From contig NC_091144.1 in NCBI RefSeq assembly GCF_041381155.1, positions 35,937,262 through 36,001,261 on the forward strand: DNA of 64,000 bases. Direction: 5' to 3'. The first letter of the stretch is position 1. Every line of letters starts with the position of its first letter. This document shows positions 1-64,000 of this stretch, one piece after another. The DNA is from Argopecten irradians. Its lineage: Eukaryota; Mollusca; Bivalvia; Pectinida; Pectinidae. The translations under genes were made by a program, and so were the position numbers. Under the pieces are notes generated by a model. It was not told the DNA's origin, did no database searches, and saw only the letters and a list, made by a program, of their open reading frames with translations.

Positions 1-1140
1 GAACTATTTTGACGACAGTATTTTAAAATATAGATAGACAACAAACCATGAATTTTATCGTACTAAAAGCTTCAGATACAAATAAATTAATAATTAATTC
101 AAAGTGACAAAATAAGTTTAAGACTGGATAAAATCAGTTAGTTATTTTAATTCCGGATTTACTCTTTGCTGACCGCCTCCGTTTATTGTACCGACACGGC
201 TAGGGGAGTGCCGTTTCGTTTGCACAGATTTTCGAAGTTTTTACTTTGGGCGCATTTGGCAAACAAAAAGCTATTAATACATCATATTTGTATTTTAATG
301 GGGTTTCTCATGTGCAGATATGGTGTTGTTGTTACGTGTGCTCAATGTTAAAATTAGAAAAACATCATGCAGAACAGTCAAATTCTTAAACAACGCTTAT
401 TTTGACCGAGTTTACCGGCGTTTTAATCGCTGTCCAGAACGGTTTTCCTAAAAACAAAACATTGTTTTGGAGACCTTGGATATCCGTCAGTCTAAAATAT
501 ATATTAGATGGAGTTAAATAGATCTGTCATTTTTTCATAAAATGGGGCCGTTTTTGGTCATAACGTCCCTTGTCCTTTGTCGTTGTCCAGTTGGCATTCA
601 TACTCCCATAATTGCTCCAGACCTCATCCTTCATATCGTAGACCTGATACTAAGACTTTTTGGTAAACACTTTGATTAATCAATTAACCAATATATTTCA
701 GAATCATTTCTTTAATTTTGTGTGAATACTAAAACAAAAATTGTTTCCAATGAAGCCTGCAGATAATGATGAAACTATTATGTAGCTTTCATTGTCATAT
801 ATACCATAGCTTTATCTATTTAACAAATGATCATAGAAAAAATACATATACAAAAATATAACATGGACAATGTCACTGGATATCAGAAGCCATGTGTGAT
901 AGTATTTTGGACAAAACATGGCGATTTTACTATTATAAAGGTCTAACACTAAGCATTGCTTTGTCTGCTTTTTCCATTTGTGCACCGTTTTGCACTGCGA
1001 ATGAATGTCTTTTCTTTAAAATCCGTTTCAGCAGTTGCAAAAAAAAAAAAAAAAAAAAAAAAATAAATAAAAAATATCAAAGGCGATAACAAATAGCAAC
1101 TTCTTAAAGATAAAAAATCACCACATATTTCATTTGATCA
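1..1140. other. No recognisable gene; poly-A run
   Basis: AT-rich sequence with no supported exon. A run of about 25 A lies at 1039-1063. The two short ORFs here have no domain and no splice context. Confidence 0.6.
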
Positions 1141-1145
1141 ATATA

Positions 1146-1175
1146 CGAGGGGTGTTCCAAAAATAATGTCATCTG
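1146..1175 (+). repeat. Possible mariner-type terminal repeat
   Basis: The sequence CGAGGGGTGTTCCAAAAAT, preceded by TATA, resembles the outer end of mariner-like DNA transposons. I found no opposite end or transposase nearby, so this is at most a solo end. The call rests on motif memory only. Confidence 0.25.
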
Positions 1176-1419
1176 GCCTTTATTTTGTGCAAATCGTGAC
1201 GATTGTACTCAAAACCGTCTTTGCTGTTGCATATTTAAAACAAAATAAAAGGGCAAACATTGACACATAAAGAGAGTTAAAGGGAGATAATCAACATTAA
1301 ATAATGGAGGCCGCGCCGAATATCACTAAAAGAATACAATACTAGCAAAGTAATTGTCATTAGTCTCCAATGGGTAGAATAAGTTCGTTAATTTGGCGTA
1401 CATAGAACAAATGCTTACC

Positions 1420-1629
1420 TTACCTAGGGGTTGTCATGACTTCTACTTTATGGACAAGACCTTCCTCGCTTGTGAAGACCCTGGTGATATAACCAAGAGA
1501 CCAATTGTTTCTGCCAACATCCTTGTCCCTTAATACATGTAGCACAATGTCTCCTACAGCCATGTTTCTCCTTTCTTCATTCAACTTCCGATGCGGAAAG
1601 TGAGATATTGGGCTTGCCAATGTTTTCAA
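1420..1629 (-). mobile_element. BEL/Pao-type retroelement fossil, integrase C-terminal scrap
   Basis: The minus strand encodes a stretch reading MAVGDIVL, then RNNWSLGYITRVF, then EEGLVHKVEV. This matches the small beta-rich domain (DUF5641 type) that follows the integrase in BEL/Pao LTR retrotransposons. No integrase core, reverse transcriptase, gag or LTR is visible next to it, so it is a short, broken, old remnant. The family call is by motif recognition. Confidence 0.6.
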
Positions 1630-1639
1630 AATATGTTTT

Positions 1640-2335
1640 TAAGAAGTTTCACTTTCTTCCATAGGCCTTGCGTAAAAAAAAATAGAAAATTGTTTGAAAC
1701 GATGAGACCCTAAGTTGGATTGTTTGAGGTCAGTCTTTAGGGTCTGAAGCTGTGGTCTAATGTCTTTGTCATCGTCTGGATTCTGAAGAACGAATTCGTT
1801 CTCAGATTCCCCTTTATCTTTTATAGTCTGGACAGGTAACGATCTTCTTCCTTCATCCACTGGCTTTTTGTCTGTCTAGTTAGCTTTGGTAACGAATGTG
1901 ATGTATCCACTCTGTTTTCTAGAACCGTCTCTTTTTGTTGTAAAAATTGGTCTGCTAAAATGTGTGTTCACGCAGCTGGTGACTTTTTTGAAGGACATGG
2001 AAAATGAAAATGATCAAAACACTCATAGTTTTGGAGAAATAAGGCAATTGACATTACTTTTGGTTGGAACACTCCTCGTACTTGCAAAAATAGCAAGATA
2101 AAAAGAAGTCTCTATTTTTTTTTATTAATATACAAGGAAATGACAACCTCCATCTCCTGACCACAACCTCACGAACACTTCGTGTGGAACTGGAGGCTTG
2201 GGATGGCACACCGGGATACGCCCAATACTCGGGTTTCCAGGTGGCAAATGAAAATCGCAATTACCGCATTTTCTTAACGGGATTTTCCGGAAACATTTGT
2301 GAGTTCTTCTGACTTTTTCTGAACTTTCAATTGCT
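1640..2335. other. Unassigned AT-rich DNA
   Basis: Several short overlapping ORFs on both strands have no recognisable domain or splice context. It may include more of the neighbouring retroelement fossil, but nothing is diagnostic. Confidence 0.4.
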
Positions 2336-2339
2336 GCCT

Positions 2340-2728
2340 TAAAGATGCTCCACGGCCGACAGAGCATAAACGTTACACATATTTTGAACAATAGTTATAT
2401 ATACATATATTGCATATGAATGGACATACATATTAACACAAAAGATATTGTGAAATAATTTAGTTTGCTTTTTGTGCATGCGCAATCAGTACTTTAATTA
2501 TGCCATATAGGCATACTGCCGTGGATTTTTTTTTCGGAACGCAATTAATTCTTTCGAATATTTTTTATCTTGAAGTAAAATTGGAAACTTAAATTTTGCA
2601 ATGGTGGTAATGATGTAAAATGGCGGTAATAATGCAAAGTAAATAATTTTTGTAACTTATGAAAAAAACTAATTCATTTTCTGTATTTTATAGACAAAAT
2701 ACTATTTGTCAGTAGTGTAGCATATTTA
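2340..2728 (-). repeat. GATGCTCCACC inverted-repeat element (diverged copy)
   Basis: It begins with AAGATGCTCCACGGCCGACA and ends in a degraded form of the same motif. The interior carries the family hallmarks seen in better copies: a TGCATGCGCAATCAGTACTT block, a CGTGGATTTTTTTTCGG block and a GCAATGGTGGTAATG block. About 390 bp, non-coding. Better copies are at 38448-38808 and 50971-51331. Confidence 0.65.
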
Positions 2729-2729
2729 A

Positions 2730-3490
2730 GTGAATTCATTACTATTCTTTTCGTCAATTTCAATTGGTGTTGTTCTGATTTTAATGAAAATTGCTATACA
2801 TGAGTTTTAAAGGATGACAAACACAATGATCATATTTTTCAAATGTCATTTAATGCCATAAATACCAAATGAAACGTTAAAAAGAACATAAAAACGAATG
2901 TTATGTTAAGATCTTCAAAATAACGCCAATTGCAATGTTGCCATGCATGGTCTGAAATAAGGGGTATCAGGGTAATTAGTTAGTCACTAATTTACAGTTA
3001 TTGTAGTAATTAGGTATAAACATAATTCATGTGTCTGTTGGTTTTTAATTACCTGCATCGAAGTGTATTTACATTGGGGTAAGCATATTTTGCAACACAT
3101 CACGCGATATGTAAATACTCAATGTAAATACAGATAAAAGGTATTTATATGTTCTGTGCGTGTTGATGTGTAAGTGAACATTTGTGACCGTCGTTTTATC
3201 TGTTATTTTTGAGTCTTGATAAAGGAGCAGATCGCCTCGAAAACTCTACAATATTTTGTCCATTTGTGTTGGAATTATTTCCTTGTTCCATATTTACCAC
3301 TTCATGTAATTCGTATCCTACAGACTTTATAGGGAACCAATGTGATCTGGAATACAACCGTTCTTTGACCTTAATACAAATACGGTCACAAAAATAAAAA
3401 TCACTTTAAATGACCCCTTTAGATACTAAATTACGTATAACTACCTGTCAAATGTTATTTGATTTAAAGACTTTCATCACTCCCGTTATG
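2730..3490. other. No recognisable gene
   Basis: AT-rich DNA. A 62-codon ORF at 3209-3397 has no domain I recognise and sits outside the nearby FReD reading frame. Confidence 0.5.
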
Positions 3491-3496
3491 TCATTT

Positions 3497-3799
3497 TCGA
3501 TACTCCAGGGATTACTATCACTTACGTCATATCTACCCCTGGACTATTTCATTGTAAAACTGGAGGCAGTTCAGAGGAAACAAGAATGACCAATAACAGG
3601 CCTACAAAGACTTCCCTTTAGGACTACAGAGATAGCGACGCCCAACGTCAAAGCAACATAGTCAACCACAGTGTACCATTACTCAATGCCTTTGATGTAC
3701 ATCAAAGAATCAAATGATCTGTGTCTCATGAACTGCATTTTTTCTGAAATTGTCCCGGGGTGGATATGACGTCAGTGAAAGTAACCTCTGGAGTATCGA
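3497..3799. mobile_element. MITE-like element with TCGATACTCC inverted ends
   Basis: The left end TCGATACTCCAGGGATTACT is matched by the reverse complement of the right end over about 45 bp, including an internal ACGTCATAT and a CCCC-containing block. The 303-bp element has no ORF. A second copy with the same ends lies at 45567-45859. It sits about 45 bp upstream of the FReD exon, inside the presumed intron. No convincing target-site duplication is visible. Confidence 0.8.
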
Positions 3800-3842
3800 G
3801 GATGCCGTTATGACTGTATTACGATGTTTTCTTTCTGTTTAG

Positions 3843-4096
3843 TCGATGCTTTGAAGTACATGAACGACTCTGACTTCAGCACTTTCGACCGAGATAATGA
3901 CAAAGCATTTCTTCATCACTGTTCTAAGCTATTTCGAGGAGGATGGTGGTACAATGCTTGTTTTTCTGCTAACCTCAACGGTCAATATATGGTAGATAAT
4001 GGAAATCAAGAATCCACAGCGATGGTTTGGGAATCTTTTCCAATATCTCACGAGGAGTTTGTTCCTTTGAAGAGCTCCAAGATGATGTTAATATAG
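3843..4096 (+). CDS. Fibrinogen-related protein (FReD), terminal exon
   Basis: This exon encodes the C-terminal part of a fibrinogen-like domain, the glycan- or acetyl-group-binding module of ficolins and other secreted lectins. Visible hallmarks are DALKYMND, then FSTFDRDND (the Asp-rich calcium loop), then a cysteine, GGWWYNACF and NLNGQY, then a terminal LKSSKMML before the TAG stop. It starts at a good acceptor (TTTCTTTCTGTTTAG) and enters mid-codon, so the N-terminal half of the domain, the signal peptide and any collagen or coiled stalk must be in upstream exons that I cannot find in the window. An AATAAA at 4621-4626 could end the transcript. The domain call is firm; whether the gene is complete is unknown. 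The ATG at 3824 lies in the intron and is not the start. Confidence 0.85.
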
Positions 4097-4770
4097 ATTT
4101 ATTTAAAAACTACCGAGCCGTAAGCTAATACAACTGCCCTTTGACGAGTTCGTGTCACTTGAATTCGGAATACAGTGAGGCGGCTCCTGTTATCCGGACG
4201 ACGGTAGCCTAAAAATCTGGACGGACATGTCAGAGAACGGGTTTTTATAACTGTATTTGTACTCACCAGTCCGGATTCATAAGTATAGTGCGGACTATAC
4301 TGTTGTGCAATGTCTGTAGTAATGCAAATGTTTTATGTCTTCATGGGGATCTACTGGATATAACATCATGGATTTTGCCGTCGTATTCACATGCTGAAAG
4401 TCATCGTACAGTCCGTACTTCATCTCACCATGACTGCATATCTAACATTGAGACATATCTGTGATGTCATCTAATGTTTTTATTATTGTTGTTTCTGTAC
4501 TTTAATGAACTCCCAAATTATATCTAAAAAATGTACATTATAAACACAAAGACTTGCTATGTTTTAAGTTAGTGATAGCCTCAAATTGTACAATATGTGG
4601 GAGAAAGAACAAATCTTGGCAATAAAGTCCCCCCCCACATACTGCACAGTTTTCGGCTTATCTCCATAACAAAATGCTGGTTCAATCTTCAGTACTTAAA
4701 TGGAATGACATTCTATGCCCCATTCTTAACCTATTTAAGGCTCAATGAACACAAAATTCTTTTTAAAAAG
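4097..4770 (+). other. Probable 3' untranslated region of the FReD gene
   Basis: Follows the FReD stop codon and contains AATAAA at 4621-4626. No other gene or clear repeat is seen. Confidence 0.4.
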
Positions 4771-5165
4771 ACAAGATGCCCAAGGGACTTAACGGTTATC
4801 TGACAACGTTGTCCCCAGTCGTAAAGGATATTAATTACTTATGGCGTCATCGTTGCCATCTTGGATTAGGGAACAACCACAAAAATAATAAAACTTGATC
4901 GGAGCCATGTCTGGATCATTTCAGATAAGTTTCAGCCAAATCGTATTGATAAATCTTGAGAAGTTCAAAATGTGTTTTCAAGATGACTGCTTTGGCGGCT
5001 ATCTTGAATATCGAATCCAGCCGAAAAAATAACAACACTTGATCGTGACCATGTCAAAATCATTTCAGGCAAGTTTTAGCCATATGATATTGGTAAAACT
5101 TGAGAAGAAGTCAAATATGTGAAAACGGCGGACGCTGCACGGCGACGTACGATGCATGATGGCTA
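4771..5165 (+). mobile_element. Short Helitron-like (pearl-type) element
   Basis: It opens with ACAAGATGCCCAAGGGACTT followed by AACGGTTATCTG, a diverged form of the end seen at 11471 and, inverted, at 50774. Two imperfect core repeats of about 160 bp follow (AAACTTGATCG...CATTTCAG, twice), then a GGCGGACG/CGGCGACG tract like the ACGG tract near the 3' end of this class. Non-coding. Confidence 0.55.
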
Positions 5166-5736
5166 TAAGTCATCAAGTTCATTCGGTTTAGTTAACCAAA
5201 AATTTGATAGCGCCCCTCTTCTTTTCTTTAGCCAATCAGATCACTCCTAATATTCTGATAACGAAGTACCACTTAACTGCATAGTCGATTGTGTGATGTG
5301 GTATTTGGCGTACAAGAATGTTCAGCATTTTATTATTTTCTGTCAGAATTACCGATTCAGTACATTTAAGGTCTTTCTAGGGAACAACCAACTAAATAAA
5401 AAAAAGACCTTCGAAATGGCCCCTGCATATACAAGATTGAGCCCAGGATAGAATTTTAACCCCGCCGCTGATTGGCTGGCTAATTATGAATTTCAAAAGT
5501 AAAAAATTTTTCCTGACAGGTAATTATTCCTTGATACCCATGATATGAATTTGGAAATTCAGATTGAGATTTAGGTTCAAAATATCAATTTTTTATAATG
5601 AATAGGTAAAAACATTAGAATTTCACTGTTTTTAGTGCAAAATGCGCCTGATTTCAATATCGCTTCCGTTGTTGGAGTTTGAGCTGAATGACCCAAACTT
5701 TTTTCTATCTAGTGTTATATGAGAATCTAGACTTTT
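5166..5736. other. No recognisable feature
   Basis: AT-rich, no supported exon or repeat end. Confidence 0.4.
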
Positions 5737-6239
5737 GCATGATCGTAAAAGGCGACTAAATTTAGGATCTCATCTTTTCTATTCTTCCTAACTGACTTTA
5801 TCCTTCCTAATGCCTCCCTTGGCACCGCCTCACTTTTGGCCTTGAGTGGAGCGTTCGCCCCTGTGAGGAAGGCTCTGGGTTCTGTCCCCTGGCCGAGACA
5901 CACCAAAGTCTGTAAAAGTGGTAGTTTCTGCTCCTGCTTAGCGCTCAGCAAAAAGGGAGTGGGACGACTGGTTCGCCCGTTGTCAGTATAATGTGACCGG
6001 GTGGGGTGTGTTGCTTGGTGTCTTCGGCGGCATGCTTCAGTGATATAGCACTATAAAAAGGGCAAAAGTTCCACTATACAAGAAGACACAACATGAATAT
6101 ACCGCAGTCTCCCGAAAACACGCACCTCGTACAACATACACGCAACACACCACATACATGGGAGGCCGTCCTTACATGACCATAGCTGTTAATAGGACGT
6201 TAATTAATCAAAAACAAACAAACAAACAAACAAACAAAA
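5737..6239 (+). repeat. SINE-like element, near full length
   Basis: Member of the dominant family of the window. Landmarks 5' to 3': GCATGATCGTAAAAGGCGAC, a GGGTTCTGTCCCCTGG block resembling a pol III B box, GACTGGTTCGCCCGTTGTC, TTCGGCGGCATGCTTCAGTG, CATACATGGGAGGCCGTCC, TTAATAGGACGTTAATTAA, then a (CAAA)n tail. Only the outermost 5' head (CCCTGCAGGTAGGGCG) is missing. Confidence 0.85.
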
Positions 6240-7132
6240 GATTATAGAACACAATAGCTTACTACTATTCCTTTGTTTTAATAATACATTACAAAACTTT
6301 AAGAAACTTTAACACTAAGGTCTAAATGGGGAGCGGCAATGGGCTCGGGATGATGAAAGCAAACGACAAATATGAACAACCATATAGAAACGTCCACTGA
6401 AAAAAAAAGAAAACACTAATCATGATGTAACCTCTTTTTAGTCCGACTTAAAACAAACGTTTTCGTTTAAAATATAGAAATTAAAACCTGTATATTTTGG
6501 AAACCTGTCTATACTGGTCAAATATGCCGGAAGGAATGACATCCGGTTTTGGGTAAGTTATTCTGTATATCTAATATGATTATCATGAGGTTAAACTTAT
6601 TTCAAGAACTTACAACGTTTGGTGGGTACTGAATGGTTTTATGTTAGTTAGTGCACATTAGATTAGATTTTTAATTACAATAAAAATTAATTGTGTGAAA
6701 AAGAATATCTTTGAGTCTTATTGATAGAACAATGTACTTATTGTACTTTGAAGAAATAAAAAAGTAAAGTTTTGTATTGTAATGGTAACATGATAAAACA
6801 AGTAAATTTGTATTGTTTAGTTAAGATGACGAATCTCCACAAAAGAGATATCCTAAATCAGTTACACAAAAGAAAGAATGATTCTTTATTGTATACCATA
6901 CACATATACTACAATGTCACTGACTTAATAGCAAAACAAATGAGTGTTAAACAACTTAGTGTTAAAACAGACACGTCTTGGCTCATACAAGTGCGTTACG
7001 TCAACCACACAGATAAGATGTTGTAATATCATTATGATCAGGTAAATGAATGGTAACGTCTGTGGATACAAAAGAGCATCGTCATTTTGAACTCTTCTTG
7101 AATTTCAGTTCTATTCAGGATGTTTGACTCAT
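6240..7132. other. No recognisable gene
   Basis: AT-rich. An 84-codon ORF at 6772-7026 has no recognisable domain or splice sites. Confidence 0.45.
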
Positions 7133-7227
7133 CATACACGCAACACACCGCATACATGGGAGGCCGTCCTTACATGACCATAGCTGTTTATAGGACGTTA
7201 ATAAATCAAACAAACAAACAAACAAAG
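7133..7227 (+). repeat. SINE 3' fragment
   Basis: Carries only the last ~95 bp of the common SINE, from CATACACGCAACACACC through the (CAAA)n tail. This is the 5'-truncated form expected of target-primed insertion. Confidence 0.8.
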
Positions 7228-10200
7228 TTTGACTCATAACGACAGTCATAACTTATATTTCAAATGCAAATCCAGAGGAGCTCACGAAATGTTTCAGACT
7301 AAAGATTAGCGGATATCTATCTTCTTGTCGATATATTTGTTAGACAATTTATTTAGATGTTTGTGCACTTCAGTACACTGGCGCTTATTGGTATTAAGGC
7401 ACAACCAAACATGCCTGTCGATATAACTTCTATCGCAGTCATTATCGGATTGTCTAAAATGAATATATATATATAAGCACTACCAACACTGTATACACTA
7501 TATGTTCAGTGGATACACAAACTCATTGGTAGATAATTTGTCGAACACCACATTCGTGAATTCGTGTCTTTCCAACTCAATAATTTATATAATTTATTAA
7601 TAAAAATGTATTGCCCATAGACTATGAACCTTTCCATCTTTTCAGAATTATCGTTAAATCATGTTCCGGGTTACTAGATTGAAAAGCGTTGTATTATGGA
7701 CAGTTAGACATGAGATAATACCATGCGGTTTTGCATGCACATACCACGATTCCAAATATCATATTTAAATGCTACAGAAATATTCTATTCCGGTTATCTT
7801 GTTGTTTCTGCAGGTTTTTCTTCCGTGAATGTTTCAAATGTTAAGGGAACTCGTGTTTCCGTTACTGAAATAATGAGTTTTTGGATTTAATCCAAATCGA
7901 TTTGTTCCTGCTTATCCAAAAAGGATGGTCTCGCATTCTATCAAAAATAATCTTATGTCCATTTTCCCCTTCCCTAGTCCGTTCCAATCATTGAGTAACT
8001 TTGTCGTCGATGTAACAAATTAAATAACACATTAATCTTTATATTTATAATCTTTAGTAAAATGTCTTATTTTATTGGCTTTAACAAGTTTTAAAACCAT
8101 CCATATATCGTTAATAAATTTCCGCAAATTTATCATTGGTCATTTAAAGCAAAGTATTTTCATTCGATAAAAACAATTTGGAATTCAATCGGTACTGGTT
8201 CTAAAGACTTTTCTACACAGGCAACATAATCTTCAAGTCAATTTCATCTGAAATTGATTTGAAATTTAACTAAAATGACCTGATATTAAGGTCATCTTCG
8301 TGTGGATGAACTATCAGCCCTTTTTCGGATGACATTAGGTATACAGGTCAATTCCTTCACCTGAATTGACGTGATTGCTCTTTCAGGAAATTGGACTGAC
8401 CTCAAATTAATCTGAAGATATTTAGCTTATGTACAGCTTATGTACACAATATCTTTCCACGAGAAATACTCACTTTTTGAGCTATTGTGATGGTTTTTTT
8501 TTAAATTTTAAATCAAAATTAAAAATTACAAAATTACTACGGGAGGCGGATGTACTATATATAAGTGTTTAACACTTGTTTCCTATTAACATATCTAATG
8601 AATATATGAATATTAATAAAAGTGCGATATATATTCAAATTTTTTTTCTAAATATTTATTCAGAAAAAATAATATAAATTATTGTGAAAATTGAAAAGTA
8701 TATTGCGATGTAATTATGGTGTAGAATATTTGAAATGAAATGAATTAAAAAAAAAGATTTTTGTTAAAATTAAAAAAAAGGTCACCTGGCATTATTTAAA
8801 TATATCACCACATATCCTTTTCATTAATAATATATGAATTTGATATTTAACATCGTGTGCTTTGTCGGGTTATAAGGTATTTTATAAGACATTTATAATA
8901 ACTTAAACAGTGTTTTTAGTCGTTAGTTAGGGACAACATCTTGCCATGTACATGTAGTATGTTATATTTTAAATTGCAATGGCTGATTGCCAGCAGTGTG
9001 AAGATGTGCTTTGTGCTCGCAAACGTACGTGTACCTATTCAATGTTGGATCAAACATCGTAAAATACACAATTATACAAAATCACGTGCGATTTGATTGG
9101 CAGGTAACGATTCGCCAACTTATAGGATCAATATCCGCTAAAAGCGTATGAATCCATTTCAGAACAAATACTACTAGAACAATGTATGTTTGTGTAGCTT
9201 TGATGGTTGGGGCGTTGGGACTGTGTGTTATAAATTTCAGCGTTCGAATCTCTGCTGGATATTCTATTCATTCTTATTGGAAAAAGCAATAAAAATCTAT
9301 TGTTTTGTCATGTCAAATATATATTTTGAGTTATATGTGATATCAAAAAAATATAACCCAATTCAAGTGTTTGATAAAAAGTTACCGCAATAAAATGTCC
9401 TTATAATAAACGTAACAATGTAATTGCAATTGCATAAAATGTGTCATGTCAACCCTGTAAGGGAAAGAATCAGTTTGGTGAAGTAATTAAATATACCTTT
9501 AAATGTTTGTTTTTTTAATTTTCATTGAAACAATCAATAGAAAATCCGTTGTTTTGTCATGTCAAATAGATATTTTGAATTTCAAATAAATCAAAGACAA
9601 TTCTATGTCTATTGATTAAAAAAGAACCAGAATAAATCCATTACTGTACACGTACAGAAATCTGTTTTTGAAGGTGTTCGATTGCCTAATTAAGTACAAA
9701 TTAATATTTTCTTATTGTCTTATAATCATCTTTTCATTGAACTCATCGTATGCATGACAACACCTAAATGTATTAATGATATACAAGCACGTGGCTACCC
9801 TTTGTATAGATAATTCCAATTCCATATCTAAAACGAAGAAGCGAATAACGTTTACAAAATATGATGTCACAATGGGTATATTCCGAGTTTGTAGTTTAAG
9901 TTTTCTACATAAGTTTGATAGTATGAAAAACAATATTTGATCTTCGAAGTTGTGTGCGGCCATTGAAAAAAAAACCGGGAATTTCCCTTCATGCATTAGA
10001 TGGTTCCAAAAAATTTGCGGTAGGAAATTTAGACGGTAAGTGTGGAACTTATTTCCTCACCAAAAGCCTATCTATCAGATTTCACTACGATAAGAACACC
10101 GCTAACATAAGAACAATTACAGTAATAATTACTTCGGGTTTTGAAAAAGAGAATTTTACAGAACAGAGTTTAATTTATAAGAAGAGGAAACATTGTCTTT

Positions 10201-10378
10201 GATTTGTTAATTCTTTAAGTTCTTTATATCTACCTACAAAGACATTGTGCACCCTTTATAGATATCGAACAACTGACTATCCGATATAGCAATTAATCTT
10301 TTATATCCCTATTGATGTCATTTTATTTGATCTTCTTTGGATAAGGCTTCACATACATTTAAAGACCAGGGCCTAGTT
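7228..10378. other. Long AT-rich stretch without a supported gene
   Basis: No ORF has a recognisable domain. A tRNA-like T-loop (GTTCGAATC) at about 9241-9249, after a GGTTGGGGCG stretch, may be a SINE head fragment but does not fold into a full tRNA by eye. The 82- and 94-codon ORFs around 9.7-10.2 kb overlap on opposite strands and look like chance. Confidence 0.5.
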
Positions 10379-10608
10379 GTTCAAAAGGTGATTTAGGCTA
10401 ATCACAGCCTAACGACAATTTTCAAATCAAGATAAAATAATTTCTGGTAAAGCAATTTTTACAAAATTTTACTGGAATCTTAAAAACTCTATTCTTTACT
10501 TACTTACTGAGTTTAGTAAACATATAATTACAAATTTTGCAATAAATGAGAAATGAAAATTCCACTAATCATTTGATTAAGCTAATCATGCTTTGAACAA
10601 CAGGGCCC
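10379..10608. mobile_element. MITE with GGGCC-TAGTTGTTCAAA inverted ends
   Basis: The left end GGGCCTAGTTGTTCAAAAGG, continuing into GATTTAGGCTAATCA, is matched by the inverse of TGATTAAGCTAATCATGCTT, TGAACAACAGGGCCC at the right. Inverted repeats of ~35 bp bound a 230-bp non-coding element. Confidence 0.75.
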
Positions 10609-11059
10609 AGATCCGAGTTTGTGTTATACTTCGTGTGCTAGTGGTGGATTAACTGTTTATTAGAGCGTAACAACAAACAACAGCTTGTCACAAACAAATA
10701 AACAGTATAGTCCTTTAGGAAAACTAATGTATATATGCACTTAATGATAGGATCATTAAAATCCTTTAATGAGCGTTATGAAATTAAGCTAAGCCGTTGC
10801 GAATGTTATGTATAATATCAAATTTAAAGTGAACATTATTTTGTTACTGTAGTAAGAAGTTTAAATTTTATATTATCCAAGTTTCCCTGCAGACTGTAAT
10901 GTCTGAAGTCATTTTAGAAAAGTGTAACAAAATAAATATATTCATGTTCCGGTGTCTGCAGCTAATGCACTTATAGTTGATATTATACATGGTCCAACTC
11001 CACTTCGTGGCGGGGACATGAAACAAAATATAATGTTGTTCCGAAATTAATGACAATAT
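10609..11059. other. No recognisable feature
   Basis: AT-rich, no supported exon. Confidence 0.4.
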
Positions 11060-11351
11060 CCCATTAGGGGTCATGTTCGGATGACCTTTTTACCACGCGT
11101 ACTTCAGATCAAATGCATTTTCTTCACGTTAATATTTTAATTAACAACGCCATTTCGCCCCAACATACATATGCGTTTAGCTTTGTTGTGCTCGTTGGGC
11201 GAGTTGACTACTTACACGGAAATAATTCTGACACATTTTCAAACTACTTCTTCCCCTAAAATTCACTGTTAACAATTTGATTTGCCATTTCCTAAGCTCA
11301 CCTGGACATGACCCCATTTTTAAAGGTCACCTGGACATGATCCCTAATGGG
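11060..11351. mobile_element. MITE with CCCATTAGGGGTCATG inverted ends
   Basis: The left arm at 11060-11091 and the right arm at 11322-11351 are inverted copies with few mismatches (CCCATTAGGG(G/A)TCATGT and GGTGACCTTT blocks). 292 bp, no ORF. A second internal TCACCTGGACATGA near 11300 partly repeats the right arm. Confidence 0.65.
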
Positions 11352-11470
11352 ATCTTCTCAGATCCTCTAATCCAACGTAGTGATAATAAGTATCTGTATT
11401 TTAATAAGATTGCTAAATGCTAATAGATATTGTTTGCATTACTTGTAATACGATTTGCAAATGAGAAATG

Positions 11471-13490
11471 AAAACAAGAGGCCCAGAGGGCCTGTATCGC
11501 TCACCTGGTTTGTAATGCTATGTAATGTTCTGAATATAAGTTCATTGTTTCTTTTCTAAAGAAATTTGAATATTTACCTCTAATTCCCCTATTGGGCCCC
11601 ACTCTTTCTGCTCCAGGGGGTCAAAGCCAAAATGTATACAAATTCTTTTGTTAACCTCAAGGATGTTTCTGGCCAAATTTAGTTACCCTTGCAGAACTCT
11701 AGGAAAGGATTTTAGGATTTACCTCTATTTCCCCTTTGTGCCCCAGGGGTCAGAGCCAAAAAAGTTTTGTTTCCCTTCCTCAAGATATTTGTGGCCAATT
11801 TTACAATCAATGCAAAACTCTAGGACAAGTAGCGATTTATAGGATTTACCTCTATTTCCCCTATTGAGCCCCGCCCCTCCTGCCCCCGGGGGGTCAGAGC
11901 CAAAATTTATACAAGTTTTGTTTTTCTTTCCCAAAGGATGTTTGTGGCCAAATATGGTTACAATCAATGTAGAACTCTAGGACAAGTAGCGATTTATAGG
12001 ATTTACCTCTATTTCCCCTATTGGGCCCGCCCCTCCTACCCCCGGGGGTCAGAGCCAAAATTTATACAGTTCTGTTCCCCTTCCCCCAAGGATGTTTCTG
12101 GCCAAATTTGGTTACAATCCATCCAGAACGTTAGGATAAGTAGCGATTTATAGGATTTACCTCTATTATCCCTATTGGGCCCCGCCCCTCCTGCCCCACG
12201 GGGGTCAGGGTCACCATTTATGCAAAATCTGATCCCCTTCCCCTAAGGAAGTTTCTGGCCAAATTTGGTTGCAATCCATGCAGAACTCTAGGACAAGTAG
12301 CGATTTATAGGATTTACCTCTATTACCCCTATTGGGCCCCGCCCTTCCTGCCCCAGGGGGGTCAGGGTCACCATTTATGCAAAATCTGATCCCCTTCCCC
12401 TAAGGAAGTTTCTGGCCAAATTTGGTTGCAATCCATGCAGAACTCTAGGACAAGTAGCGATTTATAGGATTTACCTCTATTACCCCTATTGGGCCCCGCC
12501 CTTCCTGCCCCAGGGGGGTCAGGGTCACCATTTATGCAAAATCTGATCCCCTTCCCCTAAGGAAGTTTCTGGCCAAATTTGGTTACAATCCATGCAGAAC
12601 TCTAGGACTAGTAGCGATTTATAGGATTTACCTCTATTACCCCTATTGGGCCACGCCCCTCCTGCCCCCAGGGGGGTCAGGGTCACCATTTATGCAAGTT
12701 CTGTTCCCCTTCCCCCAAGGATGTTTCTGGCCAAATTTGGTTACAATCCATCCAGAACGCTAGGATAAGTAGCGATTTATAGGATTTACCTCTATTATCC
12801 CTATTGGGCCCCGCCCCTCCTGCCCCAGGGGGGTCAGGGTCACCATTTATGCAAAATCTGATCCCCTTCCCCTAAGGAAGTTTCTGGCCAAATTTGGTTG
12901 CAATCCATGCAGAACTCTAGGACAAGTAGCGATTTATAGGATTTACCTCTATTACCCCCTATTGGGCCCCGCCCCTCCTGCCCCAGAGGGGTCAGGGTCA
13001 CCATTTATGCAAAATCTGATCCCCTTCCCCTAAGGAAGTTTCTGGCCAAATTTGGTTGCAATCCATGCAGAACTCTAGGACAAGTAGCGATTTATAGGAT
13101 TTACCTCTATTACCCCTATTGGGCCCCGCCCCTCCTGCCCCAGGGGGGTCAGGGTCACCATTTATGCAAAATCTGATCCCCTTCCCCTAAGGAAGTTTCT
13201 GGCCAATTTTGGTTGCAATCCATAGAGAACTCTAGGACAAGTAGCGTTTTATAGGATTTACCTCTATTACCCCTATTGGGCCCCGCCCCTCCTGCCCCAG
13301 GGGGGTCAGGGTCACCATTTATGCAAAATCTGATTCCCTTCCCCTAAGGAAGTTTCTGACCAAATTTGGTTACAATCCATCCAGAACTCTAGGACAAGTA
13401 GCGATTTAAAGGAAATGTTGACGGACGGACGACGGACGACGGACGCCGCGCCATGGCAATAGCTCACCGGCCCTTCGGGCCAGGTGAGGT
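11471..13490 (+). mobile_element. Helitron-like tandem-core (pearl-type) element
   Basis: The 5' end AACAAGAGGCCCAGAGGGCC is followed by TGTATCGCTCACCTGG. About twelve direct core repeats follow; the marker GATTTATAGGATTTACC recurs at 11834, 11991, 12145, 12302, 12459, 12616, 12774, 12931 and 13089, giving a period of 154-158 bp, with diverged units at both sides. After the last unit come a (GACGGAC)n-like tract and a GC hairpin GGCCCTTCGGGCC ending in AGGTGAGG. Conserved ends, ~157-bp cores and an ACGG-type microsatellite are the layout of bivalve pearl/Helentron-derived non-autonomous elements. It has no transposase. Confidence 0.75.
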
Positions 13491-13928
13491 AAAAATGGTG
13501 GGCTGGTACTATCATGTTCTATTTTAACCAAAACCATTTATGAACGGGCTCTGTTTTTACGAATTTTGTTGGGTTTAATGCTTTATTAATTGTTTGGAAT
13601 GACTTTCCAATAATGACAAAAACTTCTCTGCTTAACATATCAACAGGTTTATAACAACAAAACAAGATATAAATTGACATACCGATAGTATATATATTTT
13701 TTCTTTTTCTTTCTGTATACGACCAGAACTGTCAAGGGAAACCGCTATAAAAGATTAACATATAATTAACAGATATCTCCTTAAGTCACGTTAAGATTCT
13801 AGAACATTTTTTTTTACAAATGTGTTATTCGAACTTTTGTAGCTTCATAATATATTTTCCTTACATTGCATACCGATGTTTAACAATATGTAACATTTGA
13901 TATATATATTTCAAATTGCTGGCTCCAT
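13491..13928. other. No recognisable feature
   Basis: AT-rich spacer between the tandem array and the 3' end of the secreted-protein gene. Confidence 0.4.
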
Positions 13929-13934
13929 TTTATT
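13929..13934 (-). terminator. Candidate polyadenylation signal of secreted helical protein A
   Basis: AATAAA on the minus strand, 78 bases past the stop codon at 14012-14014. Confidence 0.5.
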
Positions 13935-14011
13935 AAGACAAATTAGAAATATCTGTTTCACCAGGTTGATATACAATAGAACATCTTTAAAAAAGAATTT
14001 ACATTAATCTG

Positions 14012-15634
14012 TTAGTCACCATTTCTATAAACCGGCACGTTATCAATATCGGAGTTTAGGTCATGTTTGAAGTCGTGGATAAGAGTGTGTGCTCTCCGGA
14101 GGTTTCGACATGTAAATAGTGTAAGGTCAGTCCTATCCATGTGGTCCAAAGTCAGCTCCACCACACCTCCAGTTTGCATTAGATCACTGCATTGCCTTTG
14201 CATCTGACACACGACGTCTCTCATCACCGGGTAAAGGTTTGTGACCGATAGGCTCCTTTCGTGACAGCTCGAGATCGTAAGGTTTAGGGCTATCTCTAAC
14301 AACAAAGGCATGCCGTTCCGGAGAGTACTCGCCTACAGCATAAATTCTACTTCATCAAATCAAGAAATTAAAGATGCTATATATTTCATATTTTCAAAAA
14401 CGTGTAAAACTGTTACACGTACCAGCATGGCTAGCAATAAGTATCATGATTCAAATGATCAATTTCTGAAGTTATTTGTGTGTTTTAGATTTAACGTTCA
14501 TTTAAGGACGGCGTGTATGCAATATGTTGCGGTGTGAATGTCTGTATGTTTTGGGAGGCTGCGGTATATTCATTTGAATTGAGGAACGCTTGTCCCTTTA
14601 TGGCGCTAGATCACTGAAGCATGTCTGAAATAATGCTATTTTTATAACTGCATGACCAAATTGCACCAATAACAAAGTCCATATAAAAGAGGCTAATTTA
14701 AAAAAAAAGATATGAAGCATGGCATAGCTTTAAGACGTTTTTCGTTTTGTAAGTGAATGAAAGACGACAACCTTTGCGAGATGTATACTTACCACACTAT
14801 GTCCACTTGGTGTAGTTCTATCTATTGGATCTACCTCACACAAACTCCTTCTCATACTGACTCTGTTATGCTACGTAAATAAAACATAGAAGACAATTAC
14901 ATCTTTAAATACGATAAAGTTGTTTACAGAACCCTCGATAATTAGGGTAATTCTGTCCAGACTGTTGTTCAGCACTATAGGCGTTCGAATTGTTTAAGGT
15001 CGACTGTATTTTACATACAAACAAGATCATCGGATATGTATTAAATGCTGGAAATGTTTGAAACAGAATGGTTTGTATTGGTGTGATGAAATGCTACTAA
15101 CAAACACCTTTTACTCACTAACTCATCTCTAGCCTCCCGGATATGTCTTTGCGCAAGGTCCAACTGTCCGTTTAGAGAACCTGTATCACAAATATTAAGT
15201 TCCTCTGTATTAACCAATGAATGATCCTCACACATCGCCGTGGTATCCAATCGGTATGTCTGGCTTTCATTGTCCGTTGTGTGTGAAAAGACTCTTTGGC
15301 CCGGACAATGAGCCCGAGTTAACGAAAAGCAAAGGGAAAATGCTAACAGACTCGTTATGGCATTCACTGAAATGAAAAAAAAAACCCTAACAGTTGATAA
15401 CATTCACTTAACCTTAAATTGAACAAAATCTATTGCAATGAGAAATTATTGACCGGTCAATATTTTCTGAGGATTTGTATATTTGTAACGATTTTCAAGC
15501 AATTTCATGTGAAAACAATCAAAATTACTTTATCTTCACTTATATAGAGGGTTAGGTAACAATTTAGATTATGAATTAATTATTTATATTATTAACATAG
15601 GTGAAGTCGAAAGAAAACACGTACTTATACTCAT
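14012..15634 (-). CDS. Secreted helical protein A, four exons (unrecognised family, cytokine-like)
   Basis: Coding exons on minus: 15634-15625 (ATG plus 7 nt, phase 1, donor GTACGT), 15366-15119 (248 nt, acceptor TTTCAG, donor GTGAGT), 14870-14793 (78 nt, donor GTAAGT) and 14332-14012 (stop TAA). The deduced product is about 218 residues. Exon 2 supplies a hydrophobic signal peptide (ITSLLAFSLCFSL), then CPGQ and cysteines, and ends in a likely amphipathic helix. Exon 4 holds three more likely helices: NGMPLLLEIALNLTI, YPVMRDVVCQMQRQ and FTCRNLRRAHTLIHDFK. Its paralog at 18476-21697 has the same exon lengths and phases, and seven cysteines align. Secretion and a four-helix fold are inference. 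I do not recognise the family; a helical cytokine or growth-factor relative is possible. The first exon is the least certain part. Confidence 0.75.
14490..14625 (-). repeat. Degraded SINE fragment inside intron 3 of gene A
   Basis: Reverse-orientation SINE blocks are recognisable (TTTAAGGACGGC, TTTTGGGAGGCTGCGGTATATTC, ATCACTGAAGCATG) but diverged. It lies between exons 3 and 4 of secreted protein A. Confidence 0.6.
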
Positions 15635-17220
15635 TGCAAACGTGTCCTCTTGATGACTTTGGTTTAGTTTTTTAAGTTTTACGTCCTTTTAGCAGTCGCC
15701 GTTATTTAACAATATGTAGTAAAGATTTTAAAATTATTGATTTTATAAAAAATATGAAGTTCAAAGGGAAACATGTGCGAATCTTTATCCTCAATACAAT
15801 CGATTTCAACGAATATTATGTACTAATGCTGATCTCAGCGATGTATTATAAAATAATGGCACCAAAGAGACACGGCCTTCTTTGTTGATTATCGTACAAA
15901 AGTTACTAGGTCAGTCAACCCATTGTTGAACTACATAGTGATTCCTGAGTGTATACATCCAAGATTATTCAATTCATAAATAAACAACCATATTTAATAC
16001 ATTTTTGTACTGAGTGAGTGAGCATTAATATAAATAGATTATGTGAAACATCTTTCTCTCAAACTATGCCCATTTTAGTTAGTTATTTTTATCGGCTACA
16101 TGACTCCACCTATTACTGACTTCGATTATTTACCATGACAATAAAACAGCTCCTAATAGAGATATTTCAAATTGAAAAATCTATGATTATGGATCTCTAC
16201 TAAACTTTACAAAAGAGTTCGATAATTCGGTAACAATCTGTTTTGTAAAATATTCATAATTGATAAAATCGGGATACTACGATATTACTAACACTTCTCA
16301 ATGGTACCCGAGGCTAAATTAATTAATAAATATCATAAATAGATGGATACTTACTTTTGGTTTATTAGTTTTCTGATCAGGAGTGTTCCAGTGTATGCAA
16401 CGTATAAGTGGTTTACCTTGTTTCGTAATTATTTCAAATTACAGATAGACAAATTCTAAAGTACCATCCATATATAAACAAATCAAACCAATCATCTTCG
16501 GAATCTGATTATAGACAAAACACCATTGGTCGTTTAGCTTGTAAAATCCTCATTACAGAGATATACAATGATTGGTTCATTAGCTAATTACATTTTAAAA
16601 CAAAAAAAGGTTAACCAAAAATAATTGTGACATTACCAGTATACCTTTAAATAAATGTCCTGTAATTAGTTCCTGTTTATCGTTTTTTTAATAATGATAC
16701 TACGACAATGAGGATAGGCCTTAATACAATACCATTATAAAGGGTGTATTGTTAGTAACGGACAAAGTGTATGACAAGCTAAGTGATAACATCAGTGGAG
16801 ATTCCATATTATTTCCTTACGCTTCAGTGAAGTCTTCTTCCTTAGAACGTCTTATATCATTAAAGATTTGTAGCTCTCTGTTCCTTAATGATCATTGAAT
16901 GATATTTTATTTGGCCCGATCGGATTGTAAACTCTTTAAAAATAAATATCAAGTTATCAACCTTTTTTTTTCGACATAGAAGTACGGTCCATCGAAAGCT
17001 AATGTAATTTAGGATTGAACTATTCTCTTAAACAGTTTAGTAGCAAAATCGTTAAGACTAAAAAAATATGTATCGGATATTAATCATTTGAATACAAACA
17101 GGTGTCTTATTTCCAAACATGTTTTATATTCAAGACTAAATGTCATTTTCAAGAGATTTGATTAACTTGACCAGCTTCGGGGACAGGCGAGTTCACAAGT
17201 ATTACATCATTTTGGTTTGG
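15635..17220. other. Intergenic AT-rich DNA upstream of gene A
   Basis: Should contain the promoter of secreted protein A, but no clear TATA or factor site stands out from the AT-rich background. Confidence 0.35.
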
Positions 17221-17515
17221 CTTAAAGTATTAGATTAACGTCCTATTAACAGCCAAGGTCATTTGAGGTCGGCGTCCCATGTACAGTGTATGCGATATGT
17301 TACGGTGTGTGGATGTCTGTATGTTTAGGAGGTTGCGTTATATTCCCGTTTCGTCTCCTTGTAGTAGACGAATTCTTACAATTTTTATAGTGCTTTCTCA
17401 CTGAAACATCGCCCGGAACAACATACCTCTTCCGGTTACATTATACCGACAACGGGTAAACCAGTAGTCAATATTATGCTGAACACTAAACAGGGTCAGA
17501 AACTACCTCTTTTAT
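17221..17515 (-). repeat. SINE, reverse orientation, diverged
   Basis: Reads AACGTCCTATTAACAGCCAAGGTC, then CCATGTACAGTG, GTTTAGGAGGTTGCG and finally the antisense TTATACCGACAACGGG block. These are antisense landmarks of the common SINE; the outer head is missing. Confidence 0.7.
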
Positions 17516-18475
17516 AGACTGTACTGTGTAAATAAAAGAAAATAATGCACTGTTATAACATCACAAGTGACACATTCATGTAACATGCAATTAAAGTCCT
17601 TTATAGACTCAAGCTTCAAATCGAGTCGCATGAAAAGATATACCCATGATATTAGTCTATTTTTAGAAATAGTGATTTCTTTGGTTCTTAAAGCAAAAAC
17701 CAAACAAACTAGAGTTGGTTGCATCAGTTTTGAAAATTTATTGACAATCATAAAAATGTTTATAAAACAATGACTTGAAACAAAACAACGAGTAGGAACG
17801 TATAAAGAAAATGTGAACAACAGAAAACAACAACTTTCATTCATTAAAAACAATAAAAACAAAACAGTTTTTTATCAACACAGAATTAAACAGAAGATTA
17901 TATTATGAAACATATATAAACACCTAATGCAATAAATGCATTATCGAAATGATTATATAAATGTGAATAATGATAATAATGATACAAACCAAAATAAAAC
18001 ATATGAATATAACAAAAATAAACATGTAAATTATTCAAAAAGATATAGATTTTATATGATAATGCGTTATTTTAATACATAAGTGGATTCTTCACGAAAT
18101 GAAAGACGTATAAATGTAACGTAAACAAAATCTTCAATGTTCACCAAATATTGTAAATATTAATTTAGATAATAAAGATTTCGTTTTTTAACGAAGAGAT
18201 TCGTAAGACAATCTACAATGCCATCTTGTAAACAAAATCACAATATTACAGATTCTTGAACCTTAAAATACATTCAGTTATAGAAACAAAAACACTACGA
18301 AGGCTTATGGAAGATGTCCCAGTTCGTCAACTCTGGTGGTCACGAATTTGAAACCCAACACATATGTCGAGAATTGTATCCCAATACCTTTCATTCAATA
18401 TGAATTACTTGTAAATATCTATAATCCGTTTTCAAGTTTATGTCATAACTTGACACATGTAAGTTCTCTAGAAAT
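17516..18475. other. 3' flank of gene B, very AT-rich
   Basis: The ORFs at 17512-17862 (minus) and 17567-17773 (plus) overlap antisense to each other and have no recognisable domain. Probably spacer or 3' untranslated sequence of secreted protein B. Confidence 0.4.
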
Positions 18476-20276
18476 CTATCCTTCAGTATTTTCAAAATCT
18501 CTGATTATGTCATTTTTGAGATGATTAACAGCTGACATTGCTCTCCTCAAATTCTGGCAAGTAAATATGGCGGTGTCTGTTGTGTCCATGAACTCCAGAG
18601 AAATACTTGCTCTAAACTTGCTTCTTTCAATCGGTATTGTGAATCTCATTAGCTTTCTCATCTCACATATAATTGTGCGCATTGGCTGATGGACATTGAA
18701 ACGCCCCTCACTCGAGAACCTTCGATGGCGGTGGCAATTTATGATCGTCATGTTCAACGCAATCTCCGAAATCAGCTCAACTCCATTATGAAGTGTATCC
18801 GTCTATAAAGAGATATAGAACAGATTAAACAAGGAAGATGACAAATTCCTGGTGTATAACAGTAACCTATAAAATAAACAACATGCCTAAGATGACCTGT
18901 ATCGCTCTCCTGGCAAGTTAAAAAAAGTTACTTCATTTTCTTATTACCCATTTAGTCTGTAGAGGTCAAGACCTCAAGACCCCTGAATATTCGTGCCATT
19001 TTAGCTGTTAATATAATATTATTTTATGAATGTTATCAACTTTTATTACAAAATGAAACTTTATTTTCTTTTCATCTATATCCAAAAAGTAGTAAAAGTT
19101 TGAGATTATTCATAAACAAAAGTGTATAACCCACAACTTAGAACAGTGATGTCAGTATTGTGTACTTCTGTGATGTCACGAAACTTACCATACTATTTCC
19201 ACTTTGAAAGTCTGTGTGATCGTAAGGGCTTCTTTCACATATTTCTCCTGCCCATGATATCTCACTATCCTAAAGAAATCAAAGGTATATATTCGTAACG
19301 GTCATCTTAATCTGTCCTATATAGTAGTCCATCTGTTAACACCAGCTTATGGCCAGTTCTGATCAGTTTAACTGGTATACATGGAAATCACAACCCGTAA
19401 ACGTCAGATCTATGTCACCATTACATGTGTAAATTAGAAAGACAAACTTTCGAAAGACTTTAAGTTAAGAAATAATGTACAATATTTTCAATAAAAAGAG
19501 CGTCTTTAAAAAGCATATTCCATTATTTTCAGAAAATTGTGGCTAGGCATGAATACATGGGTATAAACTCATGAGATAAGATACTCATCAAAAATGCTTT
19601 AACATGCGTGCTCCACTATCAAAATGTTATTATTTAGCAATGTACTCACTAGTTCGTTGGCCGTGGCGTTGAGTACACCCACAGCTTGAGACATCAGATC
19701 TGTTATAGAATCGACATAACATATGGGTACTGATGTGATCCCCGAGGATTGAGGACAGGATAGTGACGTGTCAGTCGTGAAAACATCATAACCATGGCGA
19801 CGGAGACGTTGATGGGTAAACTCAGGGCCGTGTGGGCAGCTACAGGACGCTAGCTGTATCGATATGGCGAGCAGGGTGAACAGTAGGGTCACGATCACTG
19901 TAAATATATATACATTCATTCATATTGGGCTATATTGATTTTCATTTCTATCAGGTTTATTAAAATGATTAAGCTTTGAATGAACCGGCGTAAAATGAAA
20001 AGCAATTCATAAGATTTCATATATAATAATATAATAAATGATATAAAATAAGCATCATTTTCTGTTGAATTTTAACACATTTGGCGCAAAATATAAAAAT
20101 GTACATTTCAAAAGATTTTATAAAAAAATAAAAAATCAGACAGAAGCTCTTACTGTCTACCAATATTTTAACGCTGAGATTAAATTTCACGTTTGTAGGA
20201 TTTCAAATTTTTAACGCGAATCAATATATTAATTTTAAAATTAGGCGGCACAAGTTTTGTTGAAATTGAAATGCTA

Positions 20277-20308
<32 letters not shown>

Positions 20309-21697
20309 TTTACTTAAAGGGAAAGTGTCACTTTATTTTATTACATACAATCTTTCTCAAGATTTTTCTGCTTTATTTTTCCATGCGTCAATGTATTTGA
20401 CATTAGTTTATTATAGAAATAATAAAAAAAAACAGTTTCAGAAGAACTAACATGCATTTACATAATATGTAATTTTATAACCTTGTCGATAGTACAACCA
20501 TATCATGAAACGATAATTCCAGGTAATGCCTAGCCATTTATTTACAGAAAGAGACCCGGTCTGTTTGAACTAAGGCACACTATAACACGTTTGCACGCTA
20601 AAAATAATCATAATGTGTATGGTTAAAATTCAATTTAAATAATATAATACTCAAGGCATTCATTAATATTTAGACAACTCGATATGTTGATTAATAAACA
20701 AATGTTAAATCTAGTTTCGGGGACCATGAAAATAAAAATGATTTAACATTTCTTTAGTTTGATACTACGGATTGTGAAAATTGTTGTTTTGACTCGTAAA
20801 GCTTGACATACGAATCCTGAGATTGTCTTGCATTCCATATACCGCTTAATAAATAACTGGTGTATGACGAATGCCAGAAGACAATAGCATGATAAACAAT
20901 AGATTTTAAAACAAGCGTTCCTAATTTAGAGTTCACGTATATTAAATGTTTACAATATATATTTAGATACCACATTTCATTTGAAAATAGTTATGCACTC
21001 ATCATGTGGTCATTGTATGACACATGTATTAATTAATAACATGAAATGTTTCATTCAGTATATTGACTGATTAAGTATAATAATATAGTGCCTTGCAATT
21101 GATATTATTAAACTAAGATATGCAAAAGACAAATAAATAAACGCTTAAGATATATGAGATATAATAATTTGAAATTACTTTGTATTTAAGGTTTCTAATT
21201 ATTAATGCAAGACAAGTACTGTTAACGTACAAAATTATTACTTTAATAGGGCCAATCATATCTGATCACTTTTCGGCACTGAAACTTTTGCGATAATTGC
21301 TCGAATTGCATCTCCATGAATGACTTTCATACAAAAAATTTAACAGATTTTGCTAAATTGTGGATACATTCTGATAACCTGTTCAAACCAATTTTTGCGA
21401 TAAAATTTGATGGCGCATTATTCTAACCTTAACGATACTTTAATATTTTATGATAAATTATTTTTGAAGTAAAAGCAAACAAATCGATAATTTCTAATTT
21501 AATAATAATTCTCCGTCTGATATTCACATAAGATATAATCAAGAGATTTTGAATAAAATTTGAAACATGAAGATCAAAATTGGTTTCAAAGAATAACTTT
21601 CACCTTATAATGACAAGAACGATTCCCAAGTGATTCAATCATTATCACGTAGATACATGTATATACACCCGTAACTTTACTTACAAATTATCGCCAT
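18476..21697 (-). CDS. Secreted helical protein B, paralog of A, four exons
   Basis: Exons on minus: first exon 21697-21685 (ATGGCGATAATTT, 13 nt, phase 1, donor GTAAGT, context ACAATGG) or alternatively 22515-22503 (also 13 nt, phase 1, donor GTAAGTAT); then 19897-19650 (248 nt, acceptor TTTACAG), 19269-19189 (81 nt) and 18802-18476 (stop TAG). The product is about 222 residues. Exon 2 encodes a signal peptide (TLLFTLLAISIQLASC), then SCPHGPEF, and ends in a helix-like SITDLMSQAVGVLNATANEL. Exon 4 carries HNGVELISEIALNMTI, MRTIICEMRKLM and FTCQNLRRAMSAVNHLKNDI, each aligned to gene A. Shared motifs include [IL]CE..P.D.T...SG.S in exon 3 and MD.TD...FTC.NLRRA in exon 4. Exon 2 is the same length in both genes and its first and third cysteines sit at identical positions. 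Probably secreted. Function unknown. Confidence 0.75.
18880..18925 (+). repeat. Possible solo end of a Helitron-like element
   Basis: GCCTAAGATGACCTGTATCGC then TCTCCTGGCAAG resembles the conserved 5' end of the tandem-core element at 11471. It lies in the last intron of gene B; no core repeats follow. Confidence 0.35.
20277..20302. repeat. Poly-A tract
   Basis: A run of about 25 A within the first intron of gene B. Confidence 0.9.
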
Positions 21698-21699
21698 TG

Positions 21700-23880
21700 T
21701 GTTTTGAAAGAAACGAAGGTATGAACTTACATATTTTAGAATCCCTATTTATTGGCCTAGAAGAGGAAATTCCAATTTTCCTTCTAAATATTCCTTTTAG
21801 AGATTTTTGAAGCAGCAAGATTAAAGCAATCTGAGACCTCTTCGTCAGCTGGAGAACCCTATACAACCCACGGCAGCTTACCTTTATTGGAATTTTCAGG
21901 AGCGTAGAAACTTTAAATAAAATTGGTATTTTCCTCGTCCATAAATTTATATCCGGTTCATTCTAACATTTTTCTGTAAATATGTTTTCTATTTAGACCT
22001 ATGCCATATTTTGATTAAAACAATAGGGAACATATTATAGGTAGGAATGTACGTTCATCCTTTTATGCTTAGTTAATGGCGCGTTGATAATTTACGAGCT
22101 TATTCGAACAATCGGAGATCTCGTCATTCAAAGTTGACAACCAAACAGTCCATGTACAAATGTGGTTTCGGTATAATATTTTTACCAATAGGGATTGCAT
22201 TGCCATAAGTTCTATATCAAATATTAAATTTATCTTTTATTAAAACAGATGGTTTGGATTCATGAAAGGACATTGCTAGTTGAGAACAATCAAAAAATCA
22301 AATACTGTATGTTAAAATTATTAGCTAACATATAAGTTGACCACATTTAATGAGTTGCATAGAAGGTGATTTTGGTACATGTATGGAGAGGGTGATTTCG
22401 GTACATGTAGGGAAACGAATGCAATGGAATGACAATAATGCAATATATTTGGACGATAGATATATTGCAAATGTTAAAAATTTACAAAAAAGTGATACTT
22501 ACTCTTGACATTCATTTAAGAATATAATGATTCTTCTGGTAATTGAAGTAAAAACCGTGCGATATCAGAGTGTGATCAAGATAATTAATTATAATGAAAA
22601 AGCAAACGTCATTTATATACTAATTTATTTGGATCCCCCATTTGAAAATTATTGTTGAGAGGATCAAATATTTAAGGAAATGATAATACATATCGATGAT
22701 ACTAAAATTCTTGTTTCAGTTTCAAAAATACATTTTACTTATTTAAAAAGATAAATTAATACAGCTTATCCAATGTACTGGTAGGTAAATCAGGTATCGT
22801 TTTCCTCAAAACTTCCGTTCACTGAAACAATAGAAAGACAATGGAAACTAGATTTTACAGATCCAGACGTTAACTTCCTATCTTGATGAGATGTTGGCTT
22901 TGTTAAAGATCTCAGGGTGATTACGTTACAAGTCTTCATGGACGTATTACAATACTAGTATAGGTCACGAGCTGTTAAACACATTGCTGACAACTATCGT
23001 ATTGTAATCGTTAAACAATACAAAATTAGTATATAAGATAGGTATTGCATCGTGAGTGGAACATTCCAACCAGGAAGTCGAAGTTTTTTTTATGTTTTAT
23101 CGACTGTAATATGCCAATCGCGTTACAAGGTCAATCCCATTGAAGAATGCGACAATAAATGTTCTTTCAAAATAGACTCTGACGTTGTTTTTATCAAGAA
23201 TATATTGTCTATATCAGGTCAAATAGAATATGAATCATATGTGAAAATACGATATGGCATAACATTGGCGGAAATGGATGTGTTTTTTGTAAATGATTTT
23301 AAAGCATGAAAACTGAAAGTTAAACCGGCAAATGTAGAGACTATCAACGTGAATCGGTAACATGTGAGTACATTGCTTCATCAAGAATATATAAATCATG
23401 TATGAGTAACGGTTTACTTCGTGGAAGTTTTGAATTTTTGAGGTTCCAGAGGCCTTTTCTTGAAGCAGCCTGCCAAAAAAAAAATCAAAAGTCAGAATTT
23501 GTAAAATAGCGTAAACGAAAGAATTGTTCAGTTCCAATTTCCACTAAATATTGAATACTTCATCGGTATGTGTATCGGCTTAATACTGCAGTTTTGCCAT
23601 TCTACATATACTCGTGAAATAACTAACATGCTAGAGCATGTTCTGAAATTTATAACGAATAAAACTATCAAAGCTAAGAGCATACTTAGTTAGTTAGTTA
23701 ACACAAGAGGAACATGGGTCGTAATGGCCTTTTGATTACTGGTACGATACAAATATACCAAAAATATTCACCTTTTCTTCAACTAAAAATTAAATCATTA
23801 TATTCTAAACACTCTTCAGTAGAAGTGTTTGATACAAAGTATTTGGCAGCTGATTATGAATAAAGGTCAAAGTTATTAAT
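21700..23880. other. 5' flank of gene B, AT-rich
   Basis: Contains the alternative 13-nt first exon at 22515-22503. Otherwise no domain-bearing ORF; the 85- and 100-codon ORFs near 23.1-23.5 kb overlap antisense and look like chance. GGTGATTT(T/C)GGTACATGTA is directly repeated at about 22370-22408. Confidence 0.4.
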
Positions 23881-24345
23881 TTGAACAAGGACGACCTTCT
23901 GTATTTGACATGTGTTGCGTGTGTAAATGTATGAACTTTGGGAGGCTGCGGTATATTCGTATTGCGCCTTTTTGCACGTGATAACGGCCCTATACAGTTT
24001 GGTAACTACGGTATATTGGCGCTGTATCTCCTTGTTTGACACCAAACAAGCAAATCTATCCGGTCACGTTATACTGGCGACGGACGAACCAGTCGTTCCA
24101 CTCAATTCTACGGTATATTGGCGCTGTGTCTCCTTGTGATAGTAGAACTCTTTCTTTTTTATAGTGCTATCTCAATGAAGCATACCACCAGGGACACCAC
24201 ACATGAACACGGTCAACTGGAATCAAGTCGTCCTACTCCATTTATGTCGAGCGCTAATGACCTTGTTTGTTTGATTAATTAACGTCCTATTAACAGCGTT
24301 GATCATCTAAGGACTGCCTCCTATGTATGCAGTGTGTAGCGCTAA
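23881..24345 (-). repeat. Two or three SINE fragments, reverse orientation
   Basis: Antisense SINE blocks appear twice in disorder. GGAGGCTGCGGTATATTCG is followed by a CACGTTATACTGGCGACGG block and a second GGTATATTGGCGC block. A fresh 3' end starts at about 24262 (TTTGTTTGATTAATTAACGT). The order suggests internal duplication or nested insertion. Confidence 0.65.
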
Positions 24346-24785
24346 TGGCTTATATTCAATAAATAAGTCAACATTTTACGGATTACCTAAAATGTAAATT
24401 TTAGTCTCATCATTGGTTGAGATATTCATTAATATATGACCAAATCATAATCTAAACCATCTGATCATATATTTACAGTGTACATTTGGCTTTAAGAACC
24501 CCATCGATTACCGAACACTCTTAATTAGTGATTTATTGTTTTATAACGAAGTCGTGAGAAAGTCACAGCTAACTGATAATTAAACAGCAATAACGCTTTA
24601 TAACCTTTTTATGGACAACTTTAATTAAACACATATGATGCAAGAAATATTGACAAGGAAAAATAGCACAAATAGCTATAATTCAGAATTTATAACTGCT
24701 TGTGCATTCATTGATGTCATAAAAACCTATCGTAAAAACTCAATATAAATCTGTGATATGACACATATTTGAACTAATTTTGCAA

Positions 24786-25195
24786 CTAGCCCAGGGGCCG
24801 AGATGACAGAGTGATTAGATTGCCAGAATCTCTCTGCGTCCGGGTCACTAGTCTGAATCCTATGTGTGGCAGTTAACAGGTACTGACATGGGCCGGTGTT
24901 TTTTTCTTAGGCTACTCCGGCTATCCTTTACCACCTCAACTTCAAGCTAGGGTAACTTAAGCACAGCTCTCATATATCAAATGCGCTGTGTGAATATCTG
25001 TATATTTTTGAGAAACTAAAATATTTATGGTGTTTTGTAACACTTAACCTGTTTATAGTGTTATCTCAAAGAAGCATGCCACCGAAGACACCAAACAATT
25101 ACACTCCACCCGGTTCCATTATACTGACAACGGGCAAACCAGTCGCCCCACTTTGTGCAGCGCAGGAGCAGAAACCAATTGTATAGACTATGGTG
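24786..25195 (+). repeat. tRNA-type SINE head fused to reverse SINE fragment
   Basis: At 24795-24860 the sequence GGCCGAGATGACAGAGTG resembles a tRNA A-box region, followed by TCTGAATCC as a weak B box, then GGTACTGACATGGGCCGGTG and GGCTACTCCGGCTATCC. That layout looks like a second, tRNA-derived SINE family. From about 24960 it runs into reverse-orientation blocks of the common SINE (GAAGCATGCCACCGAAGAC, GACAACGGGCAAACCAGTCG). Confidence 0.55.
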
Positions 25196-25240
25196 TGTCA
25201 TGGTAAGGTTTAATTAAAGATTTTGTTAACCTTGTGTTAA

Positions 25241-26051
25241 AGGGACATGAACCTAAATAAACAATGTAAATTTGAGTAAATACATATTTAAGACGTGTCA
25301 GATACCTTACTAAGTAATATATATCAGTTATTGTGCAAATGTGTCAAATAAAATAATTTAATGGAAATTCCATCTTTCTGTATTTTGAACCGGTCCGGTC
25401 GAATTTTGAAACGATAGTATAGTAGTGTTGAACTTTAGTGACCTCCCACAATGCACTGCACAAATTAAATGCATGTAAACCAAAATGGTGGGTCATAAAC
25501 GTGGGTGAAGCTAACACAAACGAATTCCTATAGAAAACAGTGAACGCCAAGAGTCCGTAACGTGCGCGATTGGGAAAGTAGGTAAATATAAATGAATCGC
25601 TGATATGCAAGAGACGGGAGCAACTCCCCATTTTATACTTGCGTGATGTACATATGTGCAATACGTCAGAAACCTCCCTTCGCGGTGCCCTGTCATGATC
25701 GAATGAAAAGTCTCGTTTGACTTTTGACTTATCATTCTTACGCTAAATGCAAATTATTTTATAACAAATATGGCTGAAACTTCGTGTCTCAACCATTGTT
25801 AATTAGAAACTGATTTTAAAATGTGGAAAATTAATATTCCTTGTCAAGTCAGCAAGGTTGTTTATTATAACCTCGCTTTCGCTTTGTGTTCCAAAAGTAG
25901 AATATGACGGTCTATTTTTATCATTTTTAGGTAGGTATATCCCACGTTTTCCTGTCGTTTTAGATAACCAATCATTGTAATAAAATATTCAATAAACATT
26001 TGAAAACCATATCTAAGCATACAGAACCAATTATTTAAGGTTCATGTCCCT
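25241..26051. mobile_element. 811-bp inverted-repeat DNA transposon flanked by TTAA
   Basis: The left end AGGGACATGAACCTAAATAA and the right end TTATTTAAGGTTCATGTCCCT are inverted copies with one base difference. TTAA lies immediately outside both ends (25237-25240 and 26052-26055), as in piggyBac-type insertion. The interior has overlapping ORFs of 74-105 codons on minus with no transposase motif I can recognise, so it is probably non-autonomous. The superfamily is inferred from the TTAA target only; the end does not start with the usual CCC. Confidence 0.75.
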
Positions 26052-26055
26052 TTAA

Positions 26056-27794
26056 AAGCTTTTATAGAATATAGGATCCATAGGACTTACAACATTTAAC
26101 ACGAGTTAATTCCCTTTATTCGTACACACTCAGTCCTTTACAATAGCGAATTTTCAACAGTTTAACAAGAAAAGTTTGATTGAAACGCCCACTACTCTTA
26201 AATTAAAACAATATGCAATACATTGCGCATACGGATACATTGATATAATGATAGAGATGAAAAGGTTTTGACTTAGTCTTGTGTACAACAAATTAATGTA
26301 GAACATCACCTAGGCGGAAAAATCAATTTTGGAATCACCTTCTCTAGCAGTTTATTGTGGGCATTTCGGATCTATTATATTATTTCTTTTCTATTAGGGT
26401 AAATCGCAGATATCCTTTTTTCCTTTTATCGAAATTCTAAACGGGGGATTATGAGCGAAAGAAAATGGAATTATTAGCGTTCCTTTTGATGTGTCCCTCC
26501 CGAGATGTGAGGTGATCAATAACTTTGGTTTTATACACTTCCACTACCAGTAGTTTAATCTTCCAACATCAAACAAAGCCCAGAAACATCCGGTAGGTGT
26601 GCATTTTTAATCCCTTTATATATTAGCTTTCCTTTCTAGTTGTATTAATTTTCTTTTGCGCTGTTAATCGATCAAAAATACAGTTTCAAGAGTCGAAATA
26701 TGTTGTAAACAACTTGGTAAACAAGCTGCTAAGATTGTCAAAAGGCATTCAGCTGAAAATGTAATTGAAAACGACAACTCATTAATCTTATTTTCCACAT
26801 AGTGTAAGCTTACTACGCTAGCCATACGAGGGAACATGCTACCGTCAAATTTTGTGTTTTGAAAAAATGTTGGAATGATGCAAGGTGACATATTATCACC
26901 AAATCGGCTTTTACTGTTTGTTAGTGATTTTGAAACTTCATCATCATTGCAAGTGTTCGTTATAATCATGTTTACTGCTGTCCCATTTTATATTGATATG
27001 TAGTAATTATTTTACTATGGAAATACATAATGTAAAACTTTCTTACGGACGTATCCCATTAATGTACAAGTTACTGATTATGTTGCGATAAAGAGTATTT
27101 GCTCTCATTACCTTGACGTTTTGTTACAAATATGATAGCCTTTTGATAGCCATTTTCGGAAATCAATTCTCAAGACAGGAGATCTGCTTGCTAATTTTAC
27201 GCAAAACCTGTTTATATCATTCTATATAGTATAACCAGAATAGTTTTTGAAAATAACATTAAAATTCATCGAGAAAAGTTGACATAGTGACGTTACGAAG
27301 TTGTTTCGCACGGGTCGCCTCAGGCGACTTTGGTATATTGCACGTGATAAGCTCGTAATACACCCGTAGGTAAAAGAGGAATTGTTATCTTACACAGGGA
27401 TGCAAGGCAAGTACACGCGCTGGACAGATATGTGAGGTCATCAATACACGCGCTGTTCATGATCAAAATAACAGAAATTCCATAATGTATGGGAAAAACA
27501 TCAACCAATGAACTTGACCGACATCTAAGCCATCCATTTGTGTAACATTAGACTTCGTCAAGAGCCTCATGTTGTCCATCCACAATCTTCCACTCGGGTT
27601 GAGATATTCCTGTACACTTGACTGGCCAATGTAATAGTTTATTCTACATTTGGGCGTGATAACCTGCATCATTATGCAGCGATGATTTCAATCATCAGGG
27701 TGCAAGGAGCTATACCATTGGGGCTTGATGGTCTGTATTTATTAGTGGACACACACTTTTTCAGGGAACGTCTGATCAGCCTCAATCTTTTAAT
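26056..27794. other. No supported gene
   Basis: AT-rich. The minus ORF at 27463-27672 begins just before a possible acceptor (ATGATGCAG) but has no recognisable domain; the 101-codon ORF at 26664-26969 is likewise unassigned. Confidence 0.4.
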
Positions 27795-28340
27795 TGATTT
27801 TTTATTTATTTGATTAATAAACGTCATATTTACGGCCAGGGTCATGTAAGGACGGCCTCCCCTATATGTATGTAGGCCTATTGTAAGATAGCAATTTACT
27901 GATAATGGTAAATAAGTTCACATGGAAACTATTTAATTACATAGTGAAATATATCCCGTTTACAATTCACATGGTTCTATTAAGACCCAGAGTCTTTTAA
28001 AGACGACCTCCCGTGTCCAAGCTTGCAAGGTGTAAATGTTCGTGTCGTGTTTGCTAAGTGCTATATCACTGAAGCATGCCGCCGAAGACACCAAGCATTG
28101 TGCGAGGTGCGCGTTATATTCTTGTATAGTGGAACTGTTGCCCTTTTTATAGGGCTATATCACTGAAGCATGCCGCTGAAGACACCATGCAACACACCCC
28201 ACCCGGTCACATTATACTGACAACGGGCAAACCAGTCGTCCCACTCCCTGTATGCTGAACGTTAAGCAGAAGCAGAAATTACCACTTTCATAGACTTTGG
28301 TGTGTCTCGGCCAGGGAACAGAACCAAAAGCCTTCCTGAG
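27795..28340 (-). repeat. SINE copies, reverse orientation
   Basis: A 3' end at 27808-27885 (TTTGATTAATAAACGTC, AAGGACGGCCTCCC) and a longer copy at 27975-28340. The longer one contains two ATCACTGAAGCATGCCGC blocks about 90 bp apart, an internal duplication, followed by GACAACGGGCAAACCAG and the head-side GGTGTGTCTCGGCCAGG. Confidence 0.75.
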
Positions 28341-28924
28341 TTAAGCGAATCATGAGTTGTTCGAGGACATTGTCTTTTCCTTCTGTAATATCATACATTG
28401 CAGGGAAATCTAATTTGCAAATATGAACAGCACAATCAGCACTTTGCTCTTCTTATGGAATATAAACAGATTATGGTACACACACTTTACTATTAAACTA
28501 GGCATTGCATATCAATTAATAACACAGAACTTTGCTTTGCAGAGTATTGTAACGACAGTTTAGGACTAAACAGGGCATTATATATAAATGAATTAAATGG
28601 ATTTGCTTCTGTTTGTTATTTTGGAGAAATCGTTACTTTATAGTACTGAACCTCAAGTACAGTAGACGCTAGCCACTTACAGCCAGATGATATGGCGCCA
28701 TTCTCATGCCTCTTTACCATATACGGATTAATTACTACGCCGTGGACCAGTAAATAGGCACACGCTGACTCTAGAGCTCTTGGTTCTACTTAACATCTAA
28801 GTTATCTGATGTTGACGACTGAATTTTTCGCCTTATCAAGATAGATGGAAAGATCCCTAAAAGTCCAGAATCAAGATCAAGTATTCAACACGTGACGTCT
28901 AAAACAGCGTAATTTAATGTCGGA
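28341..28924. other. No recognisable feature
   Basis: AT-rich spacer. Confidence 0.4.
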
Positions 28925-29070
28925 CCTGTTTGTTTGTTTGATTACATTAACGTCCTATTACCAGCCAGGGTAATTGACGGACGGCCTCCCGTGTATGCAG
29001 TAGGCTGTGTGTGTATGTGTGTGTGTGTGTGTGAAGGGCGTGTTTTGGGAGGATGTCGTTAAATGTGATT
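28925..29070 (-). repeat. Reverse SINE 3' end with (GT)n microsatellite
   Basis: GTTTGTTTGATTACATTAACG, then GGACGGCCTCCCGTGTATGC, then a (GT)n run at about 29009-29034 and TTTTGGGAGGATGTCG. The microsatellite appears to have grown inside the SINE. Confidence 0.75.
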
Positions 29071-29890
29071 TTAGTCACCAAAACAGCATTCATCAGACAT
29101 GAAGTGAATAGTCTGGCAAATATAACCAGTCTAAATGCGTTTATCGACCTTTCACAAGTCCTTACATATCAAAACGACGGTCCAGTTCTGCTAACGTTGT
29201 CCAGTTTTAACCATTGAAATTATAGAATAGCCCCGTGTAAATTTAACTCATTTCTAAAAATAAATATTTGAAACCGATACGGCGTGGAAGTGTCGACACG
29301 GACATAGCCAGTCGGGAGGACCTGTTAGGACTATATATATATTAACTTCTTCGTATGCAGACCGATATTGACAGCATATTTTATTTTTCTATTTTCATAA
29401 AACATTATACTGGTTAACACCATTTTTACCGATTTCATCCCTCCTTTGCCCGACTATTCACTTTAAACTATGCTTGTGGAATCCTCACACAACAAAAATG
29501 TTATATACTTTCTTTTTACGTATTACAGCTAAATGGACATTTGAAGGTGTATTTTCATTTCCCTTTAACTCCCGGCATATTACTACCCAGTAAATGTCGC
29601 CTCCAGCCCTATATGCAATGTGCAAAAATTACAATGTTGTACGATGTTATACATTGTTGGAAATCGAACATTTTAACTATAGATCCTGTGTTCCATTTGC
29701 ACCGGTTGACATGATGTTTGTACATATACACTTTTACACAAAGATATGTTTGATTTATCCGCTGATTTTAAACAGAGCATATTATACTAGGTATTATTTT
29801 AAACGAAAATTCATCATCTCTAAGTTTCACTTAAACTAGGTACTTTTGCAATGGCGCATTGAACGACAACGAAACAGATCTAGATTTTCA
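29071..29890. other. No supported gene
   Basis: AT-rich. The 81-codon plus ORF at 29594-29839 has no recognisable domain. Confidence 0.4.
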
Positions 29891-29892
29891 TT

Positions 29893-30467
29893 GCCCTGCA
29901 GGTAGGGCGTTAGAATAGTACCTGCCGCCCCTATTGCATGATCGTAAAAGGCGACTAAATTTAGGATCTTATCTTTTCTATTCTTCCTAAGTGACTTTAT
30001 CCTTCCTAATGCCTCCCTTGGCACCGCCTCACTTTTGGCCTTGAGTTGAGCGTTCGCCCCTGTGGGGAAGGCTCTGGGTTCTGTCCCCTGGCCGAGACAC
30101 TAAAGTCTATAAAAGTGGTAGTTTCTGCTCCTGCTTAGCGTTCAGCAAAAAGGGAGTGGGACGACTGGTTCGCCCGTTGTCAGTATAATGTGACCGGATG
30201 GGGTGTGTTGCTTGGTGTCTTCGGCGGCATGCTCCAGTGATATAGCATTATAAAAAGGGCAAAAGTCCCACTATATACGAAGACACAACATGAATATACC
30301 GCAGTCTCCAGTCCCACTATACACGAAGACACAACATGAATATACCGCAGTCTCCCGAAACACGCACCTCGCACAACATACACGCAACACACCGCATACA
30401 TGGGAGGCCGTCCTTACATGACCATCGCTGTTAATAGGACGTTAATTAATCAAACAAACAAACAAAT
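29893..30467 (+). repeat. Full-length SINE with internal duplication
   Basis: Has the complete 5' head GCCCTGCAGGTAGGGCGTTA, TGCCGCCCCTATTGCATG, all middle blocks, and a (CAAA)n tail. A block of about 48 bp (GTCCCACTATA...CAGTCTCC) is present twice in tandem at about 30266-30355. ATCTAGA occurs shortly before the head and right after the tail, a possible target-site duplication. Confidence 0.85.
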
Positions 30468-30848
30468 ATCTAGAAGTTTTAAAACGTCATATGCAAATAA
30501 ATCTGAATAACCTACGCAGTCTAATTGTTAAGATTTCGTTGTCCGAAAGTATTTCAAAATGATTTAGTCTTTGTTTTTCACAGTGCAACAGGCTTAACAA
30601 TGTTTTACAAAGTAAACATATTCTCAAATTTGATCCAGTTTTAGCTGTAAATAAATATTTGTTTCGCTTTTTTTTAAAATTGTTTATTTGTAGTCTTTTT
30701 TTGAAATGACAGGGACAAATAGGACAGGCAAAAATATCTATACTCGAAGAGATTCACGACAGATCCTTTTGCCGTTGAGTCTCGGGTGAGACAGTCGTGA
30801 ACCGCCTCCTCCGATGGAGATTTCTCTTTCCTACACTCAAAGTCGCTT
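30468..30848. other. No recognisable feature
   Basis: AT-rich spacer between two SINEs. Confidence 0.4.
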
Positions 30849-31394
30849 TTTACGATCATGCAATAGGGGTAGAAGGTACAATTCTAACGCCCTACCTGAA
30901 GGGCCAAATTTAGGATCTTCTCTTTTCTCTACTTCCTAACTGACTTTATCCTTCCTAATGCCTCCCTTGGCACAGCCTCACTTTTGGCCTTGAGTTGAGC
31001 GTTCGCCCCTGTGAGGAAGGCTCTGGGTTCTGTCCCCTGGCCGAGACACACCAAAGTCTATAAAAGTGGTAGTTTCTGCTCCTGTTTAGCGCTCAGCATA
31101 CAGGGAGTGGGACGACTGGTTCGCCCGTTGTCAGTATTATGTGACCGGGTGGGGTGTGTTGCTTGGTGTCTTCGGCGGCATGCTTCAGTGATATAGCACT
31201 TTAAAAAGGGCAACAGTTCCACTATACAAGAAGACACAACATGAATATACCGCAGTCTCCCGAAACACGCACCTCGCACAACATACACGCAACACACCGC
31301 ATACATGGGAGGCCGTCCTTACATGACCATAGCTGTTAATAGGACGTTAAATAATCATAGGACGTTAAATAATCAAACAAACAAACAAACAAAC
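30849..31394 (+). repeat. SINE with inverted 5' head
   Basis: The body (from AAATTTAGGATCTTC) to the (CAAA)n tail is in + orientation. The head block at 30852-30898 reads ACGATCATGCAATAGGGGTA and CTAACGCCCTACCTG, the reverse complement of the normal head. This is the 5' inversion typical of twin-primed retroposition. The tail end also repeats AGGACGTTAAATAATCA. Confidence 0.8.
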
Positions 31395-32120
31395 ACTCAA
31401 TGTAGGGGACACATTAAATATAACACACGTGAAAAGGATGCATCAAAACAATCTGTAGGTTTCATGCAACACATATACGACGTCATGTGACTACCCAAAG
31501 AAACGATAATCACGTTTAACATTTGCATACTGTTCACAACCTGTCGGGTATTTGGAAAATAAATGTTTTGAATGTATTGGTTTATGATTGATCGTCGACT
31601 TTATTTCTTTCATTTGGATAAGCATATGTTCTTATTTTTATTCATATGGTACAACATTAACGAACATGGGTATGGATTTTGGCAGGCTGTGGTATACCTT
31701 CTTATAATAGTGGAACGATTTGATGTTTTATAGCATTATCCTACTAAAGCATGCCGCCAGATACACATTAAGGTAGGTCCATACTTTTGAAAACCGCGCC
31801 AATTCATATGACGCTATACCGGAAGTTGCGGAGGTTGTTTTGAGTTCCAGAATGGTTTCCGATACGCCACGATTTCCACTTGGATATTTTTTTCAATATG
31901 TGAAAATCGTATACATATAATATTGAATGTTTAAAATCCTTAAATAAATCAAATAAAAGCAGTGAAGTGAAAATTATATGCTATCTCAGGTTTTTGCGTT
32001 CCCTGTCGTAAATGGGAATGGATTTTCAAACACCGGAAGTGTTTTAGTCATCAAGAGCTTTAGTCAGCACCACATTTATCAAGTAACATTTAGTTAAAAT
32101 ATTGAACGTAAATACCTTCC
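31395..32120. other. Spacer with one weak SINE fragment
   Basis: 31670-31770 holds a diverged reverse SINE piece (GGCAGGCTGTGGTATA, AAAGCATGCCGCCAGA). The rest is unassigned. Confidence 0.4.
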
Positions 32121-32122
32121 AT

Positions 32123-32277
32123 GTACTTATTTTAGCAGTCAAATTTTAGCGCGAATGGAGAAAACTGTATACAATGATTTATAAGCGCGATTATAAATCA
32201 ATGCCGGGATGATCATTTTACATAATTTAGCGCTGTACGTGAATTAGCGCTTCAAAATCTACCGCTAAAATAAGTAC
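32123..32277. mobile_element. Small MITE with GTACTTATTTTAGC ends
   Basis: GTACTTATTTTAGCAGTCAA at the left is inverted as CTACCGCTAAAATAAGTAC at the right, with TTTTAGCGC inner blocks also inverted. About 155 bp, non-coding, about 400 bp downstream of the GPCR stop codon. Confidence 0.7.
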
Positions 32278-32338
32278 GTTCACAGTTTGCGGGAACCAAT
32301 ATGTAAAAATGAAGAATACCATTACTTGTTTTAATGGT

Positions 32339-32344
32339 TTTATT
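32339..32344 (-). terminator. Candidate polyadenylation signal of the GPCR gene
   Basis: AATAAA on the minus strand, about 340 bases past the stop codon. Confidence 0.4.
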
Positions 32345-32680
32345 TCCCACGGTTCATAACATTCATGTAAATTAATCTACTTTGAAAAGTCATGGAGTAT
32401 CTTTTTCATTGTTATTGTAACATGAATTCATAACTCATTGTAACAATATTTCATATATTTATGCCACTTTTAATCGTAACTATATTGTATATAATACTTC
32501 CGCTGAAAGTCTCTATTGTAGTCGGATTATGAAAAGGCGTTTTTTTAAAGATCAAAACGAATCTTATTTCACTAACGTTTTTGTCACATTAATATTTAGT
32601 ATTCGTTTTAAAAAAAATACACATTCTGAGTGACGAATGTATTTGGAACGTTCGGCTGACGCCAAGTTTAATCCGAGACC

Positions 32681-33811
32681 CTACTTGACCTCACTATTGC
32701 TTGAGTTCTGACTGTAGCTAATGGCGCGGATACTATGCCTGCCATTAGAGCCCGTTCCACTTGTCGACACAGTGCTCCTGCACGCGAAACACTTGAGCAC
32801 GGCCCGTCGAACTTTGTCATTTATAACACCATATATGAAGGGATTTACACAAGCGTTGGCCAAGGCGAGACACAAAGTACCAACGAGAGCGAGAGATGGT
32901 ACCTGCATGTTATCGTAAATTCCGTCAATTAGAATTATGACGAAGACCACAAATATTGGTAGCCACATGAGTATAAATAGAACCACAAGAAGAAGTAACG
33001 TTTTTACCACTTTCACATCTCGTTGATCCCGAGATTTCCGGGTCTTCAGTGAGTTTGAATGTAACACGTCCACCCTATTGTGGTTATTCAATATGGCGCG
33101 TCGTGATCTGACAAATTTTCTGATAATCTTGAAATAGTTAATGCTCATTATGGCTATTGGAATGACAAATCCCACTAAACAACTCAAAGCAGTAAAGAAA
33201 ATTGACGCGCGAAATCCAGAAGTCTTTGGCCACGATAACGTACAAATTGTGACGTAGTCTCTTCCGAAAGGAAATGACCTGGTATGGAAATACATTGCAA
33301 GTGGAATAAAGCACAAGAAACAGACGATCCATGTAACTATGATAATGGCGACTGCTACACGTGGTGTCATCTTCTTAGAATTAGTTTTGTTGATGCAAAT
33401 ATGTCTATCAATGCTGATTACGGTCATAGTCCATATCATAACCATTGCACAAGTAAACAAAAAGTAAACAAAAAACTTACATATGGCATCTCCGAAAATC
33501 CAATTACCTGTTATACGTGTTATAGCTACGATCGGACTTCCGAATGAAAACATAATATCCGCCAATGCTAAATTAGCGATCATACAGTTAGTCACCGTTC
33601 GGGTGCTGTTGGTCTGGAACATTTGGTAAAATATAAGCACGTTTCCAAACATGGAGAAAATAAAAAGCACAGAAAACACGAACGCTTCTATGTATTGAAG
33701 TCCTTGCCATGGACGGTTGAATTCCGAAATAAAGGTGAAAAATGAGGAGTTCCCGTAACCATATTCATGAATGCCGTAGAACCAAGAAGTATTGAAGTAG
33801 GACGTTTCCAT
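32681..33811 (-). CDS. Rhodopsin-class GPCR, free fatty acid receptor 4 (GPR120)-like
   Basis: A 376-residue seven-transmembrane receptor in one uninterrupted coding exon. The start is the ATG at 33811 in a strong ACCATGG context; the six codons upstream belong to a GTG-initiated frame. N-glycosylation sequons sit at Asn7 and Asn21. Class-A hallmarks: GN at 56-57, LALAD at 81-85, Cys111 and Cys190 as the usual disulfide pair, DRH at 135-137 in place of DRY, MWLP at 282-285, NPFIY at 323-327, and cysteines 341 and 344 after helix 8. FFAR4-like features recalled from the human protein are SIDRHICI, TICTLSWP and the MWLPI region, plus Arg99 aligned with human Arg99. The natural ligand is inferred, not shown. 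A 5' untranslated intron is likely (acceptor TTATCTCCACAG near 33860). Confidence 0.9.
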   Translation of the reverse strand: METSYFNTSWFYGIHEYGYGNSSFFTFISEFNRPWQGLQYIEAFVFSVLFIFSMFGNVLIFYQMFQTNSTRTVTNCMIANLALADIMFSFGSPIVAITRITGNWIFGDAICKFFVYFLFTCAMVMIWTMTVISIDRHICINKTNSKKMTPRVAVAIIIVTWIVCFLCFIPLAMYFHTRSFPFGRDYVTICTLSWPKTSGFRASIFFTALSCLVGFVIPIAIMSINYFKIIRKFVRSRRAILNNHNRVDVLHSNSLKTRKSRDQRDVKVVKTLLLLVVLFILMWLPIFVVFVIILIDGIYDNMQVPSLALVGTLCLALANACVNPFIYGVINDKVRRAVLKCFACRSTVSTSGTGSNGRHSIRAISYSQNSSNSEVK

Positions 33812-33861
33812 GGTGATGCTGGGAACCACTGCAACTGCACCTCACTCGATGTCTGTGGAGA

Positions 33862-34211
33862 TAATATTAATAGTATGCAATGGTATATAGTGTAAGATAA
33901 TTATAATGTTTCAGAAATTACATTTTTATTAGACATGGTTTTCAACATGATTCTAGGTAGCAAAGCCTGAAAGGGAATGGTGAAAAAGCCAACACTTTAA
34001 CAATGAAATAATGACATTTTCTTACTTTATATGCTGTATGAGAATATTTATTATATCTTTTAATTGTTTAAACAGTTTTATTAAAATACTTTACATATCA
34101 TTATATATCTTTAGGTTCTATACGTGTCGATATGATATGTGGACTGGTGCAGCACTATTTATACATCCCGGGTGTACAGAGTACAGGAAGCGGAAGTGAA
34201 ATCTAGTTCAT
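33862..34211. other. Upstream region of the GPCR gene
   Basis: Probable 5' intron sequence of the GPCR. No other exon is recognised. Confidence 0.35.
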
Positions 34212-34223
34212 TCATATCTATAG

Positions 34224-34721
34224 TCAGCCCTGTAGGTAGGCGTTAGAATTGTACCTGGTGCCCCTATTGCATGATCGTAAGAGGCGACAAAATTTAGGAT
34301 CTTATCTTATCTTTACTTTCTTCCTCAATTACTTTATTCTTCCTAACGTCGCCCCTGTAAGGAAGGCTCGGGGTTCTGTCCCCTGGCCGAGACACAACAA
34401 AGTCCATAAAAGTGGTAGTTTCTGTTCCTGCTTAGAGCTCAGCAGAACGGGGAGAGGGACGACTGGTTCGCCCGTTGTCAGTATAATGTGACCGGGTGGG
34501 GTGTGTTGTTTGGTGTCTTCGGCGGCATGCTTCAGTGATATAGCACTTTAAAAGGGGCAATTGTTCCACTATACAAGATGACACAACTTGAATATACCGT
34601 ATTCTCCAAAAACATGCACCACGCACAAAATATACGCAAATCACCGCATACACGGGAGGCCGTCCTTACATGACCATAGCTGTTAATACGACGTTCATTA
34701 AACAATCAAACAAACAAACAA
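34224..34721 (+). repeat. Full-length SINE with target-site duplication
   Basis: Head GCCCTGTAGGTAGGCGTTAG through the (CAAA)n tail. The 12-bp flanks TCATATCTATAG (34212-34223) and TCATATTTATAG (34722-34733) match at 11 of 12 bases, marking a retroposition event. Confidence 0.9.
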
Positions 34722-34914
34722 TCATATTTATAGAGTGTTTATGAATTGTCATTCAGATTGGATTCCTCAGAGATCACTTTCGCTTTGTAGGTAAACATAG
34801 AAATTACCCCTGCTGCCCCTTATGCATTATATCGCGAAAAGGCGACTAAATTCATATTTCCTTTTCTTTCCAAATTAACTGACTTTCTTCTTCCTAATGT
34901 GTTTTTTTTTTATT

Positions 34915-35275
34915 AAAAATGACTGACCGTCGACAGAGCATAAACGGTACGCATCATTTGAATAATAACTGATGTATAATTGATAGTATGTGTCTAATTG
35001 ACACAAAAATGCATACAAACTACTTTATTTTGGCTTTGGTGTAAGCACACAATTAGTTTTAAAATTCCATTAAGGATATATGCCTTGGATTTTTTTCAGT
35101 CCGCAATGATTTTTTAATATTTTAATGTTGAATTTAATAAAAAAAAAAAAAAAAAAATAAATTTTGCAATGGTAGTAATGGTGTAATGTTAAGTAAATTC
35201 TGTAACTGAAGAAAATATTGATACGTCTGCTCCTGTTTTAGATACAGAAAAAATACCATTTGCCAGCGATGGAAC
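34915..35275 (-). repeat. GATGCTCCACC inverted-repeat element (diverged copy)
   Basis: Starts near GACCGTCGACAGAGCATAAA and ends near CATTTGCCAGCGATGG, with the GTGTCTAATTGACACAAAAA and GCAATGGTAGTAATGG interior blocks. It includes a poly-A tract at about 35140-35157. Confidence 0.6.
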
Positions 35276-35507
35276 ACGATTTTTTAATGAGAAAAACAGT
35301 GGTAGCGACACAATGAGTTCGACGTTTTGTTCTCGATTTAACCTAGATTGTATACAATGTAGTTGAAGAAGGCGATGTAGCAACCTACACAGATTGTGCA
35401 CATTTTTTTTCATGTTTTACTTTTTAGGACACTTGACCCTCGTGTGGTACTTGTATGTATCTTGACTTTTAATTATGACTTGTTTTTCATCTATATTATT
35501 CATTCAT

Positions 35508-35790
35508 TTTAGTGGGTTAGATGTTTTTACGTCCTGTTAATAGCCAGGGTCATTTAAGGACGGCCTCACTGTATGCAATATGTTTTTACGGCATACTATA
35601 GTAATCGTGTTGATAGTGGAAATTCTTGCATCAGCATGGAAGCATGTATCCTGCAACACTAAACGATTACCCCCCAAATTGTAGCATTAAACTGACAACG
35701 AGCGATCCAGTACCCGTTATGCTGATCACTAAGCAGGAGCAAAAACTACTTTAACAGACTATGGTGTGTCTCGGCCAGGGTGAGGTCCTC
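35508..35790 (-). repeat. SINE, reverse orientation, diverged
   Basis: TTTTTACGTCCTGTTAATAG, TTAAGGACGGCCTCAC, GACAACGAGCGATCCAG and GGTGTGTCTCGGCCAGG occur in antisense order; the head is missing. Confidence 0.7.
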
Positions 35791-36002
35791 GCGCCTTCTT
35801 TATTATCTTATTATTCAAGCTGATATTTAATTACCAAAAAGCAATACTAAGAAAAGTAATGTTATACTCTCTCTTTCACAAAATTTAATAATACATCTTG
35901 GATATAGTGGTGTATTGGTTGATAAGATTAACGTTGAATTAACATGGCATGCAAGGCAATGTATGCATGGTTTAATGGTACAAGAGTTTCACTATATAAG
36001 AA

Positions 36003-36238
36003 TAATGTGACCGGGTGTGTGTGTTGCTTGGTGTCTTCGGCGGCATGCTTCAGTGATATAGCACTATAAAAAAGGCAATAGTTCCACTATACAAGAAGAC
36101 ATAACATGAATTTACCGCAGTCTCCCAAAACACGCACCTCGCACAACATACACGCAACACACCGCATACATGGGAGGCCGTCCTTACATGACCATAGCTG
36201 TTAATAGGACGTTAATTAATCAAACAAACAAACAAACA
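36003..36238 (+). repeat. SINE, 5'-truncated
   Basis: From AATGTGACCGGGTGTG to the (CAAA)n tail. A second, weaker reverse-complement-like trace (GGGAGGCTGTGG) lies at about 36506-36517. Confidence 0.8.
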
Positions 36239-37030
36239 CAGCACGAATATACTATTTTCCAAACACGCATCTCGCACTTCACACAAGCACGGGAATCAGT
36301 CCTTAAAAGCCCAATATCATTCAAGAGCAAAACAAAGTTTTTTTTTAACATTAATTACATAAGAAAATACATCGATAGCCTGACATTCCCATTTAAAAAA
36401 TAAAAGCCATTTTGGAAAGGTAGAGAGCCTTTAAATGACCTGGCTGTTAATAGGACGTAAAGTAATAAACAAACCAAAGTTTTTAGTGTGTTTATATCTA
36501 TGTTTTGGGAGGCTGTGGTACATGTATATTCGTTTTGAGTCTCACTGTAATAGTGAACACTTGCCTTTTTATAGCTACCATACTGTGATACTGAACGAAG
36601 TGATAATTACATTGTGTCAGTAACTAGATAACGATAAACCGGTTCATTTCATCAGACTAAACTATTTTTTTTCTGTAATTGCACGGATAGGCTATTGCAG
36701 ATTATCTATTTTAAGGCTACTGGTCTGATGCTCTACGAATTGCAAAAAACATTTGCTTGTTTGTTAAAGTTTAACTTAATTTTAAAAGACAACGAAGCTT
36801 TTAATTTTAAAACATATTAGGGTAAAAGTTAGTAATTCGAGTAATATTGTAATACAAATTTATAACGTATTGATAAATAATCATACAAAAGAAAGCATTT
36901 TGAAAAAAGCCAGTTGAAATATGAACATATTTGTATCGATGAAGTAAAAGATGTTTAAGTATTTCACAATAAATTGATAAATAAATAAACCAGTTAACCA
37001 TAGCATCGAAAAAGACACAATATTAAAATT
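36239..37030. other. No supported gene
   Basis: AT-rich spacer; only repeat traces are seen. Confidence 0.4.
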
Positions 37031-37036
37031 GCTTAC

Positions 37037-37295
37037 CACTTTTTACATGAAATAATTCCTACTATAAATCGAGCTGCCATCTGCAGTAGAGTATCCATCT
37101 GCATACAAACATTGAAGTAACAGTAGGTGGCGATTTCGCACTTAATAAGTTCATCATGTAGCTCCTTACTGATAGTTGTTTTTGTCAATTGCCGAAGATA
37201 TATATGTATATCCTCTGTGTCCTCAAGAGTCACTTCGAGACGATATTGTATACTGTACTCAATCCCGTGTCGCGAGAAATTGTGCACTGCAGTCA
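37037..37295 (-). CDS. Exon-like ORF, unrecognised
   Basis: A frame open for 86 codons on minus starts at a possible acceptor (GTCGACAG, phase 1) and runs to a strong donor (AAAGTG then GTAAGC) where the stop is formed only by intron bases. It reads, in part, RHGIEYSIQYRLEVTLEDTE, then LRQLTK, ELHDELIKCE and MDTLLQMAARF, so it is charged and probably helical with three cysteines. No partner exons or domain were found. It could be one internal exon of an unknown gene or chance. The phase-1 entry resembles exon 2 of the secreted helical genes, but no signal peptide is visible. Confidence 0.35.
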
Positions 37296-37299
37296 CTGT

Positions 37300-38100
37300 C
37301 GACTTGTCAGTATATTCGTATGGTTATATACACACATACAACACACACAGGGAAACTGGAAGGTAGGAAAAGGCTGTCGCTGATCATATACAGTTGTGAA
37401 AATCAATTAATTGAACCGCGAAATATTGCTGGTAATTTGTCATCTTGAATTAATATTGGTACTTCATATCTGTTGTAGCTATAAATGTTATCAGCAATGG
37501 AGCAACTACACATGGGAAAATCACCGTTGTTCACCTGTACGCTTCTCTGAAATTATTGTTAAATTTTCTTTTCTGTTAAATTCTCCCGTGACATGAATGT
37601 AACAGAATACCAAAGACTTGCTTGCATATCCCTAGCTGACATGATGCTTTTTACGAAAAGAAAGTGAAAACGATGCTTAATTTTTTTTGTTAGGACAATT
37701 ATAATGGGTAAGATGACAAAGCTTTGTGCATGTAATACAAGCGTGATGGCGTTTGATTAGATATGTTATCTTTGTGGATAGAACAGCTACATGGTACGAA
37801 GTGGCTCTCAGTCCTAGAGATCCGTATTGACACACACTGATTAAACTAGATACTGAACTTTATAATTACCTTTAATAGTTATGTAGTATATACTCGATGT
37901 CTATATAAAGCAATGCATTGATGATAATAAAATAAATATTTACCGTTTATATACTTCCGGTTAGACATTTCAAAGGAAATGCTACACTAATACAATATAC
38001 ACAGGCAACACAAATACATCATTGACACACATATATGTCAGTGGAAATCTTATTTCAATGTTTAAGGTCGACAAAAATCGCTCATGAAATATTTCACATT
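37300..38100. other. No recognisable feature
   Basis: AT-rich spacer. Confidence 0.4.
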
Positions 38101-38107
38101 TTCGTTT

Positions 38108-38262
38108 TTGTTCGTTTGATAAATAAACGTCCAATTAACAACCAGGTTCATGCAAGTTGGCCTCCCATGTACGCAGGGTGTTGCGTATATGAAGAGACTG
38201 TGGTATATTAGTGTTGTGTCTTCTTGTATAGTGTGGAATTTTTGCCTTTTTTATAGTGCTAT
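38108..38262 (-). repeat. SINE 3' portion, reverse orientation
   Basis: GTTTGATAAATAAACGTCC, then TTGGCCTCCCATGTACGCAG and GTGTCTTCTTGTATAGTG. Truncated. Confidence 0.7.
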
Positions 38263-38383
38263 ATTATATTACAATATATAAATCAATATGTTTAAACATA
38301 CATTTTATAAATATTCACCTATGAGGATCTTTTAATTGTTTCTAGTTCTAATAACATACATATACAAAAGTATAAAAAATGTG

Positions 38384-38420
38384 CCCCGACCAGGAATAGA
38401 ACCTGGGTCCCCGGTGTGAA
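38384..38420 (-). repeat. tRNA T-arm-like remnant
   Basis: On the minus strand CCAGG TTCTATT CCTGG forms a perfect 5-bp stem with a 7-base loop (38390-38406), followed by TCGGGGC as a possible acceptor strand. The 5' half does not fold as a tRNA, so a tRNA pseudogene or SINE head remnant is likelier than a working tRNA. Confidence 0.4.
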
Positions 38421-38447
38421 CAACTACGACTATTTTTTTAACATTTA

Positions 38448-38808
38448 AAGATGCTCCACCGCTGACAAACGGTATTTTTTCACTATCAAAACCAGGAGCA
38501 GACGATTTAGTATTTTTCTTCAGTTACAAAAGTTACTTACTTTACACCATTACCACCATTGAAAAGTTTGAGCTTCTGATTTTACTTATAGTTAAAAATA
38601 TGAAAATTAATTTATTGCATCTCGAAAAAAATCCGTGTCACTATATCTTATATGGAAGGAAGTACTGATTGCGCATGCACCAAAGGCGAAATAAATTATT
38701 TTATATTTTTTTGTGTTAATTAGACATATATATTCATGATCAATCACCAATTATTGTTCAACTGATGAATATCATTTATGCTTTGTCGGCGGTGGAGCAT
38801 CTTTAACA
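38448..38808 (+). mobile_element. GATGCTCCACC inverted-repeat element, well preserved
   Basis: Left end AAAGATGCTCCACCGCTGAC, right end GTCGGCGGTGGAGCATCTTT, inverted over ~22 bp. The 361-bp interior has no ORF. Internal landmarks: AGGAGCAGACGATTTAGTA, ACCATTACCACCATTGAAAA and GATTGCGCATGCACCAAAGG. This is the reference copy for the family. Confidence 0.85.
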
Positions 38809-38809
38809 A

Positions 38810-39173
38810 AATATTATTTTAATGTCCCTGACATATGGCCGCAGGGGTCGGGGAAACTTTTGGGTCCTCACATTGCAACGGAATGGTTGTGAAAATCTGT
38901 ATTACAATAATATTTATTTGTTTAAGGTAGATCATCCCTTCCAGTTTCCTCTCAGGGATTTCGGTCATTTTTTGATATTTTGATTTTAGGTATACCCTGG
39001 TCATAAAAAACCACATAAAAATAATATATCACCGGGTTATTTTTTTCCAGGGTTGCTTAGAGATATGTATTAACGACTTAATATTCTGGATTTTAAGGAT
39101 CTTTAAATAATATTTCTTCCTTGTAACAACACTTAACATGTAAATCCAGTAAAAAATACGAAAAATAGAGGCC
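38810..39173. other. No recognisable feature
   Basis: AT-rich; a 65-codon ORF (38819-39016, minus) has no domain. Confidence 0.4.
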
Positions 39174-40022
39174 TAACCTCCAAATAATTGCAACAGAATT
39201 TGTTTTCTGCTTTTTGGGTTGGAGGATCTTAGTATTTTACCATGAAAAAGTCGCCAAAAATCATATGTTCGGAAAGTCGTTTTTTTCAACACCCGAAAAA
39301 TAAGAAAATATAAAGAAATTACACTTTTGATCACTTTTAAAGTACAATGTCTGCTATTTTTGCAACACTTGAAATATGAAATCTGGTATATAGTAAGACA
39401 AACTTTAGGTTAGTACAAATAAGTTGAAATGATACAATAATTTCAGTCAATCCAAGAAATGAAGAAAGATGAAAACGTCTCAAAAATAGAATTTAGCTAG
39501 CATTACCGTTTTTGTTCTTTCTAGATGCAAACATTTATAAAATCTTACCCTGAACTATATCAGTTTATGTTTTATGCCTTAAAGAATTACATTTTCTTTT
39601 GATATTAATGCATGATCGATAATACATTAGCTAGAAAAAACCTAAATATTAACTTGTCAAGTTGACTGATCGTGCCAATGTGAATTGTTTTTATACTTAG
39701 ATTTTTGGCAAACCACCCATTTTGGTAGTTAATATTTCATATTTATATATCAACTTATGTTTTTGGCAGTCTGTGCTGTCCTTATAACGTTTTTGCCATA
39801 CATTAATTTTCTAGTATCTCATGATAACCATGTAAGTTGATATTTGGCTTCAATGTTGGCAAATTATGTAAATATCCCTATTTTTTCAGATTTTTGGGGG
39901 GTCAAGAAATACACTTTCCCAACTTTTTATTTGTGGCGACTTTTTTTCTTGTATAAAACAAAGTCAGATCTGTATGAAAAACAAAGAAAAAATTCTGTTG
40001 CAATTATTTTGGGGTAACACGT
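39174..40022. mobile_element. Foldback-type element, ~850 bp
   Basis: The left arm CTAACCTCCAAATAATTGCA, continuing ACAGAATTTGTTTTCTG, is inverted at the right as GTTGCAATTATTTTGGGGTAAC. Inner arms (AAGTCGCCA... and TGGCGACTTT) are also inverted. No transposase. It lies just downstream of the C48 protease gene. Confidence 0.55.
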
Positions 40023-40400
40023 TATCTTTCCTGGACTATTTGGGGGGAGGGGTGTTCAAATCACCATGGCTATGATTTTCAAATTGATTTGGCCTATTCA
40101 TACAACTGATTACAATAAGGTGCAATAGAAATTTTGTGATTATTTGATTTCAATAGTTAGAAGTTTGTTGGAGGAAAAGGAGGAGTGTATGTGTATGAAA
40201 ATACCACAGCCATGGTAAAATAAACCCTTATCAAAGTTGCCATAGACATATGTAAAAAAACACCACATGAGACAAACTGTAACAGCAATATTTATTATAA
40301 AGTGAAAGTCTCTGCAACAATTAAGGTAGGACTGAATGTAACAACAACAAATATCATGTCCATTTGATAAATAAATTAAGTGTCAATAATAACAATCGCT

Positions 40401-40406
40401 TTTATT
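40401..40406 (-). terminator. Candidate polyadenylation signal of the C48 gene
   Basis: AATAAA on minus, about 220 bases past the stop at 40625-40627. Confidence 0.4.
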
Positions 40407-40624
40407 TATCTAATAATTCGTGAATAAAGTTTAACACACTTATCAAGACTGATAAACTTGCCAAATTACATTTTAGTATAGATAATAGCATAGTTCTTGA
40501 TGAATTAACATTGTCTGCGTGAATAGCCATATTGGTAGGTTATATTACACACACAAGATACATGTGTGGATGTCGGCCCCATCACAAACACCAAGACATG
40601 CCTTGTGGCACATTCGGTTGCACC

Positions 40625-43607
40625 TTAAACATTGAAACATTTTCTATCTCCTGTGTTGTGACAAAACAGTAGGTCCCAGTTGTTTTTAAGTGGTTTGGCG
40701 AACTTAAGAAGTTGTCTAATGATATGTTTTCGGTACGCTACCACATGGCATTGCCTCATGATGCTTGCTGGTTTACCTAGTGATACGGCTTCAGCATTCT
40801 GAAACAGGATTGAATAAATGTAGTTTCAAATTACGTTTTTCTATGGTCTTGAAATTAAATGTATAGAATAATTACAGATAAATTTTGAAAAAAAAAAATA
40901 AAAAATTAAAAAACATAATAGTCAGGATTTGCCCATGCATAAATGTTTAGTCTCATTTAAAACAGGGATGCCTTGTCACTTTCAACATTTTTGTGGAATT
41001 TATCTATATGCATTTATATTGATATAAATAATTTATAATAATTATATACATTTATGAAGTATTTCCTTGGCACATGAAATACTTAAATGTTGCACATTAG
41101 ATTCAAAGCTAACCATCAGTAGGAATACACCACAGGAGCTGCTGTCGTCTTGCTGACTCATTGCTTCCAAACCTCCATGCTGTTGGGGGCTCATTCAAGA
41201 TTCCTTCTCTGGTCTCCATGAATTTTCTATGCAAATAATACTGTACATGGAGTAATAATAATGTTTAATCTTATGCACTTCCACAGTATGGTTTTCATAA
41301 AAAAAGAATCACATGAACCATAAACTTGCTAATATGCCTTGGATTGAGACCACTCTGAAGTAATAATTTTAGTGTGTTGTTTTTAGACATGTGTTTAAGC
41401 GATTGATCAAAAGCTGTTGTGGTACCTTTTTTAATACCGATATCATGCATATAACATACGATTTTTGATCAGAAAGTGGCACAGATGAAGGAGAAACATT
41501 ATCTTTTTCAGGATATGAGATTCAAATTGAAATAAGTTAAATGGATGCAAACATAACAAAACATTGTGCCTGTAAATTGATTCTCTAAATATATTTTTGC
41601 TTAAATTGCATATCCATTGACGTTTTTAAATAATAAGTAATTGAAGGTAAAAACATTGTTCTGATGTGTTGTAAGCTTACCTCCAATGACCAACAAATCT
41701 TTTGGCTGTGGAGTTGTTCGGAAGTGAGTCGAACACACTGACAATTCCTGTTTTCATGTCAGCAACAAGCAAACGCCAGTGGTGCTGATGGCATATTGGC
41801 ACAAGCACATGGTCATATTGATGGAGTGGGATCTGCAATAGTTAAAAATTCACTTTAAATGCAAGTAAGGATGCTTTTGTTTAATTTTGGCCTAAATAGG
41901 TTTTGAGAAGGCTATATATAACCAGTAATTATTTTCTGAAAAGATGTTCTGTGCATCTGAGGAGTTCTTTTTAATGAAGTGATATACTAATTTTGAGCAT
42001 TATATAAAATAAGTTCCAAAACTCTTGGTTTGATTGGAAAGAATGACCTAAAAGTCGGGTATTATATTGTTGTTGACTATCTTTCATGGAAATATGTAGT
42101 TAAGATTTGACAGGCGTAAGATCAGATAAGCTTCAAGTACATTATATCATCTTTCATTCATATATAACAAAACACCTTTTTTCAGAATCAACATTGGATG
42201 ATTAATTACCTTTGGATAAATCCATTTGAAATTTCCAGCTTCCCAGTGAACCGCAATGAAACTTGGGAGAACATAGTTTGCACTGCTATCTAACAGACCC
42301 AAGTAGGCATGGATTACCTATCAAGCAGAAGATACAAAATTACAAACAATATATCCACAAAATTATCAAGTAAAAAGTGTAATGTGTAGAATAAAATGCA
42401 ATATGTCTGATAACTGGATATCCTATGTGAAAAATAACCTGAATTAGTACAGTACTAATAATGAATATATCAATTTTTCGATCTAGTGGTCTTATTTTAA
42501 TGCATACCAACCTAAAATAAAATTTGACTTGTAATTCCATTCTTCTTCAATATTCCATGATACACTCCCAATACAAATACAATACTTTAGACTTAGTATT
42601 AGAGCATATCGTAGGGCAGCGTAGGAGTGGAATAACAAGTCTAATTTTAATTAGATTGTATGCATATAGATATGTTTTTGCAATTATTCGATTAAATTTA
42701 TGTTTGAAAACATTAAAAAATATGCAGAAATTAATATCTTACAAATATAAAGTGGTTAACTTCTCATTTCACTTGCATGGAGTCTTAATATTTTATCGTT
42801 AAAGATACAATAATGTTGTCCATTTCAGACAACATTTATCTGATTTGGTAATTATTTAATCTACTGCTCATTCGACAGAATTATTATTTTCAAACTGAAA
42901 CTGATGGAAACTTTTTTTCAGGAATTTTTAACATTTTGAATAAAAAGTAACCAAGTCGTTTATCCACTTCCCTGGCAGTAGTGTCCGCATATCAGAGGGG
43001 TCTAAAGTGACGCTCCCGACTGAAAACTTCTGTTTGGGTATCTGGAATCCATGAAAAGACTTCAGTGTTCCTTTTGAAATGGAATGTCACTCAATGTATC
43101 AAACACTGTTGAAAGTTCCATACCATCTCTCACAATGGCCATTAACACAGCAGATGCCAGCATCACAGTTGTTGGTGGATGAGTAAGTGGTATGGAATTT
43201 CCATGGTCAATAAACCATTGCAAAAGCTTGTCACCACATTCTTTAAGTAAAGAGGGAAACATTTGTTGATACTTGAAGTAGAAAGATAAGGATGCTGATT
43301 CCTGTGCTGCATACATCATCTTTTTGGGACTTTGTGGTAGTGGCATTCTCAAATTGTCACAATATATCAATATTTCTTGAATTGGTCCACTGGACAAGAA
43401 ATTGTCAATAGTATTGTTTGATGGTACATGTGACTCCTTTGTTGGTCTTTTCTTGGCCGCTGAAGGAGATCTTGACACTGAGGTGGTCTTTGTCTTCCTG
43501 GCCGTTGAAGGAGCTCTTGGCACCGAGGTGGTCTTTGTCTGGCTGGTCGCTAAAGGAGATCTTGACACTGAGGTAGTCTTTGTCTGGCTGGTCGCTGAAG
43601 GAATTTA
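40625..43607 (-). pseudogene. Ulp1/SENP-like cysteine protease gene (peptidase family C48), frame broken
   Basis: Blocks in order on minus: a Ser/Thr/Lys-rich N-terminal exon (43607-43062) with three 15-residue repeats; the start of the protease domain ending LLPGKWINDL (to 42952, donor GTTACT); exon 42317-42210 (VIHAYLGLL...FIAVHWE); exon 41832-41681 with DHVLVPI, catalytic His in HQHHW and Asp in VADM; an exon ending 41114 with the oxyanion Gln and catalytic Cys in SQQDDSSSCGVFLLM; and the last exon 40798-40625 (NAEAVSLG...). The splice sites around the 42317-42210, 41832-41681 and last exons fit phase and sequence. The full catalytic set is present, so the family is firm: it would cleave SUMO-like conjugates. 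The frame changes before the protease domain and again just before the catalytic Cys, so the copy is probably dead unless these are assembly errors. A cysteine-rich PHD-like stretch follows the stop in another frame. Confidence 0.75.
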
Positions 43608-43846
43608 CTTCATGCACGGATCTTCAAAATTATCTATATTTACCGATTAGCACACAGTTCACACATTTAGATTGGTACACGTCAAGTAAACACTCGGAAA
43701 GCTGACAGACGAAATATTTGCTGATATCCGAAGCGAGATATAATAGGTGGGTACGGAGAAATAAACTATGTTTGTCGGGATCCGGAAAGCGACGTTACAA
43801 ACGTATGACGTTACAGAAGGGACGGTCTACGTTATTTTTTAGTTGT

Positions 43847-44035
43847 TTGATTAATTAATGTCCTATTAACAGCCAGGGTCATGTAAGGACGGCCTCCCAT
43901 GTAGACTTACGTTAATTAATGAACGTCCTATTTGCAGTAAGGTCATGCAAGGACAGCCTCCCACTGGCTCCCAGGTGTTTTAATCAAATTGGAAAATCAT
44001 TTAAGTACTTGTTAAGCATGCTGCCGAAGACAACA
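43847..44035 (-). repeat. Reverse SINE 3' ends, two in tandem
   Basis: TTGTTTGATTAATTAATGTCC with AAGGACGGCCTCCCATGTAG, then a second TTAATTAATGAACGTCC with AAGGACAGCCTCCCAC, and a later GCATGCTGCCGAAGAC block. Two truncated copies, or one with a duplication. Confidence 0.65.
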
Positions 44036-44518
44036 ACCAACAACCCAATCCAATCGCGTTATTGGCGAACCAACAAACCCCTCCGTGTTAAAATGCACCA
44101 AGGAACGTGTAAGGACCTACGGATAGTCAGACGTGAAGCAAGAATGATAATAAAGTCGAGTAAGTGTACTATCTCAACGGAAACAGCATTCAGAAACACA
44201 TCCATGGGAGTAACCATAGGCTTAAAATTAAAATTTGATGCTTTTCCTTTGCGAAAGATTAAGAAGTACGCAGTTTAAACGGGTGGTGTCATTCCAGTGC
44301 TCGTGTAACAGTTTCTACGAAATTAAGTGGTAGCTTAGATACTTTACGGATATTTCATCCCTTGTGATTCCGGATATTTATCTCTGCCGACTAAGTCAAT
44401 GACGCACGCTTTGCCAGCTGAGTGACAAAGCTAAACTGTATTCACTTTGTACAAGCAACACCGACCCCGCTCCTATGTGTATATATTTGTACTACATCCA
44501 AACAACCTATTGGCAAAA

Positions 44519-44697
44519 TCAGTTCCACTATACAAGAAGACATAACATGAATTTACCGCAATCTCCCAAAACACGCACCTCGCACAACATACACGCAACA
44601 CACCGCATACATGGGAGGCCGTCCTTACATGACCATAGCTGTTAATAGGACGTTAATTAATCAAACAAACAAACAAACAAACAAACAAACAAACAAG
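44519..44697 (+). repeat. SINE 3' fragment with long (CAAA)n tail
   Basis: From AGTTCCACTATACAAGAAG to a tail of about nine CAAA units, immediately followed by an oppositely oriented copy. Confidence 0.8.
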
Positions 44698-44702
44698 GTA
44701 TC

Positions 44703-45395
44703 TTTGTTTGATTAATTAACGTCCTATTAACAGTCAGGGTCACGTAAGGATGGTATCTCATGTATGCTGTGCGTAGCGTGTATGTAGTGCACAGTTCGTG
44801 TTTTTGGAGAAGGCGGTATATTCGTGTTGTGTCGTCGTTTATAAAGTGAAACTCTTACCCTTTTTATAGTGCTATATCACTGAAGCATGCTGCGCTAAAG
44901 ACACCAAGCAACACATCCGATCTGGTCACATTATACTGACAACGGACGAACCAATCGTTCTATTCCCTGTATGCTGAGCGTTAAGCAGGAACAGAAACTA
45001 CCACCTTTAATTAAATCTGGTGTGTCTCGGTTAGGGGGCAATAGTTCCACTATACAAGAAGCCACAACACGAACATACCGCAGTCTCCCAGTACACTCAC
45101 CTCGCACAACATACACGCAACACACCGCATACATGGGAGGCCGTCCTTACATGACCATAGCTGTTAATAGGACGTTAATAAATCAAACAAACAAAGACAG
45201 AACTTAGAGCCTACCTCTCATGAGCGAGCACTCCAAAGAAAAGGCCAAAAGTCAAGGGAGACGTTAGGAAGGTGTCAAATGAGTCGTTAGAAAAGATACT
45301 TAGGAAGAATGGAAAAGATAAGATACTAAATTTAGTCGACTTTTACGATCATGCAATGGGGGCATCAGTTAAAATTCAAATGCTCCTTTTACATA
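44703..45395 (-). repeat. SINE, reverse orientation, interrupted by a second SINE
   Basis: The outer copy runs from GTTTGATTAATTAACGTCC at 44705 to the antisense head GTCGACTTTTACGATCATGC near 45355. A + orientation 3' fragment (AATAGTTCCACTATAC ... CAAACAAACAAAG, about 45039-45198) is inserted within it. Confidence 0.75.
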
Positions 45396-45403
45396 TACAT
45401 TAA

Positions 45404-45465
45404 TAAGTTTGTTTGTTTGTTTGATTATTGTAACGTCCTTTTAACAGCCAAGGTCATGTAATAAT
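45404..45465 (-). repeat. SINE 3' tip, reverse orientation
   Basis: GTTTGTTTGTTTGATTATTG, AACGTCCTTTTAACAGCC, GGTCATGTAA; heavily truncated. Confidence 0.7.
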
Positions 45466-45566
45466 AAGGTATGGGCAATAACAGGTCCAACATGAGGACT
45501 ATATGCACAAACAGATTTTATCATGGTGTTCATATCATGTTGAATAGTGTTTACTTAGAAGCATCC

Positions 45567-45859
45567 TCGATACTCCTGGGGTTCCAATCACTAACGATCT
45601 CTTCACCCCTGGACTATCTCATAGTTAAACTAGAGGCAACAGAACAGAAAAAGTAGTCTAGTCCTTTGATGCATATAAAAAGAGCCGAATAACGGTATAC
45701 CAAGGTTGACCGTGTGGCTTTGAAGTTGAGTGTCACTCTCTCTGTAGTCTTCAAAAGAAATATTTGCTAGCTGTTCAGATTATTGTCTAATATGCCTTAA
45801 GTTTTACTTTGAGCTATCCCAGGGGTGCAGAGTAAGTGATAAGAACCCATGGAGTATCG
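45567..45859. mobile_element. MITE-like element with TCGATACTCC ends, second copy
   Basis: Same ends as 3497-3799: TCGATACTCCTGGGGTTCC at the left and the inverse GGGTTC...GGAGTATCGG at the right, with the CACCCCTGG inner block. The interior differs from the first copy except near the ends. Confidence 0.75.
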
Positions 45860-45945
45860 GCGATGACTAAGAACGTGGTTGGTTCGTAAAGAATTGTTAA
45901 GACTAAGATGGTGTTGTAAAATCAACCAACGCCCCCGATTTTTTT

Positions 45946-47243
45946 TCAAGATGCTCCACCGCCGACAAATAGTATTTTTTCACTATCAAAAACAAGAGCA
46001 GACGATTTAGTATTTTTCTTCAGTTACAAAAATTACTTACTGTACACCATTACCACCATTGAAAAGTTTGAGCTTCTTATTCTACGTCAAGTTAAAAATA
46101 TGAAAAATAATTATTTGCATCCCGAAAAAATTTCGACGCACTATATCCTATATGGAATGAAGTACTGATTGCACATGCACCAAAGGCGAAATGAAAATAT
46201 ATATATTACTTTTGTGTTAATTAGACATACATACATCCGATTGAACACCAATTACTGTTCAAACTAGAACACTGACACGTCAGAAAGGGCCCCGCTATGT
46301 GTCTGACGTGCTTAAGTGAAAAAGTAGTATTTTGACAACGAATTCTTCCGTGTTAGCTATATGTTGCTAATAAATAATTAATGTCAACATTAATTGGGAA
46401 ACCGATGATGGTACATTATTATAATTCTTTGGAAAAAGTCTTCCAAGTATTTAACTTGAATCCTGATTCCAAGCTAACATTACATTAAGAGCATACAATT
46501 AACTCAAATGCCCCTTTGAAACAAGGTAAACCTCATAGTTTGCTGAAGAAACACATAACAAATGTGAAAGGAAGGGAATAAAGGTCTTGCTCAAATATTT
46601 TAATCATGTAAAAGTTTTTTATCCATAAGAGTTGTATCTGCAAATAAACTCTGTGGAATGGTATATCTAATCATATCATGTAGCCATTTTGATTCAAATC
46701 ATATTGACTTTAATTAATATATTAAGCAATGAATAATTTTATTTATTATGTCATAACAAATTGTTAATAAGTCCAAAAATGGAAAATGTCAACTTTTGAT
46801 GCAGTGACCCCATGATCTTACCTTTGGTCAGTCAAACCTTTGGTGAGTTGACTTCTTGTTTAATTCTGAACAACTCTGCTTCATTATAAATGTTGTAGCA
46901 AAATGTTCATGAGAAAATAATTTTTTTTAAATTTGACCTTGACCTTTGACTTAGTAACCTTGGCCCATGACCTTACCTTTGGACAGTCAACTCCTTGTTT
47001 AATTCTGAACAACTTTGCATCATAATGTTATAACAAAATGTTTATCAGTTAAGAGCAACAACATTGTGATTTTTTTAAATGTTAAAATCCAAGATGGCCG
47101 ATTTTTTAATTTAATTTCAGCCTGAAAAATTACCAAGCAGATCTAGGATGGATGGGGAATCATCATGTAAAATATGGGGAAAATACTCCACTCCCTTCCA
47201 TCATTAATGTGCAAAAGAAAAAAAACGGACAGACGGACGGACG

Positions 47244-47278
<35 letters not shown>

Positions 47279-47350
47279 GGACGGACGGACGGATTACTGT
47301 TCAAATAATGAATATCATTTATGCTCTGTCGGCGTTGGAGCATCTTTAAA
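45946..47350 (+). mobile_element. GATGCTCCACC inverted-repeat element split by a ~1-kb insertion
   Basis: The left part 45948-46265 and the right part 47293-47350 together match the 361-bp reference copy. The break carries a repeated ATTACTGTTCAAA on both sides (46253-46265 and 47293-47305), so the middle is a later insertion. Confidence 0.75.
46266..47292 (+). mobile_element. Inserted element with tandem cores and a PuACGG/ACAG microsatellite
   Basis: Starts with a hairpin-capable stretch (CACGTCAGA ... TCTGACGTG), holds two imperfect ~165-bp repeats (ACCTTTGG(T/A)CAGTCAA ... TTGTTTAATTCTGAACAACT) at about 46815-47060, and ends in a (GACG)n/(GACA)n tract at 47227-47292. Repeats plus a terminal tetranucleotide tract resemble the pearl-type plan, but the 13-bp flanking duplication is not a Helitron trait. 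Class uncertain. Confidence 0.5.
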
Positions 47351-48050
47351 TTGTGCTGTGTTAATGGTTTAAGTGCAGTTTTTAATGTGTGATTTTGATT
47401 TTTTTTTGTCTTTATGAGGTTATCTCGCAATACTCTGGGTATGTGGCAAGGGGGCACCTTTTGAACATATTTTTTTTACGTGATACGTGCCGTATTTGAA
47501 CAAAAAAATCAACGTGTTATTTTTTCTTCATTAATTTCTTCATTGAAAACCAAAGTTTTAATGAATTCAGCTGTGGAAATCATTTAAATGGCTCAATTAC
47601 CTTATAAACGTTAGTTACAACACAGAAAGTATCTATTTTGAAATTATTGTTTTTCATGCCTTTTGTATGTTTAGTTGGAAATATAGCTAGAAATAACTTA
47701 ATATACTCCATAACTAATAACACTGCTAAAATGTTAATTAGAATTGTAGACCAAAATCTGGCTACATGTAATTATAATTTTTTACGGTACTGCTAAAATT
47801 CATTTTCAGCTCTTATTTGTACATGTAAAATCAAAACCTTAACATTCAAAGTACAATAATCATCAAAATGTTAGTAACTTTGGGTGATGAATACGATATT
47901 AAAAGCTCATCTTGATCCGTGAGTATTAAAAATAAGGCACATGTAACGTTTAAGCTAATAAAATTCATTCTTTATTTCATATTTATTTATAATGGCTTTT
48001 GCTTGTTTGAATTACAAATTGATTTTTCAAGCAAAGTTGCCCATTTTGTT
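47351..48050. other. No recognisable gene
   Basis: AT-rich spacer without supported exons. Confidence 0.4.
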
Positions 48051-48051
48051 A

Positions 48052-48395
48052 AGTTTGTTTTTGTTTGTTTGATTAATTAACGTCCTATTCACAGCTACAT
48101 TATATGGTCATGTAAGGACGGTCTCCCGTGTATGCTTTGTTGCATGTATGTTGTGCGGGGTGCGTGTTTTGGAAGACTGCGGTATATTCATGTTGTGTCT
48201 CCTTGTATAGTGGTACTGTTGCCCATTTTATAGTGTTATATCAATGAAGCATGCCGCCGAAAACACCAAGCAACACACCCCACCCGGTCACATTATACTG
48301 ACAACGGGCGAACCAGTCGTCCCACTCCTTGTACACTGAGCGCCAAGCGCGAGCAGAAACTACCACTTTTATAGACCTCCGTGTATTTTGTTAAG
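48052..48395 (-). repeat. SINE, reverse orientation
   Basis: GTTTGTTTGATTAATTAACG through AAGGACGGTCTCCCGTG, GAAGCATGCCGCCGAAAAC, GACAACGGGCGAACCAGTCG to TTTATAGACC; the head is truncated. Confidence 0.8.
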
Positions 48396-48459
48396 GAAGT
48401 GTTCACATTAGGTTCGACATACTTAGTAGCTCTTTTCTAGCTATTTACATTTAGTTTTA

Positions 48460-48935
48460 TTAAATGTACGTTCTCTTAACAGCCAGGGTCATTTAAGGAT
48501 GGATGTGGTGTTGTGTGTGTCCTGTGAGAAGTGAAAGAAGCGATTTCTACGACATTGCGGTACATTCGTGTTGTGTCATCTTGTATAGTGCAACTCTTGT
48601 CCTTTTTACAGTGCTATATCACTGAAGCATGCAACCGAAGACTCAAAGTAACACGCCCCATACGGTCACGTTATCGTGACAAAGGGTAAACCAGTCGTCC
48701 ACCTCCGGGTATGCTGAGCATTAGGCAGGAGCAGAAACTACCACTTTAATAGACTATAGTGTGTCTCGGTCAAGGGACGGAACCCCGCCAAAAGTGAGGC
48801 GATGTCAAGGGAGACGTCAGAAAAAAAGAAAGTTATTTAGGAAGATGAGAAAAGATAAGATTAAATTCAGTTGCCTATTACGATCATGCACTAGGGGCAA
48901 CAGGTACATTTTTAACGCCCTTCCTGCAGAACCAG
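48460..48935 (-). repeat. SINE, reverse orientation, near full length
   Basis: Blocks from AACAGCCAGGGTCATTTAAG through GGTGTGTCTCGGTCAAGG, GTGAGGCGATGTCAAGGGAG and the antisense head TACGATCATGCACTAGGGGC to CCTTCCTGCAG. Confidence 0.75.
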
Positions 48936-49450
48936 GAACACGATTCATTTTCGCATTTGGTTATATTCGCGTCTGTCTCGTGGTATTTCACGTTTTGTTT
49001 GCTTCATTTTTTCCAGAGATATATTTTTCCTGGTCATATTTGTCCGTTTGTATGTCGTTATCGCGTTGCTACGGAGACCATAAGTTTTATTGAACCTCGT
49101 TTCTGTGGTTGCACGAAGGGAGTGATTTCTGAAGTAACCTATGAAGCCCGGAGTCTCCATGATCGTTGTTACAACTTCGGTAAGTTTATCGATAGAGTAA
49201 ACCAGGAACTGTCGCCAGAGTGACCGGCTGATAAAATCCTCCGTCTGCATTTAGTCATACCTCTCCATTAATAGGGGACATTGCAGAACCCTATACAGTT
49301 TAATCAACTCCCCTTTATCACACGGTTCTGTCTATAAGTAGGGATATAAGATTGTCACCTATTGAACGGAGTGGTTATAAGGATCTATATTTTAATCAGA
49401 TTGTCTAAACTACTTTGGTGGTTTAGGGGGAGTTCGCCGGACAAATTTGT
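48936..49450. other. Unassigned, several overlapping ORFs
   Basis: Three ORFs of 88-110 codons overlap on both strands between 48761 and 49250; part of this is SINE. No domain is recognised. One donor-like ACTTCGGTAAGT is seen near 49170. Confidence 0.35.
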
Positions 49451-49454
49451 GTCT

Positions 49455-50776
49455 ATAGACAGACAGACGGAGAGTCCTATTCCAATATACACCGCATTAA
49501 CTAGCGGGGCAGTAATTAGTATTGGTCGAGCTTTTCATTTTATTTTATTTCCGAGTCACAAGAATTCGCCTTCCACTTGTGGTATAAACCAAGACCGTCA
49601 ATACTTTTTTCCCGTTGTTTGTTTGAAACAAATGTTGTCGGTACCCGACGACGGATGCAGCTTTGATGTGCGTTTCTCATATATGAAAATCGACCCTATT
49701 CGATCGTAACTTACGGAGTTATTGCCCTTTGCAATAATAATTATTGAACCTTGTGAACGCGATAAATTAAGTAAATATTAACAGAGCTTTTGCATGTAAC
49801 ATTAGAAATATCTCGGATGAGTTAGAAAATCCTCTTGATTCGACGATAATTTACGGAGTTATTGCCCTTTGCACTAATATTTATTATTGGACCTGTCCTG
49901 TTTCTCTTCTTCCTAACTGACTTTATATTCCCTAATGTCTCCCTTGGCACCGCCTCACTTTTGGCCTTGAGATGAACATTCGCCCCTGTGAGGAAGGCTC
50001 TTGGTTCTGCCCCCTTGCCGAGACAGACCAAAGTCTTTAAAAGTGGTAGTTTCTGCTCCTGCTTAGCGCTTAGCATACGGGGAGTGAGACGACTGGTTCG
50101 CCCGTTGTCAGTATAATGTGACCGGGTGGGGTGTGTTGCTTGGTATCTTCGGTTGCATGCTTCAGTGATATAGCACTATAAAAAGGGCAATAATTCCACT
50201 ATACAAGAAGACACAACATGAATATACCGCAGTCTCCCAAAACACGCACTTTGCAAAACATACTTGGAGGCCATCCTTACATGATCATAGCTATTATAGG
50301 ACGTTTATTAATCAAACAAACAAACAAAGAATACTATAACTTGAATAAATATGCTTTCAGCTTCATGAAACTTTGTAACTAAACTCAAATTGGAAAGATC
50401 TCAGATAATTACGAAAAGCGACCTGTCTGGATAGTAACTTACGAAGTTATTGGCCTTTGCAATTATAATAATTGCATCTTGTGAACATAACTTGAATAAA
50501 TATGCACTCAGCTTCATGAAACTTTGTATTTAGACTAGAATTGGAGAAATATCTGAAGTTCGAAAATCGACCTGAGTAGATTGTAACTTACGAAGTTATT
50601 GCCCTTTGCAATTATAATTATTGAATCTTGTGAATACTGTTAATGAAACTTTGTATAAAGACCTATTAAATGTATGTTCCTATTTCGTGAACAAAAGACA
50701 TCAGTTAGCTAGTAAATTACATGACCAATTTGTATCAAATACCAGGTGACCGTTAAGGCCCATGGGTCTCTTGTTT
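49455..50776 (-). mobile_element. Helitron-like tandem-core element, reverse orientation, with SINE inside
   Basis: Read on minus, the 5' end is ACAAGAGACCCATGGGCC then TTAACGGTCACCTGG (50740-50774), the same class of end as at 11471. About four diverged cores follow, marked by AACTTACG(A/G)AGTTATT(G)CC at 50590, 50437, 49850 and 49709, and an AGACAGACAGACGG tract at 49454 at the far end. A SINE is inserted in one core. Confidence 0.65.
49899..50329 (+). repeat. SINE inside the Helitron-like element
   Basis: TTCTCTTCTTCCTAACTGAC to the (CAAA)n tail; the head is missing. The CATACATG stretch before GGAGGCC is also partly deleted. Confidence 0.8.
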
Positions 50777-50970
50777 TTCTTTCTTGCTAGAAGCCATTTC
50801 AACGTATTTAAAATACGCTATGTTTAATATTATAACAATCACTTGTGAAATTGGAACTCTCATTTTTTGCATTCAGATGGCAAGTAGCCTGACGGTTGGT
50901 TTTTAATACAAACGGTATGAAAACAATGATCAAGTAAAAGCGGTGTTTTAAACTAACCGATTTGAAGTTA

Positions 50971-51331
50971 AAGATGATCCACCGCTGACAAATGGCATTT
51001 TTCACCATCAAAAACAGGAGCAGACGATTTAGTAGTTTTCTTCAGTTACAAAAGTGTCTTAATGTACACCATTACCACCATTGAAAAGTTTGAGCTTCTA
51101 ATTTTACATGAAGTTAAAGATATGGAAAATAATTAATTGCGTCCCGAAAAAAATCCGTGGCACTAAATCCTATATGGAATGAAGTATTGATTGCGTATGC
51201 ATCGAAGGCGAAATGAATTATTTTATATAATTTTTTGTGTTAATTAGGCATATTTATACAGAATTAAACACCAGTTATTGTTCAAGTGATGAATATCATT
51301 TATGCTCTGTCGGCGCTGGAGCATCTTTAAA
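50971..51331 (+). mobile_element. GATGCTCCACC inverted-repeat element, well preserved
   Basis: AAAGATGATCCACCGCTGAC at the left, GTCGGCGCTGGAGCATCTTT at the right, with the same interior as 38448-38808. 361 bp, non-coding. Confidence 0.8.
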
Positions 51332-52395
51332 CGACAGTAGACAACAAAGAAAATGAAAGAATGTTGTTGGAGAGTATGTTTAATTTCATACAATTAAGTA
51401 GATTGATCGGGAAACTGTTTGTAGAGAGAAAAGAGAACCCTGTCGTACACCTCACCTATGCAATTTCAATTTAGGCATAGCACAGAACCCTGCGACGTTA
51501 TAAAACTCAAATTGTATACACATCTCTGTCAACTGATATATATTGAACATGGTATGAATTCTGGTAAAAAATGATAATCTTTTATTACTGAAATTACATT
51601 TGTTTTTTTTTCTTCAAGTTTTTAAGTAAAAAAAATGCAAAAGATGGCCTTAAAATACTGAAACTTTACACAGAAGAAGAAAATTATACAGACAAGTAAT
51701 GACAATTGTCACTGGATACAATAACACAGCATCAACACTGGGCGAGTGGGGTTCTAAGGAGTTTGCTTTCACCTCTCGGGAGTCAACTCGCCCAAAGATG
51801 ATGCTCTGAAGTCCGTGACCATTATCGGCGTAGTTTACACCTGGTCATGCTAGTACTCGGGCGTATCATACGAACCCATACTCGCGTGTGAGCGTAGACT
51901 ACGACTGCCCATATCGGCATTATATGCACATTTAGCATATTCACCACGAAGATTAACATCTTCATATATATATATTTCATATCTCTTCTATAGAATATTC
52001 CATAGCATTTTCAGTTATTACAGCTATTGTAAACCGTGGTTTACAATGATACATATAAGTTTATCTACAGTTGCATATTCATCTACAGTGCATGTCATCT
52101 ACAACAATAATCAACAACCACAGTGATTGACCCACCGGAATAACAAACGTCCGTTCAGTTAACCAGCAAGGTAAGAAAAGAGCGCGCACATGCCACACGT
52201 GACCCTCGTCCGCAGGACTCGCTGACGTCACAGGTTTCGTGGTTCACAACACAGCTATATTTACATCTATACCTGTTTAGTTATTGCTATTAAAAGCTTA
52301 CGTTACCCGAGTAATATGCCTCGTGTTAATACTTGGTGAGAAACGTTCTTATAGTTTTTTGATAAGGCTTTTTGATTTTATAACATATGTCACCA
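51332..52395. other. Unassigned DNA with a hairpin and a CRE-like site
   Basis: Inverted arms at 51729-51747 and 51786-51804 (GCATCA...GGGCGAGT) could form a hairpin. A GC-richer stretch at 52180-52240 contains TGACGTCA (CRE consensus). No exon is supported. Confidence 0.35.
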
Positions 52396-52401
52396 TGATC
52401 G

Positions 52402-52718
52402 AACCTGGTCGAGACACACAAAAGTCTTTGGTAGTTTTTATTCCTGCATAGCGCTCAGCATAAAGGGAGTGGAACGACTTATTCGACCGTTGTCAGTGTA
52501 ATGTAACTGGGTGGGATGTGTTGCTCTGGGTGATATGGCACTATAAAAAGAATAAGGATTCCACTATACAAGAAGACACGGCACGAATATACCGCAGTCT
52601 CCCAAAACACGCACCTCACATAACATACACGCAATACATCGCATACATGGGAGGCCATTCTTACATGACCCTGGCTGTTTATAGGACGTTACTTTAATCA
52701 ATCAAATAAACAAACAAC
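52402..52718 (+). repeat. SINE, diverged
   Basis: ATCGAACCTGGTCGAGACAC through AACGACTTATTCGACCG to ATAGGACGTTACTTTAATC and a short CAAA tail. Confidence 0.7.
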
Positions 52719-53095
52719 GATTCAAAGTATGTCCGATTGTTATCAGAGAGGCAATAGCTATCTTATTCTCCGAATTCGCTCAGATATTTGGAGAGTTACT
52801 GGGGCCGGAGCAGGTTGTCTAGCCGCGGGGACGTCTTGATCTGATGAAAGACATCTCCTCGCCAACAACAGGTTGTGTGTCGGTACACAAGCTATTCCGG
52901 CTAATACTTATATCATTATTAACTATGAACATGATAACTTTTACTGACGGTGAATGCAAATCCAAAATTAAATGTTAATAAGGAAAAAAAGGATAGACAA
53001 GATACTATATTAAATGTATATAGTATAAACGGTACACATTAAAACTAAAAACAAGAGTTCCAAAAGTTACTTCCACCAGAACATTTTATTTCAAT
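52719..53095. other. No recognisable feature
   Basis: Spacer before the tandem duplication. Confidence 0.4.
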
Positions 53096-53202
53096 TGAAA
53101 ACGATCGAAAGCATCCGCTACACAAGATATTGACGTATTCCCGTGGACCCTGCTTTCAGGAGCCCCATTTTCCCCCTCTTCTTTTTATCCTTTTTTTTTT
53201 TA

Positions 53203-53856
53203 AAGTTGTTACACCGCTAATTGCTATTTTTCAGTAACAAAGGTTATTTACTTTAATCATTACTAACGGTTAAGCTTATTTTACTTCAGAATAAATGTAT
53301 TTACAATAATTAAATAAATCCGAAAAAATATGGCTTGATGTCTTATATGGAATTAGGTACTAATTGCCAAGACAACAAAAGCAAAACATTTTATATGTAT
53401 TTTTGTGTTAATTAAACACTATAATGCACAATGTTTGTGTTGGCCTTGAGTTGAGCGTTCGCCCCTGTGAGGAAGGTTCTGGGTTCTGTCCCCTGGCCGA
53501 GACACACCAAAGTGTATAATAGTGGTATTTTCTGCTCCTGCTAAGCTTTCGGCATATAGGGAGTGGGACGACTAGTTCGCCCGTTGTCGGTATAATTTGA
53601 CCGGGTGGGGTTTGTGGATTAGTGTCTTCGGCAGCATGCTTCAGTGATATAGCACTATAAAAAGGGCAAACGTTCCACTATACAAGACACAACATGAATA
53701 TACCGCAGTCTTCCAAAACACACAACTCGCACAACATACACACAACACAGCGCATACATGGAAGGCCGTCCTTACACGACTATAGGTGTTAATAGGACGT
53801 TAATTAATCAAACAAACAAACAAAACAAAGTTCTATCGGCGGTGGAGCATCTTTAA
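53203..53856 (+). mobile_element. GATGCTCCACC-family element split by a SINE (unit 1)
   Basis: The diverged left part at 53203-53436 and the right end TCGGCGGTGGAGCATCTTTA at 53837-53856 flank a SINE at 53437-53825, which runs from TTGGCCTTGAGTTGAGCG to the CAAA tail. Confidence 0.75.
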
Positions 53857-54179
53857 TATATATTTAGCACCAACTTGAAATACATAACAAATGTATGAAA
53901 TAATTTGCAAAAATAGCATGTTCATATATACCATATCTCTTTGAATATAAAGTAAGTGCGTAATCACTAAAACTTAATACTACTTTTCGTGAAAATTTAC
54001 ATGACAAACATTACAAATGTAAGCTTGTACAAATAATAATAGTCCTCTATATATTCGTGTCCTCATAACGTACACAGAAATACGGGATTATTCACTTTCG
54101 CCGAAGAAACTCGTTTTTTCGGTACAATTTGACATTTCCACATCTGGTCATCCTTCAGCTCAGGGAAGAAATATAATAC

Positions 54180-54266
54180 GTACCGTGTCAAGTAGTTTTC
54201 CTTATTGGATCTAGTTCTTTCTTCCTCAGTATGCCACCCAAAAGTAAGAAAAGTGCTGTCTAACAT
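54180..54266 (-). other. Conserved ORF start with donor, unit 1
   Basis: ATG-initiated frame MLDSTFLTFGWHTEEERTR... of 28 codons ends at a good donor (CACG then GTACGT). The same frame is kept in unit 2 (56521-56435) with one residue change. Could be a first exon. An in-frame stop lies just upstream; no partner exon is proven. Confidence 0.35.
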
Positions 54267-54659
54267 TGTCCGAACCTACTAATTCGCTGTATAAAGAACA
54301 GCTAATGTTTTTCGCGAAATTCCCTGGTCCGGTACTACGTCTCTGAGGGCAGAATTGGTGTTATTGCTGGTGGTGGGTCATTCAAACGTTGTGTTGGAGT
54401 ACACAAACTGCAAGAACACGTGAAACATTTTAGTAACCATAAAAGGCGCATAACACAATGTGGTGGATATACAAATGTAGAAGTGAGAATTTACTTGAAA
54501 TAATGATCATATATATTCATGTAGTTAACTGATAACCGCAAAAAATGTATAAGACTCTTGAAAACGTGGACTAATCTACATAGGCGTCACAAAATGTAAC
54601 TCGTTTTATTTGTACAATACATTGTATTACAATACGTACATTTTGTTATCCTGACTGTA

Positions 54660-54903
54660 GGACGTTGTCAGTATAATGTGACCGGTTGGGTTGTGTTGCT
54701 TGGTGTCTTCGGCGGCATGCTTCAGTGAAATAGCACTATATAAAACGACAATAGTTCCACTATACAAGAAGATACAACACGAATATACCGCAGTCCCCCA
54801 AAACACGCACCTCTCACTACATACATGCAATACACTGCATATATGGCAGGCCGTCCTTATATGACCATAGCTGTTAATAGGACGTTAATTAATCAAACAA
54901 GAA
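54660..54903 (+). repeat. SINE, 5'-truncated (unit 1)
   Basis: GACGTTGTCAGTATAATGTG to TTAATTAATCAAACAAG. The matching copy in unit 2 is split by a 1.5-kb insertion. Confidence 0.8.
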
Positions 54904-55156
54904 CATCTCTATTCTTCCTAACATTAAAGTAAAAAACCATGATTAGTACAGATATCATGCCATTTTCGAAATATGAAAATTGTGTGATATTTTAAAAGAT
55001 GATTCCTTTACACTTAACACAAAATGTACTAAACTGGTGTCATCTGATAAAAAATGTAGATACTTATAGTCACTTGCGTGTGAGTCTATTTCATGGTAAT
55101 GAATAATGTGATCTAGAGTTGGTCAGTAAAATGTAACTCCAGGGGTAAAATCTTAC

Positions 55157-55228
55157 CATGGCTATTCCAAGGCAACCGCAAATGCTGATACATGTTACCG
55201 TGAATACTGCCAGTCTTATAAAGGTTAC
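55157..55228 (-). CDS. 72-bp transmembrane exon cassette, copy A
   Basis: Acceptor TTTGCAG, 24 codons, donor GTAAGA, phase 0 at both ends. It encodes VTFIRLAVFTVTCISICGCL then GIAM, hydrophobic and long enough for one membrane helix. Near-identical cassettes lie at 58967-59038, 59156-59227 and 59345-59416. It may be one of several tandem exons of an unknown membrane protein on minus. Confidence 0.5.
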
Positions 55229-55448
55229 CTGCAAACACAAGAGTGACAAGAGTTCAGTAAACAAATATACACATATCGGCTTATAGCTGCTATCACTAAT
55301 ATTAGAGTTGGTCAGTAAAATGTAACTCCAGGGGTAAAATCTTATCTACGATCAAAAGCATCCGCTACACAAGATATTGACGTATTCCCGTGGACCCTGC
55401 TTTCAGGAGCCCCCATTTTCCCCCTCTTCTCTTTATCCTTTTGTTAAA

Positions 55449-56101
55449 AGTTGTTACACCGCTTATTGCTATTTTTCAGTTACAAAGGTTATTTACTTTA
55501 ATCATTGCTAACGGTTGAGCTTATTTTACTTCAGAATAAATGTATTTACAATAATTAAATAAATCCGAAAAAATATGGCTTGATGCCTTATATGGAATTA
55601 GGTACTAATTGCCAAGACAACAAAAGCAAAACATTTTATATGTATTTTTGTGTTAATTAAACACTATAATGCACAATGTTTGTGTTGGCCTTGAGTTGAG
55701 CGTTCGCCCCTGTTAGGAAGGTTCTGGGTTCTGTCCCCTGGCCGAGACACACCAAAGTGTATAATAGTGGTATTTTCTGCTCCTGCTAAGCTTTCGGCAT
55801 ACAGGGAGTGGGACGACTGGTTCGCCCGTTGTCAGTATAATGTGACCGGGTGGGGTGTGTTGCTTGGTGTCTTCGGCGGCATGCTTCAGTGATATAGCAC
55901 TATAAAAAGGGCAACAGTTCCACTATACAAGACACATCATGAATATACCGCATTCTTCCAAAACACACAACTCGCACAACATACACACAACACAGCGCAT
56001 ACATGAGAGGCCGTCCTTACACGACTATAGGTGTTAATAGGACGTTAATTAATCAAACAAACAAACAAAACAAAGTTCTATCGGCGGTGGAGCACCTTTA
56101 A
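55449..56101 (+). mobile_element. GATGCTCCACC-family element split by a SINE (unit 2)
   Basis: Same nested arrangement as 53203-53856; the SINE occupies 55682-56075. The shared nesting shows the SINE inserted before the segment duplicated. Confidence 0.75.
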
Positions 56102-56434
56102 TATATACTTAGCACCAACTTGAAATACATAACAATACCATTCAAATGTATGAAATAATTTACAAAAATAGCATGTTCATATATACCATATCTCTTTGAA
56201 TATAAAGTAAGTGCGTAATCACTAAAACTAAATACTACTTTTCGTGAAAATTTACATGACAAACATTACAAATGTAAGCTTGTACAAATAATAATTGTCC
56301 TCTATATATTCGTGTCCTCATAACGTACACAGAAATACGGGATTATTCACTTTCGCCGAAGAAACTCGTTTTTTGGTACAATTTGACATTTCCACATCTG
56401 GTCATCCTTCAGCTCAGGGAAGAAATATACGTAC

Positions 56435-56521
56435 CGTGTCAAGTAGTTTTCCTTATTGGATCTAGTTCTTTCTTCCTCAGTATGCCACCCCAAAGTAAGA
56501 AAAGTGCTGTCTAACATTGTC
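56435..56521 (-). other. Conserved ORF start with donor, unit 2
   Basis: MLDSTFLTLGWHTEEERTR..., the counterpart of 54266-54180, again ending at CACG then GTACGT. Confidence 0.35.
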
Positions 56522-56893
56522 CGGACCTACTACTTCGCGGTATAAAGAACAGCTAATGTTTTTCGCGAAATTCCCTGGTCCGGTACTATGTCTCTGAGGG
56601 CAGAATTGGTGTTATTGCTGGTGCCGGGTCATTGAAACCTTGTGTTGGAGTACACAAACTGCAAGAACATGTGCAACATTTTAGTAACCATAAAAGGCGT
56701 ATAACACAATATGCGGTGGATATACAACTGTAGAAGTAAGAGTTTACTTGAAATAATGATCATATATATTCATGTAGTTAACTGATATCGGTAAAAAATG
56801 TATAAGACTCTTGAAAACGTGGACAGGGGGGATAGGAATAATCTACATAGGCGTCACAAAATGTAACTCGTTTTATTTGTACATTACATTGTA

Positions 56894-57860
56894 TTACAAT
56901 GCGTACATTTTGTTATCCTGACTGTAGGACGTTGTCAGTATAATGTGACCGGGTGGGTTGTGTTGCTTGGTGTCTTCGGCGGCATGCTTTATCACAAGGA
57001 AATTTTGTTTTCTTCTTAAAGATGCGACTTCGTCTTGAAGCTGGTAGTTTTCAATTGCCAATCTGTCATTCTCCCTTCTGGCTCCAGCGTTGTCTTCTCT
57101 GGCCTGGTCTAAATCTATTCCTAATATACTTATTTCGAAGTCTTTTGCTTTCGTTTTCTTGTCGCGTTTCTCTATAGTTTTCTCAAATTCCTTGTGTTGA
57201 GCTGCCCATGCATTCTGTTTATTTTCTATGTTATCCGAATTGTCCAATTGCTGTTTAAGTTTACATATTTCTTCATTCATGTTAATCTTTTCTCGTTGAA
57301 GTTTTTCACATTTGTCCGAAAGTCTTTTCACTGTAATTTTCATTAGTGTATTTTGTCTCGTGATAGAATTCAGCTGAATTTGGCATTGGTCAGTGTCCAT
57401 AACTTTTAAAAATTCATCGTTCGAAAGAGTGTGAAAAGGTAAAAATAACTGTACCTGTTTTCTTTCTTTGAATTCTTTTAGTCGCAATAAATCTCTCCTC
57501 TGCTTGGCGCGGGATTTTCGTTTTTGCAAAGGTCGTGAAGAACTGGCTGATATCACGGGTGTTTACGTCACACAGTTGTTCACTCACCGCTGTTGAATTA
57601 ATCCGGGTGAAACACACATTTGCAAAATGTCCAATCTTTCCACATCGAAAACAATAAACGTGTTTTGCAAGACAAAAGCTGAGATGATTGTTGAGAAATT
57701 GTCCTCCACATCTTTAACAATTACGTCGTCCCAAATCTACACATACACGTAGGTTTCCTTCCATTCTTGGTTTATTCCAAAAACTTGCAGAGCGTGCCAT
57801 GCTGGTGTCCAACGCGGCGTTGTTCTTCGTTGCGGTTTTTTGGGGAAAATTCTCACTTAG
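56894..57860 (-). mobile_element. Zinc-knuckle and coiled-coil ORFs of an unclassified element
   Basis: On minus, a CCHC zinc knuckle (CFRCGKIGHFANVC, about 57600-57645) comes first and a basic segment (KRKSRAKQRRDLLRLKEFKE) follows. A long charged coiled coil comes next, with heptad-like LQREKINMNEEICKLKQQL and RRENDRLAIENYQLQDEVA. The coil ORF (57556-56894) starts only at GTG and ends inside a SINE, whose antisense sequence supplies its last ~31 codons (KHAAEDTKQHN...). Nucleic-acid binding is likely. The arrangement suggests a transposon-encoded accessory or ORF1/gag-type protein. No LTR, polymerase or terminal repeats were found, so the class is open and the coding region looks broken. 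It lies in the 1.5-kb insertion specific to unit 2. Confidence 0.5.
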
Positions 57861-58707
57861 CTGTTTAGGCGCGGGGATCTACGCTCATTCTCTCACCAAC
57901 TTATTATGTTGCTTTTTGATCTGAAAATACAGCAAGACAGCTTCTTAAGTTTGATGTAATTTATTTGGCGTCCTGGTAAGAAGTGAAGTATTTCGGCCAG
58001 GAACGCGTATATACAAACTTGCGATCTTGGTCAGGTGAGAATCTGATTGGTCAGTTATCATAAGACCGCGTGGGTTTAACACCTTTAGCTTAATTGACCA
58101 GCGTACTGGCTTATTACTTAATACGTAGCGTGGACAGTCCGTTCTCAACGACCGTAAACAATAACTTGTTTGTCATGGTTAAAAGCCACAAAGTGACGCG
58201 TACAAAAGATACATTAAGAAAAAGGTTACTCTATACAATTTGCCAGATTACACATCCTATTTGAGATGTTCTCAGGTACCAGGTAAATCCTTATGTCTAT
58301 AGAGACAGATTTGAGTTATTTACTTGAGAACTTAGCTAAATGGAAATTTCACAGAATTCCTTAAGCTGACACTAATACGATGTAATTGTTAGAAAATTAC
58401 AGAGAAAAATATAATTCTAATTTGTAACATTGATTTGCTATTTATCATTTTGTAATTTATTTCAAAATCAAAGTTTTAAATGAATATAATTTGATTTTTA
58501 ATTAAATATAAGTTTTATAGAAAATCGCAGATTTTCCACTATATAAAACGACAATAGTTAAACTATACAAGAAGATACAACACGAATATACCGCAGTTTC
58601 CCAAAACACGCACCTCGCACTACATACACGCAACACACCGCATACATGGGAGGTCGTCCTTATATGACCATAGCTGTTAATAGGACGTTAATTAATCAAA
58701 CAAACAA
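56929..58707 (+). repeat. SINE of unit 2, split by a ~1.55-kb insertion
   Basis: The left piece, 56929-56988, ends at CGGCGGCATGC. The right piece, 58537-58707, resumes at ACTATATAAAACGACAATAG and runs to the CAAA tail. Unit 1 has the uninterrupted sequence at 54660-54903, so the insertion is placed by comparison. Confidence 0.8.
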
Positions 58708-58966
58708 GAACATCCCTATTCTTCCTAACAATAAGGTATAAAAAAAACATGATCAGTACAGATATCATGCCATTTCCGAAATATGAAAATTGTGTGATAT
58801 TTTAAAAGATGATTCCTTTACACTTAACACAAAATGTACTAAACTGGTGTCATCTGGTAAAAAATGTAAATACTTATAGTCACTTGCGTGTGAGTCTATT
58901 TCATGGTAATGAATAACGTGATCTAGAGTTGGTCAGTAAAATGTAACTCCAGGGGTAAAATCTTAC

Positions 58967-59038
58967 CATGGCTATTCCAAGGTAACCGCAAATGCTGATA
59001 CATGTTACTGTGAACACTGCCAGTCTCATTAAGGTTAC
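58967..59038 (-). CDS. 72-bp transmembrane exon cassette, copy B
   Basis: 24 codons, VTLMRLAVFTVTCISICGYL then GIAM, between acceptor TTTACAG and donor GTAAGA. It belongs to unit 2 and is also the first of three 189-bp direct repeats. Confidence 0.5.
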
Positions 59039-59155
59039 CTGTAAACACAAGAGCGACAACAGTTCAGTAAACAAATATACACACATGGGTTTATAGCTGC
59101 TATCACTAATATTAGAGTTGGTCAGTAAAATGTAACTCCAGGGGTAAAATCTTAC

Positions 59156-59227
59156 CATGGCTATTCCAAGGCAACCGCAAATGCTGATACATGTTACTGT
59201 GAACACTGCCAGTTTCATTAAGGTTAC
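59156..59227 (-). CDS. 72-bp transmembrane exon cassette, copy C
   Basis: VTLMKLAVFTVTCISICGCL then GIAM; acceptor TTTGCAG, donor GTAAGA, phase 0-0. Confidence 0.5.
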
Positions 59228-59344
59228 CTGCAAACACAAGAGCGACAACAGTTCAGTAAACAAATATACACATATGGGCTTATAGCTGCTATCAATTATA
59301 TTAGAGTTGGTCAGTAAAATGTAACTCCAGGGGTAAAATCTTAC

Positions 59345-59416
59345 CACGGCTATTCCAAGGCAACCACTAATGCTCATGCATGTTACCGCGAATACTGCCA
59401 GTCTCATTAAGTTTAC
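59345..59416 (-). CDS. 72-bp transmembrane exon cassette, copy D
   Basis: VNLMRLAVFAVTCMSISGCL then GIAV; acceptor TTTGCAG, donor GTAAGA. The most diverged intact copy. Confidence 0.45.
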
Positions 59417-59531
59417 CTGCAAACACAAGAGATACAACAGTGCAGTAAACAAATATACACATATGGGCTTATAGCTGCTATAAATTATATTAGAGTTGGT
59501 CAGTAAAATGTAACCCAGGAGTAAAATCTTT

Positions 59532-59600
59532 ACACGGCTATTCCAAGGCAAACGGAAATGTACATTCCTGATGATATGGCAATCAAGAAGAAGTTTTCCT
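59532..59600 (-). pseudogene. Diverged exon cassette, copy E
   Basis: After TTTGCAG the frame reads ENFFLIAISSGMYISVCLGI then AV (22 codons), so length and first half differ while the last six residues match. The donor is altered (GTGTAAAGA in place of GTGGTAAGA). Possibly dead, or a variant using a shifted donor. Confidence 0.4.
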
Positions 59601-59639
59601 GCAAACACAAGAGTGACAAAATTTCAGTAAAACAATAAA

Positions 59640-59980
59640 CACAAAATGGCTACCATTAATTTTGCAGATTTGCAGATATCCATTTGAGAATCTGGCTGAA
59701 AGAACATGTATGTTCATGTGGTCTACTATAATATCATACTAATCGGCCTACACTTAATGAGTAATTGCCAGAGGTAAAATCTTATGCAGCATATTTCTTG
59801 GCAACTAATTTACCAACTCATAGCCTTGTGTTATGACCAAAAAAAGATATTGAATTTGTTTTCTTAATGCTCCACATAAAAACACGGCATTTGAATACCT
59901 ACCGTTTAAAAAGAAAGCCAACTTTTCCGTTGTCATATCACAAAGCTAGTTTAAGCTACAAGTTGGTAGCTTTAGATTGG
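59640..59980. repeat. Duplicated flank of the cassette array
   Basis: Matches 63600-63870 at moderate identity (TGTTCATGTGGTCT, TTTACCAACTCATAGCC, GAATACCTACCGTTTAAAA). On minus, AAACGGTAGGTATTC holds a donor-like site in both copies. Confidence 0.6.
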
Positions 59981-59983
59981 TGG

Positions 59984-60560
59984 CCGTAAGGTAGGGCGTA
60001 AGAATTGTAACCGTTCCCCTTATTGCATGGTCGTAAAAGGCCATTAAATTTAGGATCTTATCTTTTCTCTCTTCTTCCCAACGTCTTCCTTGACACCACC
60101 TCACTTTTGGCCTTTGGTTGAGAGCTGGCCCATGTAAGGCTCTGAATTCTGTCCCCTGGTCGGGACACGCAAAAGTCTTACACAACATGAATATACCGCA
60201 GTCTCCCAAAACACGCACCTCGCACAACATACACACAACACACTGCATACATGTACATGGGAGGCCGTCCTTACATGACCATAGCTGTTAATAGGACGTT
60301 AATTAATCAAACAAACAAACAAAAACAAGCAAAGGTCTTTAAAAGTGGTAGTTTCTAATTCTGCTAAGCGCTCAGCATAAAGGGGGCGGAAGGTGTTGCT
60401 TAGTGTCTTCGGCAGTATGCCTCGGTGATATAGCATTATAACGCTTTAGAAGGGCAGTATGTCGCTGTCTTCTAAAACACATCAACACTTCATACACGCA
60501 ACACACCATATGCCTAGCTGGCCGTCCTTACATGACCCTGGCTGTTATTAGAGTTACGTT
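59984..60560 (+). repeat. SINE interrupted by a truncated SINE, with target-site duplication
   Basis: The outer copy starts GTAGGGCGTAAGAATTG and resumes after the insert with GTCTTTAAAAGTGGTAG. The inner 3' fragment (60180-60328) is flanked by GCAAAAGTCTT (60169-60179) and GCAAAGGTCTT (60329-60339), an 11-bp duplication with one mismatch. Confidence 0.85.
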
Positions 60561-60781
60561 ACTTGTATTTCTGGTAATTTTCACCATCACAAAATCTCAT
60601 TTAACATACAATGTGTGAATATGAATGCTTATGTATGATGATGATCTATGAAAGCGCCAATATATTAATGACATAGAGGTAAATGTCGCACGAAATATCA
60701 CGCGTTTTGAATTTAGACTTTCGGGTAATATCGGAAAACCGAGTTGCATCACGTGATCGACATCGGCGATACCCTTATTGA
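60561..60781. other. No recognisable feature
   Basis: Short spacer before the LINE. Confidence 0.4.
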
Positions 60782-63223
60782 TTGGAACCTCCCAAGCCGT
60801 ATCACATGGTCAATATCGGCAATAGTCGACCAGATTGGAATAGAGCAGACCAGTTCAAATACCTCGGAGCTATTTTAAATGCGTATACGTTAAAAATACG
60901 CTCAACTAAAACAGAAACACAGGAAATGGGCGTTCCTCAGGGTGGTATCCTGTCCGCCACACTTTTTGGATTAAAAATTAACAGCATAACTGAATGTTTT
61001 GGTCAATCGAAGGCGCGGAACATTCTACGAGTTCTGATTGGGGTGCAGACCGTGATGGCCCTGCAGATAGGGCGTAAGAATTGTACCTGCTGCCCCTATT
61101 GCATGATCGTAAAAGGCGACTAAATTTAGGATCTTATCTTTTCTCTTCTTCCTAACTGACTTTATCTTTCCTAATGCCTCCCTTGGCACCGCCTCACTTT
61201 TGGCCTTGAGTTGAGCGTTCGCCCCTGTGAGGAAGGCTCTGGGTTCTGTCCCCTGGCCGAGACACATCAAAGTCTATAAAAGTGGTAGTTTCTGCTCCTG
61301 CTTAGCGCTCAGCATACAGGGATTGGGACGACTGGTTCGCCCGTTGTCAGTATAATGTGACCGGGTGGAGTGTGTTGCTTGGTGTTTTCGGCGGCATGCT
61401 TCAGTGATATAGCACTATAAAAAGGGCAGCAGTTCCACTATACAAGAAGACACAACATGAATATACCGCAGTCTCCCAAAACACGCACCTCGCTCAACAT
61501 ACACGCAACACAACTCATACATGGGAGACCGTCCTTACATGACCATAGCTGTTAATAGGACGTTAATTAATCAAACAAACAAACAAAATGCAGACCGTGA
61601 AATGCGTCTACGTAACTATCGGGCACTGATTAGATCAAAACTTGACTACGGCTCTATTGTCTATGCTCGCAGCTCCTATCTATAGATGCTTGACCCTATA
61701 CAGAATCGGGGACTGCGTCTCGGACTTGGAGCTTTTCGAACAACACCTGTTAATGAGTCTCCATGTGGAAGTTAATGAGCCATCTCTAGACGATCGACGA
61801 AAGAAATTATCCTTACAGTATGCTGCTCAACTGAAATCCAACCCCAAAATCCCGCATTTAACCTTGTATTCAATCCACAACAGCATGAAATATTTACACG
61901 AAATCAAAAGCTTATACCAACCTTTGGCATCAGAATTTCAAAATATTTGCTGGAACTAAATATATATTTCGACACCATAGACGAGTATACCGAATCGGAT
62001 GTACCACCATGGCTCATTCAAACACCTGATATCAATTTATCTCTACATGAGAGGGCAAAATCCAGTGCATTACCCGAAGAACACAAATCCTCCTTTCGAA
62101 AGTGCATTAGGGCTTTCCCTGATCATGTTCAGATCTACACTGACGGCTCAAAAGATGGCGATAATGTTGCGGCAGCATGCTGTACATCTAAATACTGCTC
62201 CTCTATCCGACTCCCGGATGTTGCCTCCATTTTCTCTGCGGAAGCATGTGCTATCGGTCTGGCGCTTGACCATATCGAAGAACACCGCATTGAAAAGGCA
62301 ATCATCTGTTCCGACTCTCTTCCTGTTCTTCAGGCTTTGAAATCAAGAAACCCTAGAAACACATTAATCCAAAATCTTTTGATTCGAACATTTCGATTGT
62401 CTTCTAAAACTCAAATTATTTATCTCTGGATTCCCAGCCATGTGGGTATAAAGGGAAATGAATAGGCCGATAAAGCAGCTAAGACACTGCTCTTCGCCTA
62501 GCACAAACACTTTTGAAATTACCTCACACCGACACCAAACCTTACATTCAGTCACTATTAAACACCATTGGCAACAAAGGTGGTCTACCGAAACAAACAA
62601 TAAACTGTTTAAAATACAACCCTACACTTGATCCTAAACTGTCCAGTCGGAGAGACTGCAGAGAGGAAGTTGTTTTCTCTCGGCTCCGACTTGGACAAAT
62701 ATTTAACACATTCCTATCTATGGAAAGAGGAGGATCCTCCTACATGCCATGCATGTGATTCTCCTCTCACAGTGGAGCATGTTTTATTGCATTGTATTGA
62801 TTTTAAACACATACGAGATAATTACTATGATGTCTCCGACATGTACACTTTGTTTCATGCCGTGAGACAATCGTATTTTCAATTATCTCAAAGAGATCGG
62901 CATTTTTAACAAAATTCGAACGTTTTCTCATTTCATCTTAAATACATATCAACGCAACACTCATCGTTTCGTCAACATAGTGCATGAGTTTTCTCATGTG
63001 TTTTAGCCAAAACTATTTTATCCTATGTAACTCTTTTTATCAAATCTGTAACTCTTTTTATCAAATCAACATTTATAATTTTGTTTTAGTTTTTACTTGC
63101 CTTTTTCTTATTCTTATCTTTTAGATACAGTCCTTGTTTATATCCTGGTACTAATGCCTGCCCTGTAGTTTGGCCCTAAATGACCTTAGTTGTCGATGAG
63201 CCGTAAACCTCAAACAAACAAAC
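60782..63223 (+). mobile_element. LINE of the I/Nimb group, decayed, 5'-truncated
   Basis: Order of remains: a KYLGAIL block normally found after the reverse transcriptase active site; a reverse transcriptase block GVPQGGILSATLF (about 60928); then, past an inserted SINE, YRALIRSKLDYGSIVY and RRKKLSLQYAAQL; an RNase H domain (IYTDGSKD, FSAEACAIGLAL, ICSDSLPVLQAL, WIPSHVGIKGNE) at about 62110-62480; and a C-terminal zinc-binding stretch CHACDSPLTVEHVLLHC near 62740. An RNase H after the reverse transcriptase fits the I/Nimb side of the LINE tree rather than classic Jockey. The frame changes several times, a stop follows WIPSHVGIKGNE, the KYLG block is out of order and the catalytic YADD region is missing, so the copy is dead. 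The 3' end is a (CAAA)n tail at 63211-63222. Confidence 0.85.
61056..61588 (+). repeat. Full-length SINE inserted in the LINE
   Basis: 533 bp, from TGGCCCTGCAGATAGGGCG to the (CAAA)n tail. A perfect 12-bp target-site duplication, TGCAGACCGTGA, flanks it at 61044-61055 and 61589-61600. This copy defines the family's true ends. Confidence 0.95.
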
Positions 63224-63244
63224 GTTAAAAATCAATATTTTACA

Positions 63245-63352
63245 TATACATGTACCTCGCACTTATCACACGCTACACACTGCATACATGGGAGGCCGTC
63301 CGTACATGACCCTGGCTGTTAAGATGACGTTAAAATAATTAAACAAACGATA
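63245..63352 (+). repeat. SINE 3' fragment
   Basis: GTACCTCGCACTTATCACAC through GGGAGGCCGTCCGTACATG to AATTAAACAAACG; follows the LINE tail directly. Confidence 0.75.
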
Positions 63353-63885
63353 TTTTTAAGGATGATTTTAATTGTTCACCTCCTTTACACCGATACAAAA
63401 TGTGTCAAACTGGTGCCTTCCATTAAAAAATATACATTATTATAATCACTCAATTTTAGTCTGTTTCATGGTAAGGAATATCGTGATTTAGAGTTCAGTA
63501 AAAAGCCATCCCAGGGGTGAAATCTTAACATGGTATTCCCAGGCAAGCGGAAATGTCAATGCTGTGTTACACATTTAATTGAAATACGCCACCTGCAAAC
63601 ACAACAGCGACAAAAGTTCAGTAAACAATAAAAAGATCATGAATGTTCATGTGGTCTGGTATAATATCATGCTTATCAGCCTTCAAATGGCGAGTGCTTG
63701 CCAGGGGTAAAATATTATGCAGCAAATTTCATGGCTACCGATTTACCAACTCATAGCCTTTATTTTTTTCATTAATTCTCTACACCATTAAAACATGACA
63801 TTTGAATGCCTACCGTTTAAAACGAAAGATAAGCGGCCATCAACTCAACAGATGTAGCCACCAACTTTGTTCCTTGTAAGTTGGT
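63353..63885 (-). repeat. Outlying diverged copy of the exon-cassette segment
   Basis: 63380-63600 matches the flank and cassette of the array (CTGTTTCATGGTAA, CCAGGGGTGAAATCTTAACATGG, GCCACCTGCAAACACAAC). The cassette frame is lost and the donor reads TTAAGA. 63600-63870 matches 59640-59980. Confidence 0.65.
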
Positions 63886-64000
63886 GGATTGGTGGGTGTA
63901 AGAATTGTACATGCTGTCGCTCTTACTGCATTATCGTAAAATGAGACCATTAAGGATCTTATCTTTTCTTTCTTCTTAATAACGTCTCCCTTGACACCAC
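63886..64000 (+). repeat. SINE head, cut by the window end
   Basis: GGTGTAAGAATTGTACATGC, TCTTACTGCATTATCGTAAAA and AACGTCTCCCTTGACACCAC are the family's 5' blocks. Confidence 0.7.

What the first reader, a model, noticed from the sequence alone, without database searches (positions are those of the whole stretch)
14012..22515. Tandem pair of unrecognised secreted, cysteine-containing helical proteins
Two neighbouring minus-strand genes have the same four-exon plan with signal peptides. Exon 2 is exactly 248 nt in both, and seven cysteines align. Shared motifs are CP at the mature N-terminus, [IL]CE..P.D.T...SG.S, STL.NG...EIALN.TI..CH, MR..[VI]C.M and MD.TD...FTC.NLRRA. Between the motifs they are very divergent, as expected of fast-evolving immune or reproductive ligands. 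Four likely helices, one ending exon 2 and three in exon 4, suggest a helical-bundle cytokine or hormone. I know of no named family with these motifs.
Basis: partly seen in the sequence, partly recalled or inferred. Interest (0 to 1): 0.85.

Follow-up and report, generated by a model that had tools for sequence, protein, structure and literature searches.

The report
Candidate helical cytokine genes, three copies
Two neighbouring genes, and a third just outside the window, make fast-diverging secreted proteins of an unrecognised family that look built like vertebrate helical cytokines and could be signalling molecules, but the fold and function are not shown.

Summary
Genes A (15634-14012) and B (22515-18476) share intron positions and phases, a 248-nt exon 2 and seven aligned cysteines. 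A third full-length homologue, C, lies 7 kb left of the window. Own-genome searches, which score only the best candidates, found no other intact relative; none appeared in Pfam, PDB sequences, viral contigs or prokaryotes. Codon-position conservation supports coding genes. A 78-81-nt phase-0 exon lies between predicted helices A and B, like EPO's 87-nt AB-loop exon (PMC5473850). A 10-13-nt phase-1 first exon resembles IFN-lambda2/3 (PMC2654155) but is uncertain in B. The genome has FERM_F2 (JAK-type, recalled) and STAT pieces. Exon-4 models are helical but of very low confidence, without fold match. Best reading: a new family of secreted four-helix, cytokine-like ligands, unproven. No rows listed by nine paper searches report it. 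That the host is a mollusc was not tested.

The parts
15625..15634 (-). gene A exon 1 (ATG plus 7 nt, phase 1)
   Evidence: the only candidate of up to 25 nt in the 3 kb upstream of exon 2; chance of a 10/13-nt candidate in 258 nt 0.016
15119..15366 (-). gene A exon 2, 248 nt: rest of signal peptide, N-terminal cysteine region, predicted helix A
   Evidence: hydrophobic N-terminus and helix moment
14793..14870 (-). gene A exon 3, 78 nt, phase 0-0: inter-helix (AB) loop with one conserved Cys
14012..14332 (-). gene A exon 4, 321 nt with stop: predicted helices B, C, D
   Evidence: a second 13-nt candidate starts at 21697; a 10/13-nt candidate is expected by chance in 15% of stretches of 2605 nt
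19650..19897 (-). gene B exon 2, 248 nt: rest of signal peptide, N-terminal cysteine region, predicted helix A
19189..19269 (-). gene B exon 3, 81 nt, phase 0-0: AB loop with one conserved Cys
18476..18802 (-). gene B exon 4, 327 nt with stop: predicted helices B, C, D
15741..15747 (-). TATA-like box 113 nt upstream of gene A's ATG (weak: AT-rich DNA, not tested against chance; none found within 600 nt of gene C)
22613..22619 (-). TATA-like box 104 nt upstream of gene B's ATG (weak: AT-rich DNA, not tested against chance)
13929..13934 (-). AATAAA starting 78 nt after gene A's stop (possible poly-A signal)

Best explanation
A, B and the outlying C encode a small family of secreted, disulphide-bonded, N-glycosylated proteins that fold as a four-helix bundle: helix A at the end of exon 2, the AB loop in exon 3, helices B, C and D in exon 4. 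They most likely work like helical cytokines: released into the haemolymph or tissue, they would bridge two chains of a class I-type cytokine receptor (IL6R/Domeless-like or CRLF3-like) and switch on JAK and STAT. Shown here: the genes, their paralogy, shared intron positions, coding selection, a hydrophobic N-terminus, shared cysteines, an N-glycosylation sequon in predicted helix B in 3 of 3, and FERM_F2 and STAT domain pieces in the same genome. Inferred: disulphides, glycosylation, the fold, the receptor, the pathway and the biological role.
For: Three paralogues with introns 2 and 3 at the same alignment columns, phases 0-0, and a 10-13-nt phase-1 first exon (chance of such a candidate 0.016 for A, 0.028 for C and 0.15 for B). 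Exon 3 of 78-81 nt between predicted helices A and B parallels human EPO exon 3, 87 nt (coding nt 160-246), which holds the AB loop of a four-helix bundle (PMC5473850, passages); 312-327 nt follow it here and about 336 in EPO (my arithmetic from a recalled coding length of 582). IFN-lambda2/3 have a first exon of four codons plus one nucleotide with all other introns phase zero, and helical cytokines are described as notoriously hard to detect by sequence (PMC2654155, passages). Segments A, C and D, chosen by eye, have their hydrophobic moment peak at 95-105 degrees in 9 of 9, shuffle p 0.004-0.061. Both exon-4 models are mostly helical. Sequon N-x-T/S in helix B in 3 of 3. Codon position 2 most and 3 least conserved in 3 of 3 pairs. 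STAT_bind pieces at two places on C4 and FERM_F2, a JAK-type domain (recalled), at two places on C15, all over the curated cut-off.
Against: No Pfam match over a cut-off in 3 of 3 proteins and no PDB sequence match with E < 0.1. Exon-4 models have mean pLDDT 48 and 45, and the fold search of the first gave two rows with E 6.8 and 7.8. Helix B is not significantly amphipathic (p 0.085-0.244, 3 of 3) and peaks at 180 degrees in 2 of 3. The vertebrate intron between helices C and D is absent. Exon 3 of C does not align with that of A or B better than shuffles do. The receptor domain PF09240 gave no match and PF09067 two below the cut-off; controls were silent (28) or rang below the cut-off in two prokaryotes (59), and exons are read apart, so this is not evidence of absence. 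The FERM_F2 open frame had no PDB sequence match with E <= 0.01 and its kinase part was not looked for. Shrimp Domeless is reported to be activated by a C-type lectin, so a mollusc receptor need not have a helical ligand (PMC13203501). Phase-1 introns near signal peptides are common in secreted proteins (general knowledge).
Confidence: 0.48

Rival explanations
1. A secreted helical, disulphide-bonded hormone or reproductive/pheromone protein of a new fold class, which acts through some other receptor (for instance a GPCR or receptor kinase) and is not a helical cytokine.
For: Same secretion, cysteine and divergence evidence. Seven cysteines is more than most long-chain class I cytokines have (recalled). 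An N-terminal region with further cysteines precedes helix A. No fold or sequence link to a cytokine was found.
Against: The exon plan resembles that of helical cytokines in the tiny first exon, the phases and the separate loop exon. Length and helix count would fit a four-helix bundle.
Confidence: 0.27
2. A secreted effector of defence (antimicrobial or pathogen-binding protein), with rapid divergence driven by microbes.
For: Clustered, strongly divergent secreted cysteine proteins are typical of defence effectors (general knowledge). A fibrinogen-like exon, a domain common in mollusc defence (recalled), lies in the same window at 3785-4096.
Against: Proteins of about 200 aa with a conserved helical core (STL.NG..EIALN, ICEM, TD...FTC) are unlike small cationic peptides; no known antimicrobial family in Pfam.
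Confidence: 0.15
3. A very diverged member of a known molluscan cytokine family such as the oyster interferon-like protein CgIFNLP.
For: CgIFNLP is described as low in sequence identity to vertebrate interferons but similar in three-dimensional structure to class II helical cytokines (PMC9756803, passages), with a receptor, CgIFNR-3, that could activate human ISRE and STAT3 elements (PMC8218723, passages). IFN-lambda2/3 share a tiny phase-1 first exon, and fish type I interferon genes have four phase-0 introns (PMC4929537, passages).
Against: CgIFNLP is said to have an IFN domain, whereas Pfam listed no interferon family for our proteins at E up to 10.
Confidence: 0.07

Closest known systems
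Erythropoietin and other long-chain class I helical cytokines (EPO, G-CSF, IL-6, growth hormone)
   Same: Secreted, about 200 aa; predicted helix A, then a separate phase-0 AB-loop exon of about 80 nt, then helices B-D (EPO exon 3 in PMC5473850); tiny phase-1 first exon (recalled for EPO and GH); Cys at the start of helix A (recalled for EPO and TPO); sequon late in helix B (EPO has Asn-83 glycosylated, PMC5473850; its place near the end of helix B is recalled).
   Different: No detectable sequence similarity; no intron between helices C and D (EPO and G-CSF genes have five exons: PMC5473850, PMC6389648); more cysteines and a cysteine-bearing N-terminal extension; fold not shown.
[quoted passage not shown]
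   Same: IFN-lambda2/3 have a first exon of four codons plus one nucleotide, then phase-0 introns (PMC2654155).
   Different: Five conserved exons plus the tiny one, against three plus the tiny one here; no Pfam or PDB sequence match.
Oyster interferon-like protein CgIFNLP
   Same: A mollusc protein reported as similar in structure to class II helical cytokines (PMC9756803).
   Different: Reported IFN domain; no interferon family found here. Sequence not compared.
Insect Unpaired (Upd) ligands of Domeless
   Same: Proposed role only: ligand of a class I-type receptor that drives JAK-STAT (Upd named in PMC13203501).
   Different: No sequence or gene comparison was made.

Membership tests
Class I helical cytokines | Secreted soluble protein with N-terminal signal peptide | tested here: met
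   Hydropathy over 11 residues peaks at residues 6-7 in 3 of 3 (2.1, 2.9, 2.5); the highest later values are 2.0 (A, at 122), 1.5 and 1.4. No dedicated signal-peptide predictor was run.
Class I helical cytokines | Four-helix up-up-down-down bundle | tested here: inconclusive
   Exon 4 alone models as mostly helical at pLDDT 48 and 45; helix A amphipathic; full length not folded.
Class I helical cytokines | AB loop on its own exon between phase-0 introns (EPO type) | tested here: met
   Exon 3 of 78, 81 and 78 nt, phases 0-0, 3 of 3, given the predicted helix positions.
Class I helical cytokines | Tiny first coding exon ending in phase 1 (EPO/GH type, recalled) | tested here: inconclusive
   Well supported in A and C, ambiguous in B; in-frame ATG in the exon-2 open frame of A and B.
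Class I helical cytokines | Intron between helices C and D (five-exon plan) | tested here: not met
   Predicted helices B, C and D lie in one exon in 3 of 3.
Class I helical cytokines | Sequence or profile match to a known family | tested here: not met
   Pfam; PDB sequences.
Class I helical cytokines | Binds a class I cytokine receptor and signals through JAK-STAT | not testable with these tools
   FERM_F2 and STAT_bind pieces exist in the genome; receptor domains PF09240 and PF09067 not found over cut-off.
Interferon-like (CgIFNLP, type I-III IFN) | IFN domain detectable by profile | tested here: not met
   No interferon family at E up to 10.
Interleukin-17 | IL-17 domain detectable by profile | tested here: not met
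   No such Pfam match at E up to 10.
Insect odorant-binding proteins | Six Cys with C2-X3-C3 and C5-X8-C6 spacing (recalled) | tested here: not met
   13, 33, 37, 18 and 32 residues lie between Cys 49, 63, 97, 135, 154 and 187 of A (positions).

The most novel reading that the evidence does not exclude
These genes are the missing ligands of the mollusc IL6R/Domeless-like or CRLF3-like receptor: a protostome branch of the class I helical cytokines that kept the ancestral exon plan while its sequence drifted beyond recognition, so that the exon plan, not the sequence, is the trace of common descent with EPO, IL-6 and growth hormone.
Probability: 0.3. Interest if true: 0.87.

Novelty: new variant of a known kind. 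Interest (0 to 1): 0.6.

Why it matters
A 2026 survey reports that molluscs have an IL6R-like receptor, JAK and STAT but no canonical IL6 ligand, and leaves room for other ligands (PMC13203501, passages). The ligand of the widely conserved receptor CRLF3 was said in 2022 not to be identified in any species (PMC9633726, passages). Three genes with stated exons give a concrete candidate for either gap. If right, and if the host is a mollusc, they would carry helical cytokine signalling, with its exon plan, back to before the split of molluscs and vertebrates.

Tried and rejected
Rejected: chance ORFs (three paralogues, shared introns, codon-position bias). Rejected: a known Pfam or PDB family. 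The only rows were spurious: Pfam GAPES4 E 0.089 and 0.091 and COX2-transmemb E 0.58; PDB rows E 0.39, 1.6, and five from 0.11 to 1.7. No relatives in viral contigs or prokaryote genomes (75 and 50 pattern matches, 0 confirmed). AU-rich instability elements after the stop are not in excess (ATTTA 1, 4, 3 observed against 2.9, 3.5, 2.3 in shuffles). STAT-site and NF-kB-like motifs within 600 nt upstream were few (STAT-like one in A, one in B, none in C; NF-kB-like one in B) and not tested against chance.

Led nowhere: finding the species through myosin exons against scallop structures; the exons read did not look like striated-muscle myosin to me and no comparison was made. Hits reach contig C16 and the assembly has 846 Mb, which would fit a 16-chromosome scallop such as Argopecten (recalled, untested). 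Fold search of the first exon-4 model: two rows, E 6.8 and 7.8; the second model was not searched. No tRNA genes in the window.

Weak rows kept in view: C2:71200434 (E 0.0025) matches 49 residues of exon 4 at 33% with two stops, perhaps a decayed fourth copy; it was left out of the count of three. The remaining rows had E 0.41 or more. The exon-3 proteins of A/C and B/C do not align better than shuffles (431 and 445 of 500 shuffles reach the score), so C's exon 3 rests on length, phase, position and one Cys that is one place off. Genome searches with exon 2 of B and of C found only themselves at E <= 1, so they missed known paralogues and prove little. The tiny-exon control counted GTACG donors because gene A has one. 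The exon-plan comparison was made after the fact and has no background sample of secreted genes.

Literature: nine answered paper runs; they list at most 20 papers each, and none of the rows listed reports this family. Ten papers were opened, and only passages were seen: PMC13203501, PMC4929537, PMC1963337, PMC9633726, PMC2654155, PMC5473850, PMC6389648, PMC12162339, PMC8218723, PMC9756803. Most subscription papers are not in the library.
Full report
What is there. Reading the minus strand and testing splice sites in a script confirms the two genes at the stated coordinates. Gene A encodes 218 aa and gene B 222 aa. 6 of 6 introns are GT-AG; phases are 1-0-0 in both; exon 2 is 248 nt in both; seven cysteines align. 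Identity is 32% overall and 38% in exon 4.

A third member. Searching the window's own genome with exon 4 of A, B and C in turn (only the best candidates are scored) found three places with E below 0.001: A, B and a third gene, C, on the plus strand at G000:C11 35927789-35930272, about 7 kb left of the window. C has exons of 13, 203, 78 and 312 nt, GT-AG introns of phases 1-0-0, and encodes 201 aa. C faces A and B across about 21 kb. Five of the seven cysteines shared by A and B fall in the same columns in C; the exon-3 one is one place off and the N-terminal one is shifted. A profile of exon 4 run over 279 kb around the cluster scored 150-159 bits for these three and at most 13.5 bits for anything else. 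A weak match at C2:71200434 (E 0.0025, two stops) may be a decayed fourth copy; this is not established.

More than chance. Of 500 shuffles, 0 reached the real score for the whole protein in any of the three pairs, nor for exon 2 or exon 4. Exon 3 aligns above shuffles for A-B (0 of 500) but not for A-C (431 of 500) or B-C (445 of 500). Codon position 2 is the most conserved and position 3 the least in 3 of 3 pairs, and GC by codon position is 0.41-0.50 against 0.26-0.34 in the introns.

The first exon. A candidate of at most 25 nt ending in phase 1 at a strong donor is found once for A (10 nt), twice for B (both 13 nt) and once for C (13 nt) within 3 kb upstream of exon 2. In random stretches of the same region as long as the first intron, a 10- or 13-nt candidate occurs in 1.6% (A), 2.8% (C) and 15% (B) of cases. 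So the tiny exon is well supported in A and C and open in B. A and B could also start at an in-frame ATG just before exon 2 (15403 and 19919); the open frame that holds exon 2 of C has no ATG before it.

Anatomy of the protein. A hydrophobic segment at the N-terminus, a cysteine-bearing N-terminal region, an amphipathic segment at the end of exon 2 (helix A), a loop exon with one cysteine, and exon 4 with further predicted helices. Segments A, C and D, which I chose by eye, have their hydrophobic moment peak near 100 degrees in 9 of 9 cases; segment B is hydrophobic rather than amphipathic. A sequon lies in predicted helix B in all three. Two AlphaFold2 runs on exon 4, with two sequences each, gave helices at 2-25, 38-52 and a broken stretch 69-104 in B, and at 2-23, 34-53 and 62-97 in A, at mean pLDDT 48.4 and 44.8: helices are plausible, the packing says nothing.

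Relatives. None over a cut-off in Pfam for 3 of 3, none with E < 0.1 in PDB sequences, none confirmed in viral contigs or prokaryote genomes. No collection of animal genomes other than the window's own was on hand, so absence of relatives in other animals is not shown.

What it works like. The exon plan is the best clue. [quoted passage not shown] it reports that IFN-lambda2/3 begin with an exon of four codons plus one nucleotide and that the other introns are phase zero. PMC5473850 (passages) states that human EPO has five exons and that exon 3, 87 nt from coding nt 160 to 246, holds the AB loop of a four-helix bundle. Here the coding parts before, in and after exon 3 are 258/78/321 (A), 261/81/327 (B) and 216/78/312 (C); for EPO 159/87/about 336, the last from a recalled coding length. 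The intron that separates helices C and D in vertebrate genes (recalled) is missing. This comparison was made after the fact and I had no background sample of secreted genes to say how rare the plan is.

Pathway. The genome holds STAT_bind pieces at two places on C4 and a FERM_F2 domain, JAK-type by recall, at two places on C15 with equal scores, all over the curated cut-off; the kinase part was not looked for and the FERM_F2 frame had no PDB sequence match. The receptor domains PF09240 and PF09067 gave nothing over cut-off; the controls do not allow this to be read as absence. PMC13203501 (passages) reports IL6R-like receptors, JAK and STAT in molluscs and no IL6, leaves the ligand open, and notes that shrimp Domeless answers to a C-type lectin. 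[quoted passage not shown] PMC12162339 (passages) places the origin of IL-12 receptors before molluscs.

Verdict. A real, unnamed family of secreted proteins, most likely helical and most simply read as cytokine-like ligands. Membership in the class I cytokines is not claimed: one gene-structure feature and the sequence tests fail, and the fold is untested at full length.

Noticed in passing
window 32681-33841 (-): Single open frame of 386 aa for a rhodopsin-type GPCR; Pfam 7tm_1 E 1.9e-52; the best PDB sequence matches are somatostatin receptor 2, then neuropeptide Y2, free fatty acid 4 and CCK receptors.
   Followed up: partly
window 3785-4096 (+): Open frame with the C-terminal part of a fibrinogen-like domain (Pfam Fibrinogen_C E 9.1e-16), a domain common in invertebrate defence lectins (recalled).
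   Followed up: partly
window 61779-62465 (+); further copies at G000:C11 36015798 and 36004331: RNase H part of a retroelement, repeated nearby almost unchanged.
   Followed up: no
window 58901-59623 (-): Open frame made of repeats of about 65 residues that look hydrophobic; no Pfam match, perhaps a minisatellite read in frame.
   Followed up: no
G000:C11 35849444-35852946 (outside the window): Some 3.5 kb of a short tandem repeat that is open in several frames at once.
   Followed up: no
G000:C2:71200434-71200589 (locus L011, 1501-1656): Possible decayed fourth copy of exon 4: 33% identity over 49 residues, two stops.
   Followed up: partly
window 21685-21697 (-): Second possible 13-nt first exon for gene B; its first four residues (MAII) are more like those of gene C (MAVL).
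   Followed up: partly
G000:C15 31249332 (-) and 31266377 (+): Two FERM_F2 matches with equal scores in open frames of 323 aa on opposite strands 17 kb apart, perhaps an inverted duplication.
   Followed up: no
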